Assembly: GCA_025201345.1 (NCBI GenBank)
Contig: JAIXMG010000016.1
Span: forward strand, 677,069 to 741,068
Length of the DNA: 64,000 bases
Direction: 5' to 3'
DNA from: Thamnidium elegans
Lineage: Eukaryota > Mucoromycota > Mucoromycetes > Mucorales > Mucoraceae
The notes under the pieces are model-generated. The model was given only the letters and a program-made list of their open reading frames with translations, was not told the DNA's origin and ran no database searches. A program made the translations under genes and the position numbers. This document shows, one piece after another, positions 1-64,000 of the stretch. Numbering within the stretch: position 1 is the stretch's first letter; each line of letters starts with the position of its first letter.

Positions 1-75
1 AGTTTTTGTGTAATCAATCAAGTTTCTTTTTTCTTTTTTTCTTTTGCATCCAAATAAAATAATAATAATTATAAT

Positions 76-1769
76 ATGGAAACACTAAAACTGTCGCAGA
101 TGCAAAAAGAAAAGAGTACTACAACTCGTAACTTTGTAGCTCGACAACAATCAATTACTCGAGGCACAGCATCCAGTCGAGCTAAAGCTGTAAAGCCAAT
201 TGATACTCATAACAATCTCTCGCAACGAAGATTATCAGTTCGTACTAGAAACCCATCATTAACCAATATGACGACACACACCATCCACAGAAGAAGTTCG
301 TTATCAATGCATGATAAACTCGTACCATCCTCATCCACTTTACCAGAAAGAAAAATATCGATCGATAGATCATTAAGTAGTAACAGCAGTTCCTCTTCAG
401 TTAGTACAAGAGTACACTCATCTTGTTCTAAAAAAGAAACAGTGACCACGCCAGACTTTTTTAAATACGACGACGATGCAGTACATGCAGAAAAAGATAA
501 TCAACAAAAACAAATGAATCCCCTTGAAACTCCTGTAATACTAGAAGAGGTATATACATAATATATCTATTGTAGTGTATAAATAAATACAAATAATTTT
601 ATTTTTATTAGATACCTGAATTACCTACTATTACTACTACTACTATGATTAATAATAGTTTTATGCCTATAATCTGTACTGCATGTAATCAAAAGATAAA
701 TATATCAAAATCGGAAAGTAGTTCTAACTCTATAAAGCATGAAACAAGTAGTAATGAAGACATCATGACAATGGTTCGAACTAGATCCAATAGTCCTACA
801 TCACCTATACCTACAAGAAATAGTAATAATTACTCTATACCTGAAGAACAAATAGATCAAGAACAACCAGATAACTTAGAACAATGGAATAAATTAATAC
901 AGCAACAACAAAAAGTACTTGAATTTATAAACCTTGATCAAACCAACATGATGACATTATCTAGTACGGAATTTAATAAATCCGATAGAAATGATATACT
1001 AGAAACGCAATTAGAGTTATTAAAGAGATTTGAAACTCTGTTACTCTTTTCAACATGCCATTTGACGCCCCAGGTCAATTCCAGTACCAATGAAATAATT
1101 GTGGAACCAGAATTACCTATAACAAATTGGCAGACAAAAATTGAGTATAATATCACTAGGCTTAAATGGAACTTTAGTCAATTGTTTGGTACAGTAGTCG
1201 GCACTGCTCAATTAGAAGAACAAGCCTTTGATGCACTTGGGTATACTGATCATATCGTTGTTTCTGGTGTTTGTGTTACAACTGAACCGGGATTACTTCC
1301 AAAGGTAATGATTTATTGCAAACGTTTTAATTATAAAAAAAGGATCCTAATCCATTATTTTTAGAAACTACAAAAGTATTACCCAAATCGTGGTCAGTTA
1401 ATATACCATAAATATGTAATTTACGTTAGTCGTAAACAGCGTCTTGATGTGTTTACATTGCTACATGTCAATCAATGGCAAAAGGACAATCTTGTTAAAC
1501 AGTGTCAATTTAAAGAAAATATCGCAAGCTGTAAAACTGAATTTAGTTTAATTCACCGGCGTCACCACTGCAGAAGGTAAGTTTATACAGCACAAACGTA
1601 TAAATATAAATCTAATATTTAATATAGTTGCGGCCATTTATTTTGTCAAACACATTGCTCAAACTTACTTCCCTTATTTATTTCAAGTGGACAAGAACGC
1701 GGTGAATGGTCTCGAGTATGCGATACATGTTTTTACGCACGTATTGATCCTCAATTTATTACAAAGTGA
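76..1769 (+). CDS. FYVE zinc-finger protein, 4 exons
   Basis: Four exons (76-549, 612-1304, 1365-1576, 1628-1769) join in frame into a 506-residue protein with GT-AG introns of 50-63 nt. The N-terminal half is Ser/Thr/Asn-rich and probably disordered. The C-terminus carries the FYVE core RRHHCRSCG followed by C-x3-C and a final RVCDTC pair, with the third intron falling inside the RRHHCR/CG block. FYVE fingers bind phosphatidylinositol 3-phosphate, so an endosomal or vacuolar role is inferred. One oddity: the usual first C-x2-C pair looks like C-x8-C (KQC...ASC), so the first zinc ligand pair is non-standard. The start is the first ATG after an AT-rich leader. Family membership is secure; the specific orthologue is not known. 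Confidence 0.85.
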
Positions 1770-2470
1770 AACCCCCAAAAAATGTTACACAAGATCCATG
1801 TTGTATAATAATAAATTACTACTCCTATCAAATAGTAATAGTCAGTTTTACAAACAAAAACAATTATCCATATGATATCGATGACACATAGCCACTAATC
1901 TTATTATATATATATATATATATATATACTATCAAAGTTAGTTAATTTCTTAAAACGGAAATAAAAAATTCAAAATTAACTTCTCTTCAATGATCAAGAG
2001 TAAATTCTCCACCGGAGAGCAGCTTCAAGGTGTTTCTTTTCAGGAAAACCCCAGCGATTTCTTTAAGTTTTGTTTGTTCAATTTGGTTGTTGATTACAGA
2101 AGGGTCGAAAATGAGGATGCACTTCTCCAGGAAGAAATCGAAGACACAAGGCAATTCTATTGCAAACGCTGACACGGAATCTCTTCCCTTGTGTGTGTAT
2201 TTGAAAACACTCAGAATGCAGTTTTTGTTCAAATAACAGAATGTTCTCTTTACATGCTGTATTCTTGCCACGCTGTTTTTTGATACTATTTTGATTGGAC
2301 GTGCCCTCAAAAACTTGACAATGTCCTACTATTCTTTAAATAATTGCAGGCCGTCCTATTTTTTTTTTCCTGCGACATCATTTTGGCGCAATTAAAAAAG
2401 AAAAAAGAAGTAGAAGGAAAGAAGAAGAGAAAATATTTTCAAGACTAGATCAATTGCTGCATATACAATT
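1770..2470. other. Intergenic, no convincing gene
   Basis: Contains a short (TA)n run near 1904-1928. A reverse-strand open frame at 1987-2310 (107 codons) and overlapping forward frames show no recognised domain. The reverse frame could be the decayed tail of the Crypton that follows, but I see no motif that proves it. Confidence 0.5.
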
Positions 2471-2479
2471 CACCAGCTA

Positions 2480-3384
2480 GGTACCAAGAGAGAGGGAGGG
2501 TCGGAGGACTCAGGTGTAATCTTGCTATGATGAAGGTAATCAAGTACAAAGAGGATTTAATAAATAGCAGGCCATCATACTAGCTATGACAAGCATTTTT
2601 ATGGCATCTATAGGAAGTCCGGTTATATAACAGCTTACCATACGACCGCTATTCCATCTACCAACTCGACATAATTGATCTGCAGGTACACCTTTGTGAT
2701 AGATCGTTTGAATACCACTTTTTCTGTTGGCATGGGTAATATTTTACGTGTTAATTCCACATGCTTCGAACACTTGTTTATAGCTGGTGTACTGTTCTTC
2801 ATAAAGGATATGGCCTTTCTTGTTACGAGACGAAGGGAACAGAAAAGTATCATACCAGTGGTGTCTGGAGATGAAGTCCAGGAAAGGTACATTTTCATGA
2901 CGAAAAAGTGGGGAAAAGTACATCGCAAAAGCATTTACTGGGCACAACTTACAGTTTTTATATCAAATAGCGAAACCATACTCGAGCTTCCTGTCTTTAT
3001 TCGTTTTTCCAAAAGCAATCGCTGCAAAAATTGCGGTACACTTTGAGGTTTTTAACTACGAAGAAGCATGGCGTGACTCATATGAAACAAAGTCGGTCTC
3101 TTGTACCAAGAACGGTGTTGCGGTTCCAGAAATACTTGCTGATGTCCAAAAGATCCTGAAGGTTATAACCATCAATTAAAATATGCTTTCCACGATCGTA
3201 ATGGTAGACCCTTCGATGCTTAAATATCTGCTTAATGTGTGTATCAAGGAACGCTCTTACAAGTGGTTTTTTTGTAACATTCTGATCTCTGGCACTCAGT
3301 TGAGTCTGCCTTGAGTAAAGGTCTTTTACAGCTTTAACATAGGCAATAATTGATTCGTCTCCTAAAGGGAAAGGCGTTCCATCT
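2480..3384 (-). pseudogene. Degenerate Crypton tyrosine recombinase (Ndc10/GCR1_C type)
   Basis: On the reverse strand several frames, broken by shifts and stops, together read like a fungal Crypton recombinase. In order: a helical N-terminal stretch (IIAYVKAVKDLYSRQ, then PLVRAFLDTH), the catalytic-arginine region TRDRLCFIMSHAMLLR, the family-typical CPVNAFAMY and PFLDFISRHHWYDT, and the C-terminal box (THANRKSG, DQLCRVGRW, then Tyr in SCYITGLP). The Arg, His-x-x-Arg and Tyr positions are those of the tyrosine recombinase fold. Cryptons are fungal DNA transposons that integrate without RNA intermediates. At least two frame changes (around 3030-3090 and 2740-2750) make it non-functional. It lies between two host genes. 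Confidence 0.75.
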
Positions 3385-3529
3385 TATGAAAAAAATGGAA
3401 CTTTACTAAAAAAAACATTATGAGATTTTAGTCGATCCGGGGAAATCCTCTCTATTTTATTCTAAAAACTATAGTAATTTGGGTTCTCCCAATAAGTTTG
3501 GTGACTTATTTTGGGTTGGGGGCCAAAAA
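3385..3529. other. Short intergenic spacer
   Basis: AT-rich spacer between the Crypton remnant and the 3' end of the ACP synthase gene; no feature seen. Confidence 0.5.
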
Positions 3530-3958
3530 TTAACCTTCAAGTACAACTTGAGCAATAGCATAATCTCCATCATGCGATAGTGACACATGGGATTTTAATA
3601 TACCATATAATTTACCGTTTATAATATCTAAATTAGGCTTATCTATATATACAAATATACTTCAATAATTAGGTTTATTTTAACTAAAAAAAAAAAAAAA
3701 AAACTTACCGTTTTGCTTAATCACTGAGACTTGTTTCCATTCCAACTTGTGTACTGGGTATAGTGCTTTATAAACAGCTTCCTTAATACACCACCTTGAT
3801 CCTAAATAATTCAATTGTTTCTCTTGCTTTAAACCACCAAACTCTTGATATTCTTGTTGACTTAATATGCGTTTTGCTAATTTATTGGATCCTCTTCTTG
3901 ACATTAAAGAAGCAATTCTTGGTAAATGTACAATGTCTACACCAATTCCTATGATCAT
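3530..3958 (-). CDS. Holo-[acyl-carrier-protein] synthase (4'-phosphopantetheinyl transferase, AcpS type)
   Basis: Two reverse-strand exons (3958-3709 and 3642-3530) separated by a 66-nt intron with a long T-tract give a 120-residue protein, the normal length of AcpS. It starts with the family signature GIGVDIVHLPRI (Mg-binding Asp) and holds WCIKEAVYKAL, the F/W-x-x-KEA-x-x-K motif. It ends with VSLSHDGDYAIAQVVLE. The enzyme transfers the phosphopantetheine arm of CoA to a carrier protein; small stand-alone fungal AcpS proteins act on mitochondrial ACP (yeast Ppt2), so that role is inferred. The intron assignment is forced: reading on from exon 1 gives a poly-Phe tail and loses the conserved C-terminus. 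No obvious targeting peptide precedes the motif. Confidence 0.9.
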
Positions 3959-4770
3959 TTTTTATTTATTTTTTTTTAAAAAAAGAAAAAAATGAAGATA
4001 AATTATTCGTCACTTTTGGAAATAAAATAGGGAAAGTAAAAAGTTGTTAAGAAAATAAATATGAAAACTTACAATTGATTATAAAAAATAGCAAATTGAA
4101 GAGACAAATTGAAGAGACAGATTGAAGAGACAGATTGAAGGAAACAAAAGAAATAAAAAAGTAAAAAGGTTAGTATATGAAAGAATGAAACAGCCAACGA
4201 TACTTCAATGATGTATCTAAGTACAAAGTATTTTAATTTACACGAATTGTTACTATGTACCTTTGCAGACCATATATACACGTATAGTTTTAATTTGACC
4301 ACCCAGAGCCTAAGTTCTTGCGATACTTGAAGGACTTGCGGATGACTGAGCGAATAATGAGGAAAGGTTGCATTTATTTCTATCATTCACTTAGGATAAT
4401 ACATCATGATAATATGCTCATTGAAACTTTAATTGGTATAATGTGATATAACAATTATCAAAAAATAAATAAATGCATGCTAATATGAACTTTTAGGAAC
4501 TTGGTATTACACATTTTATGTTCTAGTATTAAAAACTAATCGACGTTTACACGTAAGTTTATATTTAGAATATCTGATTTTGAAGAAAAAAAATCTGACT
4601 TGCCTTTTTCGTAACATTAATATCCAGGTGTGTAAAAGCCTAATTTGGACAACTTGCGTTCCTTTTTTTTTAGCCCTATTAAAATATTTTTATAATTGTA
4701 TATATATATAATAAATGTATATATTTTTACTTGTTTCTTCTTTTTTTCTTATGAGAACAAATATATTATA
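3959..4770. other. Intergenic with a short tandem repeat
   Basis: Divergent promoter region between the ACP synthase (-) and LIM-RhoGAP (+) genes. A 14-bp unit (agattgaagagac type) is repeated about four times at roughly 4093-4140. A reverse open frame at 4069-4386 (105 codons) is hydrophobic low-complexity and is not supported as a gene. Confidence 0.5.
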
Positions 4771-7700
4771 ATGACTCAAGATACTACAACACCTTCATGT
4801 TCGAAATGTGTTGCTCCTTTAGGCGATCAACTTGTAAGAGCTTTAGATGGTGCATTTCATCCTGAATGCTTTACTTGCTGGGTAAATCAATTATATATAC
4901 AAATGTATATATATATATATATATATATACATATATAAAAAAAGAGGTTAAATCTAAAACACATTTTTTTTTAAAATAAAATAGGATTGCAATGTACCAG
5001 TTGCGTCTAGATATTTACCCCATCCAACCGAACCAGGTCAACCATTATGTGAACGAGATTACTTTAAAAGACTTGGTCTTGTTTGCGCTACATGCGATGA
5101 ACCTTTAAGAGGAACCTATATTATAGCATTGGATAAAAAATACCATACTAATCATTTTACTTGTAACGATTGTTCAGTTGTATTTGGCCCTGACGATTCT
5201 TATTATGAACATGATCAAAAAGTATATTGTCATTTTCATTATTCTACTCGATTTGCAGTTTCATGTGCTGGATGTGATATGTCGATTTTAAAGCAATATG
5301 TTGAAATAGAAAGAAATGATGTCGTCGATCATTGGCATCCAGAATGTTATATGATTCAAAAGGTAATTATTGAATTTGTTTGGGCAAAACCGTATTGATA
5401 CCCAATGTCCTAGTTTTGGAGTGTCAAAATTGCTCATCCAGTGTTAAAAGACAGTGATCCAAAGATTGTGCAAGGTTAGTTATTTTAATATTTAAAAAGT
5501 GGTAATTAAATTTATTTATTATTGCAATAAAGAATATAAAGCACAGAGTCCATTGGAGTTACTTAAAGTACAACGTGAGATGGAAGAAAAAGTGATTAGT
5601 ATTTGGTCTGTATTATCAGCATTTGAAGGTAAATAAAGTATTATAATTATAATATATTCAGGCTCTAAAAAAATAATTATAGAATCATCTGCTGTATGTA
5701 TATCTGAAATGCTGTTGCATGTATCCAATGGTTCTTATATTGAAAGTATTTGTTTATCAGAAAGATTTTTGGTTCATGTAGAAGCATTATTTGCTGGTAT
5801 TGATAAAATTCATAGTATATATCTGGAATATAAACAAACTGGTAATACAATTAATCATATCATATACATTTGTGTATATATATATTAAGGAAAATATTAT
5901 TATTGTAGAATTTAAATATACAAGAGAAGCTAAAATGCTTTGTAAAAAAATCATCAATTTTTTTTCTTTATTATCAAGAACAGGTGATATGGAAATGAAA
6001 AAATTAGGCATCACACAAGAATTATTATCTCTCGTTACTGGTTTAGCTCATTATTTAAAGATTCTTATTAGACTAGCGTTGACTTCTGCACTCCGTTTGG
6101 TAAAAAAAGAAAAAGAAAAAGTATATCTGTTTATTTATGTAACTCATGTATTCAATTAGGAAATCATCGTTGGAAAACCTGTTGTCGTTTCTCGCTTATT
6201 AGCTAAGCTTATGGAAATCCCTGGAAAAGAAAGACACAGTAGAGATTGTCAAAGACTCATTAAACCAAAGAACACTGATTTTTGTCATACCTGTAGAAAT
6301 ACCATTGAAGACCAATGTATTAAATATGGTGATTATCGTTGGCATATGGCTTGTTTCAAGTGTAGAACATGTAATCGCTCACTATCTGTACCTGATAATG
6401 ACTCTGTATTAAACACTGCTTCTGGTACTATACATTGTATTACTTGCGCCAATGTTCCAAAGAGGGATGCATCTCCTTTTGAATATATCTCAAAATTAAC
6501 TCAGTATAGTTTTCTATTGCGTGTTGCCCTTAGTCGTCTCTGTAACTTGCTTCAAATCACAGGTAAATTATACTCATGTAGATACATATATATATATAAA
6601 TCTAATTTTATTATCGTATACAATTAGATAGTCAGCTCTCTTCTGTAGATTATTCGTCTAAATTAAAACCCACCACAAATACAATTGTAAAGGATGCCAA
6701 CGTACAATTATCGCCTTCAGCTGAAAAGCAATTGACCATGATGAACGATCTCGATATCTATCCCACTGAAATTCCTGATGCCAAGAATACTCACCTTGAT
6801 CGCAAAGTCTCTAGATCATTTAAAACAGCAAATAAACGTTCGACAATTTTAGGAAATGCAGACCTTGCAGCTTCACTTCGAACTCAAGCTACGCCTACTC
6901 GATTAGACAGTTTAAGAAGAATAGACCAACATAAAGATTTACCTGATTTACCAGCACCTCGTAATATGACACGTCATAAAGCATCTCGTAGTGTAGGACT
7001 AGACGATTTACCCCAAATGGCAGCAGCAGTCGTGAAACAAAGTATCCATGGAGATCAAAATATTCGTATCACCACAAGCGCTTCGGGTCGTCCACATGTT
7101 TACCTTTCTGAACTCTCTGCATTACAATACATGATTATTCGTTACGTTGCAGTTGTACAAGTTGAACAATACGTAAAATCTTTTTTTTCTTCAAGTGAAT
7201 TATTGAATTTAATAGAAACAAAAAAATCATCTATTTGGGGAAAATTCTTTCCGTTTAAAAACAAAAAGAGTCATATGCCTAAAGCCAAAGAAGAAGGTAC
7301 TTTTGGTGTACCATTGGATCTGTTAACTGAACGTACTGGTGTTGAATCCAATTTAGGGTCGGGTCATTCACCTGTAAAATTAGCTGCGTTTATTGATGAT
7401 TCCATTACTGCCATGAGACAAATGGATATGACAGTAGAAGGTGTCTTTCGAAAGAATGGTAATATTAGAAGGCTAAAAGAATTAACTGATATGATGGATA
7501 GGAATCCAAATGAGGTAGATTTAACCATGGAAAATGTTATACAAGTTGCTGCTTTATTGAAAAAGTTCTTGCGAGAATTACCTGATCCTTTATTAACTCA
7601 TAGATTACACCCATTATTTATTTGTGCTGAAAGTAAGTTTGTTCTTTTTTTTTATTGTTGTATCATCAACGTTTTCTTTTATTTACAATATACATTATTA

Positions 7701-8384
7701 GGAATCGAGAATCCGTTAGAACGTAAAAGAGCTTTACATTTAGCTTGTTGTATGTTACCTGTATGTAACCGAGCAACTATGGAAGTTTTATTTGTGTTTT
7801 TTAGATGGGTTGCATCCTTTTCTCATGTTACATCCGATGTTGGTAGTCGTATGGATATTCCAAATTTAGCACGTGTGATTGCACCAAATATTTTGACAGC
7901 CAATTCCAAAGATCCATTGAAAGATGATTCATTTGCGTCTATTCGGGTTGTTGAAGTCTTGCTTGAATCTTATGAAGAATTTTGTATGGTACCAGAAGAT
8001 TTAGAAGCATTCTTACAAGATCCTAACCTAAGCGATGTTGATATTTCACCAAAAGAATTCCTTAAACGTGTAGAACAAACAGTCAAACACAAGAGTCCAG
8101 CTTCATCTAAATCGAGTATGCATTCAAATCAAGAAGGAGTTAAATTATATGATGGTACTGTTACAGACGGAAGACAGCATCCACCTACATCCATTTACGC
8201 ACAACAACAATTTTTACCTTATACCAATAATCATCCTTCCTCGGATTATTTCCCTCAACCTATGCGTTATCATCATCAAACTCCTCCACGTAGAATGGAC
8301 AGTCATGAAAGTTTTCACTATCAACCCAATGATAGGTATAGTAAACAGCAGTCTCCGTTAAATACCACCACTCCATCTCAATAA
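4771..8384 (+). CDS. LIM-LIM-LIM-RhoGAP protein, Lrg1-like, 9 exons
   Basis: Exons 4771-4881, 4985-5362, 5414-5474, 5533-5628, 5683-5841, 5909-6099, 6160-6562, 6628-7632 and 7702-8384 join in frame into 1028 residues. Two LIM fingers lie at the N-terminus (from about residue 8: CSKC...HPECFTCW, then CATC...HFTCNDC). A third LIM lies near residues 350-420 (CHTC...HMACFKCRTC...CITC). A RhoGAP domain spans about residues 690-890 (GVPLDLLTERTG, arginine finger in VEGVFRKNGNIRRL, NLARVIAPNIL). The layout and length match yeast Lrg1 (1017 aa), a GTPase-activating protein for Rho1 in cell-wall and polarity control. The last intron (7633-7701) is 69 nt with no stop, so it could be read through; splicing restores the GAP helix. 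The tail is Gln/Pro/His-rich. Confidence 0.9.
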
Positions 8385-8971
8385 ATACCATATATAATAG
8401 ATGCTTTTAAATAAAATAATAACAAATGATTTTTTTTAAAAAAAAGAAACTGATGTAGTACATTTATTTTCAATATATATTATACACGTGTACCAAGCAT
8501 AGGACCTCATGTAAATAATTTCAACTCAACACAGTAAAAAAAAATGTCGTTTCACAATAAAATGGCATGTATTACAAAATACACTGCTTATAGCGTAACA
8601 ACATTGTTGTTAGTTTAATTGTATCTTGATCGACACTAAAATAAAATATACTCTTACTCTCTTCACCTAAAAAGATTTAGTTGCAGCTTGAATTATTCTA
8701 TCTTCAAGTAACGTTTGACGTTTGGTTCGGGTTTTTAACTAGTGTACAGAATTACTCAATTGTTCAATTGGTATGAACAAGGTAACATTATCCGCCATAA
8801 AAATAAACCCCTTTGAGATTCTCTACCACCCTAAAAATTTAAGCTCAAATTGGTAGTATCCATTTTGATTCGTTTATCTGAATCTTAAAGCACAATCTTT
8901 CTCTTTTTTTTACTCATTTTTTTTTTGCTGATGCACTTTTTTTTAATAATTATTATATTTCTAAATAGCAT
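8385..8971. other. Intergenic between two + genes
   Basis: 587 bp of AT-rich sequence holding the 3' end of the RhoGAP gene and the promoter of the WD40 gene. No RNA gene, ORF or transposon end was recognised. Confidence 0.5.
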
Positions 8972-9442
8972 ATGATGGATGTGTTGCCTAATCAAAGACA
9001 ACCACCCTCTTCCTCCAAGTCTTCCTTAGGAGCAGGAGCTAATAGAGATCAACAAGTAGAGAAATTACTAAAAGAAGTAAAACAATTAAAACAAAAAGTA
9101 GATGTATTAGATAAAGAAAATATTGCTTTAAAAAAGAGTATTTATGACTTGTCAGCAAGGTATGCAGCTTCCATATCTCAAGGTGGATTATCGTATAGGC
9201 CTGGTCCTTTTGTTATCGATAATGAAGCAGCAACCAATGGAAAAGCACAAGAGATGATTACGAAAGCTGTACAGGAAGCAGGTGGTGATATGGAACCTTT
9301 TCATTCTGGTATAATGATAAATATCTGAGCAATCTTAAAAAAATATTTATGGTTTTTTTTTATACACATGTACATATAGTCTACCCTCATGATTCTCGTG
9401 ATGGTAAACCTTTTCAAATGCGCTATGAACTTAAGGTACAAC

Positions 9443-9476
<34 letters not shown>

Positions 9477-11070
9477 AAACTTATAGACTGTTATGTATGT
9501 GTAGGGACATACAGGCGCTGTTTATACCGTTGAATTTTCGCCAAATGGAGCACTTTTAGCGTCTGGTTCATTTGATAAAACAGTTCGTATATGGGATACT
9601 GCTTCTGCTCAAAAAGAGGTAAAGAAAAACGAACAATACGATTTTTAAAAGAGAGTTTTTTTTAAGACAAATTATCTTTAGACTCTTTGTTTGAAAGGAC
9701 ATACACTCAACTTGTCAGATTTAGCTTGGACTCCTGACTCTTCAATGTTACTTTCAGGGGCGTATGATGAGACATGTAAAACATGGGACGTGGATTCTGG
9801 AAAGCTTTATAGTAGTTATGATACAGAAGGCCTTGTTCAATGTGTTTCTTGGGATTTTGTAGGTATGTAAATCTCTTTTTTTTTTTTTAAAAAAAAAAGG
9901 CTTATGGCACCCAATTGATAATTTTTTTTTAAAGATTCAAGTATATTTTATTATGGTACTTCTCGTAAAGTTTTGGCTATGGTGGATATTAGAGCAGAAG
10001 GAAATGCATCTGTTATTAGAAACGATGCTATGATTAATACTTTGTATGCGTCTAGAGATGGTATTCATGTGATTACGGGGGATGCACAGGGTATGCTTAA
10101 AGTATGGGATATCAGATCAAGTAAGTTCTTAGAATACATGGCTCTTAAATAATTATAATAATTTATATGTTATATAGAACAATGTATATCTTCAAAATTA
10201 AATGATCCAAGTAAAATGCCAATTACTTATATATCCGTTGGAAGAAGAAGTACAGATGCATCAAGAAGAGCTAGTAAGTATGATTTATTTAAGAGAGAGA
10301 GAGAGAGAGAGAGTGTGTGTGTGTGTGTGTGTGCGTGTATGCGCATGTATGTACTCAATAGAATGATTTTTTTTCTCTTTTAGTGAATGATTATGATGAA
10401 CCTAGATATATGGCTCTTAATAGTTATGATAATTGTAAGTAAACATCATGTATGATTGAGTTGTTTTTTTTAAAAAAAAAAACTTTTAATTCAATTATAA
10501 ATACTGAGACTCTTGAACTTTTTTTTTATCGTTTTTTTATATAGTATTGCGTGTATATGATCGTGGTATGGATCCTCCTAAATCCGATCTTCGTCTTGCC
10601 CATTCGCTAAAAGGATTTAAAAATAAGAACTGGCCTATTAAATCGTCTTTTTATTGCGGTAGCGGATGTAAAGTATATAATTAAATACAGGCATAAGAAA
10701 TATATATGTATATAGTAACTTTTGTTTTATAGATAATTCATCTATTCTCAGTAAAGCCTCTACAACAAATGATGTTTATGGTGATTCAGATTTAACACCC
10801 ACCACTGCCGATTATTTGTTTGACTCTCATGAACCTAAAGAAGAAAAAAGCGTTATATTAGCTACAGGTAGTGCAGACCCATACGCTTATCTTTATAACG
10901 TAGGCGAAGATAGTGCTGAGTTAATGCAACGTTTAGAAGGTCACACTGATAGAGTTTATGCTGTCAATTTTCATCCTACTGAACCCATATTGGCAAGTTG
11001 TTCTGCTGATTTCACTGTTAAAGTATGGGGTCCTAGTTTAAATAGAGGAAAAAAGAAGACACTCAACTAA
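8972..11070 (+). CDS. Coiled-coil WD40 repeat protein, 9 exons
   Basis: Exons 8972-9308, 9380-9435, 9505-9618, 9682-9862, 9935-10120, 10178-10273, 10384-10434, 10545-10667 and 10733-11070 join in frame into 493 residues. Residues about 25-60 form a Lys/Glu-rich coiled coil ([22 protein letters not shown]). WD repeats follow: [15 protein letters not shown]...[20 protein letters not shown]...KTWD, a divergent [11 protein letters not shown] blade, a [10 protein letters not shown] blade and a last [16 protein letters not shown]...VKVWG blade. I do not recognise a specific orthologue; it should be a beta-propeller scaffold. Intron 2 holds an A-tract of more than 30. For exon 8 the donor GGAT|gtaaag was preferred over the weaker TGCG|gtagcg upstream; both keep the frame. 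Confidence 0.85.
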
Positions 11071-11127
11071 ACTATTTTAATAAATTTTTGTACATACATA
11101 TAATATTCTTTTCTTCTTCTTTTTTAT

Positions 11128-14100
11128 ATGAAAAATATGAGTTCTTTACATAATCAACCTATTGAAGAGACTCTTTTTCAATCTACTGGTAATCTATCTC
11201 AACATATCGAATTGATAGATACTGATGAAATTAATCATCTGGTGTCTTATACTCAATCAACAAAACGAATATTGAATTTGACCACAAAATCTGTAATACC
11301 TTCCTCTGTTTTATCAGATACAGAAAGAATAAATGTTACGGGCTCAATCAATTATTCAAAGGGTCCAGCAACAGTTATAACAAGTAAAAGGCCTCCTCTT
11401 TCAAAACGCATTATGACTATTACTGAAGGTAGAGGAGTAGCTATCGAAATCGGGTTATGTGTATTTGACATCAATAGTTGCGAATTTATTATATCTCAGG
11501 TACAATACTAATACATATGTATAAAAAACGTTCATTATTTACCTGTTTTTTTTTGGCTTGGTAGTTAGCAGATTCACAAACATTTACAAGAACCTTACAA
11601 AAAATCAACTTGAATAATCCTCAAAAGATTATTGTCGCATCTTCTTCTATGGATAATCCACATATTGGCTCCGCTAATGAAGAGGTCGGAACTACTTTAT
11701 GTCAATGGATTAGACGCCAATTTCCGCGAGTTCCTATAATTTCACTACCACGCAGATATTTTAATGATGAAGAAGGGAAGAGTTATATAAGAACTTATGG
11801 TTTGCAAGAAGACGTTATAGGGTTGCTAGTAGGTGTATCTAAAAAGTAAAATATTGTTAAGTGCCTAGCGGAATAATAATTATATTAATATATGTATATA
11901 TGTACATACATATAGGTATTTTTGTTTAGCTGCTGTAGCAGGAACGTTTAGGTAAATGTTTTAAATAAAATAAGACACGCTAGCATTAAGTCTTTTTCCT
12001 TCTTTTTTTTTATGGTTGTAGACATTTGTTTTTAGATGAAGGACACTTGTTTGCAGAACGAACTATTAAGTTTTCGTATCAAGGAGCTGAAGGTACTTAT
12101 TTTTGTTTGTTTCTTTAAATAAACGAAATTGAATAAATTTAATAACGTCATAAATTATAGGCACAATGCTTATAGGTACGCAGGAATTTATACTAAACTG
12201 AAAAAAAAAAAGCTTATTAACCATCATACAGATACAATAACAGCAAACAATTTGGAATTAGTCTCAAACACGACCAATAGTCATACCAAAAACACGCTTT
12301 TAGGTATTCTAGATCATACATTGACGCCTATGGGTAAAAGACTACTTAGAATGAACATTTTACAGCCACCATGCTCTATCGATATTATTAAAGATAGGCT
12401 GGATGCGGTAGAAGAGTTATCAAACCACGAAGAAAACATTTTCAATATACAGTCTTATTTAAAACAACTAACAGATTTAGATTATATCGTATCGTTTCTG
12501 ACAAAGATACCAAGTAAAGTAAAAACCAAGAATTCAATTACGGCTGTTCAACATGCAGAGATGAAACTCAATCAGGTTATTGCTTTGAAGCAATCAATAA
12601 AGTCCATACAGAGTATAGAATGTCATTTACCGCAAATTTTAAATCAGAATGAAGATGAAAGGGGGCATATATTACTTGGAACTATCCATAAGGTAATATA
12701 AACCATTATAGAGATATATTGAACTAAATTTTTGATTATTAGATTATATCAACTTCTTTTTTCGGTACTTTTTTTTTTTAAAATCGTTTACCTTTATATC
12801 AAAGAATGTTTTTTTTTCACTTACTCTTATTTTTCCTATGCTTGGATAGCCGAGTTTGAGCACTTGATAGACAAGTATATAAACAAAGAAGTTGGTATAC
12901 AAAAAACTGGCCTTGGAATTAGAAACCAAAAATGTTATGCAGTCAAGGTAAATTTAATAAATGTTCGTCTATACATTTTATAACATATATTATAGGCTGG
13001 AATAAATGGGTTATTAGATGTTGGTAAAGTGTAAACAAAAATAAAAACAACAAAAAATTAAAGAAAATATGTAAATAACGGTTAAGTTAAATATATAGCA
13101 CGACAAACATACAAGGAAACAACAGAAGACATTTATGAACTAGTATCAAACTATTCAGAAACATATAATATGCCAATGAAACTACAGTTTAGTTCCCCCA
13201 GTGGATTTTATATTACACTAGCTTCCTGTCACCTCGTAAAACTTGATGGTCAACTTCCAGAAGTGTTTATTAATGTCATTAAAAAAAGAAAGACTTTACA
13301 ATTCACTACAATAGAGTTGGTAAATAGTAATACTAAGAAGAAAGAGTTATTATGAAGTAATGATCCCACCTTTTTTTTTAGCTTCAAAAAAATAGCCGTA
13401 TAAATGAATCACTAACAGAAGTTTACCTCTTGTCGGACAGGTAGATGAAATTTACAAGCTAATTTTTTTTATGAACCCACCGTTTTACTTTTTATTTTGT
13501 AGAATTGTTACAGAGTTGCTTCAAATATTTCGAGATAATATTAATATTTTTTACAAGGCTTCGGAAGCAATAGCTTTATTAGATATGTTAACATGTTTAG
13601 CTGTTTGTAATATCTCGTCGGATTACGGTAAATATAATAATTTCGGGTTTTAATATTCATTTTGATGTTAATACACCTCTATTTATTAGTAAGACCTGAG
13701 TTCTCAAATACAATGGCTATAAAAGCTGGCAGAAATCCTATTTTGGATCATATATTATCGTTTCCGTTAGTTCCTAATGATACGTTTGCATCTTTGTCAA
13801 GTAGTTTTCAGTTTATAACCGGGCCCAATATGAGTGGAAAATCGACATATTTACGTCAACTTGCATTGTTAGTAATTATGGCACAGTTAGGGTCATTGTA
13901 AGTAATAATTTTTTTTAACATTGCTGTTAATAATACCTCTACAAAATTAGTGTACCGGCTGAATATGCCTCATTTCGATTGACCGATCAAGTAAACAGTT
14001 ATTTAAATTGCATTTTTACGTTTTTATACATTGGAACTTATTTTAAATTAAACAGTTACTCTCTAGATTGGCAAATGATAATACATTTACAGATATAGGT

Positions 14101-14559
14101 ACATCTTCATTTATGTCGGAAATGAGAGAAACGTCATATATATTACAAAATGTGACTAGTACAAGCCTTGTTATAATTGATGAACTTGGACGAAGTACAT
14201 CACCATCAGATGCGTTAGGAATTACAGGGGCAGTTTGTGAATATTTAATTAGAACAAGGGTAATATTACGCCTCATTAAAAAGAAGAAGAAGAAAGCTCA
14301 CATCTAGTTAGGCATTCTGTTTTTTTGCAACGCATTTACTGGAGTTAGCAAAAACCCTTAAGGTGTATCCAAATGTAGTAAGCCTGCAATTTAAAGTTCA
14401 AGTAACGGTAAGCATAGCCTCCATAAGAAAAAATATGTCAATTTATTTATATTTCATAGAAAAATAACAACAATACTTGTACCGTAAACTACCAATATAA
14501 AATAGAAGATGGTCACTTATCTTCAGGAAACCATTATTATGGTAAGCATATACATTATT

Positions 14560-14609
<50 letters not shown>

Positions 14610-15016
14610 TATATATCATAAATAGGTCTTCAGACTGCACAAATATTGAGACTTCCACAAGAGGTCTTATCTTGTGCTTACATAATTGTTAAAGAAGTTT
14701 GTATACACTATCTCAAGCTTAAATTAAATATTAATAATCAAGTATATATGTGACATTTAGCTAAAAACCGAAAGATTGAAACGCGAAAAGCCATATAGTG
14801 ATATAGCGAAAGATGTAACAGAGGAGCGCAAGTTATTATGGGTAAATCATTATTGGTATACATAGCAATATGCATATATATACTAATTAGTATATATAGT
14901 TTGCAGACAAAATTTTACAACTGGCACATGCAAACATGAATAGCCAACAGCTCTATAACCATATGTTAAGTTTGAAGAATGATATTTGGAAAGAAGAAGA
15001 AAGTTTAATAGCTTAA
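11128..15016 (+). CDS. MSH4: Meiotic MutS homologue MSH4, 20 exons
   Basis: Twenty exons keep the frame and give 895 residues (human MSH4 936, yeast 878): 11128-11499, 11565-11845, 11916-11951, 12022-12092, 12161-12175, 12232-12692, 12743-12764, 12850-12947, 12996-13023, 13099-13319, 13382-13440, 13503-13627, 13690-13897, 13951-13990, 14056-14259, 14312-14407, 14460-14541, 14626-14696, 14761-14841, 14900-15016. There is no mismatch-recognition domain I; connector and lever domains (EFEHLIDKYINKEVG, RNQKCYAVK) precede the ATPase with Walker A GPNMSGKST (about residue 641) and Walker B VIIDELGRST (about 716-726), then FFATHLLEL. MSH4 pairs with MSH5 as MutSgamma, which stabilises Holliday-type intermediates for meiotic crossovers. 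No frame lesion is seen, so it is probably functional. One exon is only 15 nt. Confidence 0.9.
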
Positions 15017-15157
15017 ATTGCTGTAACTAGGTCACTGTATCTCCTATAGTTTTACAGATTAATAAATTAAAAGAGCGTCTTGGACAGTTGTTGTATTTAG
15101 TATTTTAAACAAACCAGATCGTTTTGTATGAGATATTTAGTATCGAATTATAAAATA
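15017..15157. other. 3' flank of MSH4
   Basis: Short AT-rich stretch between the MSH4 stop and the left end of a TIR transposon. The dinucleotide TA at 15156-15157 is the target site of that element. Confidence 0.5.
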
Positions 15158-16090
15158 ACGTGCCACCAGATTTAAACCTGGTAAATTTTTAATTTTTCTT
15201 TTACTTTTTTCTGAACCGATAAACTTTTTTTTAGGCACTTTTATAGATAATCAGAGCCTATTTTATTGTTTAATAAACCTTTGTGAGTAATATAATAGGA
15301 ACGGATTTTTTTTTTCAATAATAAAAAAAAAAAGTTTATCGCTTTCAAAATCAACCTATGTTTTTAACTTTCAAGCTGGGAATGTATGAAGGGATAGACA
15401 AATTGAAACAAGAAAAATTTGCGCAATATAATTCATTCACCGCCAATTTTCTTTTAGCCAATGAAATTACTCTAAATTACGAAGTACCCAAACCACCTAC
15501 ACTGCATTATGTACGTACAAGAACTAGTTGAAAATGCTGGCCACATTTTTGAACTTTATCCAAAGTACCGCTGCGAGTGTAATTGGATTGAGATGTACTG
15601 GGGCGGAGCGAAACGTGAAGCTAAAATGAAATGTGATTATAGTTTTAAATCACTAGAAAATAATATAGATGCATTCCTCGACAAAGCTGGTAACTTAGCT
15701 CATATCAGACGGTATTTTAGAAGATCGATGGAATACATAGAAGCATACAGCAGATGTAGCGATGGTCGTGAAGTAGTTCAGACAGTTAAAAAATTTGTAG
15801 AAAAAAAATATCTATCTCACAGAAAAGTTAGAATCCCTTCTGATTTGGATATTTAATTATAAAAAACTTCTTTTTCTTTAATTTTTTTTTATTTCTGATT
15901 GAATTTTTCTATTATTATAACATTATACTACAATTAGAACGATCATCTGTCTAAATGACCATGTCTAATGTACATCCTGAAAGATCATTTCAAAAAAAAA
16001 AAAAAAAAAAAAATACACCATCGCGATTTCGAAAAAAAAAAATATTTGAAACAAATTAAAAATTTACCAGGTTTAAATCTGGTGGCACGT
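15158..16090. mobile_element. Short TIR DNA transposon (TA target) next to MSH4
   Basis: A 38-bp perfect inverted repeat (15158-15195 and 16053-16090, beginning ACGTGCCACCAGATTTAAAC) bounds a 933-bp element flanked by TA on both sides. A near-palindrome sits inside each repeat (CCAGATTTAAACCTGG). The inside encodes only the C-terminal part of a DDE transposase, so this is an internally deleted copy needing a full-length relative to move. Confidence 0.85.
15509..15856 (+). pseudogene. C-terminal remnant of a DDE transposase
   Basis: 115 codons resembling the end of IS630/Tc1-like transposases widespread in basidiomycetes and mucoromycetes: an N-terminal VENAGHIFELYPKYRCE, then CNWIEMYWGGAKRE holding the catalytic Glu, then a CDYSF stretch and a basic tail. 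The first two catalytic Asp residues and the DNA-binding part are missing. The frame opens inside the element, so the ATG is not necessarily a real start. Confidence 0.65.
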
Positions 16091-16092
16091 TA

Positions 16093-16896
16093 AAAAGAGA
16101 CAGCAGTAAATAAGACGAAACTTCTTTTGGACCTAGTACCGCTGCTTTTATATGTTTAGGGGTCTTCTAAATTTTAAAAAATAATGTTAGTTTTGCAGTC
16201 CTTTTGATTATTTTTGAATTCAAAAATAAAACTCTGCTACGTCTGTTTAGAACGGGGATAACTGAAGGTAAATAAAAATATAAGATAAAAAGGTAAAAAG
16301 AAGGAAAGACAAATACAAGTATTGTGAAAACTTTGTATAGTGGTTTTATTTCAAGAAAAAGACAAAGATGATTAAACTAAAGTTCAACCTATATTTATAG
16401 TATTTTGGAATCGATAATTATAACAAGGGTGTCATTCATATCATTAACATATCTAGTAAAGACAAGGATATAAATCATAATGGAAAGTTCCTAATATCAA
16501 TTACATTATATTATTCGTTACTGAATTATTCTACTGATTTCGATCAAGTTATTCTTTTTTCTAGAAAGATTTCCTGATCATATTATTGGATCAGTGTGAG
16601 ACAGGATAAAGGATTACTCTTGATAGCTGTGTAATAATTGGGCAAAATGGAGACTGTTAATTTTTAAGATAAAAAAAATGATTAAACTTTATTCATAATA
16701 AAAGAAGGAAGATATTTATATCAATTTGAATTCGGATATAATAATCAAATAGAGAAACGGACATAATATATAAACAGTAAAATAAACTTGTTCATTAAGA
16801 TCTTAATTATCATGAGTGGCATTACGGGCATAGATCATATTAGGAAAGATTGTACATAAATAAACTTCTAAGGAGCGTGATTTCATAATTATTACA
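16093..16896 (-). repeat. Probable LTR of the truncated Ty3/gypsy element
   Basis: Immediately after the pol stop, the reverse strand has a purine run (AAAGGGGGAAGAA) followed by TGTAATAATTATG, the expected polypurine tract and TG start of a 3' LTR. The LTR would run from 16896 downwards, but I could not place its far end; the left limit given is simply the neighbouring TIR element. Confidence 0.4.
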
Positions 16897-17349
16897 TTCT
16901 TCCCCCTTTGCTGGTTTCTTCAATATCTTCTAGAGAAACCCAAGGACGCATATGCTTGACATTTGCTGTTGTCCTTCCCATAGGCCCAGCAGTACCCTGT
17001 CGTTGGATGACCCACGAGGTTCCTTCTTCATTGTTCTTGGCTACGACAATCCAAGGGCCAGACCAGCGTTTCTTTGGAAACGTAAGTTTTTCCAAGTTTC
17101 TTCTCTTGATTAAATCTCCCACTTTATATTCCTACTTGACAGCACCAGCAGGATCATAAAATTTATTTTGCCTTTCTTGAGCCTTACCTAATTTTGAAAG
17201 AGCATCCGAGTGTAAGGCAGGCAAGAACTTGTTTAAATATATTAGCCATTGTTCACTTTCATATGTTTTAGGTTCAATATTCTTCAAATCTTGACTAATT
17301 GGGACATCAGGATTTCTTCCGAACAGCAACTTAAATGGTGAATAACCAG
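16892..17349 (-). pseudogene. Ty3/gypsy pol tail (integrase C-terminus), truncated
   Basis: The reverse strand reads GYSPFKLLFGRNPDVP, then a charged linker and KVGDLIKRRNLEKL...KKRWSGPWIVV, ending in a VKHMRPW segment and a stop at 16892. This is the C-terminal integrase part of a Ty3/gypsy polyprotein. One in-frame TAG (about 17120, between AVK and EYKVGD) breaks it. At 17349 it is cut off exactly at the end of the CACTA-ended repeat E-A; the rest of pol is not in the window. Confidence 0.75.
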
Positions 17350-18713
17350 CACTGTGGCCAGATAAAGTTGTTTTTTATACTAATAACAGTAGAAGTGTTT
17401 CTAAATATGCACACTGTAAATTCGGAAACTATGAGATAGTATGGTTACTGAATTTAGTATCCATGTATACTGGATTTATTATGCAGTATATTTTCCACTG
17501 AACGCAGTAAGTTGGATACTGAAATTGAAATGGTATCTTATGTACCCTATTTAGTAGAAATTCCACTAAAAAATACGTCATGAGTCTGTTTATTCAGTAA
17601 CCATTGCTCTTTATTCAGTAGCCATTGTTTTTTATTTAGTAAAATCTCTGTCTATTCAGTAGCCATTGCTCTTTATTTAGTAGCCATTGTTTTTTATTTA
17701 GTAGCCGTTGTTCTTTATTCAGTAGCCATTTATAACAACTTACTTCTACATAATATATATGGTTAAAATCTGTTTTACATAAATAGTGTTATTATCAAAC
17801 TTACAAGTAAATAAAAAACCAAGACATATGGTTAAACGGTTTCTTCTCTGTAAATATATAAATGTTTGTAGATATTAATAGGTAGTAAATAAAAATAACT
17901 AAAAGATGTGTACCTTAAGGTGAACCATAATAGTATTCAATGGTTAGATATCTAAAAGCAAACGAACAAAAAAAAATTGTTTTAGCGGTGGAAAAAAATA
18001 AAAAAAAATACTTTACTTAGCGTTTAGGGATACAATAGAGGCGAATGAACTATAGAAGAAGAAAAACAGTTATGTTCCATTTCAAGAGATTCAGTTTATT
18101 GTTACCATTGAGATTAGTCTTTTGTGTATAAAGTGAAGTAAAAGTATATATAAAAAAGGAAAAGAAAAAAAAAAGGGGGGGGGGGGAAGGCAAGGTCGCT
18201 TACGTCTGCGGTTGAAAAAAAAAAGTCACCTTCAGCTTGGCTAAACGACCTCTTTTTTTATACGTGATTCTGAAATTTATATAGTAAGTCCTAAGTATAC
18301 TGAAAAAAAGAAAGCACGAATATATGTAGTAAATCAATTTTTTTTATTATCGTAGCGTCTCTATTTTTTTTTTTTTTTTTTTGGATAACGTGGCAGTGTC
18401 TTTTTTTCTTTTTTTTTTTCTTTAAATAAATTTATATATTTGTCTATATTATTTGTACTTAGATAATTAACTTATTCCTCTATACATGTAGGTACTAAGA
18501 TCTAAACGACCATGACGCTGTAATATACCTATATGTTATAGAACATTGATATGCACCTTTTTAATATTTTAATTCCCGGGTAAAGAAAAAATCTAAATTT
18601 AGAATAAAAAAAAGGGGAAGAGTATTTTCTACTGAAAATAGCGGAATATATTCCGTATTTAGTAACTATGTCCACTAATAACAGTATCATTTACTAAATA
18701 TCTGGCCATAGTG
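17350..18713 (-). mobile_element. CACTA-ended repeat E-A (1.36 kb, non-autonomous)
   Basis: The element starts CACTGTGGCCAGATA and ends TATCTGGCCATAGTG, flanked by CAG on both sides, a 3-bp duplication as expected for CACTA/EnSpm transposons. No coding capacity is visible. Near one end (about 17590-17740) a unit like TTTAGTAGCCATTG is repeated about seven times, resembling the subterminal repeats that CACTA transposases bind. Two further copies lie at 20397-25367 and 36773-38072 in the opposite orientation. It has a G10 run near 18176 and several T-tracts. Confidence 0.75.
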
Positions 18714-20231
18714 CAGCATTTCAAGATGGAAGGAGTACCAGCGTTGAGATCAATCCTAGAACAATACGATTACATTTGCAAGATAGATCTGAAGGATGCC
18801 TATGTAGTAGTACCATTACACCCATTATCGAAACAATACCTGACCTTTTTACATCAAGATACACTCTACCAGTACCGATCTTTAGCATTCGGACTAAGTG
18901 TAGCACCAAGAGTATTTTCAAAACTAATGCGTTATGCAATAGAGCCATTGAGAAAACAGGGAATTCGATTGGTTTATTACCTCGACGATATCTGCTTAGT
19001 CACAAAATCGAAGAGCGAAATGAAGAAGGTAGTAGAGATAACTACCACTCACCTGAAGAATCTAGGCTTTATAATCAACTACAAGAAAAGCAATTTTTCT
19101 CCTCAGAAGATACAAGAATTTCTGGGCTTCCAGTTCAATACAGCAACAATGAAGATCGAATTACCATTACCAAAATTGAAGAAAATCGTGAGCCGAATAA
19201 AACAAGTCAAGAAGTCAGCAACAAATTTATCATGCCGGTGGATTGCAAGTCTGATCGGGAAAATGACAGCGGTTATACCCGCTATCGGAGATTCGCTTCT
19301 ACACCTAAGATACTTACAACGAGACTTGGCAAGGAGTTTAAACCGACACAAACAAAATTGGGAAAGCCCTTGTCAGTTATCGCCACTAAGCCACGAAGAT
19401 TTAACCTGGTGGGAAAACTTCGCGGGGTCAAGAAACGGTCTTCCAGTTCATCAAGAAGTGCTCCAGCGGCAACCAGATCTAGATATTTATGTCGATGCGT
19501 CCGACAGTGGTTATGGAATTAGCAGCACGGCAGTGAAAACTTATGGATTCTGGACCGAAGAAGAAAAATCTACGTCTATAAACGTAAGAGAACTGAAGAC
19601 AGTATGGTTAGCAGTACAGCTCCATGCAAAAGATTACGAAGACAAATATGTGAGGATTTTCTCAGACAACAAGACAGCTATAAAATATGTAATGAAGGCA
19701 GGAGGAATAGCATCACCGATACTACAGGATTTAGCATTGAAGATTCAGTTTGTACTGAACAAACACAGAATACAATTGAGTTGCGTACATATCCCTGGAG
19801 TTCAGAATACCGTCGCGGATCAACTCAGCAGACAGCCGAAACCATTGTACGAGTGGACCATTCCTCCAGCAATCTTTCAACAAATTCAAGATCGATGGGG
19901 ACCAATGACACTGGATGCTTTCGCAGCACACCAAAACAAGCGACTACCAAGATATTGGAGTTTGAGACCAGATCCGGCAGCAATAGAAATAGACGCATTC
20001 AAACAAGATTGGCCAGCAAAGGGTCTATACCTCCATCCCCCCTGGAAATTGATCCCACGGGTTCTGAAGGTACAACAAGCAGTGTTAATAACGCCATATT
20101 GGACAACACAATATTGGTACCCGATGATCCTAAAGATGACCAAGAAGAAACCGATGATCTTTCAAGTGTCAAAAAATTGGACATTAGCCGCATGGCTATT
20201 ATCCAACAATCAATGCAAGAACAGGGAATAG
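18714..20231 (+). CDS. DIRS reverse transcriptase / RNase H (5' truncated)
   Basis: About 505 codons. Motifs in order: KIDLKDAYVVVPLH (RT palm), LAFGLSVAPRVFSKLM, active site YYLDD, LGFIINYKKSNF and LGFQFN. Then RNase H with IYVDASDSGYG, the Glu of NVRELKTV, the Asp of IFSDNKTAIKY and a VADQLSR end. The last segment (WGPMTLDAFAAH...LHPPWKLIPRV) is the methyltransferase-like region typical of DIRS elements. The catalytic residues are present, but the N-terminus is lost at the boundary with E-A. Its end overlaps the start of the recombinase gene in another frame, as in DIRS-1. Confidence 0.9.
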   Translation, partial: QHFKMEGVPALRSILEQYDYICKIDLKDAYVVVPLHPLSKQYLTFLHQDTLYQYRSLAFGLSVAPRVFSKLMRYAIEPLRKQGIRLVYYLDDICLVTKSKSEMKKVVEITTTHLKNLGFIINYKKSNFSPQKIQEFLGFQFNTATMKIELPLPKLKKIVSRIKQVKKSATNLSCRWIASLIGKMTAVIPAIGDSLLHLRYLQRDLARSLNRHKQNWESPCQLSPLSHEDLTWWENFAGSRNGLPVHQEVLQRQPDLDIYVDASDSGYGISSTAVKTYGFWTEEEKSTSINVRELKTVWLAVQLHAKDYEDKYVRIFSDNKTAIKYVMKAGGIASPILQDLALKIQFVLNKHRIQLSCVHIPGVQNTVADQLSRQPKPLYEWTIPPAIFQQIQDRWGPMTLDAFAAHQNKRLPRYWSLRPDPAAIEIDAFKQDWPAKGLYLHPPWKLIPRVLKVQQAVLITPYWTTQYWYPMILKMTKKKPMIFQVSKNWTLAAWLLSNNQCKNRE

Positions 20232-20907
20232 ATGAGAGAACTATACATCAGTTAAAATCCAAACATTGGCAGATAGCCACCGAACACTACGATAGGATAT
20301 GGGAGAAGTGGACTGACTGGTGTATGAATCAAAACCCAAAAACTGATTACATAGCATACGAACCAAAAAATTTACTACGATTTTTAATGGATCACGCACT
20401 ATGGCCAGATATTTAGTAAATGATACTGTTATTAGTGGACATAGTTACTAAATACGGAATATATTCCGCTATTTTCAGTAGAAAATACTCTTCCCTTTTT
20501 TTTATTCTAAATTTAGATTTTTTCTTTACCAGGGAATTAAAATATTAAAAAGGTGCATACCAATGTTCTATAACAAATACGTATATTACAGCGTCATAGT
20601 CGTTTAGATCTTAGTGCTTACATGTATAGAGGAATAAGTTAATTATCAAAGTACAAATAATATAGACAAATATATAAATTTATTTAAAGAAAAAAAAAGA
20701 AAAAAGACACTGCCACGTTATCCAAAAAAAAAAAAAAAAATTGATTTACTACATATATTCGTGCTTTCTTTTTTTCAGTATACTTAGGACGGATGTATAT
20801 GCATATAAGTCTCAGGTCAATTTTAAACACCGAATATTTTACTTTTTGTATAAAACTGATTTTCCTTTTAAATAAAAAATATAGTTTAGAATAATACATT
20901 ATATAAT

Positions 20908-21785
20908 ATGTTTATAGAGTCATATCAAAATTTGAAGCATATATTTGACAATGAAGATAACGCATTAAATTACTTAATAGAAAATAAGTATGTGAATAAG
21001 TTTGATAAGTGCAGCATATGTAACTATGATATGAAATTAAATTTTAAGAAAAAGTTATACGTATGTAAATATTATAAATGCAGAAAAGCATTATCACCAT
21101 TAAAAGGAACAATATTTAATAAGTTAAGATTACCATTAAATATTCAATTACATATACTATATTTATTTTTAGGTAAAGCTCCTTCGTCTTTTATAAGTTC
21201 AAGTTTACAAATTGATAAAAATACAGTAAGTAGATATAGTAAATTATTTAGAAAGTACATAAAAGATAAGCAACTTATTAAGCCAAGAAATAAAATAGGA
21301 GGAAGAAATGAAATTGTTGAAATCGATGAAACTAAAATAGCGAAGAGAAAATATAATAAAGGACATAGTGTAGAAGGTGCATGGGTTATTGGAGGTATAC
21401 AAAGAAGTAGATTAAAGAATAAAGTTAAAATGAAAATAAAAAAATATTTTTAGAACCTATTGAAGAAAGAAATATAGAAAACATTAATGAAATAATAGAA
21501 AAATACATTAAGAAAGGTACTACAATATATACAGATTGTTGGAAAGGGTATAATAATTTAAGTAAAATAGGATATAAACATAAAACAGTTAATCATAAAA
21601 AACATTTTAAAGATCCGGTTACAGGAGTCCATACAAATACAATAGAAGGAACATGGAATGGACTAAAGCAAAGTATTATACCAAGAAATAGAAATAAAAA
21701 GGACATAGTCTTATATTTAAGGGAATATCAATGGAGAAAAAAGAATAGAGAATATAATATTTGGAAAAACTTTTTAAAAGATTAA
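20908..21785 (+). pseudogene. Merlin/IS1595-type DDE transposase, one frameshift
   Basis: An N-terminal zinc ribbon (CSICNYDM...CKYYKC), a helix-turn-helix region, then the catalytic Asp in EIVEIDETKI with KYNKGHSVEGAWVIGG, the second Asp in IYTDCWKGY and the Glu in HTNTIEGTWNGLK (spacing 36). This is the IS1016/Merlin signature. The frame breaks once at about 21430-21440, in an A-rich run; after it the remaining about 115 codons are open to TAA at 21785. A one-base error or recent mutation would explain it. Confidence 0.85.
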
Positions 21786-21815
21786 AAATTGAATTTACGT
21801 ATAATAAAAAAATAA

Positions 21816-22739
21816 ATGAATAAAGATAATTTATATTTTAATATTAAAAAATCAAAATATTTATATTTGATACTAAAAATAAAAAAATTAGAATTAAGAG
21901 TTAATACATTAAAAAAAGAAAATTTATTCTATAAAAATTTAAATAAAAATAATGAAACCATAGAGAATAAGTGCTCCCGAGAAATATATTATGAAACAAA
22001 AGAAAACAAAGATGAAGAATATAATCATATTAGCAAGAACACAAATATAGAAAATACATTAGATTTTAATATTGACGATAATAATAATAATAATATATGC
22101 GAAGATTGTGGATTTGAAATTAATGAAAATGGATGTATTTGTCCTGATATATGTAAAAATAAAGATTGTGAAAATTATGACGAAGATGAGTATAATAAAA
22201 TATGTAATATATGTAAAAATAAATTAGATAATAGCAACACTTTGGATGATGAATTAGATGAATTATATGAGGAGTCAAATACATTAAGTGATGTTGAAAT
22301 GGGAGAAGAATTATGTAATGAAAATTATCCCAAAACTTATACAAATAAAAAAAGAAAAAAGTATAATAAATTAAATGAAGACGACGAAAATTTAAAAGTT
22401 ATAAATAAACTAAGTAAACTAAATTTAAATATACATAAGAATAAACAAGATAGTGTATTTGACAAAATAAAACTAAATAATAGAAATACATTAAAATTAT
22501 TTAATGATATATATATAAAATACAGTAATAGCCAAATTGATGACAATTATATTAATGATATTTATGAAATTTATGATAAAAATAAATCAAGGTTCATGAA
22601 AAATTTAGAAATTAGTTCTAAAATATATAATAATAAAAAAGTATCTAATAGTAATTTTGTTTTTCCTTTATACACATTTAATAGCATAAAGAAAACATCG
22701 ATTGATAACTTTATAACTTTGATAGAAAAATTGGTTTAA
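21816..22739 (+). CDS. Merlin-associated Cys-rich accessory protein, unknown function
   Basis: 307 codons starting 30 nt after the transposase stop and ending just before the right terminus. The N-terminus is a Lys/Leu coiled coil (residues about 5-45). A Cys-rich block follows at about 90-145 (CEDCGFEINENGC, CKNKDCENYD, CNICKNK), probably a metal-binding module. Then an acidic stretch and a C-terminal helical domain (KLFNDIYIKY...YEIYDKNKSRFMKNLE...SIKKTSIDNFI). A second copy with the same layout occurs in Merlin copy 2 (27513-30024), so the protein belongs to the element. I do not recognise a family; a DNA-binding or transposition-helper role is only a guess. Confidence 0.75.
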   Translation: MNKDNLYFNIKKSKYLYLILKIKKLELRVNTLKKENLFYKNLNKNNETIENKCSREIYYETKENKDEEYNHISKNTNIENTLDFNIDDNNNNNICEDCGFEINENGCICPDICKNKDCENYDEDEYNKICNICKNKLDNSNTLDDELDELYEESNTLSDVEMGEELCNENYPKTYTNKKRKKYNKLNEDDENLKVINKLSKLNLNIHKNKQDSVFDKIKLNNRNTLKLFNDIYIKYSNSQIDDNYINDIYEIYDKNKSRFMKNLEISSKIYNNKKVSNSNFVFPLYTFNSIKKTSIDNFITLIEKLV

Positions 22740-22916
22740 AAAATATATGAGACCTTTATACATAATGACCCCTTAGGACTTACTATATAAATTTCAGAAT
22801 CACGTATAAAAAAAGAGGTCGTTTAGCCAAGCTGAAGGTGACTTTTTTTTTTCAACCGCAGACGTAAGCGACCTTGCCTTCCCCCCCCCCTTTTTTTTTT
22901 CTTTTCCTTTTTTATA

Positions 22917-24566
22917 CAGTGGGTGGAAAAATGGTCCGGATGTTTTATATTTTTTCACCTTCGTACTTGTAACTCTACAACCAAGAATAGGATTAAGTTG
23001 AAATAAAATACAATAGAAGAGGGAAATCGTTTACTTTCAAATAGGTAAAAAGTTGGGATAAAAATATTATATGTGGTTAAAATAATTTTATTTAAAAATG
23101 ACATATACATCCGGACCATTTTTCAGGGTCAAATTTAAAATATGAAAAGTTCCGAAATATTGGGATAATGAAAGTATTAACAATTAATATGTATTTGCTA
23201 CGGTATGTAGGTATCTTTCCGAGGTATGTATTGCATATACATATAAAAGGAAGACTTTTTCAAAATTGTTTTTCATTCTTTTATTCTTTCTTATTTTTTT
23301 TTAAATTATGGTTCGATCTCTTCCCAAAGATACTCAAAATAGTCTACAAAATTTGCTTCAATCTGGTTATTCCTACTCTCAGATCATGAAACGAATTCCT
23401 GGAATTAAAAAAAGCACAATTAGTGACTACAAGCGGAAGTGGTATCCTAATTCACCGATCAACAACCCAGGGAGACCCGCTCTTTTAGGCAATACTACGC
23501 AAAACTACATTCGAAAGAGCTTAATTTTGGGTAAACTAAAGACTGGAAAAGACGTTCAGAGGTACCTGGAATCTATTGATATTAAAATGGAGTATAGTAC
23601 ATGCCTTAAGGTGCTAAAATCTATGGGGTTCCAAGCGTATATAAAAAAGAAAAAACCTTTCCTTAAAGCCGAGCATAGAAAAAACAGGCTACGTTGGGCC
23701 AAAGCTCATAGAAATTGGACATCCGACGATTGGAGACGAATGGTATTCTCTGACGAAACAAAAATTAATGTTTGGGGTTCTGATGGGTGCAAGTACTATT
23801 GGAAAAGACCTGATGATATACTTCGATTTCATCATATTGAAATGACATTGAAGCATGGTGGAGGCGGTATTATGATGTGGGGTTGTATAACATATGACGG
23901 TCCAGAATATGCGTGCCAGATATATGATGGGAATATGAAAAAAGAGGACTATATCCATATTTTAAGTACGACTTTAAAAGACACGATGGAGTGGTATGGT
24001 TACAACCCAAAAGCTATATATTTTCAACAGGATAAGGATCCGAAACATACTTCGAAGGCAACAAAGACCTGGTTAAATGAAAATAAATTTAATACCGATT
24101 GGACATATAGTTGGCCTTCTCAAAGCCCCGATTTAAATCCTATAGAACACATATGGCATCACTTAAAGTTAAAGTTAAGCTATTACCCAACAAAGGCAGT
24201 AGGAGTACATGAATTGTGGGAAAGAGTTGAAGAACAATGGGCAACGTTTACAAAAGAAGATTGTCAAAGATATATAGATAGTATGCCTAAAAGAATAGAA
24301 GCTGTTATTAAGGCTAAAGGAGGTCCAACTAAATATTAAATATTTTAAATTTGACCCTGAAAAATGGTCCGGATGTATATGTCATTTTTAAATAAAATTA
24401 TTTTAACCACATATAATGTTTTTATCCCAACTTTTTACCTATTTGAAAGTAAACGATTTCCCTCTTCTATTGTATTTTATTTCAACTTAATCCTATTCTT
24501 GGTTGTAGAGTTACAAGTACGAAGGTGAAAAAATATAAAACATCCGGACCATTTTTCCACCCACTG
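22917..24566 (+). mobile_element. Tc1/mariner element a (DD37E), apparently complete
   Basis: About 225-bp inverted repeats, almost identical, start CAGTGGGTGGAAAAATGG and are flanked by TA; the empty site is seen in E-B. Within each repeat the outer GGTCCGGATG motif recurs inverted at the inner end, the IR/DR layout of Tc1 elements with two transposase sites per end. It contains one intact transposase gene. Element e (42682) is a truncated, almost identical copy. Confidence 0.9.
23308..24339 (+). CDS. Mariner transposase, DD37E, intact
   Basis: 343 codons without lesion. A paired-like helix-turn-helix N-terminus (SQIMKRIPGIKKSTISDYKR) and a GRP linker (INNPGRPALL) bind the inverted repeat. 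The catalytic Asp lies in VFSDETKINVWGSDG, the second in FQQDKDPKHTSK and the Glu in SPDLNPIEHIWHHLK, with 37 residues between the last two. The ATG follows a TATA-like TATAAAAGG about 70 nt upstream. Because ends, target duplication and gene are all whole, this copy could be active. Confidence 0.9.
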   Translation: MVRSLPKDTQNSLQNLLQSGYSYSQIMKRIPGIKKSTISDYKRKWYPNSPINNPGRPALLGNTTQNYIRKSLILGKLKTGKDVQRYLESIDIKMEYSTCLKVLKSMGFQAYIKKKKPFLKAEHRKNRLRWAKAHRNWTSDDWRRMVFSDETKINVWGSDGCKYYWKRPDDILRFHHIEMTLKHGGGGIMMWGCITYDGPEYACQIYDGNMKKEDYIHILSTTLKDTMEWYGYNPKAIYFQQDKDPKHTSKATKTWLNENKFNTDWTYSWPSQSPDLNPIEHIWHHLKLKLSYYPTKAVGVHELWERVEEQWATFTKEDCQRYIDSMPKRIEAVIKAKGGPTKY

Positions 24567-26251
24567 TATATACTTTTACTTCACTTTATACACAAAAGAC
24601 TAATCTCAATGGTAACAATAAACTGAATCTCTTGAAATGGAACATAACTGTTTTTCTTCTTCTATAGTTCATTCGCCTCTATTGTATCCCTAAACGCTAA
24701 GTAAAGTATTTTTTTTTATTTTTTTCCACCGCTAAAACAATTTTTTTTTGTTCGTTTGCTTTTAGATATCTAACCATTGAATACTATTATGGTTCACCTT
24801 AAGGTACACATCTTTTAGTTATTTTTATTTACTACCTATTAATATCTACAAACATTTATATATTTACAGAGAAGAAACCGTTTAACCATATGTCTTGGTT
24901 TTTTATTTACTTGTAAGTTTGATAATAACACTATTTATGTAAAACAGATTTTAACCATATATATTATGTAGAAGTAAGTTGTTATAAATGGCTACTGAAT
25001 AAAGAACAACGGCTACTAAATAAAAAACAATGGCTACTAAATAAAGAGCAATGGCTACTGAATAGACAGAGATTTTACTAAATAAAAAACAATGGCTACT
25101 GAATAAAGAGCAATGGTTACTGAATAAACAGACTCATGACGTATTTTTTAGTGGAATTTCTACTAAATAGGGTACATAAGATACCATTTCAGTTTCAGTA
25201 TCCAACTTACTGCGTTCAGTGGAAAATATACTGCATAATAAATCCAGTATACATGGATACTAAACTCAGTAACCATACTATCTCATAGTTTCCGAATTTA
25301 CAGTGTGCATATTTAGAAACAATTCTACTGTTATTAGTATAAAAAACAACTTTATCTGGCCACAGTGACAAACAATTTTCAACCTCACACTTAAATGTTA
25401 TGAAAGCAAGTATATGCTCTGTAATTAATATTCTTTTTCCCGAAAAGATCGAGATGAGTCAAACAAAGCTGATAAAAAGTTTCTTCATTTCACACAAGAA
25501 ACAACAAGTGCGGATTCTGAAGGAACAAGATATTGAAACATGGGATCAGGATATACTACTGAACTTTATAAAGGAAAGATACAAGGATACAAATAAACTA
25601 TCAACAGTCGATTTACAACAGAAAACAATATTATTACTGGCAATATTTACTATGTGGCGACCGCAATCAGATATAGGTAGGCTACAACATCAAGATGTTT
25701 GGTTCAAGGAGACAGAAGAAGGATTAGAAGGGGTTACAATCATTAGTAGATTACCAAAGGAGGCTCAACAAAAATCAATCTCATTAGGAATTACAACCGA
25801 CAACGATATGTGCCCAGTACAAACTCTATTTCATATCATCCAAAGCACCAAAAAATTTCGAACATATCTCCCAGAAGACCACACCTTATTCCTGACATAT
25901 ATCGGCAGTAAAACTAACCCCACTACTTCAATTAGCCCAAAAACAGTAGCAAGATTTATTCAGAAAAATATGATGGAAGCGGGAATAGACACAAGTATAT
26001 ATTCGACACATTCATTGAGATCGGCTGCAAGTACGAAGGCAGTTCAACTAGGGAATATAATTGAGGATGTAAAGAAACACGCGAACTGGAGTCTCAAGAG
26101 CGATACGTTTGAGCGATACTATTACAAGCCAAGACATTCTGAACGAATTAGTACAAGGATTAGCAACTCGATGTTAAAAAGTCTTTCGGAAAACACTACC
26201 ATATCTGAAGTCCGAACGAAGGCAACAAGTATTGGAGTAGGTACGACCTGC

Positions 26252-26476
26252 AATACGGACGTTGCCGTAGTGAGGACGAAAAGATATGGAAAAACCCAAC
26301 CCTAAATCTCCCACCCAGAAAAAAAAAAAAAAACACTATTTACTTGCTTAGAAAGTTATAAAGAGTAGATATTTTTCAATTAAGTTTAATATATATTAGA
26401 ATTTTCAAATAAAAAAGCGCGGCTCGGAGAGTTCTTTACCATATCTTTTCGTCCTCACTACGGCAACGTCCGTATT
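26252..26476. repeat. Inverted repeat at the DIRS right end
   Basis: 38 nt at 26252-26289 (aatacggacgttgccgtagt...) recur inverted at 26439-26476. The left arm is the last coding part of the recombinase; the right arm lies about 150 bp beyond the stop. DIRS elements carry terminal and internal complementary repeats used for making circles, so this is probably that structure. A poly-A run follows at 26483. Confidence 0.7.
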
Positions 26477-26810
26477 TTGTCTAAAAAAAAAAAAAAAAAA
26501 AAAAAAAAAGACAGTTTTGCCAAAATAAGATTTATTTACTTTGATCGTGACTTGCGATTTCTTAAGTGATGTTTATTGTGAATATTTGTAGTGATGAAGT
26601 TAACGAAAGTCTCGATGTTCCTAATAGAATAATCCGTGAAAATTATTTTACGATTGTGGTTGACGGCAGTATTAATTTAGAATTAAGAAAAAATAAAATA
26701 AAGAAGTTACAATGATGCTTCAAAAAAAAAAGCTCGTATATATAGTATTTCATTGGGCGGAATATTAAATATAACGGTAAGTCAGTGTTATGAAAAGAAA
26801 AATATTATTC

Positions 26811-27056
26811 ACTGATAAACTTATCATCAATGATTGTCTAACGATTGAGATCACTTTTATTTCAAACGACGATTTTTTGTTAGCAAAAAAAAAAAAAAAA
26901 AAAAAAAAAGTAAGAAAAAAAAGTAAATTTGTGCTTAATTTAGAGGAGCTTCAATCTCACTGATAATTTTATTTCTGTACAGCTTAAATTGAAGCATCAC
27001 TGAAGCTACAGTTATTCCACTAACCCTGCAATCATTGATGATTAGATTTATCATTT
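26811..27056. repeat. Possible small TIR element (MITE-like)
   Basis: About 26-nt imperfect inverted repeats: tgataaacttatcatcaatgattg at 26811-26835 and its complement at 27029-27054. About 190 bp of A-rich sequence lies between. It abuts the end of the G+C-rich gene fragment. No target duplication was proven. Confidence 0.35.
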
Positions 27057-27809
27057 TTTCTCGCCATAGCGGGCGGACAACAAGTCGGCACGGCAGTACA
27101 TCGCTTCCCGCAAGTCATTGTTCAAGTGACCACATCGGTTTGCTTCGCGTTCCCGGACGTTTTGGTTGGCTTGGGCTTGATTGATGAGGCTGGTCTGGAA
27201 TGGAAAGGTTTCTTCGTCGACTACAAAAATATATATATATATATATATTCATGTGCGGGTGGGGTACAGAGGAGCGTGTGGAGTTGGCGGAATTTTTCGA
27301 ATGTATCTGCATGTAGGTCTCAGATTATATTTAAGCTCCGACCAATTTAATTTTTTGTAAAATTGAAAAACATATTATAAATAAAATACATATATTAAAT
27401 TACGTAATTCAAAATAAGAGAATATCAATAGAGAAAAAAGAATAAATATAATATTTGGAAAATCTTTTTAAAAGATCAAAAATTGAATTTAGATATAAAT
27501 AAAAATTAAACAATGCCTTCTTATAACTCTTTGTACATTAAAATTAAAAAACAAAAGTATATTTATTTAGTAACTAAAGTTATGAAATTAGAAAAAAAAC
27601 TAATAAATTAAAAGAAGAAAATACTTATTACAAATCATTAAATAAAGAAAAAATAAATAATAATATTGACGATAAAATAAACAAACATTTAGAAGAGAGA
27701 CTAAATAATAAAAATACATTAGAATCAGACATAGATGATAGTAAAGAAATTGATATATGCGAAGATTGTGGATTTGAAATTAATGAAAATGGATGTATTT
27801 GTCCTGATA

Positions 27810-29444
27810 CAGTGACTCACAAAACTGTCCCAATGTTTGGACATTTTTTTTAAACGATAAACCAGTATATATAATTGGCATATAAAGTATCTTTTGTTAT
27901 ACCTCGTTCGATAGAGAAAACTGTCCTCTTTCCGAAGAAGTACTTATGTTGTATAAGTAAGGTCACGTGAGATGATTTAAACGCAGCTAAAGTTAAACTA
28001 TTTATTGGGACAGTTTTGTGAGATATAAAAAAAAATAATCATTTTTATTTTATTAATCTATTAATATTTAGTCCATTTTCCTTTTGCTTTTAAACAAGCA
28101 TGGATGCGTTTAGACATACTTTCGATGCATTTTTGACACTCTTCTGGCTTAATTTTATTGTACCAAACGTGAGAAACTCGTTCATTTAAATCCTCCATGC
28201 CTTTCGGTGCTGAATCATAATCGTTTAATCTACGTTTCAATAATGACCACATATTTTCGATTGGATTCAAGTCTGGTGAGTTTGGCGGCCATTCCATAAC
28301 TTTATAAGACTGTTCCTGAAGAAAGCTTTCGACCAGTTTAGAGGTATGTTTTGGATCGTTGTCCTGCTGAAAAATTATTTGGTCACGTCTAAATCCCAAT
28401 TCGCTGCAAGTAAATTCGATAGTCTTGTCTAAATCATCACTAAGAATTTCCTTATAAAGGTTGTTGTCCATGTTACCACTAATTCGACAAATCCAGCCAA
28501 CTCCGGCGTATGTAATTGCACTCCAGAGCATAGTATTACCGCCACCATGTTTGACTTTAAGTTTGCAATGGTGATTATGGAGATCCTCATTCCCTCTGAT
28601 CCAAACCCATTAACGACCATCAGAATTAAATCGGTTGATTTTTGTCTCGTCAGTCCATACAACTCTCTTCCAGTCGTCAATTGTCCAATCTTTGTGTGCA
28701 CGACACCATGCTAATCTTTTTTTAACATGACCATCCGTAAGCAATGTTTTTTCTGGTTTCTCAATTGCGCCTAATCCCTGACTTCTAAGTGTCCTTCGAA
28801 CTGTTTCCGAGTTACACTTGATTCCTAGATCGGTTTCTAATTTTTTTGTGACTTTCACGGCATTTTTAACTCGCTTTCGTGTAACTTGTTGCACACAGTA
28901 ATGCTTGTCAGTACCGGATAAAAGTTCTGGACGACCCCCCTTTGCTAATGAATGATCTAAATCAGCTTCCTTACGAATTCTAGATACCGTTGACTTTCCA
29001 ATTTTAAGTTCCTTTTGAATTTGACGTAGTGAATTGTCTTTTTTGAGCAATGAAATAACAGAGTCTCTTTTGTTCTTCGATAATTGTTTCATAATGATCT
29101 TGCACGGTTTTTTTTACTTACTTTAAGAATTTAATGCTCACCAAACGGAATAGGTTGTAGTTTATAAGGCAAACGTACTTTCTGTTAAAGTTATGGTATT
29201 ATTTTTTTCAGAATTCAAAATTTGCCGCTTCCTCACAAAACTGTCCCAATAAATAGTTTAACTTTAGCTGCGTTTAAATCATCTCACGTGACCTTACTTA
29301 TACAACATAAGTACTTCTTCGGAAAGAGGACAGTTTTCTCTATCGAACGAGGTATAACAAAAGATACTTTATATGCCAATTATATATACTGGTTTGTCGT
29401 TTAAAAAAAATGTCCAAACATTGGGACAGTTTTGTGAGTCACTG
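27810..29444 (-). mobile_element. Tc1/mariner element b (DD34E)
   Basis: Inverted repeats of about 210 bp begin CAGTGACTCACAAAACTGTC. The motif cacaaaactgtcccaa recurs at the inner end of each repeat (IR/DR type). It is flanked by TA within the Merlin ORF2 copy, and the uninterrupted site exists in Merlin copy 1. It holds one transposase gene with a single nonsense codon. Confidence 0.9.
28061..29092 (-). pseudogene. Mariner b transposase with one in-frame stop
   Basis: 344 codons in one frame, broken only by TAA at 28610-28612 (after FNSDGR). N-terminal HTH (LRQIQKELKIGKSTVSRIRK), then WTDETKINRF, FQQDNDPKHTSK and NSPDLNPIENMWSLLK: a DD34E triad. Closest in the window to mariner d (38529-39561). 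Confidence 0.85.
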
Positions 29445-30461
29445 TATATGTAAAAATGAAGATTCTGAAAATTATGACGAAGATGAGTATAATGAAATAT
29501 GTAATATATGTAAAAATAAATTAGATGAAGAGGTAGATGAACTGCGCGAAGAGTCAAATACGTTAGATGATATTGAAATGGAAGAAGAATTCTATAATGA
29601 AAACTCATCTAAAACAAGTAAAAATAGAAAAAATTATAATAAATTAAATGAGAATGAAGAAAATATAAAAGTAATAAATAAACTAAATAAGAACTATATT
29701 AATATAACTAAGAATGAAAAAGATCATTTAATTGAAGATATAAAATTAAATAATAGAAATACATTAAAATTATTTAATGATATATATATAAAACACATGA
29801 AAAAAGAAATTAAGGACGACTATATTAATAATATTTATGAAATTTATGATAAAAATAAATCAAGGTTTATGAAAAACTTAGAAATTAGTTTTAAAATATG
29901 TTCCAATGATAGAATATATAATAGTAATTATGTATTTCCACTATACACATTTAATAGCATAAAAAAATCATCCATTGACAATTTTATAAATTTATTAGAA
30001 AAACACGTTATAGAAAATATGTGAGACCTTAATACATAATGACCCAATTTTTCTACGAGGACATCACAAGGAATACGGGCTTGGACGATTTGGTCATCAT
30101 TGTAGTAGGTCAGGACGTATTTCAGGAGGTTGTAGGTCAAGCTGTATTGTTTTTCTTTGGAGCCCGTACAGCGTTCATTCGGGACAGACGTTTCGGTGAC
30201 GTTGAGCGGAAGATAGGTGACGCCGTAACAGTTCTTGTCGACACCGGCCCACCAGCCCACGATGCCTGTACACAACAACAAAAGAAAAAAAAAGTGAGTC
30301 CTCGCAGCAAAACGGCTAGGGAAAAGGTACCACCCGTTATTGTTGTTGTTACCTTTGACGGTCAACTCACGCTCGACCCGGAAGTGGCGCAACATGAAAT
30401 GCATCATGTTGGCATCGTAGGAGAACATTTTGTATTGCTCTAAATTTATTTTTTTCGCAGT

Positions 30462-31658
30462 TTATTGATTTTCCATGTTATGCATATAATCATCAATAAA
30501 TGCTGTATCATTGAAATCTTCTTGCCAAATCCATTCATTATATGTATCATCATATCCTTTCCATTTAACATAAAATTTAATTCTTTTTTTTTAAAATTTT
30601 CTATGCTTTAAAATTCTTTCAACCTCAAAACTATCTTCATCTGTATAGCTATTATCTTCTATGTCCATATTATTTATTGTTAAATTACCACCAATATTAT
30701 CATTAAAATAATTTCTGATAAATTCATCCTGTTGATTAGTCATATCTGTAATCCTTAAAATATCAAATTCATATATAATGTTATTTATATTATTATTTTT
30801 ATTAGGATTAGGATAATCAAAGTTATCATTAATCCACAATAAATGGTTAGGTTTTGCAGGTATATTATATAACTCACAAAACTTTCTAATATTTAGTAAT
30901 AGCATTGATAATTTTAACTGTAAGTTATATATTTTTATATCAATCACTTTGGTTGAGCTCTCATTATTATTAGATTTTTTAAACCTATTACCAAGATATC
31001 CAAAGCATGATTCAATTTTACTTCTGAAGCTCCCAAATGTCTCATTATATAGTATTTCACTATCATTTAAATCAACATTTCTATTTTTTCTTATTGGGAA
31101 AGTAAAATTATTTATATTTATTTTATCATTTTCTTTTCTATCACAATTCTCAATAAATTTTTAAATATAATAATAATAGCCGCCATCAAATGCTATACAA
31201 TCATTTTGACTTAGTTTATTCTCTAATTTCATATCTAAAAACATTTGTCCATCGTTATAATTTTTGCATGGTTTGCTATCGGAAACATAAATTGCAAACT
31301 CATTTACATCATATATGACTTGCGTCCTTAAACCTGAGTTCTTGAACTTATAAGAATAAAAACTTCTTTTCTTTATATCTTTTTCTTTGTAATCTATTCT
31401 ACTATCATGACCATCTAAAAATAATGTGATATTTTTAAAATCTATTGGATTTATTTCTTTAGCATTTATAATTCTTAAAGTAGTGGATGAAAACATGTTT
31501 TCTAATAATTCTGTTATATTTCTATTTAATTCGTTCTTGTTATTGCCCCAAAATTCCTTATAAATTGTATGAAAAGATGTATAAGGTATATAATCATTCA
31601 TATCTCGAATAGATTTTCCTGTAACTAAATGATATAATATACATAGACCTTTTTCCAT
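30462..31658 (-). pseudogene. DDE transposase (Harbinger/DDE_4-like) with C-terminal chromodomain, two in-frame stops
   Basis: The reverse strand is one 398-codon frame with only two interruptions, TAA at 31161-31163 and 30591-30593. DDE core: ITLFLDGHDSRIDY (first Asp), CIAFDGGYYYY (second Asp) and ETFGSFRSKIESCFGYLGNR (Glu), the pattern of DDE_4/HARBI-like enzymes. The last about 55 codons read as a chromodomain: FEVERILKHRKF, stop, then KKRIKFYVKWKGYDDTYNEW with aromatic-cage Tyr/Trp residues. The chromodomain suggests targeting to methylated-histone chromatin, as in chromoviruses; this is inference. No ends or target duplication were found. Confidence 0.7.
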
Positions 31659-32280
31659 AAATACATATGGACCTTTATAATCATATTTAACAAAAATATT
31701 AATTAAAAAAAAGAATACAGCTGTCGTATTTGAGGTTGATATTTATATAAGACATATAAATGATCATATTGTGAATAAAAACAAGCTTAATAATAAAAAC
31801 TTCTATATTTCAATAATAATGCATCCCGATACATTATTATTAAACACCGAAATCAACACGGACATTTCTAGTGAAAACGGTTCCTACTTCTGACTTAAAA
31901 TATAAAAATTTTAATCCAATAACATTAATGCGAGATAAGAGATATTGTAATACCATTGGTCTTGATCCAGAACTAGCTACTCTGGATAAAAGAAAGGAAC
32001 ACCCATTGTTATAAGCAATACATTAACTCACATCAATGATATGAATATAGTATAAATAATATACTCTAGGACATATAGAAAATATTTCCTTTATAATAAT
32101 AAAACAAATATACAGTAATAATACTCTATATCTTGTAATTACAATCCTTTAATTATATAAGATATAATTATACGGGAAAAAGTTCTAGTCAGAAATATAT
32201 AAATAGAATATAAGGAACGTTTCATCAACCTACTCATAACATATCCAATAAGGACGATTCGACCACCCTGTCATTATTAA
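31659..32280. other. AT-rich spacer with an unplaced coding scrap
   Basis: At about 31850-32010 a forward frame of about 50 codons reads RTFLVKTVPTSDLKYKNFNP...TIGLDPELATLDKRKEHP, protein-like and bounded by stops; I cannot assign it. The rest is AT-rich without features. Confidence 0.35.
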
Positions 32281-32289
32281 GAACAAGGT

Positions 32290-33123
32290 GTGTGATATTG
32301 ACGATTATGCTAATAAGAGTAAATATCAAAAAAAGAAAAATAAAGAAGATAAACGTAGAATTTATCAGACTTTAAAAAGGAATTGTTGTTTTTATTAATG
32401 AAATAATGTGTGCCTTATATACAAAATAAGTTAAATAAGCGCTTATCCACTTAATATGAAACATGGACAATGTTAACCATCTAATAGTGGATGAGCAATT
32501 TGGAAATATAAATAGTTTCTTTAGAAGGTCAATTGTAACAGCGGCAATGCTTATTATCTTTCTAATTGGCTTTTCTAAATAAAAGATCCAGGATAGAGGC
32601 TTGTTCATTCAAAATAATTGGGGCATTATTTATGAACCAGTTATCTGTCCTTGATAAGAATTAAAACAGTCTAATGCTTATATAATCGATAAAAAAGAAC
32701 AATAGAAGGTGTCTGAGTAGATATATGTAATATACAACATTTGTGTATAATTTATGAAAGCAATATGTGAGAACATATACTTGTACAAGTTATGTATAAA
32801 TTTGTATCATTGAATATACTACGTAAGTACAACGAGGTGGAGATTACCGGAAGGGCATGTTATTCGATCAAGGGGATTGGATCAAAGAATATTTATAGTC
32901 AATTCGAAAGAGTAGAATATATATATTTGAAAGTGAGAAGGTTGAGTCTAGATATTGACCCGAACCTATCATAGCAATAAGATCAGGTACCGATTACGGT
33001 TGTCAAGAAGTATAAAAAGGGATTATTATTTAGTTCAGCAGAATTCTTTAGTTTATTTTTAATTAATAAATTTCTCTAAGTTTTATCTCGATAATTTATC
33101 GTCTAATTTACCTCAATTCCAAC
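32290..33123 (+). repeat. LTR-like dispersed repeat, copy 1
   Basis: Shares long similarity with the inverted copy at 53245-53790 (for example attaatgaaa...gtgtgccttatata and ataagcgcttat). It contains a TATA-like tataaaaagg at about 33008 and ends in CAACA at 33123. TGTTG at 32386 is a plausible left end, but similarity with copy 2 extends further left, so the borders are uncertain. No internal retroelement genes are attached. Confidence 0.45.
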
Positions 33124-33458
33124 ATATATGACATCAGTCTTCAAGTCGGTCTTATTCAATGTCCACATAACTCTAATCAGTTCTTTGTTATAGCGCCATA
33201 CTTTGTGTTTAACTCAAACCTCGGCGTTACCGCTGGTAATATCTCTTTAATATAGGCTATAAGCTATTCATAAAAAAAAGGTATAAAGGATAAAAAAAAA
33301 AATTGTATAAATTAAAAAAGATATGGATGTATCCCAATATAACTCTCAGATTTATAAAAATGTATGAGATGGATAAAATTGAATTTTATTATTAAAATAA
33401 ATATTAGGTGGATTAATTTGTAAACAAATAAAAACATAATTTTAAAATATTAGCATAA
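33124..33458. other. AT-rich spacer
   Basis: 335 bp with no gene seen. A tgagatggataaaattg motif at about 33365 resembles motifs at 34324 and 34453, so it may belong to the AT-rich element that follows. Confidence 0.35.
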
Positions 33459-34131
33459 TGGAAAACTTTGGGGATTTAATAGAACAAGAATACTTTTTAA
33501 AAATATAAAGAGATGTTATATCATTAAAATAATTGAGAATTATAATATAGAAAAGTTAAATATAATATATAATAATGATATTAAATCTTTTGAGATAAAA
33601 TTTGAGAAAGACAATAATCCGTATTTTTTTAAGTATAAAGTTAAAAGAAGAAGAAATAAATCGTTAACAAAACAAAATAAGAAATCAAAAACATTACAAA
33701 ATAATAAAAAAAATAGTCCAGAAATTAGTGAAATTAATGAAAATACTAAAAATATAAATAATGAAACTTTAGAAAACAATTTAATTAATGATATTAATAA
33801 TTGTGATGGTATAGGCAATGAACCTATTAACACTATATCCGATATACCTATAGATTATTCTAAAATTACAGGTTCTGTTGCTACTAATTTAAATAATAAT
33901 AGTGAGGATGTCAGTTTCAATGATTTATCAAACTCAAATACTAACACTTCTAAAATCATGACAAAAAGTAATAATAAAATTAACATAAAAAGAAATATAA
34001 TTAATAAAATACAAGAATTACTAGAATTGATGAAATACAGTAATGATCTAATAATTGAAGTTTTTAGTATAGTAAACAATAATAACCCTAAAATGGCTAT
34101 TAAAAAGTTAAATAAATATAACAATAACTAA
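33459..34131 (+). pseudogene. Asn-rich ORF of an AT-rich element, one frameshift
   Basis: ATG at 33459 opens MENFGDLIEQEYF; after one shift near 33500 the frame stays open to TAA at 34131 (about 220 codons). The middle has a basic patch (YKVKRRRNKS) and then a low-complexity Asn/Ser/Thr region, ending in a helical tail (NIINKIQELLELMKYSNDLI). Base and codon use match the Merlin and chromodomain-transposase genes. It may be the second gene of one of those elements. No family recognised. Confidence 0.4.
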
Positions 34132-34475
34132 ACATGTTCTGGAAATACCTTCAAAAGCAACCAAAATTAATGATGAACTTATAGAACTTATAGATAATTT
34201 CAATATATAAAACTTTGTACTAAAATGATTAAAATATTATAATGTATTTCTATGAATAATGTTTTATGATATTAAGGTTTTCTGTCAATTATAATGTTAT
34301 ATAACCAAAAAATATATGCGTTTGAGATGGATAATATTGTAGATTCAAAAATATAATCAAGGAAGATAGTTTTTTGATATTAACATAAGAGAATAAACAA
34401 TAATTATATTAAGAAAATAAAATATAATCAAAAATATAATCAAAACAATTGCATGAGACGGATAATATAAAAACC

Positions 34476-34498
34476 TGAGACCTAAAATGATAATGACC
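34476..34498 (+). repeat. Merlin-type right terminus, orphan
   Basis: GAGACCTAAAATGATAATGACCC closely matches the right ends of Merlin copies 1 (22749-22771) and 2 (30023-30045). It marks the end of a third, degraded Merlin-family element lying to the left, probably including the 33459-34131 ORF. Confidence 0.55.
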
Positions 34499-34913
34499 CA
34501 AAGATATAGTAACATTTATTACATATATGGTGTTGGATACCATATTTTCTTTTTTAAAAAACATTTCAATTATAATAATAATAAAAAATTAAAAAGAATA
34601 CAAAAAATAAATATACATGTATCTAAAGCCTTCCTTAAAAGGTTTTTGAGATTCTTTTGGCTAGCTTTTGCTTATGAGATGAGTATTTCTTATTCAGAAA
34701 ACTTGTTACCATTGTTACCTTTATGGTAACAAGTCATTCTTAAATACGATTGGCTATACGTAAAAAAATTGGTATAATGAGAAACATTTATGTTTCAAAT
34801 GTTTTTTTGATTTCAATGTATATAAAAATAATAATAAAAATAAGTTTCACAATTTTTATTTTATTTTAATAACATATCATCAAAAACCATAAATATATAA
34901 ATACAGTGGTGCT
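34499..34913. other. Part of a CACTA-family element left of mariner c
   Basis: Contains several ATGGTAAC/GTTACCAT motifs (34709-34735) and gagaaacatttatgtttcaaatg (34781), which recurs inverted at about 36554. Its left terminus was not found. Confidence 0.4.
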
Positions 34914-36495
34914 ACTAACTCACTCACAAAAACTTAAATATACATATCTTCTGATATAATTATGCTAGATACCTGAAATTTGGCCTCAAGTTAGGAAAAT
35001 ACATATATAATTTGTAGCTAAAATAAAAATAAATTTTTTAAGACGGAGTTTTATTTAAATAGCGAAAAATATAAAATATCAAAATAGTAAGATCAAATCA
35101 TATTTTTAATGAGTTGTGTATCCTCCTTTATTTTTAATGACTTCTTCAATTCTTTTGGGAATATTTTCATAATAAGGTAGTATATCCTCTCTAGTAAATT
35201 TATCCCATTCAATATCAATCCTGTTCCACAACTCTTCAATATTTTTTGGCTTAGTCTCGTAAGCGTCAAGTCTCAATTTCAAATGGTGCCATAAGTGTTC
35301 AATCGGGTTTAAATCAGGACTACAAGCTGGCCACTTTCTGATATATCTGATTTGACTGTTATCCAGCCATTGCTTTGTTAATTTAGATGTATGTTTTGTA
35401 TCTCCATCTTGTTGAAATATTATATCGCTCTTACTAAAACCATAATATCTAAGTGTATCCTTAAAACTCGTGTTAAGGATGTGAGTATACAGCTTGGAAT
35501 TCATGGGATATTCTACTATACGGCAAGCGTAGCCTACACCGAGTGACGTCATACATCCCCACATCATAATTGATCCACCTCCGCCCTGAACTTTAGTTCG
35601 ATAATTATGAGGTCTATCTGGGTTACCTTTAGCCTTCCATGTTATTTGATGTCCATCTGATCCCCATCGATTAATTTTGGTCTCGTCTGAAAATATGACA
35701 GTCTTCCAATCATCTATAGTCCAGTGGCGGTGTTGCTTGGCCCATCGAAGTCTTCCTTTTTGGTGATCTACATTGATAAAGGCCTTCTTTGTCTTATTTT
35801 TGGACTTCAAATTTAAGCTTCTCATAAGTTTTGTAGTACCATAATAGCTAATGACGTAATGAAGAGTTTTCAAGTATTTTTGGACATCTTTAGCGGATAA
35901 TAAGCAGCCTTTTCTGACTTTTAAAAGTACTACTTTTTTTGTCCAATCGGGAATAGTAGCTGGCCTACCACCTTGTTGTCGAATACGTTCTGGTTTAATC
36001 TGTTTTTTTATTCGATTAACAGTTGCTTCTGATACATCAATTTTTTTAATAATGTTGCTAGTAGAGTCACCATTATTTATAAGAGATATGATGTCATTAC
36101 GTTTATCCTTGCTGAGTTTATAGGGCATTTAAAAATTATTGAGGCTGTAAAACAACTGATGCTAAACAGGAAAAAAGAAGCGGAAAAGTTAAACGATTTA
36201 TATTTTTTTTTGAAAGCCTGACGTCGTAGTATTTATAACATTTAAAAAAAAGCTACATCATTATACTTAATTCTTCAAAATAACAGATATAAAATATTCC
36301 GTCATTCTTACAAAAATCCAAAAATTTGTATTTTTTTTGTTTATCTTAATGACGTCATCATTTCCTCTACTTTCTTACATAAATAGAAAAAGTAAACAAT
36401 TACGCATATTTCAATTTTAATTTGATCTGATTAGCTTAATTTAAGCTATCACTATATTGTTTTCTATTTTTGTGAGTGAGTTAGTAGCACCACTG
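34914..36495 (-). mobile_element. Tc1/mariner element c (DD35E), apparently complete
   Basis: Short inverted repeats of about 29 bp (CAGTGGTGCTACTAACTCAC...) are flanked by TA. Unlike elements a, b and d there is no long IR/DR end. It holds one intact transposase gene. Confidence 0.9.
35106..36128 (-). CDS. Mariner c transposase, DD35E, intact
   Basis: 340 codons, no lesion. HTH DSTSNIIKKIDVSEATVNRI, linker RQQGGRPATIPDW, then IFSDETKINRWGSDGHQ, FQQDGDTKHTSK and CSPDLNPIEHLWHHLK, with 35 residues between the second Asp and the Glu. Related to the broken copy in element h (54745). A potentially active enzyme. Confidence 0.9.
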   Translation of the reverse strand: MPYKLSKDKRNDIISLINNGDSTSNIIKKIDVSEATVNRIKKQIKPERIRQQGGRPATIPDWTKKVVLLKVRKGCLLSAKDVQKYLKTLHYVISYYGTTKLMRSLNLKSKNKTKKAFINVDHQKGRLRWAKQHRHWTIDDWKTVIFSDETKINRWGSDGHQITWKAKGNPDRPHNYRTKVQGGGGSIMMWGCMTSLGVGYACRIVEYPMNSKLYTHILNTSFKDTLRYYGFSKSDIIFQQDGDTKHTSKLTKQWLDNSQIRYIRKWPACSPDLNPIEHLWHHLKLRLDAYETKPKNIEELWNRIDIEWDKFTREDILPYYENIPKRIEEVIKNKGGYTTH

Positions 36496-36552
36496 TAAAA
36501 AATCAAATAAAAATTAAAATTTTATTTTCTTTTTATATATATATTTATTAAC

Positions 36553-36621
36553 ATTTGAAACATAAATGTTTCTCAATAGTTACCATAATATTATTTTGAG
36601 TACAACGGTTCCACCTTAGTG
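36553..36621 (+). repeat. CACTA-family right terminus inserted in the OTU gene copy
   Basis: Ends GGTTCCACCTTAGTG at 36621, the complement of CACTAAGGTGGAACC. It carries the subterminal ATGGTAAC motif (as gttaccat) 40 bp inside. The next base resumes OTU coding sequence (TATTATGTTG). Related to the termini at 38124, 39904 and 45963. Confidence 0.5.
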
Positions 36622-38090
36622 TATTATGTTGTATCTCGCTAATAGCCATTACTACCTTTTAAAGCCCTTCTTGACTCCCACAGGCAAACATAAGAAAACC
36701 ACTCCTCCCTATCTCAACCCTTATCTCAATGCAATTAGAAGAAATTATCCTAAACTTTGTCCCACTGACTATCACTATGGCCAGATATTTAGTAAATGAT
36801 ACTGTTATTAGTGGACATAGTTACTAAATACGGAATATATTCCGCTATTTTCAGTAGAAAATACTCTTCCCTTTTTTTTATTCTAAATTTAGATTTTTTC
36901 TTTACCCGGGAATTAAAATATTAAAAAGGTGCATATCAATGTTCTATAACATATAGGTATATTACAGCGTCATGGTCGTTTAGATCTTAGTACTTACATG
37001 TATAGAGGAATAAGTTAATTATCTAAGTACAAATAATATAGACAAATATATAAATTTATTTAAAGAAAAAAAAAAAAAGAAAAAAAGACACTGCCACGTT
37101 ATCCAAAAAAAAAAAAAAAAATAGAGACGCTACGATAATAAAAAAAATTGATTTACTACATATATTCGTGCTTTCTTTTTTTCAGTATACTTAGGACTTA
37201 CTATATAAATTTCAGAATCACGTATAAAAAAAGAGGTCGTTTAGCCAAGCTGAAGGTGACTTTTTTTTTCAACCACAGACGTAAGCGACCTTGCCTTCCC
37301 CCCCCCCCTTTTTTTTTTCTTTTCCTTTTTTATATATACTTTTACTTCACTTTATACACAAAAGACTAATCTCAATGGTAACAATAAATTGAATCTCTTG
37401 AAATGGAACATAACTGTTTTTCTTCTTCTATAGTTCATTCGCCTCTATTGTATCCCTAAACGCTAAGTAAAGTATTTTTTTTTTATTTTTTCCCACCGCT
37501 AAAACAATTTTTTTTTGTTCGTTTGCTTTTAGATATTTAACCATTGAATACTATTATGGTTCACCTTAAGGTACACATCTTTTAGTTATTTTTATTTACT
37601 ACCTATTAATATCTACAAACATTTATATATTTACAGAGAAGAAACCGTTTAACCATATGTCTTGGTTTTTTATTTACTTGTAAGTTTGATAATAACATTA
37701 TTTATGTAAAACAGATTTTAACCATATATATTATGTAGAAGTAAGTTGTTATAAATGGCTACTGAATAAAGAACAACGGCTACTAAATAAAAAACAATGG
37801 CTACTAAATAAAGAGCAATGGCTACTGAATAGACAGACTCATGACGTATTTTTTAGTGGAATTTCTACTAAATAGGGTATATAAGATACCATTTCAATTT
37901 CAGTATCCAACTTACTGCGTTCAGTGGAAAATATACTGCATAATAAATCCAGTATACATGGATACTAAATTCAGTAACCATACTATCCCATAGTTTCCGA
38001 ATTTACAGTGTGCATATTTAGAAACAATTCTACTGTTATTAGTATAAAAAACAACTTTATCTGGCCACAGTGTATGCTCTTTTCTATTAA
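36622..38090 (+). pseudogene. OTU protease C-terminus, second copy, split by E-B
   Basis: 36622-36772 joined to 38076-38090 (after removing E-B and one TAT) encodes the last about 55 codons of an OTU domain protein, with the catalytic-His segment YLANSHYYLLKPF and the same end (NYPKLCPTDYALFY). It is nearly identical to the reverse-strand copy at 40707-41349. The 3' flank (to 38123) also matches. The upstream part is lost at the CACTA terminus. Confidence 0.75.
36773..38072 (+). mobile_element. CACTA-ended repeat E-B (1.30 kb), uninterrupted
   Basis: CACTATGGCCAGATATTTAG to TATCTGGCCACAGTG, flanked by TAT on both sides inside the OTU frame. It is the cleanest copy of the family and serves as the empty-site reference for the Merlin and mariner insertions in E-C. 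There is no coding capacity; subterminal repeats lie near 37755-37835. Confidence 0.85.
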
Positions 38091-38167
38091 TAAACATATT
38101 TTTAATCATTAAATGAACAAAAACATTATGGCGGAACTTATGGTAACAACGTCCAATATGGTACCTA

Positions 38168-39797
38168 CAGTGACTAGCAAAACTGTCCCTATGTTGGGAA
38201 GTATAAAACATAATGATTATTAATTCTAGAACATGTAACATTTGAGTATTGGTTTATAAGTAATATCTGGTATAAAAATGATGTAAATTTCATTTTAAAA
38301 AAAAGGGAATCAAAATATCTCCTATGGCGTGAGAAACAATCTGATTAATATGATCGGTACATAGGGACAATTTTGCACGGATATTTAAAATTCTCAATTT
38401 CTGTAAAAAAAATAATACCACAATTTGATTAATCATCCGAAATGCTTAAAATTAAGACAGAATATTTGAGAAGTTGTTCTCTATTATATTTTACATTTGT
38501 TTGTATATTTTTTAAAGGCCACGTGATTATGCGCGTAACTAGTCAAAACAAGCAAAAAGATATCGTATCTTTACTTCAAAGCGGTGAAACCATTCGGCAA
38601 GTATCTAAGAAGACTGGTGTTAGCAAGAGCGTTATTGGTAGAATATCAAAGAAGTCCGTTCCTGATAAATTACCTGGTAGATCTGGTCGACCACCATTAC
38701 TTTCACCGGCTAGTAAGAGATATTGTGTTCGAAAAGTGACCGCTGGAAACCTAGACAATGCCGTAAAAGTAAAAAAAAGAGCTTGAAAAGGATATTGGAA
38801 TAGCTGTAAGTACTGATACTATCAGACGTGCTCTTCGTGGCTCAGGTTTAGGTGCTATAGAAAAGAAAAAAAAACCTAGGTTAACAAAGACCAATGCTAA
38901 AAAAAGGCTTCAATGGTGTAAAATGCATCTTGATTGGACAATTGACAATTGGAGACGCGTTATCTGGTCGGATGAAACAAAAATAAATCAGTTCAATTCT
39001 GATGGACGTGTCTGGGCATGGATTTGTGACGGGGAATGTCTTCAACCAAAACATGTGAAGATGACAGTAAAACATGGTGGTGGCAGTATAATGCTTTGGA
39101 GTGCGATAACGTATGCTGGCACCGGTTGGATGTGTAAGATTGATGGTAATATGGATAAAACATTGTATAAGGAGATATTAGAAGATGATCAAGCTAAAAC
39201 AATTGATTTTGCATGTGAAAAATTAAACTTACGCCGTGATCAAGTCTATTTTCAACATGACAATGATCCAAAACATACGTCAAACCTAGTTAAAAATTAC
39301 CTCAAAGAGCAGGATTATCAAGTCATGCAATGGCCAGCTCAATCACCAGACTTAAACCCAATCGAAAACATGTGGCAATTACTAAAAATCCGTTTAAATC
39401 AATATGATACACCACCAAAAGGTATGAACGACTTATATGAGCGTGTATCAGAAGTTTGGTATGACGTATTAAAGCCAGAAGAGTGTATAAAGGTGATCGA
39501 AAGTATGCCAAGTCGTATTGCAGAATGTATTAAAAATAAAGGATACTGGACTAAGTACTAGAAGATAGTATATGAATAAAATTAAAAATTTTAAATATCC
39601 GTGCAAAATTGTCCCTATGTACCGATCATATTAATCAGATTATTTCTCACGCCATAAGAGATATTTTGATTTTCTTATTTACATCATTTTTATACCAGAT
39701 ATTACTTATAAACCAATACTCAAATGTTACATGTTCTAGAATTAATAATCATTATGTTTTATATTTCCCAACATAGGGACAGTTTTGCTAGTCACTG
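38168..39797 (+). mobile_element. Tc1/mariner element d (DD34E)
   Basis: About 225-bp inverted repeats begin CAGTGACTAGCAAAACTGTC, with an inner gcaaaattgtccctatgt copy (IR/DR), flanked by TA. It is related to element b in ends and transposase but is clearly a different subfamily. Confidence 0.9.
38529..39561 (+). pseudogene. Mariner d transposase, one frameshift
   Basis: Starts MRVTSQNKQK by homology (an upstream ATG at 38442 lies in the leader). The frame breaks once in the A-run at about 38770-38777 and then stays open through the triad WSDETKINQF, FQHDNDPKHTSN and QSPDLNPIENMW (DD34E) to TAG at 39561. Confidence 0.85.
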
Positions 39798-39905
39798 TAT
39801 ATTACCATAATTTTAATATGCAGCGAATCAGATTACAGAATAACTAATATTATGGTAGCTTTGTTGCCATATTGGGCACTGTTACCATAAGTTCCGCCAT
39901 AGTGT

Positions 39906-40622
39906 ACGTCACGATTTCACGCGAAAATAAATTTCTACGTCACGAATTTCATGGCACTGGTTGAATGTCATGCGGATTGTCGTGCGCCAAGTTTCCCTCA
40001 AGAATTAACCAAAAAAGAAAGGTTTTTTTTTTATTTTTGTACCTTCTCTTATAGACAGCGATGGTGCGACAGATCTGTCATTAGGAACCTTCGTACTAAG
40101 ACAAACCCTTACGGACCACGGCGTACCCGGTCCTCACTATATCTATGGGCGCGCACCGTGACCTCCAAGAAAAATATTTCGAAATACTACTAAATAAGGT
40201 TAAAAGCCCGACCATTTTTTGCACGGTAATAGTGTATTATCACATTAAGCGTATTTCACCGTGCAAAAAAAAGCTTTATTATTTTTACTTTTTTTGAACA
40301 ATTTAATTAATTGCGTAAAGTAATACAAATTATTTTTGTATTGTAACAATTTTTTAATAATATAGTTTATAACATCAATATATATTGTTGTAAAAAATAA
40401 TTATATAATTTTAAATTCGTTAAATTATTAGTTAGTTTATATTAAAGCTCAATACGCGCGCTTTGTGCAATTTAGTATATTGTATCCAATCAGATTTTTG
40501 CAAGTTTTTGGCAATAATAATGAGGGAAACTTGGGGCACGACAATCTGCGCGACATTTAAACAACGACATGAAATTCGTGACGTAGAAATTTATTTTCTC
40601 ATCAAATCGTGACGTAGACTTT
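39906..40622. repeat. Inverted repeat between two OTU-gene tails
   Basis: About 105 bp at 39906-40005 (acgtcacgattt...aaataaatttctacgtcacg...ccaagtttccctca) recurs inverted at about 40512-40622. The arms are the common 3' flank of the two OTU gene copies and may be terminal repeats of a Mutator-like element. A separate 19-nt perfect hairpin (gcacgacaatttgtcgtgc) lies near 40640. The spacer holds a second small inverted repeat, GCACGGT...ACCGTGC (about 40225-40266), and no clear gene. Confidence 0.55.
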
Positions 40623-40706
40623 TAAAAATAAAATTCGGGCACGACAATTTGTCGTGCATGAAAAAAAAAAAGTGCTTTTTTGTTCATTTAATGATTAGAA
40701 ATACGT

Positions 40707-41349
40707 TTATTGATAGAAAAGAGCATAGTCAGTGGGACAAAGTTTAGGGTAATTTCTTCTAATTGCATTGTGATAATGGTTGAGATGGGGAGGAGTGGTT
40801 TTCTTATGTTTGCCTGTAGGAGTCCAGAAGGGCTTTAAAAGGTAGTAATGGCTATTAGCGAGATACAACATAATAGGTTCCTTGCTTGGGTCAACTTCCT
40901 GAAGAGGAACAAAAAGACTTTGATTCTTCATAATGTTTTCGGTAGGAGGGGAGGTTGTTTCGATGATTGCAACGCTTCTAGAGTACATGTAAACTGCTGT
41001 TTTGTACGTATCAGCAACAATCTGACGACAGAAACATGATAAAAACCATGCCCTGACATTCCAGTTTGGAGCTTCGGTACAGGTAAGCATATACATGCAC
41101 TCATCATGATCAGGTTGATAAATACTGTACAAAGTTTTATAATTCTTTAAATATGTTTCCAGCATCTTTTCTTTTACTGTAATCCACGATTCCTGATTAC
41201 CATAAACAGCCAAGCTGACTGCACGGAATCCACAATTATCATCACCCTTAGGATCAAGTAGCACTTCAAGTTTACTATGGTCGATGGCGATAGAATCAAA
41301 TAAATACTTGAAGTTTTGGTTTCTTCTAATAACGTTAACCGTAATATCA
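40707..41349 (-). CDS. OTU-type cysteine protease domain, last exon of the Mutator-like gene
   Basis: 214 codons from acceptor at 41349. The catalytic motif DPKGDDNCGFRAVSLAVYG holds Asp and Cys, and the partner His lies in YLANSHYYLLKPF. This is an OTU fold (deubiquitinase-like). The previous exon ends at about 41430 and joins in phase (the Ser codon is split). It belongs to the same transcription unit as the Mutator transposase and SWIM parts further right. OTU domains are known on some plant and fungal MULE transposases; their task there is not established. Confidence 0.75.
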
Positions 41350-41424
41350 CTATGAAGTCAAACATTATAAGATGAGAAAACATTGTATAACTTATTTAAT
41401 AATAAAACTTCGATAAACGTCAAT

Positions 41425-42290
41425 TTACCTGGTGTAATAAGTATCAGGTTGATTATTTGTTGTAGCTGCAGTATTTGGTTGATTGCGTTTTTTCATGATA
41501 GATTTTGTTTTTTTTATATTTTTTTCTGCTCTCTCAAGTTCATCGATAACAGTTTTTCTTTTTTTTTTCTTCAATTTTTTCGACTTGTTTATGTTTTTTT
41601 TCTTCGTTTTGTTCTTTTTTCTTTTCTTTGGCAATCTTTGCTTCTTGTTCTTTTTGTACAATTTCTCTTAAAGATTCCAATCGTTTGGTACCCTTTCTTC
41701 TTCCTTTTGTATTAGTGTTAAATGCAGGTGGTAAGATCTTGATAATACTATTTTTAGGATCAATAAGATAGTCTTTCAAATCAAGTAGTTTGTTAGCCAA
41801 GTCGACTAATTGTTGTTGGTTTTGTAGGCGAATTGATATATTATTAATATCAACCAAAGTACTATTAATGACACATCTAAGATTAGCAGCATTTTCTAAA
41901 TGTATATCTAAAGAAGTAGTTAATATTGTTCATCTATTATCTGTATATATAAAGCCTACCATCATTATCATTTATAATTTCGTTACTTTTTTTATCTTGT
42001 TCTTCAGCAACTTCTTTTTCTTCTTCTTATTTTCCATCTTCTTTTTTATTTTCTTCCTCCTTTACATTTTCATCTACTTTTTTATTTACTTCTTTTTTAT
42101 TTTCATCATCATTAGTATCATCGGTATCGTTAATTTCAATATTTTCTTTTTTTCTTTCTTTTATTTCTCTTTCATACACATCAATATCTTCTTCTATATC
42201 ACTGTCAATAACTTCCAAAACCTCTACTTGTTTTTCAACCACAACTTTTTGTTCTAAGACAACTGCTTTAGCAAGTATATGAAATAAAAA
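41425..42290 (-). pseudogene. Linker exons of the Mutator-like/OTU gene
   Basis: Reverse frames: an acidic coiled-coil exon (EQKVVVEKQVEVLEVIDSD..., about 42275-42000, with one TAA near 42027) and a Lys/Glu-rich exon (41857-41425: DPKNSIIKILPPAFNTNTKG, then RRKGTKRLESLREIVQKE). The second is shifted once in a run near 41545. The DP-x-KG-R pattern resembles the post-SWIM tail of FAR1/MULE proteins. Confidence 0.5.
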
Positions 42291-42324
42291 AAATAAGTAA
42301 TTTTTCATTTGTATTCTAATACAT

Positions 42325-42640
42325 AATTCAATAACTACCATTTTCATTTTGTTCGTTTGATTCGATTATCCATCTATCAGATACAATAGACAGTGGAATA
42401 ACTTCATATCTAAGTAAAATATGGAAGCATGGTATGCCATAATTTACTCGGATTTCACAATCACAATTTTCTTTACTTTTTTTTTGTGTTGCAATACCAA
42501 AACCCAATGATTCCCTGATTTTATCCATGGCAAATCTGGCTACTTTGTTTTTTAAATTTACGAATTTATATTCAAGTTCGGGATTGTAAAGCAGAGCGCT
42601 TGTGCCAAGCATTTCTAATTCTTGACGACGGATACGTTCG
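42325..42640 (-). pseudogene. SWIM zinc-finger exon of the Mutator-like gene
   Basis: About 105 codons (RDERIRRQELEMLGTSALLY, then CDCEIRVNYGIPCFHILL). C-x-C-x10-C-x-H is a SWIM finger, the DNA- or protein-binding module that follows MULE transposase domains. The exon follows an acceptor-like ctgtag at about 42641. Confidence 0.65.
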
Positions 42641-42681
42641 TCTCTCTACAGATTAAGACTGTGCATTAATATATGTATATA

Positions 42682-43728
42682 CAGTGGGTGGAAAAATGGT
42701 CCGGATGTTTTATATTTTTTCACCTTCGTACTTGTAACTCTACAACCAAGAATAGGATTAAGTTGAAATAAAATACAATAGAAGAGGGAAATCGTTTACT
42801 TTCAAATAGGTAAAAAGTTGGGATAAAAACATTATATGAGGTTAAAATAATTTTATTTAAAAATGACATATACATCCGGACCATTTTTCAGGGTCAAATT
42901 TAAAATATGAAAAGTTCCGAAATATTGGGAGAATGAAAGTATTAACAATTAATATGTATTTGCTATGGTATGTAGGTATCTTTCCGAGGTATGTATTGCA
43001 TATACATATAAAAGGAAGACTTTTTCAAAATCGCTTTTCATTCTTTTATTCTTTCTTTTTTTTTTTAAATTATGGTTCGATCTCTTCCCAAAGATACTCA
43101 AAATAGGTTACAAAATTTGCTTCAATCTGGTTATTCCTACTCTCAGATCATGAAACGAATTCCTGGAATTAAAAAAAGTACAATTAGTGACTACAAGCGG
43201 AAGTGGTATCCTAATTCACCGATCAACAACCCTGGGAGACCCGCTCTTTTAGGCAATACTACGCAAAACTACATTCGAAAGAGCTTAATTTTGGGTAAAC
43301 TAAAGACTGGAAAAGACGTTCAGAGGTACCTGGAATCTATTGATATTAAAATGGAGTATAGTACATGTCTTAAGGTGCTAAAATCTATGGGGTTCCAAGC
43401 GTATATAAAAAAGAAAAAACCTTTCCTTAAAGCCGAGCATAGAAAAAACAGGCTACGTTGGGCCAAAGCTCATAGAAATTGGACATCCGACGATTGGAGA
43501 CGAATGGTATTCTCTGACGAAACAAAAATTAATGTTTGGGGTTCTGATGGGTGCAAGTACTATTGGAAAAGACCTGATGATATACTTCGATTTCATCATA
43601 TTGAAATGACATTGAAGCATGGTGGAGGCGGTATTATGATGTGGGGTTGTATAACATATGACGGTCCAGGATATGCGTGCCAGATATATGATGGGAATAT
43701 GAAAAAAGAGGACTATATCCATATTTTA
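42682..43728 (+). mobile_element. Mariner e (copy of a), 3' truncated
   Basis: Has the same left terminal repeat and leader as element a with a few base changes. It is cut within the transposase at catataTTTTA (43720-43728) and fused to element f. TA lies on the left only. The open frame 43072-43782 carries HTH and first Asp (FSDETKIN) but loses the second Asp and Glu. Confidence 0.85.
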
Positions 43729-43782
43729 TATCATTTAAAAGCCACACATCTGGTAAGTCGAATGATACTAATTATATTATAG
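43072..43782 (+). pseudogene. Mariner e transposase, truncated at fusion
   Basis: Identical to the element a enzyme over almost all of the first 218 codons (up to MKKEDYIHIL), then 18 codons of foreign sequence from element f (YHLKATHLVS...). Catalytically dead because two of three acidic residues are missing. Confidence 0.85.
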
Positions 43783-44965
43783 AGTGACTTAGTTCAACCT
43801 CCGAAAAACTACTATGAATGTGAGCACTACATGCGGACAATTTCGCCGGTTTATAAAAAAATTAAATTTTTTAAATTCAAGAACCACAATTTGGTAGAAG
43901 ATAAAAATTTGCTTATAGCAACTACAGAGCAAGCCTTTATTACAGCTCTAATTTCTTTTCATTTTAGTATTTTACAAATTCATTAAGGTAAATTGACATG
44001 CGCAACCTCTCGCGATCTAAAAAGGAAAACGTGTTACAATGTTTGGAGAGTGGTCTCAGTATAAGTGAAACATCGTCCAGAACTGGTGTAAGTAAGTCTA
44101 CTGTTTCTAAAATAGGAAAAAATGAATTATCGGAGAGAGAAACGCAAAAAGCAGGTAGAAAAAAAAAGTTACTAGTACAACAATTGATTATATGTTGAGA
44201 AAGGTAACTGTAAATGGAGTAGAATCAGCCAATGAAATTTCAAGAATGCTTAAAAGTGAGCTGGGAGTATCATTGAGCGATCGAAGTATCCGTAGGTATC
44301 TCTCATCGCGAGGTATTGAGCGATATAAGAAGCCTGAAAAACCACTATTAAGTGTAAAGAGCAGAAAAAATCGCCTAGTGTTCGGCAAAATGCACGTTGA
44401 TTGGACGGATATGGACTGGAAAGATGTAGTGTGGTCCGACGAGACCAAAATCAATCGCTTTGGCTCCGACGGTGCTCACTGGTGCTATAAAAGGGTCACT
44501 GAAAATGTCCGCCCATCCCAAATCCAGCAAACAGTAAAGCATAATGGTGGATCTTTTAAAATTTGGAGTTGTATCACCTGGTCCGGCGTGGGTTATTTAG
44601 TGTTTATAGATGATACTCTCGATAAGGAGCTCTATAAACAAATTTTAGAGGAAGATTTGATGAAAACATTGCATGACTATAGTATTAATCCAAAGGATAT
44701 TGGATTAATCATTAATCTCATTTTAAACGAATAAAAAATAAAGTTCATATAAACCGGCGAAATTGTCCGCATGTAGTGCTCACATTCATAGTAGTTTTTC
44801 GGAGGTTGAACTAAGTCACTCTATGTTATAATTAGTATCATTCAACTTACCAGATGTGTGGCTTTTAAATGATATAAAATATGTTGCGTGACTACGTAAA
44901 TAAGCCCATATTAAAGCTGAAATACTCAGAGATTCCAAACATGCGGACAATTTTGCCGCCCACTG
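43720..44965 (+). mobile_element. Mariner f (DD34E group), 5' truncated
   Basis: The right end is complete (complement of CAGTGGGCGGCAAAATTGTC, then TA). Its counterpart on the left lacks the outer about 90 bp and starts at the catatttta shared with element e. Inner inverted repeats (gcggacaatttcgccggttta) are present on both sides. It lies within an apparent intron of the Mutator-like gene. Confidence 0.8.
43998..44734 (+). pseudogene. Mariner f transposase, frameshifted and C-terminally deleted
   Basis: MRNLSRSKKENVLQCLESGL opens at 43998; a shift near 44175 leads into the second frame (VNGVESANEISRML... through WSDETKINRFGSDG). The sequence stops after NPKDI, where element g continues into the second catalytic Asp, so about 100 codons are deleted. 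Related to element g. Confidence 0.8.
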
Positions 44966-44984
44966 TATATGTATATATATTTGC

Positions 44985-45962
44985 CATTTTCCTATACCAG
45001 GTATCAATTTTATCTGTTACAGTGAGCATGTTTCCAGACGAGACGTTTTCGATACCTGTTTTAATAGCAGAATGAGTGGTCTCAGCTCGATTAGACGTTC
45101 TATTTCCAAGATGAATCAATTTATTGGCATAAAAACCAACCCAGTGTTCTTTTTCACTTAACATTTTCCTATAGTTTTAAGAAATATTAATATTGCACAA
45201 TTAATAATGTCAGCTGTTCCATAGCACATACTCGGTGAAGTATTTTCTAGCTTTATCTAACGAGGCATTATTCTTGAAATTTGCTTCGGCTAGAACTGAA
45301 ACGTGTGTGGTAAAATCACACATAAAATAGAATATATAATAATCGATGAACCATCGATTATAAAACATAACAAACGTTAGGTATCAAAATGAACCTTAGA
45401 TATAAAAAAAAGCACAGGATCTAGAAACCAAGATCCTCAGGCTATAAAAATCACTAGATCAAATCTACGTGTAACGATCAATCACAGTAATGTGACCACT
45501 ATTGCAAAAGACTATAAATAAGAAATCATAGTTAGCAATTCCTTTTACCGGGATTGATTTTTACAATTAAAATAAGAAATGAACGTTATTAGACATTTAA
45601 TCTTATTCACCTGTTTTTATTAATTTTTCTGTGTTAAATCAAAGTATTTCTCCACAACGTGAAATTCTTTGATGGCATTATTCATTTCGGTTTCAGTTCT
45701 AGAAAAAACGATGTCCTGATATTTCTGTCTAGTTTCGGCTACCATAAGACCCATTTCAGCTTTTGAACCTGCACGGTAAAGTGGTCTGAAATTTGATTCG
45801 AGATTTCCTCCAAGATGCCAGTAACAAAGAAGGTGAGGAATCTCGGGGAAAACCTCTTCCAATGCATTCCTAAGCGCAGTGTCATTATCAGTGATAAATA
45901 CACTGGGAAGGTTTGACCTCATATTACTGACGGGCCATACAGCATCTCTAAACTGTTCAATA
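44985..45962 (-). pseudogene. Mutator-like (MULE) transposase fragment
   Basis: On the reverse strand, 45962-45610 reads EQFRDAVWPVS, FITDNDTALRNALEEVFP and LLCYWHLGGNLESNF, the D...C-x2-H block of MULE transposases. About 45290-45200 reads LAEANFKNNASLDKARKYF, and 45175-44985 reads KEHWVGFYANKLIHLGNRTS and NRAETTHSAIK, with the final Glu region. The first half is separated by a long intron or decayed insert. The N-terminal part is cut off at 45963 by a CACTA terminus. With the SWIM and OTU exons it forms one MULE-OTU gene. Confidence 0.7.
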
Positions 45963-46330
45963 CACTAAGGCGGAGGTTATGGTAAATTTTTTACCATATG
46001 AGATGATTCTGTGACCATAATTTATTAAGTCAGATATGGTAAATATGAGTTAGTATAGTGATGTATACGGTAACATGAGACCATATTTTATATGGGCTCG
46101 TATTTCCTATTATCGCTTATATGTTACTATAAGAAATTTGGTAACGTATAGCCTATTATGGTCTATTTGTTACGATATGATATATATGGTATCAATGTTA
46201 TATTATGTCCTCTTTTTTCCCATATATAATTATTGTATTATGGTCAATTTGGTACCATATACGTTATAGGAACTAATATTGTATTATGGTCTCATTGTTA
46301 CTTTCATCATTTATAATCATTCTTATGGCA
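45963..46330 (+). mobile_element. CACTA terminus with subterminal repeats
   Basis: Begins CACTAAGGCGGAGGTTATGG and then holds at least ten TATGGT/ACCATA motifs over 350 bp, many followed by an ..TTGTTAC or TAAC element, a classic CACTA subterminal array. It interrupts the MULE transposase after ATA. The matching end was not found; it may have been lost, or lie beyond the nested element that follows. Confidence 0.6.
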
Positions 46331-46356
46331 AACCAAATAATTATCTCTTTATTTTG

Positions 46357-46575
46357 CACCACGGAAAAAATTAGGCGTTTTTGGTGATTTAAGGTGATTT
46401 AAAAGTGTTTTTTCGGGTGATTTTTGCAATCACCCGAAAAAAAAAGTAATAAAAAGGTACTTTTAGGTGTTTTTTGTAGTCACCTAATGAGAAAGTGTTT
46501 TTTAAGTGTTTTAAGGTTTTTAAAGTGGTTTAAAGTAGTTTTAGGTTGCTTTAAGTGGTTTAAAGCGTTGAGAAT
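46357..46575 (+). repeat. Left subterminal repeat field of the CACTA-like element
   Basis: Many copies of GGTGATTTAAGGTGATTT, AAGTGTTTTTTAAGTG and TAAAGTGGTTTAAAGT in mixed order, plus one TCGGGTGATT/AATCACCCGA inverted pair (46412-46440). Expected binding region for the element's own proteins. Confidence 0.65.
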
Positions 46576-46658
46576 GTTAAAGTATAAAAGATATTTGAAG
46601 TTAATTGAAATGAATATTTTTATAATAAATCCTATAAAAGCTAGGACGTTAGAACTAA

Positions 46659-49590
46659 TTATGTTAATGAAAATGTAAAAGGAGGGTTCTTTAAAGTAAC
46701 CTTCGAGCTTAAGCACATCTTTGGCCATATCAAATAATGTTTTCTATCATCTATAATCGACTTGATTGTGCTTACGGGGCTTTGGATTAGCTCCATATCC
46801 AGAATTACGTATGTTTGGTTCCTTCCGGTTCTTTGTAAAGGAGTATCAGAACTGTCTATAAAAAAAACTGGGACCTTATCTTCTGCTCCTTCAACTTTAA
46901 TATTGTTACATATTCTTGCCCATGCAAACAGCGATGTCTACCCTTCCACTTCATACATAAATTCAATAGATACAACGTAAAAATTCTCCTCTGTACCATT
47001 AAAATCAGATAAGGGAATTTTTGCAATACACACATTGTTTTTTACGGATTTTGCACTGAATCTTACAGACGTATTTCCCTCGAAGTATAGGTCTACTGAA
47101 TAGATTCTTCGTATTTGCAAAATGTTTTCGTTTTGGTGGAAGGGCGTACATTTTTGAACGAAGTCAACTCCCAAATACAATAGCTCATTTAATCTAACAA
47201 AACCAGACTCTCTACCTCTTCTGGCTACAACCTTTCTACTACGTATGTTATCTACGAAGTTATCTTTACGTGAAATAAAGCCTTGTTATGCAATTTTTTT
47301 GGCAATGTTAAATGCATTTTCGGCTGGTTTAGATTTTGAACCAATTTGTTGCTTAATCATGCCTATCATTCGCTCTAAAGGTCTACAGCTGAACATCCTC
47401 ATAGGTCCAAGTTGCTTGATCATGTAGACAATATGTTGTAGGTAATGCTGTGTTGCTGTGTGAGCATTAGGGGGCATGTTCTCTTTGATGAAAGCGGCCC
47501 ATACTTGGATCTTATATTCAATTTATTCTAGATCTTCTACAGCTATCTCATATTGTAAAGCCAATGCACACGCACTAGAAAAACAGCGGATTGCTATAAC
47601 GGTGTCCTTAACTTTTTTTTCAATAATTCTATTATCCCTTGTAGGCACGTTATCTCTTGTGTTTCTGCTAGATGAACTACCTGTCATTTTTAAGGTAGAT
47701 TAATAGCATTTGCCAATCGACTGCACGAGCATGTCCTCCTCTTGAAGAAAGATTCGTGAATTCAATAATATCTGACTTTGTAGTTCAGCAAACCTTTCAC
47801 CAAGCGCCTTAATTATTGCAGGTGATACCTCTAATGGATTATCTATGCCATATTTCTTGTTTGGGTTTTGCATAAATCTCCAGAACTGTTTCGGTAAGTT
47901 GTGACCGGTCAAATGCAATTCATCAAGTCCACAAAAAGATGCACTAAACATATTAAAACAAATCAAGGGTGTAACTCTTTTCATTCCTTTGTTAGTTTCG
48001 CTGTTTGCTGGAAGTAGGAGGTTCACTTCTTGAAAGTTCTCTTTGCTGCGAATTTCATGCCGGTTCGTTTCATCTGGAGTGAAATAAATACCTCTTGAAT
48101 CATACGAAGCACCTTTTATAGTACAAACGCGACAACCGTACGTAGACATATGCCCAGAATGGAAGAGAACATCTGCACAAGCTGGAATATCTCCTAAAAA
48201 CAAAGAAGTATAAACCTTGAATGAGAAAGTCAGATCGCCAGTTTGAAGTTCAACTCCTCGATTCTGCATATATAATAGGTCTTTGATTAGAGGATGCAAA
48301 AAACTGTAGAGGTCTTTGGGCTTTTTGGGACCTTTTATGATGCATACAACAAATTGATTGACTTTCTTCATCCTTTCAGTCGGCGCTAAATTCATATTAA
48401 TTGCTTTAACGATCGTCATGCTTTCTTTTCCTCTTTGACCCCTATGAAAGCCATCAACATATAGAGATAGAGCAATATCATACTCATTAGAAAACATGCT
48501 TTTCATTTTAGCATCTTTGTATGCTGAGCCATCGTAGTAATCTCTTAATTTTTCTGCTTCAGCGGTTGCATCTCTTCTTGCTCTGTATAAAATTTTATCT
48601 CTACTATTAGCGTTCACAAAGTATGAAGAAACAAAATCAGCTATGCTTAGCTGGGATAGAGTGTTTCGAGACTTTTTGGATTCATCTTCAGACTGTTCAT
48701 ATCTTTCCTCGAGACAAAAGAAACATCGTAGTTCTTCATCTCTTAAAAACATCATACATCCGTTTATGCACATGTCATAGCGTCTCTCATTCAAACTTGT
48801 TGATTCGCTAAGAAGCTTTTCAGTAAGATAAGTAGACTTTAGCGACTCGTCTTTTGACTGATTAGGATGGTAGGTTTTGTTGATCCATTTAATAATCTCA
48901 TTTTTAGCTGATTTTCTAACTTGGTGGTTTTGCATCAACATATAGATCTCTTTACTTCGTTTCTCACTCTCCGTGTGTTTTACAACCCTATCAAAGCCTT
49001 TGGTTTCCAAACGAATAGGTTCACCAGTCATTTCGAAGGCGCCAATTCGTAACAAATCTTGTTTAGCCTAGCTTTCATTTTCATTAAAAGACTCTTCGAC
49101 TTCGATAGTAGGTATGGTTTCATCATCATCTCCCATATATCTATCCTCTTCAAAGTCAACATTGGTGTGATATTCGATATCATCAAAGAGTGTATCGGCT
49201 ATCTCTTCCTCGTCATCATCTTCTTCAAGAGAATCCTCTTCTTCTCCTCCTTCTTCCTCTTCTTCTACAGCTATACCCATTTCTTCTTCATCGTCAATAT
49301 CCATGTCCATCAACGATTCTTGTAGAAACGCTGGCTCCTGAATAGTTCTAAAAGTTGCAGCTGCGGTTTAAATACGTGATTAGCTATAGTAGCTGGAATA
49401 TCTATTTGAAATATTTTCTCTTACCACTAGAAGATGTGCCTTCTCCAGCATCAGCCTCTGAGACTTCTGATATATGCCTCAGCTTTCTCTTAAATTCTTC
49501 GCGCCGATGGGCTGCCATATGTCGTTTAAAATCTCGTCTGGCTATGAGACTTATTTTTCCCGTAGACTCAGAACATACTATACACTCCAT
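46659..49590 (-). pseudogene. CACTA/EnSpm Tnp2-type transposase, five in-frame stops
   Basis: Two reverse exons (49590-49425 and 49360-46659) give one 956-codon frame with no frameshift but five nonsense codons (at about 49068, 47700, 47510, 47284 and 46935). Exon 1 encodes a C2H2 finger (CIVCSESTGK...FKRHMAAH). A long Glu/Asp tract follows, then the Tnp2 core: CINGCMMFLRDEE, LYVDGFHRGQ, IIKGPKKPKDLYSFLHPL, DIPACADVLFHSGH and GCRVCTIKG, and a C-terminal region with LGPMRMFSCRPLERMIG. The order matches Transposase_21 proteins. The complete frame suggests recent death by point mutation. Confidence 0.8.
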
Positions 49591-49864
49591 TTTATTTTAA
49601 TATGATAAGGTCAAAAGAGAAAAAAGAGAGTATTACAATTGCGAATAATTAATGAAAATACAAAATTTATATACCGTATTTTAATTATTTTATTTTAACC
49701 ATTTTTCGCTGATTTATAATAAAAGGAAGATTAAAGCAAATCGGATTTTTTATTTTGTATTTGAATGTTTCGGTCAATTCTAGTATAATTTATTCGACAC
49801 TTGAACTTATATTAACTGCAGTATATTTCGGATTTGTTTTGTATACTTTAACTTTTTCAGTGAT

Positions 49865-50464
49865 ATGACACCGCAAGAACCACCAAAATGGGCCAGAGAA
49901 CTTATAAATGAAGTGAAGAGAATTGGAGATACCGTAGATGTACTTGCCCAAAACCAAAATATCGAATCTATCAACAATAAACTCGAAGATATTAGTGTTG
50001 ATGTCGCTGCTATCCGTGATATAACAAATTATATTCCTGGTTCTTTAGATACTTCTCCAATCGCTGACAATGCTGTTGTTTTCCCCTCTTTCTCTGTTGC
50101 ACCCCGCAATAACTTGATCGCAAAACCAAAAGAAATAAAGAAAGCTGTAATTGTGAATGTGATTGCGGAAGTCGTAGGAGAAGGGGCCGAACCTAATAAA
50201 ATTTATGAAGATTTAAGAAGGGAAATAAACAATCTAGTCAATGCGGCAATTGAGGAGAATGGTACTTTTGTTGCTTGGACTTCTCTTTCTAAACAACATA
50301 GAACTGCGCTACTTGGTGAAGTTACGGCTTTTGCTGAAAGAAATGGCCTTCAACATAATGCTCGTTTTGAACGAAATTGGGTGGTTGATTACCTGGTTCA
50401 TGCATGCTATTCAAACAAGTCACCAAAAAAAAAGACCAGTCGAGAGAAAAAACGGGGCCAATAA
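49865..50464 (+). CDS. Divergent accessory ORF of the CACTA-like element
   Basis: 199 codons, intact, starting 274 bp from the transposase ATG on the opposite strand. The N-terminus (residues about 5-60) is a predicted coiled coil (ELINEVKRIGDTVDVL, INNKLEDISVDVAAIRD). The middle is helical (EPNKIYEDLRREINNLVNAA), and the C-terminus is strongly basic (KSPKKKTSREKKRG). No domain is recognised. Position and charge fit a DNA-binding partner like plant TnpA, but there is no sequence evidence for that. Its intact frame contrasts with the dead transposase. Confidence 0.6.
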   Translation: MTPQEPPKWARELINEVKRIGDTVDVLAQNQNIESINNKLEDISVDVAAIRDITNYIPGSLDTSPIADNAVVFPSFSVAPRNNLIAKPKEIKKAVIVNVIAEVVGEGAEPNKIYEDLRREINNLVNAAIEENGTFVAWTSLSKQHRTALLGEVTAFAERNGLQHNARFERNWVVDYLVHACYSNKSPKKKTSREKKRGQ

Positions 50465-51179
50465 TTTTTATATAAATACAAGAAAAAATTTTTTTTTATG
50501 CAATTGGGTCTTTTAAACGATTACTAATTACCCACACTTAGTTTGTTAACCTTTTTTCTTTTAATTGTTTTTTAACAACAATAATTACTTTTATGTATTG
50601 AATTTTACTTTTAGCTTATACTTTCTTAACTATTACACCCTTTTTTTCTAGTTGCCCGCCAGCCAGTTAGTCTTTTGGGCTAGCTTGTATGCTACAAGCT
50701 TTAAGTTTTTCTCAAGACCCTTAAGACTCATAGCAAATTTGTTATATAAATGGTTAATAGCTTTTTGTTATTGAAAACGTTAGTTTTACAAGTTTAATCA
50801 TCTGAATATAGAACGTTGCTTATAATTTGAGCTTTGGCTATTGCGGTACTATTTACGATATTACTTTAGGCAATGCCAGTGTACTAGTAAAATACCATCT
50901 TAGTGTAACAGACATCCAAGCTAAAGTAAGTAAACTGTAGAATTGTACTATGGACCTTCATTAACAAATTTTATAGCACTGCTGCAAATTAGGAAAGCTG
51001 TGTACTTCAAGAATCGGCTCATGTTTGTTTAGTAAAACGGTAAGTTCAATCCATATATCACCATTGACAAAGGTGGAATTATGTATTTGCGCTTATTCAT
51101 CATACGTGTTGGCATAATTGGTAATAAATACATTAATAAAAGCGAGTGATTATAAGCACTACAATATAAAGTAATTTAA
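50465..51179. other. Non-coding inside the CACTA-like element
   Basis: About 700 bp between the accessory ORF and the right subterminal field; no gene seen. The palindromic gcccgccagccagttagtcttttgggctagct near 50655 is the only notable structure. Confidence 0.4.
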
Positions 51180-51422
51180 AATGATTTAAAAATGATTTCA
51201 AAGTGATTTTAAAAGTGATTTTAAGTGATTTCAAAGTGATTTTTAAGTGATTTTAAGTGCTTTAAAGTAATTAAGAGGAAGTGGTTTTGAAGTGATTTTA
51301 GGTGATTTCTGGTGTTTTCATGTCACTTTGTGCACGGTAAAAATTACCTTGTTTTTTAGGTGTTTTAAAGTGTTTTTTGTCACTTTTAAAACACTTAAAA
51401 ACACCGATTTTTTCCCATGGTG
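51180..51422 (-). repeat. Right subterminal repeat field of the CACTA-like element
   Basis: AAGTGATTTTAAGTGATTT-type units repeated over ten times, with an inverted block close to the end (aaagtgttttttgtcacttttaaaacactt). Mirrors the field at 46357-46575. Confidence 0.65.
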
Positions 51423-52314
51423 TCGTATCAAATTATACATTTACGAAAAAAAAAAAAAAAAAAAAATGCAGAAACGTTTGTCAATGTAGAGTCAACTATA
51501 TTAAGTAACAGTTTTAGAAAGAGACAATACAAATATGTAAATATATACCTTTATGTTTGGGGAAATTTTGAAGTCCCTTTATCCCACCAAAGAAAAAAAA
51601 CAATCAAAGTTGACTATTTAAAAAGAATAATTTAGGCTAAATGAATGTAATTTAAACATTTTAAAACTTTAGCTCTGTACCTTTTTATACACAGTAATAT
51701 AAATCGCGATTAATGTATCCTTAAAAAAAACGAAACCCGTTAAGCCATTTAACAATTACATAGAACCCCATCAAGAACCAAAGCTAAATATATAAAACGA
51801 CGTTAAGACTAGAAAAGTAAAAATAAATTATGACATACCTTTTTTTTTATTCAGCCTAGCTTGGTTAGCACCCTACATAGATAAAATGAAAATAAAAGAA
51901 GGAAGTTGTCAAGTCATTTAGTCATTCCGGTAATCTCTGCTATAAAGAATAACAGTTAAGTTAACAGAGAGTAAAAAAGAAAGAAAAAAGAATATAAAAA
52001 AAGAAAAAAAAAGAAAAAAAAAGAAAAAAAAAACTGTAACGATGTTATACCTTTCTGAAATGAGCGTTGTTTCTTAAAATATAAACTGAAAGAGGCAATA
52101 TAGTTGAATGAGCATCTTAAAATAAACTCTTCGCAGTTAACCGAACATAGAGGCAAATATTATTAGTGTTGAAATTGTAAAATCTGTTTATTGAAAGTGA
52201 AAAAAAAAGAAAGAGAAAAAAAAAGAGAGAAAAAAAAAAGACTATTTTCCGTAGTTATTACGCTAAAAACATAGCCTAACAAAGGAGTTGGCCAATCAAA
52301 AGCTCATCTGGTTA
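51423..52314. other. Spacer with purine tracts
   Basis: About 890 bp without a supported gene. Contains A20 at about 51447 and AAAAAGAAA-type purine tracts at 51970-52032 and 52200-52240. Confidence 0.4.
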
Positions 52315-53244
52315 TTAGGCTCTTCTTCTAGCACGTTTTGTTACTGGTGCAGACTCTACAGAGAACTCTTCAGTGTCAGCGAGAAAAGAAGTACTAAGGT
52401 AAAATAAAATAAAAGTAGCATAAATTAGAATAAAAAAGTGTATAAATAATGAAATTGACTTACAGCACGTCCTCATTTATAGGACTCCCTACTTCGTTCT
52501 CGGAAGACATAGCGGAATCCTCATTGTCCAGCTCCAAAATCTTTTTTTTTTTTTAAAAAAAAAGCTTATGTTAATAAAGAAAAATAAAACATCCACATAG
52601 TTATATTTAAATATTGTATCTTATCAAGTTGAGAAGATTGCTCGTCTCTTCTTTTTCTAGCATAGTTACTTGCTTTTAACGCTTCTTGTAACATATTTTT
52701 TGCTACCCACATATCTTTACATAAATAAATATTGAAGCCTTTATGGAATGCCTTTTCTTCAAAAATCAATTGATAATATTGTTGGTCAATTGCAGGAATA
52801 CTTGACCACTTTTTGTCGATCTGAGGATGATCTTCGTCAATAAAATTGGCTTTGATCAGGCGAGCCATTCTTTTTAACTCCAAACGAAGGGTATCCAATT
52901 TGGATTCTGATAGATCGACTGCATTATCACCAAGTGCCCTTTTATTAAGAATCTGCAGCATGTAATTGTAACGAGACTTTAAAGAAACCTGTTTGTTTGT
53001 CATTTTGTCAACACTAAAACTATTGACTGTTCTACTGCCGCGATAATCAGGATTTAAAACCAACCTATTCCTTTGGATTGCTTTACTCAAACCGCTAATA
53101 GCTAAATAAAGAATATTAATGAAACTATAACAGACGATCTTAACTCTATTATACCTGTTTGATGACAATCTTCTTCAATCCAAGACAAATCTCTTTCAGA
53201 TATATGTGGAGAAAATTGTTGATCAAATTGTGCTTTTGTTATAT
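52315..53244 (-). pseudogene. Spliced gene fragment of unknown function, 5' end replaced by an LTR-like repeat
   Basis: Reverse exons 53244-53155, 53101-about 52617, 52540-52464 and 52393-52315 (stop) join in frame at the first and last junctions. The donor of exon 2 is unclear: no GT at a codon boundary. The protein is helical and basic (KAIQRNRLVLNPDYRGSRTV, LELKRMARLIKANFID) with an acidic segment and a basic KRARRRA tail. No family recognised. The 5' part ends exactly where the LTR-like repeat begins, so the gene is truncated there. Confidence 0.45.
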
Positions 53245-53690
53245 CTACGTATTATATTTCAATAATACTAATTTATATATACTTATACAAGTCATATCCT
53301 CATATGTCACTTACATAAGCTATACACAAATCACAGTATTTATTTACAAATTAATCTCGGATATATTCTATTTTTCTATCGCTTTGATCATAAAACTAGA
53401 AGGCTGCTTAAACTCTTGACAAACAGAAGATAACTGGTTACATAAATAATTGTCACATTATTTATAATCAACAAGCCTCTATCTTACGTCTTTTGTTAAA
53501 GAAGCCAATTAGAAACATAATACGCATCGCTGCTATTGTAATTGACCTTCTAAAGAATCTATTTATCTTTCCAAATTGCTCATTCATTAATGTCTCGTTG
53601 AAACTGTCCAAGTTTCACATTAATGATAAGCGCTTATTCAACCCATAATATGTATATAAGGCACACACTTTTTCATTAATAAAAATAACA
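53245..53690 (-). repeat. LTR-like dispersed repeat, copy 2 (inverted, truncated)
   Basis: Reverse complement matches 32386-32825 over almost its whole length, with many substitutions and small gaps. Similarity continues weakly to about 53790. It directly abuts the unknown gene fragment. Confidence 0.5.
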
Positions 53691-53755
53691 GTCTATTCTT
53701 AGTCTGATAATTATCTAGTTATTTTACTTTTTTATTTTATTTTTTGATATAACTT

Positions 53756-53896
53756 TTATTTTATAACCGTTAATATCACAGCTTTCAATCTTGTCATATC
53801 ACTTCTTATAGATAATACTTCATTTTTAATTATATATAAAGTGTCTTCAATATTCTTGATGGCAGAGTTGAGGTTACTAGTATTATGATTAGACAT
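53756..53896 (-). CDS. Small ORF, possible 46-residue coiled-coil peptide
   Basis: Starts MSNHNTSNLNSAIKNIEDTL and continues as an amphipathic helix (IIKNEVLSIRSDMTRLK) to TAA. Its end overlaps the flank of LTR-like copy 2. It is more protein-like than its neighbours but too short to be sure. Confidence 0.3.
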   Translation of the reverse strand: MSNHNTSNLNSAIKNIEDTLYIIKNEVLSIRSDMTRLKAVILTVIK

Positions 53897-54378
53897 GTTT
53901 GAATAGGGTAAAAAAAAAATTTAGTTTTTAAAATATGAACGTAAATAGTAGTGTAAAATTCAATTATATGGCCTCTATATATTTACTCTTTTCTTATATC
54001 AAATATCCAGTCATGACGTGATAATTCGTATAGGTATATTACTGAACTTTATCATACAATTTTCTACTAGAAAAAAAAAAAAAAAAAAAAACGTTATGAA
54101 CAAGTATACAATTTAAGTACCGTCGTATAATGATGTAATGCATTTTTTTTTATGATAGTAAGCGTTTTCTTGGAATAACACCATTTATATATACCTATTA
54201 TTCAAAGTTCAATCAAAATTGACATGAAAGTATACCATCACTTTATAAATATGTAAAGTAAAATTACAAGCTTTTTTTTGTCACAGTTAAAACTGAAAAT
54301 GCAAAAAACAAAGGAAAAAAAGAACGATGTCATTTTTCACGTATGCATGAAATACACAAGAGCAACGAGATCATAATA
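53897..54378. other. AT-rich spacer
   Basis: About 480 bp with an A20 tract near 54070 and no recognised feature. Confidence 0.4.
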
Positions 54379-55744
54379 CAGTGGGTACATAAATTGACCC
54401 ACAAAACTTGTTTTCTAATTATCTCATCAAATAATGGTACTAGCTATTCAAGCTAAGTATCAAAGAAATCAGAAGAGTCTAAATTTTATTATGAATAAAT
54501 TTTTAATTATTCTCTATGACGTAATCATGATGTAAGGAAAATAAAGTGATTCGGAATTTTTTTAATTTTCCGCATAATTTAAGTAATAAATCATTTACGG
54601 CCGGCACGTAGATGTATCTAAAATATATTTATAGTATATTAATATTTAAACCTTCCTCTATTTTATGCTATAAATACCTTCGAACTTTTCGAATATTTTC
54701 TACTCACTATTTCGCTCCAAATTTTACCACTTTTAAAAATAACTATGCCTTATAAACTCAGCCAAAGTAAACGTGATGATGTTAAGTCTCTGATTTTGAA
54801 AGGTGAACCTACTATAAACATTGTGAAACGTACTGCAGTTTCGAAATCTCATGTAAACAGATTGAGATCAGGCATTATTCCAAATTATATTCGACAACAT
54901 ACCGGAAGACCCAGCATTGTGAAGCCATTTACTAAAACATTGATACGTTTAAAACTTCGATCCGGTTCCTTACAGTCTGCTCGTGATGTCCATAAATACT
55001 TGTGTAGTGTTGGTTACTCAATTAGCTATAATGCCACCCGAAAAGTCATTAGAGAGTTAGGCTTTAGGTGTAGATTTAAGTATTCAACAGCCGCCATTGA
55101 TATTACGCATATGAAGAAACGTTATAAGTGGGCGAAAGAACATCGTGACTGGTCAGTGGAAGATTGGAAGAAGGTCGTATTCTCAGACGAAACCAAGTTA
55201 AACCTCTGGGGATCAGAGGGAGCGGAATATACGTAAGTTCTGAAAGGTGAGAAACTTAGGCCGTTCAACTTTAGAGGTAAAAAACAGAGTGGTGGAGGAT
55301 CTATAGTGATATGGGGTTGTATGACAGCATTTGGACCTGGTTATGCATGTTGTTTACTTGAGAAAACTATGAATTCAGACCTTTATCAACATGTTTTACA
55401 GACATCATACTCTGATACATTGGGATACTGCGGTCTAACCCATAGTGATGTTCTTTTTCAACAGGATGGTGCTAAGTGCCACACTTCAAAAAGTAGCAAA
55501 AGTTGTATGGATAGCCAGGGCATGAAGTATATCAAAGACTGGCCACCATGTAGTCCAGATCTTAATCCGATTGAGCACCTCTGGCATCATGTAAAGAAAA
55601 GACTAGACGGTTGTTCGCTTAAGCTTAAAAATGTTGACGAATTATGGCGAAGATTTGATTATGGATGGAACAGATTTACCAAGGACGATATGGATAAGTA
55701 CTACAATGGTTATCACAAAAGAATTGAAGCTATTATCAATGCTA
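54379..55744 (+). mobile_element. Mariner h (DD35E), right end lost
   Basis: Left end CAGTGGGTACATAAATTGAC after TA; the transposase is related to that of element c. The element stops where mariner g begins (55745) and no h sequence follows on the far side of g, so the right end was lost by recombination or deletion. Confidence 0.75.
54745..55744 (+). pseudogene. Mariner h transposase, one stop and 3' truncated
   Basis: MPYKLSQSKRDDVKSL opens at 54745. The only internal lesion is TAA at 55234-55236 (after GSEGAEYT). Then FQQDGAKCHTSK and CSPDLNPIEHLWHHVK give DD35E. The last about 10 codons are missing at the junction with element g. Note Cys replacing Lys-His context (AKCHT instead of DPKHT). 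Confidence 0.8.
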
Positions 55745-57340
55745 CAGTATGCGGCAAAAGTGTCCGCATGTTATTTACCTCTTTGGTTTTTATGTAATAT
55801 CTGATGGTATTCGTATCCAAATAAAATGAGTAGTATACCAATTGAAAGCCCTTCAAAAAGTAAAAAGCACAATCTAAATTTAACAGCTGTAAATAATAAA
55901 AACTCCGATCAAAATAAATTTTAAATTAAGAGGTGCATGCGGACACTTTTGCCTCTTTCAAGATTTTTATTTGTATGATTTATAAGAAAGCAACTAATGC
56001 TTTGTCCAATATCCTTTTTCTTTAATAACTTCACTACACCTCTTATGCATGCTAAGCATATAAGGTCTTACTTCTTCTGGGGTAATACTATTCTTTTTCT
56101 GAGTTCTTTCATTGATGATGGTGGTGTAGTATAGTTGGAATACAATCGATTTTTCAATAAAGCCCAAATGTTTTCAATTGGATTCAAATCAGGTGACTGT
56201 GCTGGCCAGTTTACAGTCTCAATTTTTTGATTTCTGAGCCAATCAGTAACTATATTGGCGGTATGTTTTCTATCATTGTCATGCATAAAAAGAATATCTT
56301 TCTTCTTGAGATTGTAATAGTCGATTGTTTCAATCAAGTCTTCTTCAAGAATATTTTTATAAAGATGCTTGTCCATTGTTGTGTCAATAAAGACGAGGTA
56401 TTCAACTCCTTCCCAAGTAATACAGCTCCAAATCATAACACTACCACCTCCGTGTTTTACCGTTTGATTTACTTGCTCTGGTCTAACACCTTCATTATAT
56501 CTTTTGTAGCACCAATTTACACCATCTGAGCCAAAACGATTAATTTTAGTCTCGTCAGACCAAATAACGTTTTTCCAGTCAATATCTGTCCAGTCAACGT
56601 GACTTTTACCAAACTCTAATCGCAATTTTCGATTGACAGGAGAAATTTTAGGTCTGCTGGGTTTCTTAAAAGGAACAATGCCTCGCGACAAAAGGTAGCG
56701 ACGGATAGAACGAGTACTTAATGAGATTTTTAGATCCTTCAATAGTAGTCTTGACAAAACAGTAGCTGATTGGACCTTCCCCTTGGTCACCTGATAAACC
56801 ATAAAGTCAATTGTAGATTTCATAACTTTCTTATTTCGGCCTTTTAATTGGATATTTCGATCCGATAATTTTTCCTTTCCTATTTTAGCAGCCGTTGACT
56901 TGCTTACATTCGTTCTACTTGATGTTTCACGGACACTCATTCCATGTGTCAAGCATTGTACGACATTATCGATTTTGGAAGTTGAAGTTTTGCGCATCTT
57001 GATGGTTCGAGTTTTTTCTACACTTACTAGTTTTTCAAATTATTAGAGATATAGTGGCCGCAAAAAATTATAATTATATATATCAAATTTAGTAACAAGT
57101 GCAGTTGTGGTATAAAAAAATAAAAAAAGCGGCAAAAGTGTCCGCATATGCTCTCTACTTTTGTCGAAGTGTTTAATAGCACTATCATTATTTTAATCTA
57201 AAAAAAGCTACTGTATATTAAGTAGATTTTAAAGGGCTTTTAAATGGTACTAGACTTGTAAACTTTAATAAAGTTTTCCGCTAGTCATAGCGCCAATAAT
57301 GGAAAAAATAAAAACATGCGGACACTTTTGCCGCATACTG
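55745..57340 (-). mobile_element. Tc1/mariner element g (DD34E)
   Basis: About 200-bp inverted repeats start CAGTATGCGGCAAAAGTGTC, with an inner gcggcaaaagtgtccgcat copy (IR/DR), flanked by TA. The left neighbour is mariner h, the right neighbour a Helitron helicase. Confidence 0.85.
55994..56997 (-). pseudogene. Mariner g transposase, frameshifted near the C-terminus
   Basis: MRKTSTSKIDNVVQCLTHGM starts at 56997. The triad WSDETKINRFGSDG, FMHDNDRKHTAN and QSPDLNPIENIWALLK is intact (DD34E). A shift in an AAAAAG run at about 56095-56105 separates the last about 35 codons (ITPEEVRPYMLSMHKRCSE...), which end at TAG 55994. Only the tail is affected. Confidence 0.85.
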
Positions 57341-59359
57341 TATAATCCATACCTGTTAGAGCTCACGCAAGCTGCCATGGATATCCAAATCAATTACAGT
57401 GACGGTATATTGTTTTACCTATCAAAGTACCTGTCAAAAGTAGATGGTGATACACCAATTCATCATCATATGGAGACCCAACACAAGCATGTCCGTGGTA
57501 GAACAGTTGGTTCTGTTGAGGCTGCTTACTTTCTTTGCGGGTGGAGCAAACATCGTAATAGCTGCGGTGTCATTTTTATCAGTACTAATGCGCCACATAA
57601 AGAACAGAGAAAGAACTTACGACCGTACCTTGGTGACTTACCTGCTTCAAGCCGAAATATCTATAAAAAAAGTCATCTCGATAAGTATTACATTCGACAT
57701 CGTCAACTTGAGCGTTTAACGCTACCGGAGAACTTTACGTTATTTCGACTTACGGTTGAGCAAGATTTGGAAGAAGATTTCCAGAATGAAGTTGAACTTT
57801 ACACTGGTCTTGGTGAAATTGCTGGTGATCACGCCAACGTTGAGCCGGAAGAGTGGGATCCACGTGTAAATATGAATCTACCATTGGCGTGTACAGATGC
57901 TTCCGGGCGAAGATACGTAAAACGTGATTTACGTCGTAAACTACCTTTTTGGCGTACACATCTATATAGTCAGAATGATAGCGAAGAATTTTATTACCAG
58001 CACCTGGTTTTATATATGCCATTTGCGAAATATAAAGACTTGACAGACTTTTATGAGCAACACAACAGTAACTGGCGAGATTCCTTCTTCGCAGCTGCAC
58101 AATCTGGCGACAAAATAGCCAGTATTCGTAAAATAGATGCGGATATCCAATCGCAGTCTTTACGCACTGAACGACCAGTAGAAATGGATGAACAGAATTT
58201 GAGTGAAATGCTAGCATCCGCTAATCCTGAGCAACTCAACATTTATAATACAATCGTACGAATCCTAGGCGTTCACGTTGTCTACGGAGCTGCCGGTACA
58301 GGCAAATCTTATCTACTGAATATGATTGCTACTTCACTTCGAGTACGTGGTTATACCCCGGTCATACTTGCACCGACAGGAATAGCGGCGTACACTGTAG
58401 GTGGCGTAACGGTCGATCGTTTTTTCGGGCTGAATATGCATCAAAGAGGGATCTATAATCCTATTCGCCTCGAAGACTTCATTAAGCTTCACCCTAAGCT
58501 TGTGTTCTTAATTGACGAATGTTCAATGTTAAGCCGCACCAAACTGCAGGAATTATCGCATGAGCTACAAATTGCGACGCAGAAGCCCATAGCGTTTGGT
58601 AGCATCAAAACCATATTTTTTGGTGACATGGCGCAACTTCCGCCCATCAATCGACAAGAAGCGTTGTTTTTTCGTTGGGAGCCGATTAAACATGCTACCC
58701 AATATCAGCTTTTTCGCCTGCAACGACAGTCGGTTCAAGACACTGCGTTTTTAAGGTTTTTAAACTTACTTAGGGTAGGAGATTTTCACGCCGATAATCA
58801 GTTTGCGCTGAAGTATATCAAATCCCGTGTTTGTGACGGCAATGAAGCTCCCGCCGATGCGTTACGTTTGTTCACAACCCGTGAACAACTTTCCAGATAT
58901 AATAAGCATAGGGTTCACACGTTCCCTGGTGATATAATTCGTCTCCGATCTGAAGACATTGGTCCAAAAATTGTGCTAGCAGAAACAGATTTAGAAGAAA
59001 CATTGTATATCAAAATAGGTATCCCCGTCCTGCTAATTGCAAACATAAACACGATGGACGGCTGGGTCAACGGCACCCAATGTACGGTTGCTAATTACGA
59101 CAGTGACGTCAATATCATCATCCTCACTAGAGTGCGTGACAGTAAAACTCTGTATATTTCACACTTGACCAGAGACGTCTACGGGACCAATTACAGTCGA
59201 TCACAATATCCCATCACTATCTGTTTTGCAGCTACAACACATAAAGTACAGAGTCTATCATTATACTCTGGTGTTGCCATTAGCTTAGTTCAGCCCTTCG
59301 AGTCTCTGGGACAATTATACGTCGCATGTTCTCGCGTTACGAGAAGCGCAAATCTTTAA
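57341..59359 (+). pseudogene. Helitron RepHel: PIF1-type helicase half
   Basis: About 672 codons of continuous frame. The start keeps the end of the Rep domain region (YNPYLLELTQAAMDIQ, FYLSKYLSKVDG); the HUH nuclease itself is missing upstream. The helicase is whole: Walker A YGAAGTGKSYLLN, FLIDECSML, FFGDMAQLPPI, the THKVQSLSL motif and QLYVACSRV at the end. RepHel drives rolling-circle transposition of Helitrons. By chance the frame is open across the mariner end, so an ATG at 57299 inside mariner g opens the same frame (686 codons in total). Confidence 0.85.
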
Positions 59360-59668
59360 TTTACTGCAAATGCCTTAAATCGTATCGCTGTAGGTTTCGA
59401 CTCCGAAATATCCGACTTTATCCAGACATTGGAATACTCTTTTTTCTTTTATCATCTTCTTTAATGGTTTTTACACAGAACGAACTTACAATTGTATTCA
59501 TTAACGATATCTTTGACGCTAGAGATCGTTTTACTTCTTTGTTGGCTGATACAAGTATAACGCATTTTTAACTTATCTCTCTTTACTAATCCAATCCTGT
59601 AGCTATTTTTCCAAAATTGCATCAAGCTACACATTATAACTTTTCCACTGTGTTAGAAACGGAGTACA
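59360..59668. other. Helitron 3' region, no clear gene
   Basis: About 300 bp after the helicase stop. Short open frames only, low conservation signals. Confidence 0.4.
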
Positions 59669-60007
59669 ATGTCAATTTACTTCAATATAGTGACACTACA
59701 ACAACGCTTAGAGGAGAGGATCACCTCTTGGCTCGGGATAGATTCCGTGAGTATATGGCCATTGCCCAGTAAAAGGTTACACTTGTAATCGGCCAACGTT
59801 TAGCACGTTCAATCACTGGGTGCATCTCCGTTGATTACGGCCACGCTATCACCTTGCACCTAAGCAGCACAATAAACACACAATTGTTTATTATTCCTTC
59901 TACCGCTGAGACGAATCGTAGTACCAAACTGGTTTCTTGATTTCGAACATTGCCTTCAAACACTCAATATCGACTTTTCCGAATATGAATCTGAAGAAGA
60001 GAATTAA
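59669..60007 (+). pseudogene. Small decayed ORF downstream of the Helitron helicase
   Basis: ATG at 59669 opens MSIYFNIVTLQQRLEERITS to a stop after about 39 codons. A second frame reads GCISVDYGHAITLHL, and a third (again that of the ATG) reads FEHCLQTLNIDFSEYESEEE to TAA at 60005. The pieces look like one about 112-residue acidic-tailed protein with two shifts. No family recognised. Confidence 0.4.
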
Positions 60008-60435
60008 TAGTTTCAAATAAAAACATCCTTTTCTAACCCTACTTTTTTTAGGGGCAGTGCCCCCACAATATATCAGTTTAATTTTAAGTGTGCAATTACC
60101 GCGAAGCGAGGTTCACATTTCATTTCACACTCTTTGCACACACACTTTAATTTTTTTTCTTAAACTATCCCAATTGACATATGTATAGCAAAAGTTTGTA
60201 TAACCATAGTGTGCAATCGACGTACACCGAGGTATTAACTTCATTTCACACTCTTTGCACTCCTACACTAGGCTAAACTGTTCACATTTTTCTCAAACTT
60301 ATTAAACACTGACAACATTTGGAGTACTTCCTTACTCCGTATCTCCTCTTACCAGAAACCAATCAGCGTGCAATTTGTGTGAAACGGCTTCCTCCACACG
60401 TTTTTTATGTTTATATCTTCTCCTCTTTCTATATA
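60008..60435. other. Spacer between Helitron and rDNA with two similar repeats
   Basis: Two related about 115-bp stretches: gtgtgcaattaccgcgaagcgaggttcac...ttcacactctttgcac (about 60089-60145) and gtgtgcaatcgacgtacaccgagg...ttcacactctttgcac (60211-60262). accgcgaagcg could be the hairpin of a Helitron 3' end, and CTAG occurs at 60270, but neither is proven. Confidence 0.4.
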
Positions 60436-60446
60436 GGCTGTGGTGC

Positions 60447-60481
<35 letters not shown>

Positions 60482-60584
60482 AGCCAAGCGTTCATAGCGA
60501 CGTTGCTTTTTGATTCTTCGATGTCGGCTCTTCCTATCATACAGAAGCAGAATTCTGTAAGCGTTGGATTGTTCACCCACTAAT

Positions 60585-60639
<55 letters not shown>

Positions 60640-61037
60640 ATGGTATTGGTATCGTAACAGTAATTGAAGTCAGTACGAGAGGAACCCTTCATTCAGATAA
60701 TTGGTATTTGCGGCTGGTTGAAAGGCCAATGCCGCGAAGCTACCATCTGCTGGATAATGGCTGAACGCCTCTAAGTCAGAATCCATGCTGAAAACGGTAC
60801 TACTGTGTTTTGAATTGTACCAGATGTGTACTAATAAAGCTTCGGCTTGAAAACCTTTACTTGCGGGCTAGGTCTTGTAGCGGAAATGCTGCTTGGTCTA
60901 CCTGCTAATGATAATGCTAATACATCAAAATGATAAATCGCATGCAGACGACATGAAATGGACGGGGTATTGTAAGTACTAGAGTAGCCTTTGTTGCTAC
61001 GATGTACTGAGATTAAGCCTTTGTCATTGAATTTGTT
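60436..61037 (+). rRNA. 28S rRNA, 3' part only
   Basis: From GGCTGTGGTGCCAGAAAAG through the peptidyl-transferase region (ACCACAGGGATAACTGGC), the sarcin-ricin loop (CAGTACGAGAGGAACC) and the 3' end (GAGATTAAGCCTTTGTC). Everything upstream of this is absent and replaced by foreign sequence, so the copy cannot give a complete rRNA. The 3' end is placed by analogy with yeast. A short hairpin (gttcctccgggaac, 61035-61048) follows. Confidence 0.93.
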
Positions 61038-62044
61038 CCTCCGGGAACACTTTCTAAAATAAAATATAAATAAAAAATTATTTCTTTATTTTTTTATTTT
61101 TTTATTTTATTTTATTTTTTTATTTTTTTTTTCGTAAAGGGAAAAGGATGCCCTCTCCAAAAATATATATTGGTTATTGGGTGTAGGATAATGAAAATAT
61201 TTTATATGTATTATTTTACTGTAGTATTCCTCCTCCCCAACCCCCCCTCCCAACTCATTGACAGAATAGTGAGGAAAGTTGGGGTACACTTTTTGACAGA
61301 ATAATCATGGTCAGTCACCTTGAAATTTTATTGGGAAGTTGTATGTTTATATATAAAAAAGATGCCCTCTCTATACACTCACGCACAGAGAATAGGGGGG
61401 GTTTTTTTTTTTTTTTTTTTGGGCACCGTATATATAGAGAGGATGCCCTCTCCGAGTTCGATTTTACTTGTAGGCGAGTTGGATAAGTTTTGGCACTGTA
61501 TATATAGAGAGGATGCCCTCTCCAGACTCTATTTCATAGGCTTACACTTAGGTTTCCGCTTAGAAATACAACCTTTCCCTGCCTACTGGCTACAGTAGGT
61601 GTGGGTAGACAGGTCTGAGGAAAGGATGCCCTCTCCAAGAATTTTATTTTACTTGTAGGTGAGTTGGATAAGTTTTGGCAGTACATTATCTATAGAGGAT
61701 GCCCTCTCCAAACTCTATTTCATAGGCTTACGCTTAGGCTTACGCTTACACTTAGGCTTCCGCCTAGAAGTACAGCCTCTCCCTGCCTACTGGCTACAGT
61801 GTACCTGTCAGTAGGTATGGGCAGACAGGTCTGAGAAAAGGATGCCCTCTCCAAACGGTAGTGGTGCCTGCCAATCTGAGTTTGAACGACCGTAATATAC
61901 ATACATACATATATATATGAGTGAGGATGCCCTCTCCAGACAGTACAAAAGATAAGTTGCTGTCAGTGGGTGGGTGAACATTAGTGAATAATAAAACTAA
62001 TAAAAAAATAAAGTGTCAAGGAAAATAGTATAGATAGATATATA
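61038..62044. repeat. rDNA spacer with eight GGATGCCCTCTCC repeats
   Basis: The 13-mer GGATGCCCTCTCC occurs at 61146, 61441, 61511, 61624, 61697, 61840 and 61925, with a variant at 61361. It is often preceded by GA, so each unit is partly palindromic. Around it a unit of about 195-215 bp is duplicated (61440-61635 and 61636-61852; shared acttgtaggcgagttggata and ccctgcctactggctaca). The beginning is T/A-rich with TTTTTATTTTTT arrays. Confidence 0.8.
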
Positions 62045-62160
62045 AGCTACGGCCATACAATATTGAAAGCACCGGATCCCGTCCGATCTCCGCAGTTAAG
62101 CAATATCTGGACCAGTCAGTACTATGGTGGGGGACCACATGGGAATACTGGTTGCTGTAG
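62045..62160 (+). rRNA. 5S rRNA
   Basis: About 116 nt: starts GCTACGGCCATA, has CACCGGATCCCGTCCGATCT, the GCAGTTAAGC box A/C promoter region and GGGGGACCACATGGGAATAC, and ends GGTTGCTGTAG before a T7 run (Pol III terminator). It lies in the spacer on the same strand as 18S/28S, as in several Mucoromycota and yeasts. Confidence 0.93.
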
Positions 62161-62319
62161 TTTTTTTATTTTTTATTTTTTTTTATTTTTTTATTTTTTT
62201 ATTTTTTTTTCTTTTATTTCTTTTATTTCTTATTTTGCTTTATAAAATAATTACAAACAAACTCAAACATTTTTATTTTACTTTATAAAAACTATAGTAT
62301 AGTTGAATTTAATTATATT
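62161..62319. other. T-rich spacer after 5S
   Basis: TTTTTTATTTTTT-type arrays following the 5S terminator; no other feature. Confidence 0.5.
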
Positions 62320-62790
62320 ATAGTATCTATAAAATAAGTATAACCCTAGTATATTATATTACCTTATAGTTTTTTATAAAATAAGTATAACCATATTTAT
62401 TATTATATGTATTACATTATAGTTTTTATAAAATAAGTATAATCATATTTATTATTATATGTATTACATTATAGTTTTTATAAAATAAGTATAATCATAT
62501 TTATTATTATATGTATTACATTATAGTTTTTATAAAATAAGTATAATCATATTTATTATTATATGTATTACATTATAGTTTTTATAAAATAAGTATAATC
62601 ATATTTATTATTATATGTATTACATTATAGTTTTTATAAAATAAGTATAATCATATTTGTTATTATATGTATTACATTATAGTTTTTATAAAATAAGTAT
62701 AATCATATTTGTTATTATATGTATTACATTATAGTTTTTATAAAATAAGTATAACCATATTTATTATTATATTACATTATATTATATCAT
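62320..62790. repeat. 52-bp tandem repeat in the rDNA spacer
   Basis: About nine copies of a 52-bp unit (attacattatagtttttata, then aaataagtataatcatattta). The spacing is exact: gtattaca recurs at 62409, 62461, 62513, 62565 and onwards. The central copies are nearly identical, the outer ones degenerate. Confidence 0.9.
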
Positions 62791-62923
62791 ATCATATTAT
62801 AGTTTTTTTTTTTTTTTTATTAAATACGTATAAATGGATTCAGTCACTTTACATAAAATAACTTGTTTTTGCTTTATAATCATTTCTTTTATTTCACTTT
62901 ATATATAATAATACACACCCAGT

Positions 62924-62924
<1 letters not shown>

Positions 62925-62963
<39 letters not shown>
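62925..62963. repeat. (TAT)n microsatellite
   Basis: About 13 trinucleotide units followed by T18. Confidence 0.9.
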
Positions 62964-62964
<1 letters not shown>

Positions 62965-63795
62965 TTTTTTTTTTTTTTTTTAAAATACCGCCGTTCAGGT
63001 ATTGAGCAGTAAAAAAAAAAAAAAAAAAAAAAAAATTAGGGTGACCACTTTCGGAATTTGAAAAAAAATGGGGGCCACACCTCCAATCTAAAAAGCAAAC
63101 TGTTAGTTAATCAACCATCCTAGCAGTGCCATACTCCAGGTATTATGTAGAGGAGAAGTAAAATTCAAATCTACAACACAAATCGAAACCGTTTGTTGTA
63201 TTGTTTTACTAGCCAATATTTAACGATATTAGGCCGAGTTCATAACACGTACACAGACAGAGTCCTCCTACGGCTAGTTAAACTAGTTCGTTGGGCTCCT
63301 TTTACCTTGTTGGAAACAGCTCTTCTGGGCTGAATCCACCTTGGGAGATTTGGGTATTGTATATTTCTTTTCTGTTAAGGATAAAACTTATACCAATACA
63401 ACTGGGCAAACTTTACAACGCTGGGGTCGTTTCTTTTAACGACACCGGCCGGACTAAAGAGTCCATCGAGCGAGTGCTGGAAGAAAAGATATTACATCTT
63501 GTTCCAGTCACTGGCAAGAAGAACGATAGGATTGCTAAAGGGAATCAGTAATAGACTAGCCAGCGGGCTTCTATCATTGTGTTTATCAACAACACAACGA
63601 TAGAAACCGCTGGTTAGTCTTTTTCGCATAATCATTATTCACCCTCACTTTTTCTTGTAAGAGAAAGAGAGAGAGAGAGAAGAACGTTTATCGCCAAGTT
63701 AATTATTTTGAAATATAGGGTGGGGCTATGGTCTTGTGCCATAGTCCCAATGGGCTGTACCTGCAAGGGTACAGTGCGCTCCTAAATCATTTAGT
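62964..63795 (+). other. Spacer and 5' external transcribed spacer upstream of 18S
   Basis: More G+C than the spacer before it. Contains A29 at about 63011, an open frame of 86 codons (63291-63551) that I do not accept as a gene, a long hairpin (63553-63620), a (GA)n run at 63661-63680 and a GC-balanced stretch before 18S. The Pol I start cannot be placed by eye. Confidence 0.5.
63553..63620 (+). repeat. Long hairpin followed by T5 in the ETS
   Basis: AGACTAGCCAGCGGGCTTC... and its complement ...GAAACCGCTGGTTAGTCT pair over about 30 bp with a 6-nt loop (atcaac), one bulge and wobble pairs, then TTTTT. Could be a pre-rRNA processing hairpin. Confidence 0.75.
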
Positions 63796-64000
63796 TACCT
63801 GGTTGATCCTGCCAGTAGTCATATGCTTGTCTCAAAGATTAAGCCATGCATGTCTAAGTATAAATAAATTTATATTGTGAAACTGCGAATGGCTCATTAA
63901 ATCAGTTATGATCTACGTGACATATTTCTTTACTACTTGGATAACCGTGGTAATTCTAGAGCTAATACATGCAAAAAAGCCCTGACTTCGGAGGGGTGCA
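63796..64000 (+). rRNA. 18S rRNA, 5' part
   Basis: TACCTGGTTGATCCTGCCAG through CATGCATGTCTAAGTATAAA and TTCTAGAGCTAATACATGC; the window ends about 205 nt into the gene. Confidence 0.97.

Follow-up and report, generated by a model that had tools for sequence, protein, structure and literature searches.

A conserved second gene in Merlin-type transposons of Thamnidium elegans

Merlin elements and their bacterial relatives are described as one-gene transposons, and a conserved partner of the transposase would imply a further DDE superfamily in which accessory proteins evolved. The window analysed here, a stretch of 64,000 nucleotides from Thamnidium elegans, raises this question: it contains two Merlin-type elements, and an initial annotation assigned to both of them a second gene, ORF2, downstream of the transposase. 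We ask whether ORF2 is a regular component of such elements and what its protein might do.

Two Merlin-type elements in the window

The features of the window are collected in Table 1. Both copies do have the matching ends and the 8-bp target duplications first reported for them, the duplications being exact, and the same ends recur genome-wide. Copy 1 belongs to family A, in which five intact siblings measure 1982 bp, as against 1981 bp in copy 1. Its transposase gene is broken by a frameshift; the second of the two pieces matches Pfam PF12762, and intact siblings of 292 aa are present elsewhere in the T. elegans genome.

Table 1. Coordinates of the elements and their parts, counted from the first letter of the window
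Feature	Position	Strand	Remarks
Target duplication of copy 1, 8 bp	20783–20790 (left), 22772–22779 (right)	.	CTTAGGAC flanks both sides
Merlin copy 1, family A, 1981 bp	20791–22771	+	Ends and target duplication
IS1595/Merlin transposase gene, frameshifted in copy 1	20908–21785	+	Pieces 20908–21453 and 21444–21785
ORF2, 307 aa, intact	21816–22739	+	Open reading frame
ORF2 N-terminal helix / coiled coil, residues 12–45	21849–21950	+	AlphaFold model, invariant columns
Cys-rich block, residues 95–133, 8 Cys	22098–22214	+	Present in A and B, absent from C
ORF2 basic motif and C-terminal helical domain, residues 176–307	22341–22736	+	Conserved core
Target duplication of copy 2, 8 bp	27291–27298 (left), 30046–30053 (right)	.	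AATTTTTC flanks both sides
Merlin copy 2, family B (ORF2-only), enlarged by nested insertion	27299–30045	+	
Transposase 3'-end remnant kept in family B	27434–27510	+	84% match to 21740–21816
ORF2 pseudogene of copy 2, split by nested element	27513–30024	+	
Nested Tc1/mariner-like element in copy 2 ORF2	27797–29457	-	226-nt inverted arms, 98%
Family D element	33325–34499	+	C-type ends, AAAGATAT on both sides; broken ORF3; no transposase or ORF2

Copy 2 differs from its first description in two respects. Its ORF2 had been taken as whole, but it is split by a Tc1/mariner-like element, which has inverted arms at 27797–28022 and 29232–29457, contains transposase-like ORF pieces (judged by eye) and is inserted in the Cys-rich block; in addition, one Cys is replaced by Ser and the N-terminal part has stops. 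The transposase was said to have been mostly lost from this copy. A short 3' tail does remain, but the absence is common to family B rather than a single loss: 12 further B elements were recovered with both ends, and no match to this type of transposase is present in any of them. The tail is kept in the three B elements inspected, two of them by alignment (the same tail in L017, a shortened one in L015) and the third, L020, in printed sequence.

Families, ends and linkage across the genome

Three ORF2-bearing families, A, B and C, are found in the T. elegans genome. Families A and C consist of a 292-aa IS1595/Merlin transposase followed in tandem, after a gap of 30–54 nt, by ORF2, and family B, of about 1.1 kb, contains ORF2 only. 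The intact A and C transposases match PF12762 (E=2.5e-19 and 3.6e-17) and the NCBIfam IS1595 model NF033547 (94.2 and 90.4 bits, cut-off 75). Since A and C each encode this transposase in full, the idea that ORF2 is half of a split transposase was rejected. Between A and C the transposases are 83% identical and the ORF2 proteins 42%.

Allowing up to two mismatches, we located 54 left and 53 right ends in the genome, and a control with the reversed pattern gave 0. The terminal inverted repeats are imperfect between left and right; between A and B, 2 of 25 bases are changed at one end and 1 of 23 at the other. The target duplication is exact in 24 of 28 paired elements; the exceptions are L014, L015, L025 and L027, of which L015 and L025 are shifted by one base. 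Ends could be paired into 45 elements, 35 with an ORF2 match and the other ten belonging to family D (see below), and at the same stringency for each end no paired element in the genome fell below 743 bp.

Six-frame searching yielded 62 ORF2 matches in this genome (E<=0.001). Rather than lying mainly far from Merlin elements, the outcome that the annotation had set against itself, every one of them is within 1.5 kb of a matching Merlin-type end on the same strand, and none lies elsewhere; the proposal that a conserved second gene travels with Merlin is therefore supported in the host genome. Passenger genes occur in bacterial IS1595-family elements, and ORF2, which resembles no known family, might likewise be a passenger serving the host or an unrelated trait. 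This is distinctly improbable, given the position of all 62 matches beside ends and the lack of any Pfam domain at cut-off in ORF2.

The linkage also holds from the side of the transposase. All 18 transposase matches that span query residues 1–181 are followed by an ORF2 match, which in three cases (C7, C9 and C12:1645) covers only the start of ORF2, 36–105 residues; a transposase fragment on C37 has no ORF2 match. These counts bear on the possibility that ORF2 represses transposition and that ORF2-only elements spread partly by damping autonomous copies. Such a repressor would fit the retention of the protein in transposase-less copies and the predicted N-terminal helix, which might form multimers, but the presence of at least part of ORF2 after all 18 transposases disfavours it at the level of the element, and we consider it quite unlikely. 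Seven other Merlin-like stretches (L062–L068) represent families whose transposases have C-terminal extensions, and no ORF2 match was found in them.

Family D comprises ten full-length copies of 95–100% identity, which contain neither transposase nor ORF2; instead they carry a different gene, ORF3. A relationship of ORF3 to ORF2 or to the transposase was rejected (profile comparison probabilities of 0.3% and 0.1%). Family D has C-type ends and has reached about ten copies despite lacking ORF2, so an element does not have to encode ORF2 in cis, and the idea that every element requires it is unsupported. Family D likewise weighs against an anti-silencing role, in which ORF2 would protect its own family as VANC does for the VANDAL elements of Arabidopsis: such a role would account for the retention of ORF2 in transposase-less elements, as in family B, and agrees with the fast divergence of its middle part, but the abundance and near identity of D copies lacking ORF2 make it unlikely.

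Relatives of ORF2 are found in Mucor hiemalis and Mucor flavus and in further assemblies, with C-terminal domains 38–95% identical to that of copy 1. By exact length, 4 of 17 short ORF2 contigs coincide with a contig that carries the transposase, where 0.31 would be expected (P 0.0002); in one of these four cases the types disagree.

The ORF2 protein and the selection acting on it

The conserved core of ORF2 is the N-terminal coiled coil together with the C-terminal helical domain. AlphaFold models residues 176–307, which include the basic motif, with a pLDDT of 84 and a pTM of 0.76, and the N-terminal helix with block means of 65–75 over residues 11–40. Sequence searches of Pfam, NCBIfam and PDB and fold searches gave nothing significant for ORF2, and the C-terminal domain had no clear match in PDB. 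In particular, no Pfam match to Myb/SANT was obtained, and the fold searches yielded only weak rows, which do not speak against such a protein.

The annotation had also counted the Cys-rich block as a conserved feature, and a Cys-rich zinc domain was considered as the core. This was rejected: family C combines an intact transposase with an ORF2 that lacks the block, and relatives outside T. elegans variously show another Cys motif, a comparable block or neither. The AlphaFold model of the block is too poor to serve as a guide to zinc binding. The middle region seems exchangeable, since two outside relatives, P0010 and P0149, have another C...C...C..H motif there. Within T. elegans, the near identity of the block in A and B probably reflects exchange or recombination between elements, because a comparison of A with the B copies L017 and L020 gives 0 synonymous differences in 18.7 sites inside the block and dS of about 0.9 to 2.3 in the stretches around it; within the block, 3 synonymous changes are seen in L016, also of family B.

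Selection was estimated as dN/dS by the NG86 method. For the C-terminal domain, the ratio is 0.23 between A and C, where dS is near saturation, 0.23 between B and C, and 0.44–0.49 between A and B (0.38–0.41 over the whole of ORF2), rather than near 1, a value that the annotation had named as counting against its proposal; for the transposase it is 0.06 between A and C. Judging from these ratios, the C-terminal domain is under purifying selection. Outside it, selection appears weak or unclear, with A–C ratios of 0.67 (N-terminal), 1.6 (Cys region) and 1.2 (linker) and B–C ratios of 2.3–2.4 (linker) over poorly alignable sequence.

A further comparison was made among 12 B copies, selected because their frame stays open over 250 aa or more. 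Of 33 codon columns with a single change, 13 are synonymous, as against 5.3–9.0 expected, an excess with P of 0.001–0.09 depending on the mutation model and weak at high transition bias. More broadly, 14 family B matches have an uninterrupted ORF2 frame of 292–316 aa.

These results bear on whether ORF2 is a non-functional frame that is open only through the youth of its copies. Eleven A matches are 99–100% identical to the ORF2 of copy 1, as such a frame would predict. The selection between families, the in-frame length changes in the 12 B copies (chosen for open frames) and the relatives in other sources at the C-terminal identities given above largely refute it, and we regard it as scarcely credible.

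Possible role and known parallels

The best reading, which we hold tentatively and at a little less than an even chance, is that ORF2 is an accessory transposition protein. On this reading the elements belong to a lineage of Merlin (IS1595-like DDE) transposons within the Mucorales, with transposase and ORF2 in tandem. We infer that the ORF2 protein is produced; it may dimerise through its N-terminal coiled coil and enter the nucleus by means of the basic motif, and its C-terminal helical domain would contact either the transposase or the ends of the element, in a manner similar to the Myb-like ORF2 of Harbinger. Family B would then consist of transposase-deleted derivatives that are moved by transposase made by A and still encode ORF2. 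The retention of ORF2 in transposase-less copies suggests a role in the spread of the elements.

A wider reading is that Mucorales Merlin elements are modular, with similar ends enclosing transposase and ORF2, ORF2 alone or ORF3 alone, and that the transposase-less forms are lasting accessory-only transposons rather than decayed ones, selected for a protein that serves their own kind and supplied with transposase in trans. This is possible but doubtful. MITEs and deletion derivatives are likewise transposase-less, and family B resembles them in being presumably mobile in trans; it differs in retaining a full gene. The ORF2-only and ORF3-only families pose the question of why transposase-less elements keep any protein gene at all.

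Passages of PMC8101967 characterize the IS1595 family by 8-bp duplications, the IS1595 domain and a single transposase gene, and make no mention of another conserved gene. The present elements agree in encoding a DDE transposase with an IS1595 domain and a length of about 292 aa, and in their 8-bp duplications and inverted ends, and differ from that one-gene description in having a conserved second gene, kept by transposase-less forms. No two-gene Merlin appeared among the listed matches in the open-access literature (titles and starts of abstracts; subscription papers and Repbase lay outside this scope), and a search for passenger genes in IS1595 led to a paper whose passages place such genes in Tn3-family elements. 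The second conserved gene in Merlin is the new element here, and these small, young, many-copy transposons offer a system for testing its role.

Two other systems combine transposons with additional proteins. In PIF/Harbinger elements, according to portions of PMC9179366, the Myb-like proteins diverge far more than their transposases; the pairing of a conserved transposase with a faster-evolving second protein is similar here, whereas the transposase is of the IS1595 and not the Harbinger type. VANC, reported to counteract silencing in a sequence-specific manner, is also a protein other than a transposase that accompanies a particular element family; the likeness considered here would be one of function, and VANDAL elements are plant elements.

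As a minor observation, the deposited T. elegans gene model P0021 joins parts of the transposase and ORF2, a fusion that we take to be an artefact of the gene caller.

Linkage of ORF2 to Merlin elements

The initial annotation described Merlin transposons in which the transposase is followed by a conserved second gene, ORF2. In the host genome (G000; 34.1 Mb in 64 contigs), ORF2 does travel with Merlin: all 62 matches from a genome-wide ORF2 search lie within 1.5 kb of a same-strand element end. Allowing up to two mismatches, the end patterns matched the genome at 54 left ends and 53 right ends, and the reversed pattern, used as a control, gave no match genome-wide. When left and right ends within 10 kb were paired, 45 elements were obtained and nine left ends stayed unpaired; 35 of the elements contain an ORF2 match, and the ten without one all belong to family D. 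Transposase matches covering query residues 1-181 have an ORF2 match downstream in 18 of 18 cases (broken start only in three), and a transposase fragment on contig C37 (residues 1-74) has none. The smallest paired element is a decayed family B copy of 743 bp; this pattern search of the genome, which gives a lower bound, thus revealed no classical short MITEs.

Paired ends were also sought in selected genome loci, which yielded 28 distinct elements. An exact 8-bp target duplication is present at 24 of them; those at loci L014, L015, L025 and L027 are inexact, with a one-base shift at L015 and L025. Family A elements (about 1982 bp) encode a transposase of 292 aa and an ORF2 of 307 aa, both intact and full length in five copies (L002, L003, L004, L005 and L009) and each slightly shorter in a sixth (L011). 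Family C elements (1894-2097 bp) carry in four copies a transposase frame of 247-292 aa and an ORF2 of 268-288 aa, and family B elements (1091-1161 bp) carry no transposase and, in 12 copies, an ORF2 of 291-315 aa. The transposase stop and the ORF2 start are separated by 30 nt in family A and by 54 nt in copy L048 of family C.

The protein database was searched twice with a profile, which found 19 and 24 ORF2 relatives, or 29 distinct proteins overall, among them four from T. elegans and one each from Mucor hiemalis and Mucor flavus. As only about 8,000 candidates were scored in each search, this count may understate the family. For the transposase, 820 relatives were found at E<=1e-20. To see whether the two genes occur on common contigs, 17 of the 29 ORF2 relatives (the other 12 come from T. 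elegans or sit on long contigs) were compared by size of longest contig with 59 of the 120 transposases listed out of 820 (rows P0025-P0090 minus seven with a long contig or none). Four sizes coincide exactly (1946, 2081, 2020 and 5142), where 0.31 were expected (P 0.0002). The 2081 pair agrees in type, with a C-like ORF2 (P0008) and a transposase 96% identical to that of C (P0026); the 2020 pair is doubtful, as it sets a C-like ORF2 against a transposase just 47% identical to that of A. Two long contigs (3,580,802 and 5,876,844 bases) also carry both genes, a co-occurrence that does not imply adjacency.

The transposase of L003 (P0023; L003:592-1467) has N-terminal CxxC and CxxxxC pairs, which are retained in both T. 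elegans transposase types and in seven of eight relatives examined and altered in the shorter P0081; a Pfam search of the transposase turned up no zinc domain. Further IS1595/Merlin-like transposases (L062-L068) occur in many copies; their reading frames reach about 520 aa, and they have acidic C-terminal extensions that are Arg/Gly-rich in several.

Conservation and putative role of ORF2

The proposed conservation of ORF2 holds for its C-terminal domain, in which dN/dS (NG86; rough, since maximum-likelihood dS is unstable for distant pairs) is below 1 between families: 0.23 for A-C (dS 1.38) and 0.23 for B-C. Elsewhere in ORF2 the values for A-C are 0.67 (N-terminal), 1.6 (Cys region) and 1.2 (linker), and those for B-C are 0.20, 1.6-1.7 and 2.3-2.4, the Cys-region and linker values being based on poorly alignable sequence. 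For the A-C transposase, dN/dS is 0.06 (dS 1.77). Between A and B, ORF2 gives 0.38-0.41 as a whole and 0.44-0.49 in the C-terminal domain (dS 0.36-0.39).

In the A/B/C alignment, conservation is seen at the N-terminus (roughly residues 6-43), in a basic stretch and in the C-terminal domain that follows it, and the acidic middle is variable; region by region, the net charge is +8, -6, -6, -12 and +11. The Cys-rich block reported initially is present in A and B (8 Cys, residues 93-136) but absent from C. The whole-ORF2 model (mean pLDDT 59.7) reaches good quality nowhere but in its C-terminal part; the N-terminal helix is modelled fairly and the Cys block poorly. Modelled alone from 20 sequences, the C-terminal domain is predicted to be helical (pLDDT 84, pTM 0.76). 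Neither model had a clear match in the PDB.

In the Cys region, two of three B copies have 0 synonymous differences from A in 18.7 sites, and L016 has three. Sliding identity between A and B copy L017 is 100% over 90 nt of the Cys stretch, 91% over the next 45 nt and 44-93% elsewhere; the corresponding Cys-stretch identities for L016 are 87%, 98% and 80%. We interpret this pattern as probable exchange between A and B elements.

ORF2 may still be under selection in B after loss of the transposase, a suggestive rather than strong result. Three within-B pairs give dN/dS of 0.28, 0.28 and 0.40 (few changes). Across 12 B copies, selected because their reading frame stays open over 250 aa or more, 13 of 33 single-change codon columns are synonymous and 20 nonsynonymous (five complex columns excluded), against a neutral expectation of 5.3 to 9.0 synonymous (P 0.001 to 0.09 for transition bias 1 to 6); with a further five gap-adjacent columns excluded, the figure is 12 of 28 (P 0.0008 to 0.05). 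In eight A copies, five of nine variable codon columns are synonymous.

Since ORF2 accompanies the transposase, conserves one compact domain across species and varies far more than the transposase, it is best read as a putative accessory transposition protein, a partner of the transposase. The Myb-like partner of Harbinger, which according to the passages seen binds the ends and helps nuclear import, is likewise much more variable than its transposase (PMC9179366). Anti-silencing and repression of transposition are both live alternatives, and either function would also account for family B.

The accessory reading would add a partner to a group whose IS1595 members are described as usually having a single transposase gene, in a paper that also reports Merlin from Mucoromycota (PMC8101967). 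All Mucorales sequenced in another study, T. elegans included, are reported to have Merlin, the passages seen giving no anatomy (PMC7928374). Among the open-access literature matches listed, as far as seen, none describes a two-gene Merlin.

Family D and the setting of the window copies

Family D combines C-type ends with another gene, ORF3 (251 aa), which is unrelated to ORF2 and the transposase. A DNA search of the genome found ten full-length copies, that in the window included (95-100% identity), and fragments besides; ORF3 is stop-free at full length in eight and broken in the window copy, which contains neither transposase nor ORF2. Family D shows that a C-type-ended element can spread in the absence of ORF2, and also that the T. 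elegans genome holds two kinds of protein-coding elements without transposase, B and D.

Features around the Merlin copies in the window (G000:C8:677069-741068)
Feature	Position	Details
Reverse transcriptase (RT) gene	18711-20231	domain match, PF00078
Merlin copy 1 (family A)	20791-22771	
Tc1/mariner-like element	22913-24570	231-nt inverted arms, perfect match; 343-aa transposase intact, DDE_3 and HTH domains
Tyrosine-recombinase-like gene	25400-26305	domain match, PF00589, just below cut-off
Merlin copy 2 (family B)	27299-30045	
Family D copy	33325-34499	AAAGATAT at both flanks; C-type ends

The matching ends and 8-bp duplications first noted for copies 1 and 2 were found again. A second gene had been assigned to both: in copy 1 ORF2 is intact, but in copy 2 it is split by a Tc1/mariner-like element. 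The transposase is frameshifted in copy 1 and reduced to a short tail in copy 2.

The RT and tyrosine-recombinase-like genes sit either side of copy 1 and a Tc1/mariner element, an arrangement that looks like what we take to be a DIRS-like retroelement with nested insertions. The Tc1/mariner-like element in the table looks young. Element ends are bunched at few sites per contig (e.g. C1 0.88-0.95 Mb, C17 0.52-0.55 Mb and C18 17-53 kb), which by eye look like TE islands.
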